From Campylobacteraceae bacterium (lineage in GTDB: Bacteria; Campylobacterota; Campylobacteria; Campylobacterales; Sulfurovaceae): 32,138 nt of DNA. A program made the translations under genes and the position numbers. The notes under the pieces were generated by a model that saw only the letters and a program-made list of their open reading frames with translations, made no database searches and was not told the origin of the DNA. Location of the stretch: the NCBI GenBank assembly GCA_027035765.1, contig JALVUD010000022.1, positions 1-32,138 of the forward strand, in the 5' to 3' direction. Position 1 is the stretch's first letter, and each line of letters starts with the position of its first letter. This document shows, one piece after another, positions 1 to 32,138 of this stretch.

Positions 1-90
1 ACCAAACGCCTCCACAGTGCCAACGACTATCGTCCCCCTTTGGAAACAGAACTACTCTGGTGGCACAACCAACAAGAAGGTGCCGCCTAA
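1..90 (+). CDS. IS3-family transposase (OrfB/integrase core), C-terminal end only
   Basis: Reading frame 1 is open from the window edge to a TAA at 88-90 and encodes 29 residues. It begins TKRLHSANDYRPPLETE, which resembles the tail of IS3-family DDE transposases, where an R-(L/P)-H-S-x-x-x-Y-x-(T/S)-P segment lies a few residues after the last catalytic Glu. The catalytic residues lie upstream, outside the window, so I cannot tell whether the element is intact. The identification rests on this short motif alone; another integrase-core transposase with the same C-terminal signature is possible. Confidence 0.6.
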   Translation, partial: TKRLHSANDYRPPLETELLWWHNQQEGAA

Positions 91-94
91 ATTT

Positions 95-127
95 TATGTC
101 TTTGTACCAAAAAGGGTTGACAGATCA
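95..127 (+). repeat. Possible right terminal inverted repeat of the IS3-like element
   Basis: Just after the transposase stop the DNA ends in AGATCA (122-127), so read inward from outside it starts TGATCTGTCAACCC. IS3-group ends typically begin TGATCT followed by a C-rich stretch. The left end is outside the window, so neither the repeat pairing nor a target duplication can be checked. The exact boundary is a guess. Confidence 0.35.
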
Positions 128-377
128 AAAGAAAAGGAAACGAAGCAAAGAAAAAGAAAACGCGAGGCACTGGCGTCTCGGTGAAGGTACCATTTGATAG
201 CGGAAGCGTGTAATGTGGGACTATGATTCCGCGAGGATTATGGATTTTGGATTCTGGATGATGGATTTCGGTGCACCGCATCGCGTCGCTTATCTTAGCA
301 CTTAACACATAGCACTTAGCACAAATCGATTGTCAAAGAGGGGCGAAGCCCCGTTCAAACGACAAACGACGAACGCT
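128..377. other. Gene-free spacer with short-word repeats
   Basis: I see no convincing gene between the transposase remnant and the 3' end of selU. The stretch holds two clusters of imperfect tandem words: TGGATT-type at 235-268 (ggattatggattttggat and variants) and AGCACTTA-type at 294-322. It ends in the hairpin repeat at 332-373, directly behind selU. No promoter is evident. Confidence 0.6.
332..373 (-). repeat. Dispersed hairpin repeat, copy A (behind selU)
   Basis: On the plus strand a hairpin GGGGC-GAA-GCCCC (340-352) is followed by GTT and the 7-nt iterations CAAACGACAAACGACGAA. Two relatives lie at 3421-3462 and 31649-31684. Read on the minus strand the element begins about 5 nt after the selU stop and ends in a GC-rich stem followed by TCTTTG. 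It could therefore act as a weak intrinsic terminator for selU, but there is no real U-tract. Confidence 0.7.
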
Positions 378-1484
378 TTACCCGTTTCGCAGCGAAGCGA
401 GGTACTCCAGCACCGCTTCACGGTCTCCGCGGAAGACGATCCGTTCGCTCTTTCGGCTGATCTGATAGTCGTACATCGGATCATAGTACTCCTCCAGCAG
501 GGCCCGGATCCAGGCTTTGTGCCCTTCGGGGTTGCCGGTGCGCTGCTGTTCTTCCCAGGCGGAGGCGAGCATCTGGGTGAAACGTCGGTAGCGCTCGTCG
601 CCCAGCCGTTTGCGGATACGGCGGAAGTTGTGCTGCATCGTCTCGTACCAGTCGTAGGGGGCTTCGCCGCGGGCGTGGGCTTCGTCATATTCTTTTTGGG
701 CATAGAGGATGTAGTCGTCGTAGGTGATCTCGATCCGCTCCTCAAGCGGAGTTTCGAGCAGAATCACCCGTCCTTTCTGAAACTCGGCGAAGATTTCGGG
801 CGGGATATAGCGCTGGCCGATGTTGCGGCTCTCGTCCTCGATGACCAGCAGCCGGTGTCCGGCGGCGTCGTGGCGGATCTGGGCATAGGCTAAAGCGTTT
901 TCAAAAGCGATCTGGGGCGGCTGGGGAGCGGCGTAGCGTCCGAAGGCCGATCCGCGGTGACGGGCGATTCCCTCCAGGTCGATCGCTTCGGGAATCTGCT
1001 TTAGCAGCAGGGTTTTTCCGCTGCCGGTGCGTCCGCCGATGACGAGGATCTCTTTGGCTTGGGCCAGTCGAAGGCTCTCTTCCATCAGATAGTGTCGAAA
1101 GGCTTTGTAGCCCCCTTTGAGGCGGGGAACGATGACGCCCTGTTCGGCCAGCCACTCCTGGACGATCTGGGAGCGCTGTCCGCCCCGCCAGCAGAAGAGG
1201 TAGGCAGCGGGATGCTCCCGGACGAAATCGATCCAGGCGGCGATGCGCTCCTCTTTGACCGCCCCATTGACCAGCCGGTGGCCCAGAGCGACGGCCGCTT
1301 CGTTGCCCTGCTGTTTATAGGTGGTCCCCACGGCTTCACGCTCTTTGTCGGTGAGAAGGGGGAGGTTGACGGTATCAGGGAAAGAACCCCGCTCGTATTC
1401 CACCGGTGCGCGCAGGTCGATCAGGGGATGGGCTTCGGTGACGACAGAACGAAAATCGTCGATCAGAGGGAGAGAGGATTGCAC
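378..1484 (-). CDS. selU: tRNA 2-selenouridine synthase (MnmH/SelU)
   Basis: The 368-residue product replaces sulfur by selenium in the wobble 2-thiouridine of certain tRNAs, using selenophosphate; the same family also geranylates this position. Residues 1-130 are a rhodanese domain with the catalytic Cys at about 98 in the motif FCWRGGQRS. A P-loop domain follows, with Walker A GGRTGSGKT at 150-158 and the family segment DLEGIARHRGSAFG at 169-182. The length matches the family. The start is GTG at 1484 (minus strand), with AAAGGA about 10 nt upstream. It is transcribed divergently from the phosphoribosyltransferase gene. Activity requires SelD, which is not in this window. Confidence 0.93.
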   Translation of the reverse strand: MQSSLPLIDDFRSVVTEAHPLIDLRAPVEYERGSFPDTVNLPLLTDKEREAVGTTYKQQGNEAAVALGHRLVNGAVKEERIAAWIDFVREHPAAYLFCWRGGQRSQIVQEWLAEQGVIVPRLKGGYKAFRHYLMEESLRLAQAKEILVIGGRTGSGKTLLLKQIPEAIDLEGIARHRGSAFGRYAAPQPPQIAFENALAYAQIRHDAAGHRLLVIEDESRNIGQRYIPPEIFAEFQKGRVILLETPLEERIEITYDDYILYAQKEYDEAHARGEAPYDWYETMQHNFRRIRKRLGDERYRRFTQMLASAWEEQQRTGNPEGHKAWIRALLEEYYDPMYDYQISRKSERIVFRGDREAVLEYLASLRNG

Positions 1485-1521
1485 GGTTTCGGCGTCCTTT
1501 GGCCTGGAGAAATCTGCGGGA

Positions 1522-1530
1522 ATTATAGCA
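1522..1530 (-). promoter_or_regulatory. Probable selU promoter (extended -10)
   Basis: On the minus strand the sequence reads TGCTATAAT, a perfect extended -10 box, about 38 nt upstream of the selU GTG. No -35 box is evident, as is normal for Campylobacterota sigma-70 promoters. Confidence 0.6.
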
Positions 1531-1552
1531 TAGGCCCATCGGAGAGATTTGT

Positions 1553-1558
1553 TATGAT
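1553..1558 (+). promoter_or_regulatory. Possible -10 box for the phosphoribosyltransferase gene
   Basis: TATGAT, in the context TTTGTTATGATT, lies 30 nt before the ATG at 1588. It sits in the 103-nt divergent gap shared with selU. The match is imperfect. Confidence 0.4.
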
Positions 1559-1587
1559 TAAAGGAGCTTGAATGAAAGGAGGCAACG

Positions 1588-2229
1588 ATGTTTCAGGATC
1601 GCAAAGATGCGGGAGAGCGACTGGCCAGAGCATTGGAAGCCTATCGGGGAACGCCGGGCCTTCTGGTCCTGGCGATTCCGAGGGGCGGGACGGAGATCGG
1701 TTACGAAATCGCCCGGTATCTGGAGGCCGATTTCGATCTGTTGATCTGTCGGAAACTTCCCTACCCCTTCAATCCGGAGAGCGGTTTCGGCGCCATCGCC
1801 GAAGACGGAACGATCTACATCAACCCCCGGGCCTCCATCCCAATGAGCGAAGCGGAGGTCCTGGAGATCATCCGGCAGCAGCAGGAGGAGATTCGACGGC
1901 GGATCCAGGTCCTGCGGGGCGGCCGTCCCCTCCCGTCACTGCAGGGACGGACGGTGATCCTGACCGATGACGGCATCGCTATGGGATCGACCATGCATGC
2001 GGCGGTGGAGATGTGCCGCAAGGCGGGAGCGGCCCGGATCGTGGTTGCTGTCCCGGTGGCCGGCCCCTATGCCGTGGCGGAGTTCAGTCGCCTGGCCGAC
2101 GATCTGGTGGTGCTGGAGTCTCCGCCGAACTTTCATGCCGTCGCTCAGGTCTACCGGAACTGGTACGATGTGAGTGATGAGGAGGTGCTGGCGATCATGG
2201 AGCGCTGGCGGCAGGAGCATCGGCAGTGA
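1588..2229 (+). CDS. Phosphoribosyltransferase-family protein
   Basis: This 213-residue type I phosphoribosyltransferase fold protein has an N-terminal LLVLAIPRGGTEIG segment (25-38), and its PRPP-binding motif VILTDDGIAMGSTM lies at about 123-136. Both are typical of the stand-alone 'predicted phosphoribosyltransferase' family rather than of a named purine or pyrimidine salvage enzyme. The substrate is unknown. The usual motif has Thr at the position after Gly-Ile-Ala; here it is Met. The start is firm because AAAGGAGG (1575-1582) lies 5 nt before the ATG. It is followed by ppk2 after 133 nt, probably as a separate unit. No signal peptide is visible, so it is likely cytoplasmic. Confidence 0.85.
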   Translation: MFQDRKDAGERLARALEAYRGTPGLLVLAIPRGGTEIGYEIARYLEADFDLLICRKLPYPFNPESGFGAIAEDGTIYINPRASIPMSEAEVLEIIRQQQEEIRRRIQVLRGGRPLPSLQGRTVILTDDGIAMGSTMHAAVEMCRKAGAARIVVAVPVAGPYAVAEFSRLADDLVVLESPPNFHAVAQVYRNWYDVSDEEVLAIMERWRQEHRQ

Positions 2230-2362
2230 TCGCGCTGATCCGGCGGGAGGGATTCCAATCGCCTGGTTTCGTGCTTAGATTTTTCTCCGATTATATTTTC
2301 CATTAAGTTCGGCAGGAGTAGAATCAAAAAATATACCTATTTTTCGGAGAGAAGGAGGAGCG

Positions 2363-3274
2363 ATGAAGACCATTTTTCAGGATCTGGAAGCCCTAAAAAA
2401 GCATGTCAAAGACAAAGAGGGAGAAAAGATCGTCAAGGAGTTGGAGAAGAATTTCCAGCTTTTGCGGACCAAAAGCGGGCTTTCCCAGCTGCTGCAGAAG
2501 AAAAAGCTGGCCAAGATCGTCCGTAATGTGGAGTATGAGCAGGAGCTGACTCAACTGCAGGTGGAGCTGATCAAACTCCAGAACTGGATCTACGAGAACA
2601 AAAAGCGGGTGATGATCATCTTTGAAGGACGGGACGCCGCGGGAAAAGGCGGGGCCATCAAGCGCTTCATCCAGTACCTCAATCCCCGCAAATTCCGCGT
2701 CGCCGCCCTCCCCAAACCCACCGAGGTGGAGACGGGGCAGTTCTATTTCCAGCGCTACTTCAAACATCTGCCCGATCCGGGGGAGATCGTCTTTTTTGAC
2801 CGGAGCTGGTACAACCGGGCTATTGTGGAACCGGTCTACGGATTCTGCACGCCGGAGCAGTACGAAAAGTTCATGAAAGAGGTCCCCGAGATAGAGCATG
2901 CCCTCATCGATGACGGGATTATCCTGATCAAATTCTGGTTCTCCATCAGCAAAGAGACCCAGCAGAAGCGTTTCAAAGAGCGGATGACCAATCCCCTCAA
3001 ACACTGGAAACTCAGCCCCGTGGATCAGAAGGCCCAGGAGATGTGGGACCAGATCACCTACTACAAAGAGGAGATGTTCAGCCGGACCCACACCAGCTAC
3101 GCCCCCTGGATCATCGTCGACAGCAATGACAAGAAGCGGGCCCGCCTCGAGTCGATCCGCTACGTCCTCTCCCAGATTCCCTACGACGGAAAAAAAGATG
3201 CTGTCATCAACCTCCACCACGATCCCGATATCGTCGAACGCTACCACCGCCGCTCCCACCAGGAGAAGGGATGA
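2363..3274 (+). CDS. ppk2: Polyphosphate kinase 2
   Basis: The 303-residue PPK2-family kinase transfers phosphate between polyphosphate and nucleoside di- or monophosphates. Walker A is GRDAAGKGG at about 89-97. The Walker B/active-site segment FFDRSWYNRA follows at about 144-153, and the lid region has the conserved FKERMTNPLKHWKLSP stretch near 204-219. This single-domain length matches class I PPK2 enzymes. Whether it prefers ADP, GDP or AMP cannot be read with certainty. The ATG at 2363 has a very strong site, GAAGGAGG, just upstream. The gap before it contains AT-rich TATATT-like sequences (2291-2300) but no clear promoter. Confidence 0.93.
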   Translation: MKTIFQDLEALKKHVKDKEGEKIVKELEKNFQLLRTKSGLSQLLQKKKLAKIVRNVEYEQELTQLQVELIKLQNWIYENKKRVMIIFEGRDAAGKGGAIKRFIQYLNPRKFRVAALPKPTEVETGQFYFQRYFKHLPDPGEIVFFDRSWYNRAIVEPVYGFCTPEQYEKFMKEVPEIEHALIDDGIILIKFWFSISKETQQKRFKERMTNPLKHWKLSPVDQKAQEMWDQITYYKEEMFSRTHTSYAPWIIVDSNDKKRARLESIRYVLSQIPYDGKKDAVINLHHDPDIVERYHRRSHQEKG

Positions 3275-3277
3275 AAG

Positions 3278-3309
3278 GAATGGAGAATTGAGAATGGAGA
3301 ATGATGAAG
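3278..3309. repeat. Short-word tandem repeat, GGAGAAT type
   Basis: Imperfect iterations of (A)ATGGAGAAT/TTGAGAAT begin 4 nt after the ppk2 stop. A second, different word cluster (GGTTAAT, 3351-3380) follows in the same gap. Neither has coding potential. Confidence 0.6.
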
Positions 3310-3350
3310 CTTTGTAGTGGGGGATTGCTATACCGTGCCTCAGGCTCCTG

Positions 3351-3380
3351 GATGAATGGTTAATGGTTAATGGTGAATGA
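3351..3380. repeat. Short-word tandem repeat, TGGTTAA type
   Basis: Iterations of ATGGTTA (gaatggttaatggttaat, then ggtgaatga) lie in the ppk2-argH gap, just before the hairpin at 3390-3406. Confidence 0.6.
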
Positions 3381-3389
3381 TTTCGGGTT

Positions 3390-3411
3390 GCATTGCAGGG
3401 CAATGCTTTTT
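3390..3411 (+). terminator. Possible rho-independent terminator after ppk2
   Basis: A perfect 7-bp stem GCATTGC-AGG-GCAATGC (3390-3406) is followed directly by TTTTT. It lies 116 nt beyond the ppk2 stop. A hairpin of the same type with a compensatory base pair (GCGTTGC-TTC-GCAACGC) occurs at 20691-20707 without a T-tract, so this may be a repeat family serving as a terminator only here. Confidence 0.5.
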
Positions 3412-3420
3412 GATTCAAAT

Positions 3421-3462
3421 GACAAAGAGGAGCGGAGCTCCGTTCAAACGACAAACGACAAA
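3421..3462 (-). repeat. Dispersed hairpin repeat, copy B (before argH)
   Basis: Hairpin GGAGC-GGA-GCTCC (3429-3441) is followed by GTTCAAACGACAAACGACAA. Compared with copy A the stem has one G-C pair replaced by A-T on both arms, a compensatory change. It ends 6 nt before the argH -10 box. Confidence 0.75.
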
Positions 3463-3468
3463 GTTGGA

Positions 3469-3474
3469 TAAAAT
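3469..3474 (+). promoter_or_regulatory. Probable argH -10 box
   Basis: TAAAAT occurs in the context TTGGATAAAATACG, 32 nt before the argH ATG. An almost identical TTGGATAAAATCACG stands before pheS at the same distance, which supports both. Confidence 0.6.
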
Positions 3475-3506
3475 ACGCAAATTCCATCCTTCTTCAAAGG
3501 TTTGCC

Positions 3507-4898
3507 ATGTCCAAAAAGATCGCTTCTGCCCGGATCTCTGCCGAGAGTTCGGCGCTGCTCAAAGAGCTCAACAACTCTCTTCCCTTCGATAAAGCCCTCT
3601 ATCGGGAGGATATCCGCGGTTCTCTGGCCCATGCCGAGATGCTCAAAGAGCAGGGGATCATCACCCCCGAGGATTATGCGGCGATTGCACGGGGGCTGGC
3701 CCAGGTGCTGGAGGAGATCGAGAGCGGCGCCTTCTCGCTGGAGGGGGACGATGAAGATATCCATATGGCCGTCGAGCGACGCCTGACCGAGATCGTGGGG
3801 GAGGCGGGCAAGCGGCTCCATACCGCCCGCAGCCGCAACGATCAGGTGGCGGTGGATTTTCGGATGTACGTGCTGCGGCATGACCTGGAGATCGCGGCGC
3901 TCCTGCGGGAGCTCATCGCCTCCCTGCTGGAAAAAGCGAAAGCCCATACCGAAACTTTGCTGCCGGGAATGACCCATCTCCAGCACGCCCAGCCCACCAA
4001 TCTGGGATACCACCTCACCGCCTATGCCGCTATGTTCCGCCGGGATCTGGAGCGTTTTCTCGACTCCTATGAGCGCAACAACCTCTCCCCCCTGGGCTGC
4101 GCGGCGCTGGCGGGGACTCCCCACCCCATCGACCGGCAGCGGACTGCCCGGGAGCTGGGATTCCGCGAACCGACTCTCAACTGTCTCGACAGTGTCAGCG
4201 ACCGGGACTTCGCCCTGGAGATCCTCTTCAATATCGCCACGATGATGATGCACATCAGCCGTCTCAGCGAAGAGCTGATCCTCTGGAGCACCAGCGAATT
4301 CGGCTTTGTGCGCCTCTCCGACAAACACGCCACCGGCAGCTCCATCATGCCCCAGAAGAAAAACCCCGACATCCCTGAGCTGCTGCGGGGTAAGACCGGC
4401 CGGGCCTACGGCAATCTTATGGCGTTGCTGACGGTGATGAAGGGGCTGCCCCTGGCCTACAACAAGGATACCCAGGAGGACAAGGAGGGGGTCTTCGACA
4501 GTGTGCGGACCGCCGAGCTGAGCCTGCGGGTGCTGCGGGAGATGATCGACGAGATGGCGGTCAATACCGAAGCGATGGAGGCCGCCTGTATGAAGGGGCA
4601 TCTGACGGCGACCGATCTGGCCGACTGGCTGGTACGTGAAGCGGGTCTGCCCTTCCGCGATGCCTATCACATCGTGGGCAATGTGGTCAACCGGGCCGAG
4701 GAGCTGGGCAAGGATATCTCCCGGATGACGCCCGAAGAGCTTCGCTCAGTCGATGAGCGGATCACCGCCGAAGCTTGCGCTCTGCTGGACAACCGGGTCT
4801 CGATGAACGCCCGCATTTCGGAAGGGGGCACGGCCAGCGCCCGGACCCGGGAGCAGATCGAACGGCTGGTGAGTTGGCTGGAGGCGTTGAAGGTCTGA
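3507..4898 (+). CDS. argH: Argininosuccinate lyase
   Basis: The 463-residue enzyme splits argininosuccinate into arginine and fumarate, the last step of arginine synthesis. It carries all the marks of the fumarase/aspartase superfamily in the ArgH version: HTARSRNDQ at about 105-113, [11 protein letters not shown] at 154-164 with the catalytic His near 160, and the signature loop [11 protein letters not shown] at 277-287 with the catalytic Ser. The length is normal. The ATG at 3507 has AAAGG 8-12 nt upstream and follows the -10 box at 3469. No other arginine gene is adjacent. It converges with the HIT gene across only 26 nt. Confidence 0.97.
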
Positions 4899-4924
4899 GG
4901 GGTTCGGATCCGATCCGGTAGGGA

Positions 4925-5278
4925 TCAGATGTTTTTCCGGGCATCCTCGTGGAGGTGATCCCATTTGAGCTTGCCGCCGCCCAGAAGATGGAAGTGTAGA
5001 TGGTGGATCTCCTGTCCGCCGTCTTCACCGTTGTTGCAGATGAGGCGATAGCCGGTCTCGTCCACACCGAGCTTGGTCGCGGTCTCCTGGATAAAGGGGG
5101 TCATTTTGGCCATGGTCTCCGGATCGGTCTCCTGGAAACAGCAGATATGTTTTTTGGGGATGACGAGAACATGGATCGGGGCCTTGGGATAGAGGTCGTG
5201 AAAGGCGAGGAACTCTTCGTTTTCATGGACGGTGTTGTTGGGGATCTCTCCGGCGACGATTTTACAGAAAATACACAT
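4925..5278 (-). CDS. HIT-family nucleotide-binding hydrolase (HinT-like)
   Basis: The 117-residue histidine-triad protein has the catalytic HxHxH motif at about 93-97 ([10 protein letters not shown]) and an N-terminal CxxC (C2, C5), which in HinT-type proteins pairs with downstream His residues to bind zinc. HinT enzymes hydrolyse adenosine phosphoramidates; the physiological role here is unknown. The ATG (minus strand, 5276-5278) has AAGGAG nearby, and a TATAAT-type -10 box lies 41 nt further out. It is divergent from pheS, the same arrangement I recall in Campylobacter and Helicobacter. Confidence 0.92.
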
Positions 5279-5318
5279 TGTTCACTCCTTGGGTGGGCTT
5301 CTTTGCAATCTATCCCGG

Positions 5319-5324
5319 ATTATA
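5319..5324 (-). promoter_or_regulatory. Probable HIT gene -10 box
   Basis: On the minus strand the sequence reads TTGCGCTATAATCC, a perfect TATAAT about 41 nt before the HIT ATG, in the 121-nt divergent gap with pheS. Confidence 0.6.
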
Positions 5325-5361
5325 GCGCAAGATCACCTTGGCACTCTCATCACATTTTGGA

Positions 5362-5367
5362 TAAAAT
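5362..5367 (+). promoter_or_regulatory. Probable pheS operon -10 box
   Basis: TAAAAT occurs in TTGGATAAAATCACG, 32 nt before the TTG start of pheS. It closely matches the argH promoter in sequence and spacing, and helps rule out the in-frame ATG at 5232 as the start. Confidence 0.6.
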
Positions 5368-5399
5368 CACGGCAATTTCATTCAGAAAGCGAGACTGTT

Positions 5400-6392
5400 T
5401 TGGATCAACTGAAAGAGAAGATCGAATCGGCTGCCTCCCTGGAGGAGCTGGAGAAGATCCGGATTGAAATTTTCGGTAAAAAGGGAATTCTGGCGGCAGA
5501 GTTTGCCAAACTCAAAGATGTCCCCGGCCCGGAGAAAAAGGCCTTTGCCGAGGGGCTCAACCGCCGCAAGGCGGAGCTGCAACGCCTCTTTGATGCCCGA
5601 CTTGAAGCCTTGAAAGAGGCAGCGCTTCAGGCGCAGCTGCGGGCGGAGGCTCTGGACGTCACGATGTACTCCAACCTTTCGGAAAAAGGGGCCCTGCACC
5701 CGGTCCGGGAGACGATGGATAAAATTGTGGACTATTTCGTGGCGATGAACTTCGCGGTAGAGAGCGGTCCCATGGTGGAGGACGATTTTCACAACTTTGA
5801 GGCGCTCAATCTTCCCAAACACCATCCCGCCCGCGATATGCAGGATACCTTCTATTTCCGCGATGGGATGCTCCTGCGTACCCACACTTCTCCGGTACAG
5901 ATTCGTACTATGATGCGCCAGAAGCCCCCGATTCGAATCATCGCTCCCGGCGCGGTCTTCCGCCGGGACTACGACCTGACCCACACCCCGATGTTCCATC
6001 AGGTGGAAGGCTTGGTTGTCGAAGAGGGAGATGCGGTCAGCTTCGCCAACCTCAAATGGATTCTGACCGACTTCCTGCACTATATGTTCGGCGAAGTGGA
6101 GGTACGTTTCCGTCCCAGCTTTTTCCCCTTTACGGAGCCCTCGGCCGAAGTGGATATCAGCTGTATCTTCTGCGAAGGCAAAGGGTGCCGTGTCTGTTCC
6201 CATACCGGCTGGCTGGAGGTCCTGGGCAGCGGCGTCGTCGATCCCAACGTCTTCAAAGCGGTCGGATACGAAAACGTCAGCGGCTACGCCTTCGGGCTGG
6301 GAGTGGAACGTTTCGCCATGCTGTTGCACCGCATTCCCGATCTGCGGTCGCTCTTTGAAGGAGATATTCGTTTGTTGGAGCAGTTCAGATGA
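5400..6392 (+). CDS. pheS: Phenylalanyl-tRNA synthetase alpha subunit
   Basis: PheS and PheT form the heterotetramer that charges tRNA-Phe; PheS holds the class II catalytic core. Motif 2 is visible as [15 protein letters not shown] at about 187-201 and motif 3 as [14 protein letters not shown] at 295-308. Four cysteines (C255, C258, C263, C266 in [13 protein letters not shown]) form a zinc-knuckle-like insert seen in many bacterial PheS. I place the start at TTG 5400, giving 330 residues, the usual size in this phylum. The frame is open back to 5232, but that part overlaps the HIT gene and the promoter. The gene ends in ATGA shared with pheT. Confidence 0.95.
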
Positions 6393-8725
6393 TCGTGACA
6401 CGTAGATGGCTGGAAGAGTTTATCGACCTGGAGGGGATCAGTGATCAGCAGCTCCATGATACCTTCAACAGTATCGGCCTGGAGGTCGACAGCATGCACC
6501 GGTTCCAAATGCCTCCCAGGGTGGTGGTGGGGCGGGTCCTCTCCTGTGAAAAACACCCCGATGCGGACAAGCTCAATCTCTGCCGCGTCGATGCGGGCGA
6601 GGCCGAGCCGCTGCAGATCGTCTGCGGGGCGGCCAATGTCAGAGAGGCGGAGTATGTGGCGGTGGCCACCGTCGGAGCGGTCCTGCCCGGCGACTTCGCC
6701 ATCAAACCGGCGAAACTGCGAGGCGTGGAGAGTTTCGGGATGATCTGCTCCTCGTCCGAGCTGGGACTGCCCGAGACGGGGGCGGGGATCATGATCCTGG
6801 ATGAGAGTCTGGGAGAGATGGTCCCCGGAAAGCCGCTGGCGGAGTACCCCGACTTCAACGATACGGTCATCGAGCTGGAGCTGACGGCCAACCGGGGGGA
6901 CTGCCTGAGTATCCGGGGAGTCGCCCGGGATCTGAGTGCGGCATTGGACCGGGAACTGCATCGGGTGGAGAGTGCCTCCGTGGAGACGATGTCCCGGGGA
7001 ATCGCCCGGATCGTGGAGCTCCATACCCACGGCAGGATCGATGCAGACCTTCTTTATACCTTGGTGGAGAAAGAAGAGCTGCATCTTCCCTTTCTGATGC
7101 GGTTGCGTTTGGCGATGGTCGATGCCCTCCGTGACGAGGTCCTCACCTCTCACCTGACCTATACGGTTCATACTACCGGAGTGATCCTCCGAGCCTACGA
7201 TGCCGACCGTCTCAAAGACGAGGAGGGCAAAGTTCCGCTGGAGATCCTCCAGCAAACTCCGGGGTTTGTTGAGGTCTCCAGCGGTGGTCGTCGCCTCTCT
7301 TTGGTGGGGATCTCGTCCGATCCGGCCTTTGCCGCGACGGATGACACTGCCGAGATCCTTCTGGAGGCTTCCTATATCGATCCTGAGATCCTGGTTCCGG
7401 CTGTTGCTGAATCGGAAGAGAAGACCGACGATCTTTATTATCGCAGTTCCCGGGGGAGCGAGCCGGAAATTTCCCTGGGGATGAAGTATCTGGAGAACGG
7501 GTGTGCTGTTGCAGGGAACTGCCGTTTCAGCAAGACACCTCTGAGCCTGGAAGCCGATCGGGAAGATCGGATCCTGAGTGTGGATATTTCGAAGCTCAAC
7601 GCTGTCATCGGTCAGGAGATCCCCAAAGGAACAATCCATACGATTCTCAAACGGCTGGGTTTCGTGATCCATCACGCCGGGGCAGAGCGCTTCGGAGTGA
7701 CGATCCCCCGTTGGCGTCATGACATCCGAAACATCCAGGATGTGGCCGAGGAGATCCTGCGGATTGTCGGGATCAACCAGATCCAGGCCCGCCCGCTGGA
7801 GCTGACCGAGCAGAACCGTCTGACCGAGAGTACCCGCCGTTTCAGAATTCGCCGGGATCTGCGGCAGCGGGCGGTGGCCGAGGGATTCTTCGAAGCGGTC
7901 ACCTATGCTTTTGCCGACCGGAAGTTATTGGAGACCTACCGCTTTCCGGTTCTGGAGGAGTCGAGAGATCTGCTCAATCCCATCGTCGAGGAGTTCAGCA
8001 CGCTGCGAAGCACCCTGAGTCTCAACCTCCTGGAGGCGGCTCGACGCAATGTCAGCTATGGGAAGAGACGGATTCCCCTCTTCGAGATCGGTTCGGTTTT
8101 CGATACCGAGCGCCGGGAGTATGAACGGATGGCGTTCCTCTGGAGCGGCGAGGTGGAAGAGGTGGGTGTCTCCAACCAGGGGAAACCGCCGCGTATCGAT
8201 TTCGCCCGTTTTGTCCGGAAACTGGGCGATGTGATCGGTGCGTTCCGTCTGGAGCGATGCACCGAGACCCACGGATTGCTCCACCCTTACCAGTCGGCGA
8301 CGATTTGGATCGGCAATCGTCCGGCGGGATGGCTCAGCAAGCTCCACCCCAAAGCGGCAGAGGCTTTCGGCCTGGAAGAGACCTTCATCGCCGAACTGGA
8401 GTTTGACGCCCTGATTCCGCCTCATATCGAGGCGGAGCCTGTCTCCAATTTTCAGGGGACTTTCAAAGATCTGAGTCTCCTGGTGGATCGGGAACTGCCC
8501 TACCGGGCGATGGAGGAGGCGCTGGAGAAACTGGAGGAGCCTCTGCTGCGACGCTTCTTCCCCATCGACCGTTACGAGGATGAGCAGCTGGGCGATCAGA
8601 AGAGCATGACGCTTCGCTTCTTCCTCCAGTCCGGGGAGGGAACCCTTTCCGATGAAGTGATCGACGGAGTGATGCAGCGGATTCTCGCCACGTTTCAAGA
8701 GGCCTGCGGAGCCCGATTGCGATGA
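6389..8725 (+). CDS. pheT: Phenylalanyl-tRNA synthetase beta subunit
   Basis: The 778-residue partner of PheS has the expected order of domains. An N-terminal EMAP/OB tRNA-binding domain covers about 40-150 ([18 protein letters not shown]). Core B3/B4 editing and B5 domains follow (a B5-like LGFVIHHAG...[10 protein letters not shown] segment near 425-450). A ferredoxin-like anticodon-binding domain closes the protein ([16 protein letters not shown] to the C-terminus). The start overlaps the pheS stop by 4 nt (ATGA), so translation is probably coupled and keeps subunit amounts equal. The 3' end overlaps aroA in the same way. Confidence 0.96.
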
Positions 8726-10011
8726 GCCGCGCCGTCGTCGAAGCCTGCCGGACTCCTTTTGACCTGAGCCTGGAGGCGATCGCTTCCGACAAGTCGATCT
8801 CCCATCGCTGCGCCATGTTTTCGCTGCTCAGTGATCGTTCCTCCACCGTTCGCAACTTTCTGCGGGGAGAGGATACGATGGCTTCCCTCTCCATTGCCCG
8901 GCAATTGGGAGCCGAGATCGAGGATCGGGGGGACGTGATCCGCATTACGCCCCCTGCGGAGCTGCGGGAACCCGACGATATTCTCGACTGCGGCAATGCC
9001 GGGACCGGGATGCGGCTCTTCTGCGGACTCCTGGCGGGAGTGGAGGGGAGTTTCGTCCTGACCGGAGACCGCTATCTCCGCTCCCGTCCCATGAAACGGG
9101 TGACAGGCCCTTTACAAAGCATCGGAGCCAAAATCGACGGACGGGAAGAGGGCAATCTGGCCCCCCTGCATATCCGCGGCGGGCAGCTCAAAGCCTTTCG
9201 CTACGAATCCCCCGTCGATTCGGCCCAGGTCAAATCGGCGATGATCCTGGCGGCGCTCAGAGCCGATGCCCCCAGTTATTATCGTGAATCCTTTCTCAGC
9301 CGGGATCATACCGAGCGGATGCTCCGGGGGATGGGGGTTTCCATTACCACCGATGCGGAGGGTTGGATCACCGTGACTCCGCCGGAAGGACCGCTGGAAC
9401 CTCTGGATATTACGGTTCCGGCCGATCCCTCCAGCGCCTTCTTTTTCGCGGTGGCGGCAGCCATCGTTCCCGGGGCGAAGGTGCGGATCCCCGGCGTGAC
9501 CCTCAACCCGACCCGGATCGAAGCCTTCAAAGTCCTGGAAGCGATGGGTGCGACAGTGGAGTATCGGCTGCATGAGGATGTCTACGAGCCTATCGGAGAG
9601 ATCCGCATCGCTTACAACGGACGACTCGCAGCGGTCGAGGTTTCCCGGCGTATCGCCTGGCTTATCGACGAGCTCCCTGCCCTGGCGGTAGCCATGGCGA
9701 CAGCGGAGGGGATTAGTCGGGTCCGCAACGCCGCCGAGCTGCGGGTCAAAGAGAGTGACCGGATCGCTTCGGTGGTCGCCGCGCTGCAGGCCTGCGGGAT
9801 TGAGACCGATGAGTACCCGGACGGCTACGCCATCCATGGAGGGACCCTGAAACGGGCGACCGTCGACAGCCACGGGGATCACCGTATCGCCATGAGCTTT
9901 GCGATCGCCGGACTGCTGTGCGGAATGGAGATCGAGGATATCGACTGCGTCGCCACCTCTTTCCCCAATTTTTTTGAGATCCTCTCCCGGATCACGGAGG
10001 TGCAGATATGA
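8722..10011 (+). CDS. aroA: 3-phosphoshikimate 1-carboxyvinyltransferase (EPSP synthase)
   Basis: The 429-residue enzyme joins phosphoenolpyruvate to shikimate-3-phosphate in the shikimate pathway. Visible motifs are SDKSISHRC at about 22-30 (substrate-binding Lys 24), GNAGTGMRL at 91-99, [14 protein letters not shown] at 114-127, RVKESDRI and [13 protein letters not shown] near the C-terminus. In the second motif, Leu stands where class I enzymes such as that of E. coli have the Pro of NAGTAMRP; I draw no inhibitor conclusion from this. The start overlaps the pheT stop (ATGA) and the end overlaps ispH, so it is part of a tightly coupled operon. Confidence 0.96.
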
Positions 10012-10865
10012 AGATACGACTCGCCTCCTCCTACGGCTTCTGCTACGGCGTCAAACGGGCGATCAAAATCGCCGAGGAGCATCCTTCCAGCGCCACCTAC
10101 GGCCCCCTGATCCACAACAAGGATGAGATCAATCGTCTTCGAGAGCACTTCAATATCGGCCTGGTGGAGAGCTTTGAGGAGGCGGAGCAGGTCGACTCCA
10201 TCGTCATCCGGACCCACGGCATTCCCAAGGAGGAGTATCGGCAGCTCAAGGCCGAAGGCAAAGAGATCATCAACGCCACCTGCCCCTACGTCACCACCCC
10301 ACAGCAGATTGTGGAGAAAATGAGTCAAGAGGGATACAGCATCGTCATCTTTGGCGATCGGAACCACCCGGAGATCAAAGGAGTCGTCAGCTATGCTGAT
10401 GATCCCCGGGATGCTTTTGTAGTTCTGGAGGAGTCGGAGCTGGAGGAGCTGCCGCTCAAGTCCAAGGTGGCCATCGTCGCCCAGACCACCCGCAAGCCGG
10501 CCGATTTTATGAAGATCGTCAACGCACTGGTTCTTCGAGTCAAAGAGGTGCGGGTCTTCAATACCATCTGCAATGCCACCTTCGAAAATCAGGATGCGGC
10601 GGCGGAACTGGCGAGAGAAGCCGATGTGATGATCGTTATCGGAGGTAAGCACTCCTCCAACACCAAACAGCTCCATTCCATCTGCAAAAACTACTGTAAC
10701 GACAGTTATCTCGTGGAGAACGAAAGCGAACTCGACCCGGCCTGGTTCCGGGGCAAGGAGCTCTGCGGGGTCAGCGCCGGTGCCTCTACCCCTGATTGGA
10801 TCGTCCAGAATGTCATCGACCGGATCCGTGAGATCAATCGTATTGAAAAAGAGCTGGCCGACTGA
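10008..10865 (+). CDS. ispH: 4-hydroxy-3-methylbut-2-enyl diphosphate reductase
   Basis: The 285-residue iron-sulfur reductase makes isopentenyl and dimethylallyl diphosphate in the last step of the MEP isoprenoid pathway. The three cluster-binding cysteines are seen at C12 ([10 protein letters not shown]), C92 (NATCPYVT) and C188 ([11 protein letters not shown]). The conserved THGIP motif is at 69-73 and [10 protein letters not shown] at 116-125. The length is close to the short form common outside enterics. The start overlaps the aroA stop (ATGA). A -10 box lies between this gene and rpsA. Confidence 0.96.
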
Positions 10866-10918
10866 AGCTACCTTCGCTCCTTCCTTCGCCCACCTATCAA
10901 CCTTTAAACAAAATAGAG

Positions 10919-10924
10919 TATAAT
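10919..10924 (+). promoter_or_regulatory. Probable rpsA promoter -10 box
   Basis: TATAAT occurs in the context TAGAGTATAATTATC, 36 nt before the rpsA ATG, within the 94-nt ispH-rpsA gap. It suggests S1 has its own transcript in addition to read-through from pheS. Confidence 0.6.
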
Positions 10925-10959
10925 TATCGCCAAACTCAGAGTAAAGTAAGGATAGGTAT

Positions 10960-12627
10960 ATGAAGTTCGAAGACATCGAAATCGAGGACGTTGATTTTGA
11001 AGCGATGCTGGAGGAGTCTTTCAAAAAAGAAGACCGCAGCAGCGGGGACCTGACAGAGGGAACCATCGTAAAAATCAACGAAGAAGAGAACCAGGCGATT
11101 GTAGATATCGGCCGGAAAAACGAAGCCTTTATCAACCTGGATCAGCTGCGTGACGAAGAGGGGAATCTTCTCTTTAAAGAGGGAGAGACTCTTCCTGTCG
11201 TGATCACCGGCAGCCGGGGCGAGCGGCCCATGGTCTCCTATGAGCTGGCCAAAAAACGCCAGGCGATGAACGAATTTATCGAAGAGTATGATGAAGAGCA
11301 GGAGTACATCGTCGAGGGTGTCGTCACCAAAAAGAACAAAGGCGGCTACGTTGTCGAAGCGGACGGGTTGGAATTTTTCATGCCGAGAACCCTCTCCTAC
11401 CTCAGTTCCAAAACGGACGCTATCGGTAAAAAGGTCAAGGGAGTCATTGTCAAAGTTGACAAAGACAAAGGCTCCGTTGTCATCTCCCGGAAAGAGCTCA
11501 TCGAGCGGGACAAGGCAAGAGTCCAGGAAATAGTCGAAAAACTTCTGGAGAGCAAAGAGCCCGTTGTCGGAACCGTCAAGAAAATCACCAGCTACGGGAT
11601 GTTCGTGGATGTTGGTGGCATGGACGGTTTGGTCCACTACTCCCAGATCTCCCACAAAGGTCCTGTTAATCCCTCAAAATATTATCAGGAAGGCGATGAA
11701 GTCAATGTCATTGCGCTGGATTATGACAAGAAGAAGCGTCACCTCTCTCTCTCCGTCAAAGAGGCCAATCCCGATCCCTGGGAGAATATCGACGAGATTC
11801 TCGGCGTCGGTGATGCCGTCACTGCGACCGTCAGCAACATCGAACCCTATGGTGTCTTTGTTGATCTGGGCGAGGATCTGGAAGCTTTCCTGCATGTCTC
11901 CGAGATCTCCTGGGATAAGAACGTCAAACACCCCAAAGACTATCTGACTGTCGGTGAAGAGATCAATGTCGAAGTGATCGAAATCGACAAAGAGAAGCGC
12001 CGCCTGCGTGTCAGCCTCAAAAATCTGCTTCCCAAGCCCATGGAGGAGTTCGCACGCAATCACCGTGTCGGCGACATCGTGACCGGAACTGTCTCTTCGC
12101 TGACCGACTTCGGCGCCTTCGTCAAGATCGACAATGTCGAGGGGCTGCTTCACAACCAGGAGGCCTCCTGGGACAAGAGCAAGCGGGCCAAAGACCTCTT
12201 CAAAGTCGGCGATGAGGTAGAGGTCAAGATCATCAAGATCGATACCGACGCCGGAAAGATCTCCCTGAGCCGCAAAGCGCTGGAAAAATCTCCCGCCGAA
12301 GCCTTCGCCGATACCCACAAGGTCGGTGATATCGTCACCGGAACCGTCAAGGACAAGAAAGACTTCGGCGTCTTTATCGCCCTGGATGACAACGTCGATG
12401 CGCTGATCCGCACCGAAGATCTCCATCCGCTGAAGTTTGACGAGATCGAGCCCGGGCAGGAGATCAAAGGGGTTATTACCCATATCGATCCCCGCAACGA
12501 TCGGATCCGTGTCTCCGTCCGTCGTCTGGAACGCCAGGAAGAGCGTGAAGCTCTCGACCAGCTCAATCAGGAGCAGGATGACAGCATGACACTGGGTGAT
12601 CTGATCAAAGACCAGCTCAAAAAATAA
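10960..12627 (+). CDS. rpsA: 30S ribosomal protein S1
   Basis: The 555-residue S1 protein binds mRNA and brings it to the 30S subunit. It consists of S1/OB RNA-binding repeats. The first two are divergent (from about 30 and 110); clearer ones start near GTVKKITSYGMFVDVGGMDG (about 205), ATVSNIEPYGVFVDLGEDLE (about 290), GTVSSLTDFGAFVKIDNVEG (about 375) and GTVKDKKDFGVFIALDDNVD (about 460). This six-repeat layout and length match Campylobacterota S1. The ATG is preceded by AAGGATAGG. serA follows after 18 nt, so the two are probably cotranscribed. Confidence 0.96.
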   Translation: MKFEDIEIEDVDFEAMLEESFKKEDRSSGDLTEGTIVKINEEENQAIVDIGRKNEAFINLDQLRDEEGNLLFKEGETLPVVITGSRGERPMVSYELAKKRQAMNEFIEEYDEEQEYIVEGVVTKKNKGGYVVEADGLEFFMPRTLSYLSSKTDAIGKKVKGVIVKVDKDKGSVVISRKELIERDKARVQEIVEKLLESKEPVVGTVKKITSYGMFVDVGGMDGLVHYSQISHKGPVNPSKYYQEGDEVNVIALDYDKKKRHLSLSVKEANPDPWENIDEILGVGDAVTATVSNIEPYGVFVDLGEDLEAFLHVSEISWDKNVKHPKDYLTVGEEINVEVIEIDKEKRRLRVSLKNLLPKPMEEFARNHRVGDIVTGTVSSLTDFGAFVKIDNVEGLLHNQEASWDKSKRAKDLFKVGDEVEVKIIKIDTDAGKISLSRKALEKSPAEAFADTHKVGDIVTGTVKDKKDFGVFIALDDNVDALIRTEDLHPLKFDEIEPGQEIKGVITHIDPRNDRIRVSVRRLERQEEREALDQLNQEQDDSMTLGDLIKDQLKK

Positions 12628-12645
12628 AAATCAGGAATCGATTCG

Positions 12646-14238
12646 ATGTCCAAATATACCATCCTTGTCTGCGATCACATTCATGAAAGCGGACTCAAAA
12701 TCCTTGCCTCCGATCCGGAGGTAGAGCTCATCAACGCGGCCGATGAGCCCAAAGACAAACTTCTTGAAAAATATGTCCCTCTGGCCGATGTCGCTATTAC
12801 CCGTAGTTCCACCGACGTCGACGAGAAGTTTCTGAAACAGGCAAAAAAAATGCGGGCGATTGTCCGGGCCGGTGTAGGTGTGGACAACGTGGATATCCCC
12901 GAATGCTCCAAGCTGGGGATCGTCGTCATGAACGTCCCCACCGCCAATACCATCGCTGCTGTGGAGATGACCATGGCGCACATGCTGGCCTGTGTCCGGC
13001 AGTTTCCCTATGCCCACAACAATCTCAAAATCGACCGGGTCTGGCGACGTCAGGACTGGTACGGTACCGAACTCAAAGACAAGAAACTGGGAATCATCGG
13101 TTTCGGAAACATCGGTTCACGGGTTGGAAAGCGGGCCAAAGCCTTCGAGATGGAGGTGATCACCTACGATCCCTATATCGATCCCAGCAAAGCGACCGAT
13201 CTCGATATCGCCTATACGGAGAATTTCGACGAGATCCTCGCCTGTGACATCATCACGATCCATACCCCCAAAACCGAAGAGACCATCGGGATGATCGGGC
13301 GGGAGGAGATCGCCAAGATGAAAGACGGGGTGATCCTCATCAACTGTGCCCGAGGAGGTCTCTACGACGAAGCGGCGCTCTACGAGGGGCTCAAAAGCGG
13401 CAAGATAGCTATGGCGGGTATCGATGTCTTTGAGAAAGAGCCGGCCATCGACAACCCTCTGCTGGATCTGAACAACGTGACCGTCACTCCCCATCTGGGA
13501 GCCAATACGAAAGAGTCCCAGCGCAATATCGCCGTTCAGGCGGCTGAGAATGCCATCGCCGCGGCGAAGGGGATTGCTTATCCCAACGCGTTGAACCTTC
13601 CCATTCGGGAAAACGAATTGTCGGATTTTGTGATGCCTTTCCTGGAACTGACCCAGAAGATCGGTTACATGAGCGCCCAGATACCCAAAAGCGGCGCCAA
13701 ATCGATCAAGGTGATCGCTGAAGGACCTGTCTCCGAATATATCGATTCACTGGCTACCTTTGCTACCGTCGGGGTTATGAGCGAGTCTCTGGCAGACAGT
13801 ATCAACTATGTCAATGCCGAGTATGTGGCCAAAGAGCGGGGGATTGAGATCCTTAAAGAGGCGATCCCCGATGCGAAAGGTTTCAAAAACCTGGTTACCG
13901 TGAAACTCACAACGCAGAACGGTCAGGTGTTCCGTGTCAGCGGGACGGTCTTCGAAGAGAATCTCCAGCGGATTGTCGATATTGACGGGTACACCCTGGA
14001 TCTGGAACCCAAAGGACGGATGATCCTCTTCAAAAACAACGACGAACCCGGAGTCATCGGGGATGTGGGGCGTATTATCGCCAGTCACGGGATCAACATC
14101 GCCGACTTTCGCCTTGGGCGTGACAACAAGGGGCAGGCACTCGCTGTCGTCCGTGTCGACGGAGAGATCAGCAAGAAGATCATCGACGAACTGGCGGCGC
14201 TTCCCGCCTGTATCAGTGTCAAAACGGTCTCGCTCTGA
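12646..14238 (+). CDS. serA: D-3-phosphoglycerate dehydrogenase
   Basis: The 530-residue enzyme oxidises 3-phosphoglycerate in the first step of serine synthesis. The Rossmann motif GFGNIGSR is at 152-159, and the catalytic Arg, Glu and His are at R236 (NCARGG), E265 (FEKEP) and H283 (TPHLGA). The long form with an intervening domain and a C-terminal ACT domain (about 455-530, ILFKNNDEPGVIGDVGRI) implies possible allosteric control by serine. The ATG follows rpsA by 18 nt, with CAGGAA upstream. In the Helicobacter and Campylobacter versions of this locus I recall a small gene between rpsA and serA; it is absent here. Confidence 0.96.
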   Translation: MSKYTILVCDHIHESGLKILASDPEVELINAADEPKDKLLEKYVPLADVAITRSSTDVDEKFLKQAKKMRAIVRAGVGVDNVDIPECSKLGIVVMNVPTANTIAAVEMTMAHMLACVRQFPYAHNNLKIDRVWRRQDWYGTELKDKKLGIIGFGNIGSRVGKRAKAFEMEVITYDPYIDPSKATDLDIAYTENFDEILACDIITIHTPKTEETIGMIGREEIAKMKDGVILINCARGGLYDEAALYEGLKSGKIAMAGIDVFEKEPAIDNPLLDLNNVTVTPHLGANTKESQRNIAVQAAENAIAAAKGIAYPNALNLPIRENELSDFVMPFLELTQKIGYMSAQIPKSGAKSIKVIAEGPVSEYIDSLATFATVGVMSESLADSINYVNAEYVAKERGIEILKEAIPDAKGFKNLVTVKLTTQNGQVFRVSGTVFEENLQRIVDIDGYTLDLEPKGRMILFKNNDEPGVIGDVGRIIASHGINIADFRLGRDNKGQALAVVRVDGEISKKIIDELAALPACISVKTVSL

Positions 14239-14244
14239 CCGTTT
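14222..14244 (+). terminator. Weak hairpin at the serA 3' end
   Basis: A 7-bp inverted repeat AAACGGT (14222-14228) / ACCGTTT (14238-14244) spans the serA stop codon. No T-tract follows, so terminator function is uncertain. Confidence 0.25.
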
Positions 14245-14325
14245 CGGCAATAATCCTCTCCTACATATCTTTTCATCTATATCTATTGATCATTTTTATT
14301 AAAGACTTGCATAAGCATAGCTTGC

Positions 14326-14331
14326 TATAAT
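14326..14331 (+). promoter_or_regulatory. Upstream -10 box of the efflux operon (P1)
   Basis: TTGCTATAATTC, an extended -10 match, lies 106 nt before the first efflux gene. The surrounding 14239-14436 gap is much more AT-rich than the rest of the window. Confidence 0.5.
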
Positions 14332-14396
14332 TCGCGGAATATTCATATTCAGTTAACCGTTTATTATTAAATTATTCACTTCTTCATATTTTTTGC

Positions 14397-14402
14397 TATA
14401 AT
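14397..14402 (+). promoter_or_regulatory. Proximal -10 box of the efflux operon (P2)
   Basis: TTGCTATAATGC, the same extended -10 as P1 repeated 71 nt downstream, lies 35 nt before the ATG at 14437. The spacing is ideal for a short leader. Confidence 0.6.
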
Positions 14403-14436
14403 GCAGAAAAGCGCACCGTATTGACAGGAGCATATC

Positions 14437-15858
14437 ATGTGGCGAATCCTTACTCTATCGCTGATCGGAGCCCTGCCGCTCTTCGCCGGCCTCAAAAATC
14501 TTACCCTTGATCAGGCGCTGAACCTTCTGGACAAAAAAAATCTGGAAATCAAAGTAGCGCAGTTTGATGAAACGATGAAAAAATACGACGAACTGGTGGT
14601 GGAGGGAAAGAACTGGGGTTCCGCTACCATTACCCTGCAAGCGCTGCGTTCCAACGATGCGGGAAATGTTTTTGGGTTCAAACTTCAAAGCCGAGAAGCG
14701 ACATTCCGTGATTTCGGCTTCAGAGATTTTCTCGGCGGCATCAGTGGACTGACCAGCCAGGTTCCCTATAATCAGCTGGGAGCGACTCTCGGAAATCCGG
14801 CCATGCAGGACCGTATGCTGGATGTTGCACCTGATGACCTCAACTATCCCGGATCGCGGAACCATTTCCTGACAAAAATTACTTATCAGGTTCCAATTTA
14901 TACCGGCGGCAAACTTACCGAATACAAAAAAATCACCCGTAAGCTTTACGAGATGAGCAAACTTGATACCCGAAAGCTTCGTGACGAAAAGATTTTTCAA
15001 GTCAAGAAAGCCTTTTACAATATTACGCTGGTTGAGCGCTATGTATACAATCTCAACCGTATCCACCGCAATATGCTCAAACTCAAGCAAACCATACTGG
15101 AGATGAAAAAAGAGGGATATACCAAGAAAACAGATGTTCTGGAGATTGAAGCGCGTCTGGCAAAAGTGGACAGTATGCTCAACCAGGCCAGACTCAACCG
15201 GGACCTTGCCTATCAGTTCCTCTCCTTTCTCCTGGATACCCAGGTCGATTCCATCAGGAAGGTCCATCTGGTCATTCATGCACCCAAGGTAAAACAACAG
15301 GACATCGAAAGGTTGAGTCTCGATATCCAGAAAGCGAAAATGGGACTGGAAGTGGCCCGTCATGCGATTGCGACCGAAAAGGCCAACTTCCTGCCGACCG
15401 TCGGAGCCTTTGCGGAGTACGGAAGTGCCGACAATACCCTCTGGAACGACTTCGCCAAAAAAGACTTCTACACGGTGGGAATGCAATTCAAACTCAATAT
15501 TTTCAACGGCGGCAGTGACAAAGCGAAACTGGAAAAAGCCAGAGTGCGACAGATGAAAGTGGCCCGACAGGTGGAACTGGCACGGAAGGGAATCGCACTG
15601 AAAGTTCATAAACTTCAGACGGCGATACGCTCCCTGGAGTACGATCTGCGGAGTGAGCAGAAGCAGCTGAACCTGGCCCGCGAGGTCTATCGGACCTATG
15701 AAGCCAAATATAAAGAGGGTTTGGCTTCCATTACCGATGTGTTGATCAAACAGTCCATTGAACTACAGGTGCTTTTGGAGTATCTTCAGGTTGCCAACAA
15801 ACACAGTGAAAAAGTCTTTGAGCTTGAAAAAATACTCGACATGGGAGGTCGTTCATGA
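14437..15858 (+). CDS. TolC-family outer membrane efflux protein
   Basis: The 473-residue outer membrane channel subunit of a tripartite pump starts with a Sec signal peptide (MWRILTLSLIGALPLFAG, cleavage around 17-18). Two outer-membrane efflux protein repeats follow: the first from LTLDQALNLLDKKN (about 23) and the second from about 285, with long amphipathic helices rich in Lys, Gln and Leu. AGGAG stands upstream of the ATG. It is the first of four genes joined by 4-nt ATGA overlaps with an adaptor and two permease halves, which is strong evidence for one pump. The substrate cannot be read from the sequence. Confidence 0.88.
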   Translation: MWRILTLSLIGALPLFAGLKNLTLDQALNLLDKKNLEIKVAQFDETMKKYDELVVEGKNWGSATITLQALRSNDAGNVFGFKLQSREATFRDFGFRDFLGGISGLTSQVPYNQLGATLGNPAMQDRMLDVAPDDLNYPGSRNHFLTKITYQVPIYTGGKLTEYKKITRKLYEMSKLDTRKLRDEKIFQVKKAFYNITLVERYVYNLNRIHRNMLKLKQTILEMKKEGYTKKTDVLEIEARLAKVDSMLNQARLNRDLAYQFLSFLLDTQVDSIRKVHLVIHAPKVKQQDIERLSLDIQKAKMGLEVARHAIATEKANFLPTVGAFAEYGSADNTLWNDFAKKDFYTVGMQFKLNIFNGGSDKAKLEKARVRQMKVARQVELARKGIALKVHKLQTAIRSLEYDLRSEQKQLNLAREVYRTYEAKYKEGLASITDVLIKQSIELQVLLEYLQVANKHSEKVFELEKILDMGGRS

Positions 15859-16664
15859 AAAAAATCCTCTTGATGGCCCTGTTGGCCGGCGGGGTAATCT
15901 TTGCTAACGTACTTGAGTTGAGCGGTACAGTGATTTCCGACAACCAAAAGATGATAACCAGCCGCTTTATGGGATTCATCAAAAATATGCGTGTCAGTGA
16001 AGGGGATATGGTCAAAAAGGGGCAGGTGCTCTATGAGATCGATTCCAAAGAGATCGAAGCGGCGGTCAAGCAGGTGGATCTGGCGATCTCCCAGGCCCGT
16101 CTGGCTCTGCAGATGAACCAGAATCAGCTCAACAATGTCCTGCTCAACCTGGCCAGGAACAAACGGCTCTTCAAAAAAGACATGGTCTCCAAATACGAGC
16201 TGGAGCAACTGGAACTGGCAGCGAAAAATATGCGCGATATGGTCAAAATCGCGAAAAAGCAGGTCGAGCAGGCGGAAGCTCAGAAAGAGGCGGTCCTCAA
16301 CCAATACAAATACCTGACGATCAAGGCACCCAACGACGGGGTCGTTGTGGCCAAGAAACTCAACGAAGGGGATATGCAGATTCCCGGGATGCCGGCTCTG
16401 GTCATCACCGATCTGAAGCACCTGAAGGTTTTGGTTGAGATCAGCGAGAGCAACCTTGCCCACATTCGTATCGGCAAAAAGGTCAAAGTGGAGATCCCCT
16501 CTATCGGGCTCAAGACCGATGGGAAGGTGAGTGCCATCATCCCCGCCTCTAATCCTATGACCCACAAGTTCAAAGTCAAGATCAGTTTCGACAAAAAAGG
16601 CGCCTTCGTCTTCCCCGGAATGTATGCCAAAGTCTATATCCCCGAAGAGGATAAGAAACAATGA
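15855..16664 (+). CDS. Periplasmic adaptor (membrane fusion protein) of RND efflux pump
   Basis: The 269-residue HlyD/AcrA-type adaptor links the inner membrane permease to the TolC channel. It has a signal peptide (MKKILLMALLAGGVIFA, no lipobox Cys), a biotinyl-lipoyl half-motif (GFIKNMRVSEGDMVKKGQVL, about 36-55), a coiled-coil hairpin (about 64-150), the second lipoyl half (YLTIKAPNDGVVVAKKLNEG) and a beta-barrel domain to the C-terminus. Typical RND adaptors are 350-400 residues, so this is a compact version that seems to lack most of the membrane-proximal domain. It overlaps both neighbours by ATGA. Confidence 0.87.
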   Translation: MKKILLMALLAGGVIFANVLELSGTVISDNQKMITSRFMGFIKNMRVSEGDMVKKGQVLYEIDSKEIEAAVKQVDLAISQARLALQMNQNQLNNVLLNLARNKRLFKKDMVSKYELEQLELAAKNMRDMVKIAKKQVEQAEAQKEAVLNQYKYLTIKAPNDGVVVAKKLNEGDMQIPGMPALVITDLKHLKVLVEISESNLAHIRIGKKVKVEIPSIGLKTDGKVSAIIPASNPMTHKFKVKISFDKKGAFVFPGMYAKVYIPEEDKKQ

Positions 16665-18280
16665 TCAGCTACCAACCGAAAGATATCGCCGGAAAGCTGG
16701 CTCTGGGGTTTTTGAAAAATCCCCTGACGTTGGTGCTGGGGATCTCTCTGTTACTTCTGGGTTTCATCTCTCTGCAGGTGATGCCGCGGGAGGAGGATCC
16801 CCAGATTGCTATCTCCGGCGGAGCGGTCATCGCTCCCATGCCCGGAGCCACTCCCAAAGAGATCGAAAATGTCATCGTCAATCCCCTGGAGCGGAAAATC
16901 CGGGAGATCAAAGGCATCAAACATATCTACGGCATCGCCATGCACAACGTGGGGATCGTCAATGTGGTCTACAAGATCGGTGTACGCCGGGAAGACGCCA
17001 ACCTCAAACTTTATGACAAAGTGATGCAAAATATGGATCATCTTCCCAAAGGGGTGATGCAGCCGTTGGTCAAGCCCTTCGATATCGATATCGACATTCC
17101 GATTCTGACATTTGCCTTTTATCCGTTGGAGGGGCAGAAAGCCGATTACGAAAAGCTTTTTCCTCTGATGCGGCGGATTCAACAGCGGGTAAACGCCGTC
17201 AAAAATGTGGCCAAGACAACATTGGTCGGGGCCCACAAACCCCAGTTCAACGTCGAGGTGGATCTCAACAAGCTGACAGCCTACAATCTTTCGCTGGGAC
17301 AGATCATGAAGGCGATCCAGTCTATCGCCGTCGATGTCCCCGATGTTAAAGGACGTACAAAAAGCCACAAACTCCTGATCTTCGGCGTCAAGAATGCCAT
17401 CAACGATGTAGACGATGTGAAAAATATCATTGTCGCGCAATATATGGGTTCACCGATCTACCTCCGGGATGTGGCCACGGTGAAACGTGGAATCGATTTT
17501 CAGAATTTCAAAACCGCCTATGTTGCCTACAAAAAAGGCAAGACTCCCGAAGAGATCCGCAAAGCAAAGCTTTCACCGATCAAGGAACAGATCACTCTCA
17601 CGGTCTCGAAACTGGCCGGAACCAATGCCGTTTTCGTAGCTAACGATGTCCTGAAACTGATGGCAGAATACAAGGATCAGTTTCATAAAGCCGGCTTTGG
17701 CTATGTCCTGACCCGCAACTATGGGAAACGGGCCAACGACGCAGTCAACGAACTTGTCGATCACCTGCTCATTACCATCGTGATCATTGCGGTGATGCTG
17801 ATCTTCGCTCTGGGCTTCAAGGAGGCGATCATCGTGACCCTGACCGTCCCAGCGATTCTGGCGGTAACCCTCTTTATCGCCTGGATCTCGGGACAGACGA
17901 TCAACCGGATCACGCTTTTCGCCTTCCTCCTCTCGCTGGGATTGTTGGTGGATGCGGCGATTATCGTCATCGAAAACATCCACCGCCATCTCCATGCCCA
18001 TGATGCGGCGGATCGGAGTATGGAAGAGATCCTGGTAGAGGCCACCGACGAGATCGGTGCCCCCACCAATGTGGCGACACTGGCGATCATCATGACGATG
18101 ATTCCCATGCTTTTCGTCGGAGGGATGATGGGCTCCTTTATGAAGCCGATTCCTCTCAACGTCCCGGTGGCTTTGATTGCCTCGTTGGTCGTCGCCTATA
18201 TCTTTACCCCCTATTTGAGTCTGAAACTGCTCAAAAAACCCAAAGCCCATTACCACCACCATGACGGAGGTCACAAATGA
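16661..18280 (+). CDS. RND efflux permease, N-terminal half (TM1-TM6)
   Basis: This 539-residue protein equals the first half of an AcrB/HAE-type RND permease, a proton-driven exporter normally about 1,040 residues in one chain. TM1 is at about 22-40, followed by the MPREEDPQI signature, a periplasmic loop to about 365, then TM2-TM6. TM4 holds the proton-relay signature GLLVDAAIIVIEN with Asp 431 and Glu 438; the second Asp of the AcrB pair is Ala 432 here. It ends after TM6 in a His-rich cytoplasmic tail (HYHHHDGGHK). The stop overlaps the start of the second half by ATGA. A simple sequencing error is unlikely, since the break falls exactly in the linker and the next start has its own GGAGG site. 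Confidence 0.88.
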   Translation: MISYQPKDIAGKLALGFLKNPLTLVLGISLLLLGFISLQVMPREEDPQIAISGGAVIAPMPGATPKEIENVIVNPLERKIREIKGIKHIYGIAMHNVGIVNVVYKIGVRREDANLKLYDKVMQNMDHLPKGVMQPLVKPFDIDIDIPILTFAFYPLEGQKADYEKLFPLMRRIQQRVNAVKNVAKTTLVGAHKPQFNVEVDLNKLTAYNLSLGQIMKAIQSIAVDVPDVKGRTKSHKLLIFGVKNAINDVDDVKNIIVAQYMGSPIYLRDVATVKRGIDFQNFKTAYVAYKKGKTPEEIRKAKLSPIKEQITLTVSKLAGTNAVFVANDVLKLMAEYKDQFHKAGFGYVLTRNYGKRANDAVNELVDHLLITIVIIAVMLIFALGFKEAIIVTLTVPAILAVTLFIAWISGQTINRITLFAFLLSLGLLVDAAIIVIENIHRHLHAHDAADRSMEEILVEATDEIGAPTNVATLAIIMTMIPMLFVGGMMGSFMKPIPLNVPVALIASLVVAYIFTPYLSLKLLKKPKAHYHHHDGGHK

Positions 18281-20010
18281 AAAAATTTGAGAACTTCGTC
18301 TATGCTATTTTGGAGAGCAAGAGCAAAAAGATGCTGGTGATCCTTCTGACCCTGATGGCACTGGCGGCTTCGGTGATGATGTTGCCCACCAAAATCGTCA
18401 AGGCCAAGATGCTTCCCGGAAAAAGCGACAATACCTTCTCTGTTTATGTCAAAACTCCCAAGGGCAGTTCCATCGAGCAGACCAAGGCTGTAAGCCAATG
18501 TGTGGTGGAGCATCTCAAAAAAGAACCCGAGATCACCGACATGGAGATCTATGCCGGGATGGGGATTCCTCTGGATTATGCAGGCCTGGTCAAAGGCTCG
18601 GGGATGAAAAACAGCGAAAACGTTGCCGAGATCGCCGTCAATCTGACCGACAAACATGAACGGGACGAGACCTCCTATATGATGGTCCACCGGCTACGTC
18701 CACTTGTCAAGAAAGCCTGCGAACCGGTGGTTCCCGGCAGTGTGATCCAGTTTGTGGAACAGCCGGCAGGACCGCCGACTTTGGCGGCAATCGTCGTGGA
18801 GGTGACCGGGCACAATCTCAAAAAGATCCGCGAACTCTCCAAAGAGGTGGCGGCGATCCTGAAAAAGACCCCCAAACTGGTGGATGTGGATATCATGGCC
18901 GATGATATCTACAAAAAATACGAATTGGTCCCTGATAAAGAGAAGATCGCCCGAAGCGGCCTCAGTGTCGACCAGGTCAACAAAATAGTCTATCTGGCCT
19001 TTGAAGGGATGGCGATCGCTCACAAAAACTCCGCCAACGAGCCGGATCAGATCCAGATTTTCGAGGTACTCGATCCTAGAACAAAACTCTTTCGATCCAA
19101 AGACATAGATGCTCTCAAAAGCAAGCTCAACGAGCTCAACCTGATGAACCAAAAGGGGATGATGGTTCCGGTCAGCGAAGTGGTCCAGATCAAAGAGGTG
19201 GACTCCCAACCCAGCATCATGCAGAAGGATCTCCATCGGATGATCAACGTCACTGCCGAAGCGGACGAAGAGTCCCAGGTCTATCCCTTGCTGGAGGCGC
19301 GGGACCGGATGATCAAATATTTCAAGAAACGCGGCTACAAGGTGGAAAAAGAACCCGGAATGTCCACCTACATGTTCGATCTCCACCTGACCGATCCCAA
19401 GACGGGAGAGAAGTTCCTGCTGCGCTGGGATGGGGAGATGAAGGTGACGCTGGATACCTTCCGGGATCTGGGAGGGGCCTTCATCGGGGCACTGGTGCTG
19501 ATCTTCCTCCTGCTGGTCATCTATTACAAAAACTATACGCTGCCGACGATTACGTTGATCGGAAGCTTCCTCTCCATCATCGGCGTCATCGTGGGGCACT
19601 GGGTCGCGGATCTGGTGACCCGGGACACCTTCTTCCTGACGGCGACCTCGTTGATCGGCTTCATCGCCCTGATGGGGATCAGCTCCCGGAACTCCCTGCT
19701 GCTGATCGATTTTGCCAAGGCGCTGATGGAAGCCAAAGGCTTCCCCAAACGGCGGGCCATCGCCGTCGCCTCGGCGACCCGGGCCAAGCCGATCATGCTC
19801 ACCGCCATCGCGATCATCCTGGGTTCGGCCCTGCTGGCCAGCGATCCGATCTTCGGCGGTCTCGGGGTCGCCCTGATTTCGGGAACCGTGGCGGCGGTCT
19901 TCGTCTCGCTGATCTTCGTCCCGGTCCTTCTCGACAACGCCAAGGCGATGGAGCTGGATGACGAAAACCCCATCCACCACGATCCCACGGACATCTCCAT
20001 CACCCGCTGA
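18277..20010 (+). CDS. RND efflux permease, C-terminal half (TM7-TM12)
   Basis: This 577-residue protein is the second half of an RND permease: TM7 at about 19-36, a large periplasmic porter/docking loop (about 40-390), then TM8-TM12. TM10 carries FIALMGISSRNSLLLIDFAKAL, where Arg 471 occupies the position of the essential Lys 940 of AcrB. The start ATG at 18277 lies inside the stop region of the first half and is preceded at 7-nt spacing by GGAGGT, so independent initiation is likely. The two halves should assemble into a 12-TM unit, comparable in principle to SecD plus SecF. Hydrophobic composition and codon use resemble those of the N-terminal half. Confidence 0.88.
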   Translation: MKKFENFVYAILESKSKKMLVILLTLMALAASVMMLPTKIVKAKMLPGKSDNTFSVYVKTPKGSSIEQTKAVSQCVVEHLKKEPEITDMEIYAGMGIPLDYAGLVKGSGMKNSENVAEIAVNLTDKHERDETSYMMVHRLRPLVKKACEPVVPGSVIQFVEQPAGPPTLAAIVVEVTGHNLKKIRELSKEVAAILKKTPKLVDVDIMADDIYKKYELVPDKEKIARSGLSVDQVNKIVYLAFEGMAIAHKNSANEPDQIQIFEVLDPRTKLFRSKDIDALKSKLNELNLMNQKGMMVPVSEVVQIKEVDSQPSIMQKDLHRMINVTAEADEESQVYPLLEARDRMIKYFKKRGYKVEKEPGMSTYMFDLHLTDPKTGEKFLLRWDGEMKVTLDTFRDLGGAFIGALVLIFLLLVIYYKNYTLPTITLIGSFLSIIGVIVGHWVADLVTRDTFFLTATSLIGFIALMGISSRNSLLLIDFAKALMEAKGFPKRRAIAVASATRAKPIMLTAIAIILGSALLASDPIFGGLGVALISGTVAAVFVSLIFVPVLLDNAKAMELDDENPIHHDPTDISITR

Positions 20011-20016
20011 CAGTTT

Positions 20017-20030
20017 CGGGCTTAGGCCCG
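20017..20030 (+). terminator. Possible terminator hairpin after the efflux operon
   Basis: CGGGC-TTAG-GCCCG forms a 5-bp stem 7 nt after the stop of the second permease half, followed by GCTCTTTATCC. The T-tract is weak. The efp -10 box starts 20 nt further on. Confidence 0.4.
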
Positions 20031-20050
20031 GCTCTTTATCCTCTCTTCGC

Positions 20051-20056
20051 TATAAT
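20051..20056 (+). promoter_or_regulatory. Probable efp -10 box
   Basis: TATAAT occurs in TTCGCTATAATCTC, 33 nt before the efp ATG. Confidence 0.6.
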
Positions 20057-20088
20057 CTCTCCATCAATATATTGTTCAGGAGTAAGCT

Positions 20089-20652
20089 ATGGCAACTATC
20101 GGAATGGGGGATATCAAAAAAGGTACCCGCCTCGAGATCGACGGCAACCCCTACAAAGTGATCGAATTCCAACACGTCAAACCCGGCAAAGGCGCCGCCT
20201 TCGTCCGGATCAAGATCCGCAACCTCTCCACCGGCAAAGTGATCGAAAAGACGGTTCACGCCGGGGACAAGTTCGAGGTTCCCAACCTGGAGCAGAAGAA
20301 GATGCAGTATCTCTACGACGATGGGGAGTTTCTGCAGTTTATGGACAGTGAGACCTTCGATCAGATCGGTCTGACCCATGAGCAGGTGGGGGAGGTTTTC
20401 GATTTCATGATCGACGGGATGGAGGCGGATATCCTCTTTCACAACGGCAAGCCCATCACCGTGGAGATCCCCCAGACCGTGGTTCTGGAAGTGGTCGAAA
20501 CTCCCCCCAACTTCAAGGGAGACTCCCAGGGGGGCAAAAAGCCCGCCACGCTCGAGAGCGGTGCCGTCGTCCAGGTCCCTTTCCATATCCTGGAAGGGGA
20601 CAAGATCAAAGTCGATACTGCCGAGGGGAAATACCTCGAAAAGGTGAAATGA
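20089..20652 (+). CDS. efp: Translation elongation factor P
   Basis: The 187-residue EF-P rescues ribosomes stalled on proline runs. It has the KOW-like N-domain, two OB domains and the standard length. Lys 34 in the loop [10 protein letters not shown] is the position modified in E. coli EF-P by EpmA/EpmB; neither partner gene is in the window. The ATG is preceded by CAGGAGTAAG. It seems to be a single-gene unit, since a 257-nt repeat-rich gap follows. Confidence 0.97.
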
Positions 20653-20842
20653 AACAGTAACTAGCAACTAGTAACTAGGAGTTTTGGTATGCGTTGCTTC
20701 GCAACGCCTTGAGGCAAATGGAGGCGGGACTGAAGTCCCGCAGTGCAGGGCTGAAGCCTGCCCTCAAATGACAAAGCTTCTCTCAGTTGCGACTGCTTCG
20801 TAGGCGTCCCCAATAACCAATACACCAATATACCAATAACAA
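20653..20842. repeat. Mosaic of hairpin and short-word repeats between efp and the DJ-1 gene
   Basis: The gap holds no gene but several small elements in a row. These are the word repeat (g)TAACTAG(c) at 20653-20680; hairpin GCGTTGC-TTC-GCAACGC at 20691-20707; hairpin GCGGGAC-TGAA-GTCCCGC at 20724-20741; an imperfect hairpin GCAGGGCTGAAGCCTGC at 20745-20761 with the same TGAA loop; CAAATGACAAAG at 20765-20776, also found at 3416-3427; and ACCAATA-type words at 20811-20840. None looks like a normal terminator. Confidence 0.65.
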
Positions 20843-20866
20843 AATCCCTATTTTCCCCAATTCCGT

Positions 20867-20872
20867 TATAAT
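20867..20872 (+). promoter_or_regulatory. Probable -10 box of the DJ-1/aminotransferase operon
   Basis: TATAAT occurs in CCGTTATAATTTTC, 38 nt before the ATG at 20910. Confidence 0.6.
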
Positions 20873-20909
20873 TTTCAGACAACACTATTCCACTGAAAAG
20901 GAGATTGTC

Positions 20910-21470
20910 ATGGCACGTGCACTGGTACCTTTGGCCGAAGGATTCGAGGAGATCGAAGGGGTGACGATCATCGATATACTGCGCCGCGGAGGGGTGGAGG
21001 TCAACAGCGCCTATCTGCCCGGAGAGTTCGCCACGGACCTGATCACCGGGGCCAACGGGATCACCGTCCAGGCCGATATGCCTCTGGCCAATGCGGCGGT
21101 GGACGAGTATGATATCATCGTGCTGCCCGGGGGCTGGGGCGGGACCAACCGGCTGGCGGAGAACGAGCTGGCCCAGAAGCTGCTCAAAGAGTTCAAAGCC
21201 CGCGGCAAATGGGTCGCCGCCATGTGCGCCGCTCCCTACGCCCTGCATGTGGCCGGGGTGCTCAGCCCCAAATACACCTGCTATCCCAGTGTGGAGGAGC
21301 AGATCAGGCCCGAGGACTGGATCAACGAAAAGGTGGTGGTGGACGAAAAGGTGATCACCTCCCAGGGGCCCGGCACCGCCATCTGCTTCGCCCTGGAGAT
21401 CGTTCGGCAGCTGGTAGGCGAGGAGAGCTACGAGACGGTCAAAAACGGCACTCTGGCGAGTTACTGCTGA
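20910..21470 (+). CDS. DJ-1/PfpI-family protein
   Basis: The 186-residue class I glutamine-amidotransferase-like fold protein belongs to the DJ-1 branch. The nucleophile-elbow Cys is C106 (VAAMCAAPYAL), preceded by the helper Glu at about 16 (GFEEIEG), the arrangement of DJ-1 and YajL. Family members act as oxidative-stress proteins, chaperones or deglycases, and several of these assignments are disputed; the role here is open. The ATG has AAAAGGAGA upstream. An aminotransferase gene follows after 16 nt and an ArsC-like gene overlaps that, suggesting one transcript. Confidence 0.9.
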   Translation: MARALVPLAEGFEEIEGVTIIDILRRGGVEVNSAYLPGEFATDLITGANGITVQADMPLANAAVDEYDIIVLPGGWGGTNRLAENELAQKLLKEFKARGKWVAAMCAAPYALHVAGVLSPKYTCYPSVEEQIRPEDWINEKVVVDEKVITSQGPGTAICFALEIVRQLVGEESYETVKNGTLASYC

Positions 21471-21486
21471 GAGGGAGCGGAAACTT

Positions 21487-22605
21487 TTGCGCTATGAACG
21501 GATGACCCCCTTTCGGGTCATGGATCTGGTACGGCAGGCCCAGGCCTATGGGGATACGATCCATTTCGAGGTGGGGCAGCCGGATCTGCCGCCTCCTCCC
21601 GGAGTCAAACGGGCTTTGGGGGAGGCGGTGGAGCGCGAGCGTTTCACCTATACCGAAAGCATGGGGCTGCGGGAACTGAGGGAGCGGATCGCGGCCCACT
21701 ACCGGCACGACTACGGTGTGGAGGTCGATCCGGCTCGGATCCTGATCACCCCCGGCACCAGCAACGCCTTTCTGGTGGCCTATCTGCTGACCCTGGAGGC
21801 GGGGGGTCGACTGGGACTGGCCGATCCCTCCTACCCCTGCTATCCCAATTTCGCCGCCATGGTGGATGCCGAGCCGCGTTTCTTCCCGGTAGATCGGAGC
21901 AACGACTATTTGCTGGGGCCGGAGGATCTGGAGGGCACCGCCCTCGATGTCCTGCATATCTCCTCCCCCTCCAATCCCACCGGGACCCTCTACGACGCCG
22001 AAGCCCTGAAGCGTCTGGCGGACTACTGTCGGGAAGAGGGGATCGCGCTGATCTCCGATGAGCTCTACCACGGCCTGGTCTACGGCAAAAGAGCCCATAC
22101 GGCGCTGGAGTTCAGTGACGAAGCGATCGTCATCAACGGCTTTTCCAAATATTTCTGCATGCCGGGGCTGCGGATCGGGTGGATGGTCGTTCCCGAAAAC
22201 CTGATCCGTCCCGCGGAGATTATTGCCCAGAACCTCTTTATCTCTGCCCCGACGCTGAGCCAGTACGCGGCGCTGGAGGCTTTCGATTACGACTACCTGG
22301 CAGAAGTGAGGGAGACCTTCCGCCGGCGGCGTGACTATCTCTACGAGGCGCTGAATCCCCTGCTGCCTGTCGATGCCAAACCCGACGGAGCTTTCTACCT
22401 CTGGTGCGATGTCTCGGCCTACACCGAGGACTCCACGGCCTTCAGCCGTGAGCTGCTGGAGGCGATCCACATCGCCGTGACCCCCGGGATCGATTTCGGC
22501 CGTCACGGCACCGCCACCAAGCTTCGCTTCGCCTATACCCGAAAGATCGATCATATGGCCGAAGGGGTGGCCCGGCTCGAAAAATATCTTAAGGAGAGAC
22601 CATGA
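21487..22605 (+). CDS. Class I/II PLP-dependent aminotransferase
   Basis: This 372-residue fold-type I aminotransferase has SPSNPTG at 160-166 (Asn 163 contacts PLP), SDELYHG at 190-196 (Asp 191 to the pyridine N), the PLP-binding Lys at K221 (NGFSKYFCMPGLRIGW) and the carboxylate-binding Arg near 346 (KLRFAYT). The substrate is not decidable; it resembles the aspartate/alanine/aromatic group. The start is probably TTG at 21487, because GAGGGAG lies about 8 nt before it, while the next ATG (21502) has no ribosome site. The 3' end overlaps the next gene by ATGA. Confidence 0.88.
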   Translation: MRYERMTPFRVMDLVRQAQAYGDTIHFEVGQPDLPPPPGVKRALGEAVERERFTYTESMGLRELRERIAAHYRHDYGVEVDPARILITPGTSNAFLVAYLLTLEAGGRLGLADPSYPCYPNFAAMVDAEPRFFPVDRSNDYLLGPEDLEGTALDVLHISSPSNPTGTLYDAEALKRLADYCREEGIALISDELYHGLVYGKRAHTALEFSDEAIVINGFSKYFCMPGLRIGWMVVPENLIRPAEIIAQNLFISAPTLSQYAALEAFDYDYLAEVRETFRRRRDYLYEALNPLLPVDAKPDGAFYLWCDVSAYTEDSTAFSRELLEAIHIAVTPGIDFGRHGTATKLRFAYTRKIDHMAEGVARLEKYLKERP

Positions 22606-22946
22606 TCAGAGTCTACGGCATCAAAACCTGCGATACGGTACGCAAAGCGTTGAAGTATCTCAAAGAGAAAGGGGTCGACTTCGAATTTGTCGATTTCAAA
22701 AAGACCCCGGTCGGCTGTGAAAAGATTGACGAATGGCTCCAAAAGGTTCCCATTGAGACCCTCTTCAACAAGCGGGGAACCAAATACCGGATGCTGAAGC
22801 TTAAGGATCTCAATCTGGATGAAGCGGGGATGCGGGAGTGGCTCTGCAAAGAGAATCTTCTCATCAAGCGTCCGGTGATCGAGCTGGAGAATGGAGAGGT
22901 CATCGTCGGTTTCGATCCTGAGCGTTATGCGGAGCTCTTCGGATAA
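22602..22946 (+). CDS. ArsC/Spx-like protein (YffB type)
   Basis: The 114-residue thioredoxin-fold protein of the ArsC/Spx superfamily has N-terminal YGIKTCDTVRKAL with a single Cys at C10 and the downstream (T)KYR segment. It lacks a CxxC pair. The YffB branch has unproven function; glutathione-dependent thiol reduction has been proposed. True arsenate reductase activity is not supported here because no arsenic genes are nearby. The start overlaps the aminotransferase stop by 4 nt (ATGA), with AAGGAGAGACC upstream. Confidence 0.85.
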   Translation: MIRVYGIKTCDTVRKALKYLKEKGVDFEFVDFKKTPVGCEKIDEWLQKVPIETLFNKRGTKYRMLKLKDLNLDEAGMREWLCKENLLIKRPVIELENGEVIVGFDPERYAELFG

Positions 22947-22984
22947 TCGGTATTTCAGCCGTGGGTTGCCGGTCTTTCGGCACT

Positions 22985-23020
22985 TCTCAATCTTCCATCT
23001 TCCGTCCTCCATCTTCCCTC
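22985..23020. repeat. Short-word tandem repeat, TCTTCCAT type
   Basis: Iterations of (A)TCTTCC(A/C) occupy the gap between the ArsC-like gene and the dnaE promoter. On the minus strand it reads as GGAAGATGGA words. Confidence 0.6.
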
Positions 23021-23033
23021 AAACAAACTGTGC

Positions 23034-23039
23034 TATATT
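23034..23039 (+). promoter_or_regulatory. Probable dnaE -10 box
   Basis: TGTGCTATATTTAG contains an extended -10 (TGC plus TATATT) 35 nt before the dnaE ATG at 23075. Confidence 0.55.
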
Positions 23040-23074
23040 TAGCCTCCAAAGCCAAGAAAAGTATAGAGGTAGCC

Positions 23075-26000
23075 ATGTCCGACAGACCCCGATTCACCCA
23101 CCTGCATCTGCATACTGAATATTCCCTCCTGGACGGGGCCAACAAGATCAAAGCCCTGGCCAAAAAGGTCAAAGAGCTCGGGATGGACTCGGTGGCCATG
23201 ACCGACCACGGCAACATGTTCGGGACCATCGACTTCTACAACACGATGCGCAAAGAGGGGATCAAACCCATCATCGGGATGGAAGCCTATCTGCACAACA
23301 GCGAGGAGCTGGGGGACAAGAGCACCCGTCAACGCTACCACCTCTGCCTCTTCGCCAAGAACGAAATCGGCTACCGGAACCTGATGTACCTCAGCTCCCA
23401 GGCCTATCTCAAGGGCTTCTACTACTACCCGAGGATCAACAAGAAGCTTCTGCGGGAACACAGCGAAGGGCTTATCTGTACCTCCGCCTGCCTCCAGGGG
23501 GAGGTCAACTGGCATCTCAATCTCAGTGATCGGAATAAGAAGTTCGGCGCCGGCGGTTACGAAGAGGCCAAGCGGATCGCTCTGGAGTATCGGGAGATCT
23601 TCGGCGAGGATTTCTATCTGGAACTGATGCGCCACGGCATCGGAGATCAGCAGCGTATCGACGATCAGATCATTCGTCTCTCTCTGGAGACAGGTATCAA
23701 GATCGTCGCTACCAACGACACCCACTACACCAACCCCGAAGATGCCGATGCCCACGAAGCCTTCATGTGCATCGCCATGAACAAACAGTATGATGATCCC
23801 AACCGTCTGCGCCACTCGGTCCATGAATTCTACGTCAAATCCCCCGAAGAGATGGCACGCCTTTTCGCCGACATTCCCGAGGCCCTGGAGCATACTCAGG
23901 AGATCGCCGACAAATGCGATCTGGAGATCAAGCTGGGCAACCCCACACCGCCGAACTTCAAATTTACCCGGGAGCGGGCGGCCCTGGAGGGGCTGGAGCT
24001 CCCCGAGCCTGAAAAAGAGTACTCCCTGGCCAACGATATCGTTCTCTTCGAGCATGAGGCTCGCAAAGGACTGGCCAAGCGTCTGGAGCACGTTCCCGAG
24101 GAGAAGCACGCCGAGTACCGGGAGCGTCTCGAGACCGAGATCGGGATCATCAACTCCATGAAATTCCCCGGCTACATGCTTATCGTCTGGGACTTTGTCC
24201 GGGCGGCCAAGGAGATGGGGATCCCCGTCGGCCCGGGGCGGGGATCAGCGGCGGGAAGCCTGGTGGCCTACGCCCTGCAGATCACCGACATCGATCCCAT
24301 GCCCTACGGCCTGCTCTTCGAGCGTTTCCTCAATCCCGAGCGCGTCAGCATGCCCGATATCGATATGGACTTCTGCCAGAGCCGCCGCCAGGAGATCATC
24401 GACTACGTGGTGGAGAAGTACGGCCGGGTCAATGTCGCCCAGATCATCACCTTCGGCAAGCTTCTGGCCAAAGGGGTCATCCGGGACGTCGCCAGAGTCA
24501 TGGGGCTGCCCTATGCCCAGGCCGATGCCTTCGCCAAACTGATCCCCGACGAACTGGGGATTACCCTCAAAGATGCCTACGAAAAAGAGCCCAAGATCAA
24601 AGAGCTCATCGAACGGGATCCCAAAGCGGCCCAGGTCTGGCAGTTCGCTCTGGCGCTGGAGGGGCTCAACCGCAACGCCGGAACCCATGCCGCCGGCGTC
24701 GTCATCTCCAACGAACCCCTCTGGGAGAAGACCCCGCTCTTCAAACCCACGGGCCAGGAGACCCTGGCGACCCAGTACAGCGGCAAGTATGTCGAGGATG
24801 TGGATCTGATCAAGTTCGACTTCCTGGGGCTCAAGACCCTGACGGTCATCGAAGAGGCGCTACAGCTCATCGAGAAGCGCCACGGCAAGCGGATTGACTT
24901 CAAGCAGGTGGATATCAACGATCCCAAAGTCTACGACTACATCGCCACCGGCAACACTCTTGGGCTCTTCCAGATCGAGTCGGCGGGGATGCAGGATCTG
25001 GCAAAAAAGCTCAAACCCAGCACCTTCGAAGATATCATCGCGATGCTGGCGCTTTACCGCCCCGGGCCGATGGAGTCAGGGATGCTGGATGATTTCGTGG
25101 AGCGAAAGCACGGCCGGGCCGAGATCACCTATATGTTTCCCGAACTCGAACCGATCCTCAAACCTACCTATGGAGTCATTGTCTATCAGGAGCAGGTGAT
25201 GCAGATCGTCCAGACCATCGGGGGCTTCTCCCTGGGAGGGGCGGACCTGGTGCGCCGGGCCATGGGAAAGAAGATCAAGGAGGAGATGGACAAACTCAAA
25301 GGGGAATTTGCCGAAGGAGCAGCCAAAAAGGGCTTCGACCGGGCCAAAGCCGCCGAGCTCTTCGATCTGATCGTCAAGTTCGCCGGTTACGGATTCAACA
25401 AATCCCACTCCGCGGCTTACGCGATGGTCACCTTCTACACCTCCTATCTCAAGTGCTACTACCCCACCGAGTTCATGGCGGCCCAACTGACCCTGGAGAA
25501 GGATAACACCACCAAAGTGGTCCGCTACGTCGATGCGGTCAAGCACATGGGGATCGAGCTGCTGCCCCCCGATGTCAACCGCTCCGACCTGGCCTTCGTC
25601 GCCGACGAGATCGAGGGCAAACCGACGATTCTCTTCGGCCTGGGAGCCATCAAAGGAGCCGGGGACATCGCCGTACGCTCCATCCTCGAGGCCCGCAAAG
25701 AGGGGCCTTTCAAAGATCTGAGCGATTTCGTCTCCCGCATCGACACCGCCAAGGTCAACAAGAAGGTGATCGAAGCCTTCATCAAGGCCGGGGCCCTGGA
25801 TGGCCTGGGCTACACCCGCAAAGCGATGCTGATCCAGATCGAAACGGTGATGGAGACCGCCTCCAAGGCGGCCCAGGCCAAAAAGATGGCCGAAAACTCC
25901 CTCTTCGGCGGGGGTGAGGAGATGACCCATGTGGAGCTGAGCCTCGATCCCATGGAGGAGTTCGAGCCGCTGCAGATCCTGGAGTTCGAGAAGGAGACCC

Positions 26001-26626
26001 TGGGCTTCTATGTCTCGGGGCATCCCCTGGACAAGTACCGCGACGAGCTGGCCCAGATCGACTACACTCTCAGCTCAGAGATCGACGAACTGGCTGACGG
26101 TTCCCAGGCACTGTTTATCGGGAAAATTGAATCGATCACCGAAAAGATCTCTAAAAAGGGGAACAAATTCGGTATCGCCAATGTCATGGACCTTCACGGC
26201 AATATCGAACTGATGCTCTTCGCCGACCGGCTCAAGGAGCTGGAGGAGGAGTTTGACCTCTCCCGGCCCATCGCCTTCAAGGTCAAGGTGACCAAAGACG
26301 GGGATTTCACGCGGATGAACATTCTCAAGATCGAGACCCTCAAAGAGGCGAAAAAAGAGAAGGTCAAGGTGAAAAAGGAGCAGAAGCACACCGAAGCTCC
26401 CGAAGAGCAGCCTCCGGTGATTCTGGCCCTGGATCTGATGCCCGATCCCAAGATCGTCGAAGAGCTCTATTGCCTGGCCGAGCGCAATCCGGGCCCCCAC
26501 CCTCTGCAGCTGCAGATCCGAACCAAACTGGCGGATGTGGTGATCGAATCCAAAGTCCATGTCAGCCGGGCTATCATCGAAGCGGCCCGTAGCTTGGGGA
26601 TCGAGCCGGCGGAGTTGAGTGCCTAG
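23075..26626 (+). CDS. dnaE: DNA polymerase III alpha subunit
   Basis: The 1183-residue replicative polymerase subunit has an N-terminal PHP domain (FTHLHLHTEYSLLDG at about 7-21), the polymerase core with GPGRGSAAGSL near 386-396 and the catalytic aspartates D428 and D430 in PDIDMDF, plus a third Asp at about 582 (IKFDFLGLKTL). A helix-hairpin-helix region and an OB domain follow (ALFIGKIESITEKISKKGNKF). I start at ATG 23075, since it follows AGAGGT and the -10 box at 23034; the frame is open to a GTG at 22961, but that part is repeat DNA. No polC-type exonuclease domain is inserted. Confidence 0.97.
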   Translation: MSDRPRFTHLHLHTEYSLLDGANKIKALAKKVKELGMDSVAMTDHGNMFGTIDFYNTMRKEGIKPIIGMEAYLHNSEELGDKSTRQRYHLCLFAKNEIGYRNLMYLSSQAYLKGFYYYPRINKKLLREHSEGLICTSACLQGEVNWHLNLSDRNKKFGAGGYEEAKRIALEYREIFGEDFYLELMRHGIGDQQRIDDQIIRLSLETGIKIVATNDTHYTNPEDADAHEAFMCIAMNKQYDDPNRLRHSVHEFYVKSPEEMARLFADIPEALEHTQEIADKCDLEIKLGNPTPPNFKFTRERAALEGLELPEPEKEYSLANDIVLFEHEARKGLAKRLEHVPEEKHAEYRERLETEIGIINSMKFPGYMLIVWDFVRAAKEMGIPVGPGRGSAAGSLVAYALQITDIDPMPYGLLFERFLNPERVSMPDIDMDFCQSRRQEIIDYVVEKYGRVNVAQIITFGKLLAKGVIRDVARVMGLPYAQADAFAKLIPDELGITLKDAYEKEPKIKELIERDPKAAQVWQFALALEGLNRNAGTHAAGVVISNEPLWEKTPLFKPTGQETLATQYSGKYVEDVDLIKFDFLGLKTLTVIEEALQLIEKRHGKRIDFKQVDINDPKVYDYIATGNTLGLFQIESAGMQDLAKKLKPSTFEDIIAMLALYRPGPMESGMLDDFVERKHGRAEITYMFPELEPILKPTYGVIVYQEQVMQIVQTIGGFSLGGADLVRRAMGKKIKEEMDKLKGEFAEGAAKKGFDRAKAAELFDLIVKFAGYGFNKSHSAAYAMVTFYTSYLKCYYPTEFMAAQLTLEKDNTTKVVRYVDAVKHMGIELLPPDVNRSDLAFVADEIEGKPTILFGLGAIKGAGDIAVRSILEARKEGPFKDLSDFVSRIDTAKVNKKVIEAFIKAGALDGLGYTRKAMLIQIETVMETASKAAQAKKMAENSLFGGGEEMTHVELSLDPMEEFEPLQILEFEKETLGFYVSGHPLDKYRDELAQIDYTLSSEIDELADGSQALFIGKIESITEKISKKGNKFGIANVMDLHGNIELMLFADRLKELEEEFDLSRPIAFKVKVTKDGDFTRMNILKIETLKEAKKEKVKVKKEQKHTEAPEEQPPVILALDLMPDPKIVEELYCLAERNPGPHPLQLQIRTKLADVVIESKVHVSRAIIEAARSLGIEPAELSA

Positions 26627-26697
26627 GGAGCTCTCCCGTTACTCTCCTACTCATCGATTGTAAATTCACCCCTCCCGCTTTTCGTTCTTTTTTCCCG

Positions 26698-26726
26698 CAC
26701 AGATCCGGCAGTCAGATCCATCTGTG
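26698..26726. promoter_or_regulatory. Inverted repeat upstream of icd
   Basis: CACAGAT (26698-26704) and ATCTGTG (26720-26726) are perfect 7-nt arms with a 15-nt loop that repeats CAGATCC. The right arm overlaps the GTGTAGT motif. It may be an operator, or a dnaE transcript end, although no T-tract follows. Confidence 0.35.
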
Positions 26727-26743
26727 TAGTAGGGAAACACTTT
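26724..26743 (+). promoter_or_regulatory. Motif GTGTAGTnnnnAAACACTTT upstream of icd
   Basis: The same 20-nt motif (16 of 20 identical) lies at 31836-31855 upstream of sucC, starting 76 nt and 75 nt before the respective -10 boxes. A second shared word, GCTTCTTTTCCTT, follows at 26746-26758 (icd) and 31877-31889 (sucC). The outer GTGT...ACAC arms are inverted repeats, as expected for a dimeric regulator. Confidence 0.45.
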
Positions 26744-26799
26744 GAGCTTCTTTTCCTTTTGCACTTTCGGATCCCTGCAAGCTCCAACCTCACTGCCGA

Positions 26800-26805
26800 T
26801 ATAAT
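26800..26805 (+). promoter_or_regulatory. Probable icd -10 box
   Basis: TATAAT occurs in GCCGATATAATGAGC, 43 nt before the icd ATG. Confidence 0.6.
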
Positions 26806-26847
26806 GAGCTCACCGATAAAAATCCCAATATCTCAGGAGAGTTTCCC

Positions 26848-29034
26848 ATGAGTAATAAACCCACGATCGTCTGGTCCAAAATCGACGAAGCGCCGGCTTT
26901 GGCCACCTATTCCCTCTATCCCATCGTCAAAAAGTTCGTCGGCAAAGCCGGCGTCAACATGCGTCTGAGTGATATCTCCCTCGCCGGACGGGTTCTGGCC
27001 GCCATGGGCAAGCGGGAGGATGAGCTGGCCAAACTGGGCGAGCTGGTCCATCAGCCCGAAGCCAACATCATCAAACTCCCTAACATCTCCGCCTCCGTGA
27101 CCCAGCTCAAGGAGTGTATCGCTGAGCTGCAGGAGCACGGCTACGACATTCCCGACTATCCCGAAAACCCTGAGACCGAAGAGGAGAAGCAGATCGCGGC
27201 CAAGTATGCCACCTGCCTCGGTTCCGCCGTCAACCCGGTCCTGCGGGAGGGCAACTCCGACCGCCGCAGCGCCCACGCGGTCAAAAAATATGCCCAGGAG
27301 CATCCCCATCGTCTCAAACCCTTCGCAGAGGATTGCCAGGCTCGTGTCGCCCACATGGACGGCAAAGGAGATTTCTACGGCAACGAGCAGTCGGTCATCG
27401 TCCCCAAAGCCCAGACCGTCAGTATCAAACTTAACGGCAAAACCCTCAAAGAGATCGAAGCCGAGACCGATGAGGTTCTCGATGCGACTTTTATGTCCGC
27501 CAAAGCGCTGCGTGAGTTCTATGCCCAAACCATCGAAGAGGCCAGAGAGAAGGATCTGATCTGGTCCCTGCACCTCAAAGCGACGATGATGAAGATCTCC
27601 GATCCCATTATGTTCGGTCACGCGGTTGAGATCTTCTTCAAGGATGTTTTCGAGAAGTACGGTGACGAACTGAAAAAGCTGGGGGTCAATCCCAACATGG
27701 GACTGGGGGATCTCTACGACAAACTCAAAAACTCCGACAAAAAAGAGGAGATCGAAGCGGCGATCAAAGAGGTCATCCTCAACGGCAAGCCCGATCTGGC
27801 TATGAGCGACAGCGACAAACTCATCACCAACCTGGATGCTCCCAACCTGGTGATCGTCGATGCCTCCATGCCCGTCGTCATCCGCGAAGGGGGCAAGCAG
27901 TGGGACAAAAACGGTGAGGCCCGTGAAACCCTGGCGGTCATTCCCGACAGCAGCTACGGACGCTTCTACGAAGCGATGCTGGAAGACTGCAAGAAGAACG
28001 GTCAGTTCGACGTGACCACCATGGGTCGAGTCTCCAACGTGGGGCTGATGGCGAAAAAGGCCGAAGAGTACGGTTCCCATCCCACCACCTTCGAAGTGGC
28101 CGAAGACGGCGTCATGGAGGTGGTCAGCGAGAGCGGAGAAGTGCTGATGAAGCACGAAGTGGAAAAAGGCGACATCTGGCGCCTGGTCCGGGCCAAAGAC
28201 GAAGCGATCCGTGACTGGGTCCGCCTGGCCGTAGAGCGTGCCCGTATCGAGGGCGTCCCCGCTGTCTTCTGGCTGGACGAGAACCGGGCCCACGACGCCA
28301 ATATGATCAAGCTGGTTGAAAAGTATCTCAAAGAGCACGATACTACCGGTCTGGAACTTCCCATCATGGATGTGACCGCAGCGACCAACTACACCAACGA
28401 GCGGGTCCGTGCCGGGCTGGATACCATCTCTGTCACCGGAAATGTTCTGCGGGATTACCTGACCGACATGTATCCGATCCTGGAGCTGGGAACATCGGCC
28501 AAGATGCTCTCCATCGTTCCCCTGCTGGCCGGCGGCGGCCTCTTCGAGACCGGAGCGGGCGGATCGGCTCCCAAACATGTGGAGCAGTTCCTGAACGAGG
28601 GGCATCTGCGCTGGGACAGCCTGGGCGAGTTCCTGGCCCTGGCCGAATCCCTGCGGATGGAGTATATGAAACATGAGGATGAGAAGATCGGTGTGATGGC
28701 TGACACCCTGGACAAGGCCAACGAAGGCTATCTGGGCAACGACAAGGCTCCCAGCCGCAAGTGCTGCGAACCCGACAACAAAGCGAGCCACTACTGGCTG
28801 GCCCGCTACTGGGCGGAGGCGCTGAGTACCCAGACCGTGGACAAGGAATTGGCGGAGACCTTCACCCCCGTCGCCGATGCCCTGGCCAAAAACGAAGAAA
28901 AAATCCTCGAAGAGCTTCTTTCGGTCGAAGGAAGCCCCAAAGATATCGGCGGATATTACGATCCCGACGATGCACGGGCCGAGGCGGCCATGCGTCCCAG
29001 TCAGACCTTCAACGAGATCATCGACCGGATCTAA
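26848..29034 (+). CDS. icd: Isocitrate dehydrogenase, NADP-dependent, monomeric type
   Basis: The 728-residue monomeric isocitrate dehydrogenase interconverts isocitrate and 2-oxoglutarate plus CO2 using NADP(H). In the reductive TCA cycle it runs in the carboxylating direction. It matches the single-chain family (about 740 residues) rather than the 400-residue dimeric form: N-terminal [17 protein letters not shown], the substrate-binding segment [20 protein letters not shown] at about 133-152, and the cofactor-side segments WLDENRAHD and [12 protein letters not shown] near the C-terminus. Two upstream motifs and a good -10 box suggest regulated transcription. The ATG has CAGGAGAG upstream. 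mdh follows after a 177-nt structured gap. Confidence 0.95.
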
Positions 29035-29060
29035 AGGATCAAAGCGTGGCCGGGTTTCGC

Positions 29061-29066
29061 TACAAT
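29061..29066 (+). promoter_or_regulatory. Possible mdh -10 box
   Basis: TACAAT in TTTCGCTACAATGAC lies 146 nt before the mdh ATG. If used, the transcript would carry the hairpin at 29085-29099 and the 84-nt palindrome as its leader. Confidence 0.35.
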
Positions 29067-29084
29067 GACCCGGAAGAGTAGGGT

Positions 29085-29099
29085 GGCATGGGGAATGCC
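29085..29099 (+). other. Small hairpin in the icd-mdh gap
   Basis: GGCAT-GGGGA-ATGCC forms a 5-bp stem ahead of the large palindrome. No T-tract follows. Confidence 0.3.
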
Positions 29100-29113
29100 G
29101 TCCTTCAATATTC

Positions 29114-29197
29114 AGCCTCTCGGGACGATCGCTGAGCGCAAAGCATAATTGAGAATCCGATTCTGAGTTATGTTTTGCAGCAGATCCCCGGGAGGCT
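29114..29197. repeat. 84-nt near-perfect palindrome in the mdh leader
   Basis: The DNA folds almost completely on itself. The outer stem is AGCCTCTCGGG (29114-29124) with CCCGGGAGGCT (29187-29197), containing one G-U pair. A middle stem GATCGCT (29127-29133) pairs with AGC-A-GATC (29179-29186, one bulge). The inner stem is 18 bp, 29138-29155 with 29161-29178, with one mismatch and two G-U pairs, closing on a 5-nt loop TCCGA. It ends 5 nt before the AAAGGAG of mdh. No second copy is seen in the window and no flanking duplication is obvious. Confidence 0.8.
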
Positions 29198-29211
29198 CAC
29201 AAAGGAGCGCA

Positions 29212-30195
29212 ATGAAAAAACGAGGAAAAAAAGTTACGATTATCGGGGCCGGGAACGTCGGGGCGACTGTCGCCTACTCCCTGGCGATGAAAGGCACCTG
29301 CCATGAGGTGATGCTGCGGGACCGGGCGCCCGAGATCGCCAAGGGCAAAGCGTTGGATATGTCCCAGGCGGCCAATGCCGCCCGGCAGCACACTCTGGTT
29401 TGTGTCGCGGAAAAGGCGGAGGATATGGCCGGCAGCGACGTCGTCGTCATCACCGCAGGCTCTCCCCGCAAGCCCGGAATGAGTCGGGACGATCTGCTGA
29501 TGATCAATGCCGAGATCACCAAGGAAGTGGTCAATGACGTCAAAACCCACGCTCCCGATTCCATCATCATCATGGTCTCCAACCCTCTGGATGTGATGAC
29601 CTACGTGGCCCTCAAAGAGAGCGGCTTTCCCAAAGAGCGTGTCGTCGGCATGGCGGGAATTCTCGACAGTGCGAGGATGGCTCACTTTATCTTTGAAAAG
29701 ATCCGCTACGGTGCCGGACAGATCCGGGCATCGGTCATGGGAGGCCACGGTGACGATATGGTGCCTCTGCCCAAGTTTTCTACGGTAGCCGGTGTTCCGC
29801 TGACGGATATCCTCAGCGAAGAGGAGATCATCGACGTGGTGGAGCGGACCAAACACGGCGGGGCCGAGATTGTCGGCTATCTCAAGACCGGCTCCGCCTA
29901 CTACGCCCCGGCCAAAGCGACGGCGATCATGGTGGAAGCGATCCTCAAGGATACCAAGCAGATCCATCCCTGCGCCGTCTATCTCGACGGCCATTACGGC
30001 TACCGGGATGTGGTCTCCGGCGTTCCTGTCGCTCTGGGGGCCAACGGCGTGGAGAAACTTTTTGAAGTCACCCTCAATGAAGGGCAGAAGAAAAAGTTCG
30101 CCAAGAGTGTCGCGTCGGTACGTAATATGATCAATGTGCTCAAGCGCAATCAGTTCTTCACCAACCCCGAAGACAACATCATCACAGAAGAGTAA
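29212..30195 (+). CDS. mdh: Malate dehydrogenase
   Basis: The 327-residue LDH-type malate dehydrogenase interconverts oxaloacetate and malate. NAD-binding GAGNVG is at 12-17, and Asp 37 at the end of beta-2 fits NAD rather than NADP. Substrate-loop arginines are R86 and R92 (SPRKPGMSRDD), D152/R155 are in GILDSAR, and the catalytic His is H179 (GGHGDDMVPL). I start at ATG 29212, which follows AAAGGAGCGC; the frame extends to 29170, but that lies within the palindrome. The fumarase alpha gene follows after 9 nt, so the order matches two successive reductive TCA steps. Confidence 0.95.
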   Translation: MKKRGKKVTIIGAGNVGATVAYSLAMKGTCHEVMLRDRAPEIAKGKALDMSQAANAARQHTLVCVAEKAEDMAGSDVVVITAGSPRKPGMSRDDLLMINAEITKEVVNDVKTHAPDSIIIMVSNPLDVMTYVALKESGFPKERVVGMAGILDSARMAHFIFEKIRYGAGQIRASVMGGHGDDMVPLPKFSTVAGVPLTDILSEEEIIDVVERTKHGGAEIVGYLKTGSAYYAPAKATAIMVEAILKDTKQIHPCAVYLDGHYGYRDVVSGVPVALGANGVEKLFEVTLNEGQKKKFAKSVASVRNMINVLKRNQFFTNPEDNIITEE

Positions 30196-30204
30196 AGGAT
30201 ACCC

Positions 30205-31056
30205 ATGAGAGAAATAGCCTATGACGATCTGGTCAAATCGGTCAAAGCGATGGTGATGCATACCGCTTCCCATCTTCCCGAAGATGCCCTCAAAGCCATC
30301 GAAGAGGCCTACGAGAATGAAAAGAGCGAAGTGGCCAAGTCGGTCCTCAAGCAGATCCTGGACAATGCCCATTTGGCCAGTGAAGAGGATCGTCCTCTCT
30401 GTCAGGATACCGGTCTGGCGGTCTACTTCGTCAACGTAGGCGAGGAGGTGAAGGTAGTAGGCGGGTCCATCCGTGATGCTATCAACCAGGCCACCGAAGA
30501 GGCCTACAAAGAGGGGTATCTGCGAGCTTCCACCTGCGACTGTTTCGACCGTCACAACCTCAAGGATGAAGTGGGCTACAACCTCCCCGCTGTTATCCAC
30601 TTTGATATCGTCCCCGGTGACAAGATCGAGATCGAGTACGCCGCCAAAGGGGGCGGAAGCGAAAACGTCTCCCGCGCCACGGTCCTGGCTCCCGCCCAGG
30701 GCAAAGAGGGAATCAAAAACTTTGTTAAGCAAGTCATCAGCGACGCCGGCCCCAACCCCTGTCCTCCGATCATCGTCGGTGTGGGTATCGGCGGGACCTT
30801 CGAAGTGGCGGCCAAGTCCTCCAAACATGCGCTTTTCCGTGAGGCGGGCACTCCCAATCCCAACCCTGACCTGGATGCCTTCGAGAAACAGCTCAAAGAG
30901 GAGCTCAACAAACTCGGCATCGGTGCCATGGGAATGGGCGGAACCCAGACGGTCCTGGCGGTTCACATCGAGAAAAATCCCTGCCACATCGCTTCGCTGC
31001 CTGTCAGCGTCAACGTTCAGTGCCACAGTTCCCGGCACTCCCATATCACCCTCTAA
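30205..31056 (+). CDS. Fumarate hydratase class I, alpha subunit
   Basis: The 283-residue alpha subunit of the two-chain, [4Fe-4S] class I fumarase (TtdA/FumA N-terminal type) takes part in malate-fumarate interconversion. Three cysteines spaced as expected for cluster ligands are C66 (PLCQDTG), C186 (PNPCPP) and C273 (VQCHSSRH). The Arg/His-rich C-terminal HSSRHSH is also characteristic. The start has TAAAGGAT overlapping the mdh stop, and the beta subunit follows after 10 nt. An L-tartrate dehydratase has the same architecture, but the mdh/icd neighbours favour fumarase. Confidence 0.93.
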   Translation: MREIAYDDLVKSVKAMVMHTASHLPEDALKAIEEAYENEKSEVAKSVLKQILDNAHLASEEDRPLCQDTGLAVYFVNVGEEVKVVGGSIRDAINQATEEAYKEGYLRASTCDCFDRHNLKDEVGYNLPAVIHFDIVPGDKIEIEYAAKGGGSENVSRATVLAPAQGKEGIKNFVKQVISDAGPNPCPPIIVGVGIGGTFEVAAKSSKHALFREAGTPNPNPDLDAFEKQLKEELNKLGIGAMGMGGTQTVLAVHIEKNPCHIASLPVSVNVQCHSSRHSHITL

Positions 31057-31066
31057 AGGATCGACA

Positions 31067-31624
31067 ATGGCTGAATATCATATGACCACCCCCCTCAGCG
31101 ACGAGGATGTCAGCAAGCTGGAAGCGGGCGATATCGTCTATCTCAACGGCACGATCTACACCGCCCGGGACGCGGCACACAAGCGTCTGGTGGATTTGAT
31201 CGAAAAGGGAGAGCAACTCCCTTTCGACCTCAAAGGTTCCGTCATCTACTTCGTCGGCCCCACCCCGCCCAAACCGGGTGAACCTATTGGCAGCGCCGGA
31301 CCCACCACCAGCTACCGGATGGACAGCTACTCCCCGATTCTGATCGAGCACGGTCAGAAAGGGATGATCGGCAAAGGTAAGCGCAACGAAGCGGTCAAAG
31401 AGGCCTGCAAAAAGCACAAAGCGGTCTACTTCGGCGCCACCGGCGGTGCCGGCGCCCTCATCGCCAAAGCGATCAAAAAGGCGGAAGTGATCGCCTACCC
31501 CGAACTCGGCCCAGAAGCGATCCGCAAGCTCGAAGTCGAAGAGTTCCCTGTCACCGTTATCAACGACACCCACGGCAACGACCTCTACGAGATGGGCCGG
31601 GCCAAATATGAGGTAAAAGACTGA
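31067..31624 (+). CDS. Fumarate hydratase class I, beta subunit
   Basis: The 185-residue C-terminal-type subunit works with the preceding alpha chain. It has the swivelling domain features DIVYLNGTIYTARDAAHKRL (about 23-42), GPTTSYRMD (about 82-90), KGKRNEA and FGATGGAGALIAKAI (about 121-135). The ATG at 31067 is preceded by CTAAAGGAT, which includes the alpha stop. The frame is open further upstream in alpha, but only as an overlapping shadow. A 10-bp GC-rich hairpin sits on its stop codon. Confidence 0.93.
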   Translation: MAEYHMTTPLSDEDVSKLEAGDIVYLNGTIYTARDAAHKRLVDLIEKGEQLPFDLKGSVIYFVGPTPPKPGEPIGSAGPTTSYRMDSYSPILIEHGQKGMIGKGKRNEAVKEACKKHKAVYFGATGGAGALIAKAIKKAEVIAYPELGPEAIRKLEVEEFPVTVINDTHGNDLYEMGRAKYEVKD

Positions 31625-31643
31625 GGCGCCTGCGGCGCCTCAG
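31621..31643 (+). terminator. Strong hairpin at the fumarase beta stop
   Basis: CTGAGGCGCC-TGC-GGCGCCTCAG is a perfect 10-bp stem with a 3-nt loop; the TGA stop (31622-31624) lies in the left arm. No T-tract follows; the dispersed repeat copy C begins 5 nt later. It may block 3' exonucleases or end the transcript. Confidence 0.55.
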
Positions 31644-31648
31644 TCCGG

Positions 31649-31684
31649 CGTTTGTCGTTTGTCGTTTGAAAGGGGCGATGCCCT
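31649..31684 (+). repeat. Dispersed hairpin repeat, copy C (behind fumarase beta)
   Basis: CGTTTGTCGTTTGTCGTTTG is followed by AA and the hairpin AGGGGCGATGCCCT. The reverse complement matches copies A and B in the 7-nt iterations. As with copy A, it lies just behind a gene and points away from it in the same orientation. Confidence 0.7.
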
Positions 31685-31835
31685 GAAAAGGTGAGAAGGT
31701 GAGATCGCGCTTTGCGCTGGTGAGAGGGTGAGAAGATATGATTCACCGACCTTCTCACCGTCTTACCTTCTTACCCTCCCACCAAAAATTCGATTCAATT
31801 TTATCACTCAGGAAAACAATTCTCCATTCCCTTCA

Positions 31836-31855
31836 GTGTAGTTTCTAAACACTTT
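31836..31855 (+). promoter_or_regulatory. Motif GTGTAGTnnnnAAACACTTT upstream of sucC
   Basis: This is the counterpart of 26724-26743 before icd, with 16 of 20 positions identical and nearly the same distance (75 nt) to the -10 box. It may be a common control site for the two TCA-cycle units. Confidence 0.45.
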
Positions 31856-31910
31856 CCCTCTTTCCGACGTCCAGACGCTTCTTTTCCTTATTCCTTATAG
31901 AAAAACAAAC

Positions 31911-31916
31911 TATAAT
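31911..31916 (+). promoter_or_regulatory. Probable sucC -10 box
   Basis: TATAAT in CAAACTATAATAAATG lies 29 nt before the GTG start at 31945. Confidence 0.6.
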
Positions 31917-31944
31917 AAATGACTTCAAGCAAAAGGAGCATACC

Positions 31945-32138
31945 GTGAATATTCATGAGTATCAGGCAAAAGAGATATTCCGTAAGTACAACGTCCCGGT
32001 GCCCAAAGGGAAGGTGGCGTTTACCGTCGACGAGGCGGTGGAAGCCGCCAAAGAGCTGGGCGGCAAGCTCTGGGTGGTCAAGGCCCAGATCCAAGCCGGG
32101 GGCCGGGGGCTGGGCGGCGGGGCCACGCGGGCCACGAG
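31945..32138 (+). CDS. sucC: Succinyl-CoA ligase (ADP-forming) beta subunit, 5' end
   Basis: The first 64 codons are present and the window cuts off the rest. The N-terminus (M)[19 protein letters not shown] and the ATP-grasp segment [13 protein letters not shown] are diagnostic of SucC, which makes or uses succinyl-CoA with ATP and CoA. The start is GTG at 31945 with AAAAGGAGC 4-12 nt upstream. In the reductive TCA cycle this enzyme precedes 2-oxoglutarate synthase; sucD would be expected next, outside the window. Confidence 0.95.

Follow-up and report, generated by a model that had tools for sequence, protein, structure and literature searches.

The permease of a putative tripartite RND efflux pump in a member of the Sulfurovaceae is encoded by two adjacent half genes, and this split permease is a real, conserved form of RND efflux pump. 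In all likelihood it is made as two polypeptides that arose through one gene fission, are produced by coupled translation, pair with each other and share a single proton relay. The genes lie in a window of 32,138 nucleotides (the whole stretch of DNA analysed), where the RND halves form the end of a four-gene operon on the plus strand with the order tolC–adaptor–RND-N–RND-C (Table 1). All four genes are joined by ATGA overlaps (positions 15855, 16661 and 18277), as a preliminary description of this DNA had stated, and both the adaptor and the TolC-type channel of a tripartite system are co-encoded with the permease halves. The split pump would operate as AcrB does and is a putative exporter.

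Table 1. Features of the split-pump operon in the window
Feature	Position	Strand	Description
TolC-family outer-membrane efflux protein, operon gene 1	14437..15858	+	473 aa; Pfam OEP 5.4e-33; TIGR01844 match below cut-off; homologue 5' of the split pump in most relatives
Periplasmic adaptor (membrane fusion protein)	15855..16664	+	269 aa; HlyD_D23 1.2e-31; TIGR01730 RND_mfp over cut-off; ATGA overlap with both neighbours
RND permease N half, TM1-TM6, TM4 Asp431	16661..18280	+	539 aa; ACR_tran 3.6e-74; AlphaFold2 6 TM; kept in relatives
Lys/His-rich cytoplasmic tail of N half, KPKAHYHHHDGGHK	18236..18277	+	end predicted disordered; varies among species
Shine-Dalgarno motif GGAGGT for C half, within 3' end of N-half ORF	18266..18271	+	sequence
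ATGA start/stop overlap, N-half/C-half genes	18277..18280	+	sequence
RND permease C half, amphipathic helix then TM7-TM12, TM10 Arg471	18277..20010	+	577 aa; ACR_tran 5.9e-52, two stretches; kept in relatives

Alignment of the two translations to the Pfam ACR_tran model gave complementary coverage in the order of the genes, with about positions 11-499 of the model in chain N and about 514-824 and 848-1016 in chain C. Since the model is covered by the N half and then by the C half, the two consecutive open reading frames jointly make up one complete permease, in agreement with the earlier proposal that they form a single AcrB-like protein. An AlphaFold2 model of the window N half contains six TM-type helices (22-40, 354-384, 386-409, 416-444, 454-493 and 500-523) and a tail that ends, as read directly in the translation and as noted earlier, in HYHHHDGGHK, with residues 530-539 disordered (pLDDT <50). 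As a 12-TM proxy, the relative L071 was folded as one chain, the in-frame TAG between its halves being read as Gln; this model, built on a shallow alignment (pLDDT 73, pTM 0.65), places TM6 at 495-522, a low-confidence linker that includes the junction at 527-532, a short helix at 535-546 and TM7 at 548-567. In these models the break falls after TM6 and before the amphipathic cytoplasmic helix that precedes TM7, that is, in the TM6-TM7 linker in which the preliminary description had placed the cut. Twelve TM helices with large periplasmic loops after TM1 and TM7 are thus predicted from the window N half and the L071 proxy. Foldseek matched the proxy over its full length to AcrB and AcrD with a TM-score of about 0.7 and an rmsd of 7-10 angstrom, the latter pointing to loose domain placement. 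The combined N+C sequence is predicted to have the RND fold, the one-chain proxy being no proof that separate chains pair.

Curated HAE1 models (e.g. TIGR00915 and NF033617), whose cut-offs presuppose a full-length chain, gave at best 210.8 bits against a cut-off of 1250, and both halves scored below every NCBIfam permease cut-off; at the gene level there are two open reading frames in place of the single HAE1 polypeptide. For each half, the HME (CusA/CzcA) model TIGR00914 was outscored by the best HAE-type models, and metal efflux was rejected on these scores; SecDF matches on the N half were weak (1.2e-05) and far below cut-off.

When both halves were searched against a sample of the phylum, the split was found to be conserved in the family of the window and in nine other family-level groups of the order. 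Within the family of the window, the C-half query matched 140 of the 150 genomes searched; in the phylum sample it matched 163 of 397 (42 of 68 genera), and the N half gave this tally too, while about 60% of the genomes in that sample had no homologue of the split pump. Single chains account for ten of the 163 matching genomes (nine of group f4, and G501), which by subtraction leaves the split form in about 153 genomes from ten Campylobacterales family-level groups (f1, f3 and f6-f13). Close relatives are therefore not all fused, and the refuting outcome that the preliminary description had named for its proposal did not occur. Junctions were read directly in 115 split loci, representing 111 distinct ones, and in every one of the 115 the N half lies immediately 5' of the C half. 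Adaptor and channel genes are found 5' of most split loci; in many families the locus is preceded by serA and followed by efp and DJ-1. Some split pumps (e.g. L164, L170, L211 and L212) lie outside this context of serA, tolC, adaptor, efp and DJ-1 genes, and thus the split form is present in paralogous systems too.

Several observations on individual loci accompany this survey. The gene order serA - tolC - adaptor - RND-N - RND-C - efp - DJ-1 (window 12646-21470) is common to many Campylobacterales families. Divergent split pumps stand beside TetR and MarR regulator genes in L135 (2449-5716, on plasmid pSULKU01 of Sulfuricurvum kujiense), L211 and L212, with no annotated adaptor or TolC gene alongside. 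The C halves of L218 and L219 (821 and 826 aa) are extended at the C-terminus by a long charged stretch, about 250 aa in length, with repeated WCxLxDNxKS-like segments. The window genome itself (G000) holds a further AcrB-type HAE1 permease, at 40864-43944 of contig C47 (L213, about 2860-5990), with one in-frame TGA near TM7, which is either a pseudogene or a draft error.

Alignment to solved pumps identified the residues of the HAE1 proton relay, a TM4 Asp and a TM10 Lys/Arg, on different chains of the split pump: Asp431 of chain N, at the position of AcrB Asp407, and Arg471 of chain C, at that of AcrB Lys940. Both were invariant in the split pumps compared (49/49 each), whereas the second TM4 acid position (AcrB 408) is Ala in 40 of them and Asp in nine; an Arg at the TM10 position is also present in MexK and TriC. 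As the relay residues are divided between the two chains, pairing should be needed for pumping, and one protomer probably needs both chains. It could be envisaged that the halves are instead independent transporters, each a 6-TM homo-oligomer and neither a part of one protomer, since each is an intact open reading frame and the halves of RND proteins are internal repeats of similar architecture (PMC8277102). This is very unlikely, given that the halves are always adjacent, that one tolC-adaptor set accompanies each N/C pair and that the relay is split between chains yet invariant in each. The halves are also co-inherited: N and C trees of 49 pairs showed no well-supported conflict, on which half swapping among paralogous systems was rejected, and their mirror-tree distances correlated with r 0.87, where permutations reached at most 0.24, an agreement that co-inheritance of linked genes alone would produce. 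The N and C halves are thus inherited together, as expected of linked genes.

From the sequence, we infer that the permease is produced as two polypeptides which then assemble, and the junction between the half genes is in keeping with this. In the window the GGAGGT motif noted earlier is present ahead of the second start, although it stands 5 nt from the ATG at 18277 and not 7 nt as had been given. Among the 111 distinct loci the half genes overlap by 4 nt (ATGA or GTGA) in 41 and by 1 nt (such as TAATG) in 40, the stop directly abuts the start of the C half in 13, and the remainder are varied. A Shine-Dalgarno-like motif precedes the C-half start in 93 of the 111, as against 283 of 4136 internal ATGs (7%) used as controls. 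The histidine count in the last 25 residues of the N half ranges from 0 to 9 over the same loci, and most of group f6 is without a His-rich tail, which was therefore rejected as an essential feature. Such tails (up to HHHHHHFQK), for which a role linked to metal or pH is conceivable, recur at the C-terminus of chain N in many families and are absent in others.

A programmed frameshift or stop-codon readthrough could in principle fuse the halves wholly or partly, including as a minor product. The frames in the window are indeed related by -1, as originally described, with an AAA codon before the stop, and in 17 of the 111 loci the two open reading frames share a frame with a stop between them, mostly TAG. 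Across the loci, however, the C half is in the -1 frame relative to the N half in 84, in the same frame in those 17 and in the +1 frame in ten, and since all three frame relations occur, -1 slippage is excluded as a conserved mechanism, which vindicates the doubt already voiced about it. Stop identity varies likewise (TGA 58, TAA 37, TAG 16), and a frameshift-type XXXYYYZ heptamer was found at only 16 of the 111 junctions; what is conserved instead is a Shine-Dalgarno motif with an ATG or GTG start. On these frame, stop and heptamer statistics, conserved recoding in either form was ruled out, and joining of the halves, whole or partial, is highly improbable, though a minor fusion product may be formed. 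The conserved element at the junction is a start site and not a recoding site.

Selection on the two reading frames was estimated against congeners, using the pairs with estimable dS, and dN/dS was 0.04-0.06 for the N half and 0.04-0.09 for the C half; both halves are under strong purifying selection. The split also occurs in single-contig genomes such as G020 and G024, and draft assembly is thus not its cause. The notion that the break stems from an error in sequencing or assembly, or from a recent frameshift that turned the permease into a pseudogene, prompted by the frequency of such errors among split long open reading frames, by the 47-contig draft state of the window genome and by the in-frame TGA in its other RND gene, is scarcely credible and is refuted by conservation of the split over ten family groups, with a proper Shine-Dalgarno motif and start in 111 distinct loci, single-contig genomes included, with purifying selection on both halves and with one origin of the split. 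The earlier view of a stable two-chain form rather than a pseudogene is thus upheld.

That single origin was seen in trees of the whole permease (a quick tree of 64 rows and a careful tree of 37 rows), in which all split sequences form one clade with one state change, supported at 100/100 (bootstrap/SH-aLRT) in the 37-row tree. The fused homologues, which are single open reading frames from group f4 and from plasmids of Pseudomonadota, a cyanobacterium and a member of the Bacteroidota, fall outside this clade. As the trees are rooted on these fused relatives, the fused state is ancestral with one fission, and a single ancient fission, with the split form then retained, fits the data best.

The two-polypeptide permease can thus be envisaged as follows. 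As the gene trees show, an ancestral single-chain HAE-like permease gene underwent a single break in an ancestor of the split pumps, which today occupy most of the Campylobacterales families sampled; the break fell in the loop that joins TM6 to the cytoplasmic helix ahead of TM7, and the two-gene form was retained thereafter. The C half would be translated by coupled (re)initiation from its own Shine-Dalgarno motif at the N-half stop codon. Both halves would insert as 6-TM proteins and then pair; three such N+C heterodimers would make up the functional trimer, which would dock to the adaptor and the TolC-type channel. To judge from the alignment to AcrB-type pumps, the proton relay would be shared between TM4 Asp431 of chain N and TM10 Arg471 of chain C, so that neither half should pump alone. 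A bolder reading, which we consider rather doubtful, is that these pumps are an order-wide family of obligate two-chain RND permeases, with one ancient fission behind them, for which having separate chains is itself functional (e.g. as a control point for assembly or stoichiometry), and that half-to-half proton coupling could be studied by expressing each half on its own.

Genus g54 of group f10 offers a natural comparison of both designs. In G338 the tolC-adaptor-N-C operon lies 5' of efp and a DJ-1 gene, while in G501 the matching slot holds an adaptor and a one-chain permease of 1073 aa; the one-chain pump (L222, 1013-4914) and the two-chain pump (L223, 8108-12171) thus occupy the slot 5' of efp and DJ-1 in two species of one genus. 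The G501 permease clusters with the fused f4 clade in both the 64-row and the 37-row trees, and the simplest reading is that the operon was replaced by a foreign one-chain pump. Such a replacement suggests that one-chain and two-chain pumps may be functionally interchangeable. Since many genomes of the phylum lack a homologue and G501 has a one-chain pump in this slot, the split form can be dispensed with.

In textbook accounts an RND pump is one chain that contains an internal repeat, and a stably split pump is a ready-made system for analysing folding, pairing and proton passage between the repeats, because each half can be separately tagged, mutated or omitted. The split also bears on annotation: length-based curated models miss the family, and when RND pumps of Campylobacterota are counted automatically, one permease can be scored as two. 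In the RefSeq-derived annotation of Sulfurovum mangrovi and Sulfuricurvum kujiense each half is labelled 'efflux RND transporter permease subunit', and annotation pipelines thus list both genes already. No paper describing an HAE-type permease that is split in nature (as split, fissioned or two-polypeptide) was found in the open-access literature, which is weak evidence of absence, and no mention of the split pump was found in keyword passages of a paper on metal stress in Nitratiruptor (PMC10092412).

Among known systems, MdtB/MdtC is an RND permease in which the products of two different genes, both full-length, form a heterotrimer; unlike the split pump, it combines two full-length permeases and not two halves of one protomer. 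SecD and SecF may be separate chains or be fused into a single SecDF chain. They share with the split pump the RND superfamily, 6+6 TM helices and a two-chain state, a likeness in the split that is taken as an analogy, but they differ in being protein-translocation partners with other periplasmic domains and without TolC or adaptor. SecD/SecF is the RND relative known for a 2 x 6 TM set-up, and NolGHI of the NFE family, which by its name might be an RND permease encoded by several genes, is a single gene and so not a split pump (PMC8277102). Pumps of the AcrB type have their internal repeat within one chain (PMC8277102). The split pump resembles such HAE1-type permeases (AcrB, AcrD and MexB; MexK and TriC) in its ACR_tran family, fold, TolC and adaptor partners and TM4 Asp; in contrast to their single chain of about 1,020-1,060 aa, however, it consists of two chains cut after TM6. 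Its nearest single-chain homologues found are those of group f4 (four genera), with about 50% identity to the window protein in the N half and 40% in the C half, of G501, and of plasmids of Polaromonas, Sphingopyxis, Pseudanabaena, Paracoccus, Vibrio and Flammeovirga, each of them one open reading frame of 1053-1154 aa where the window has two.
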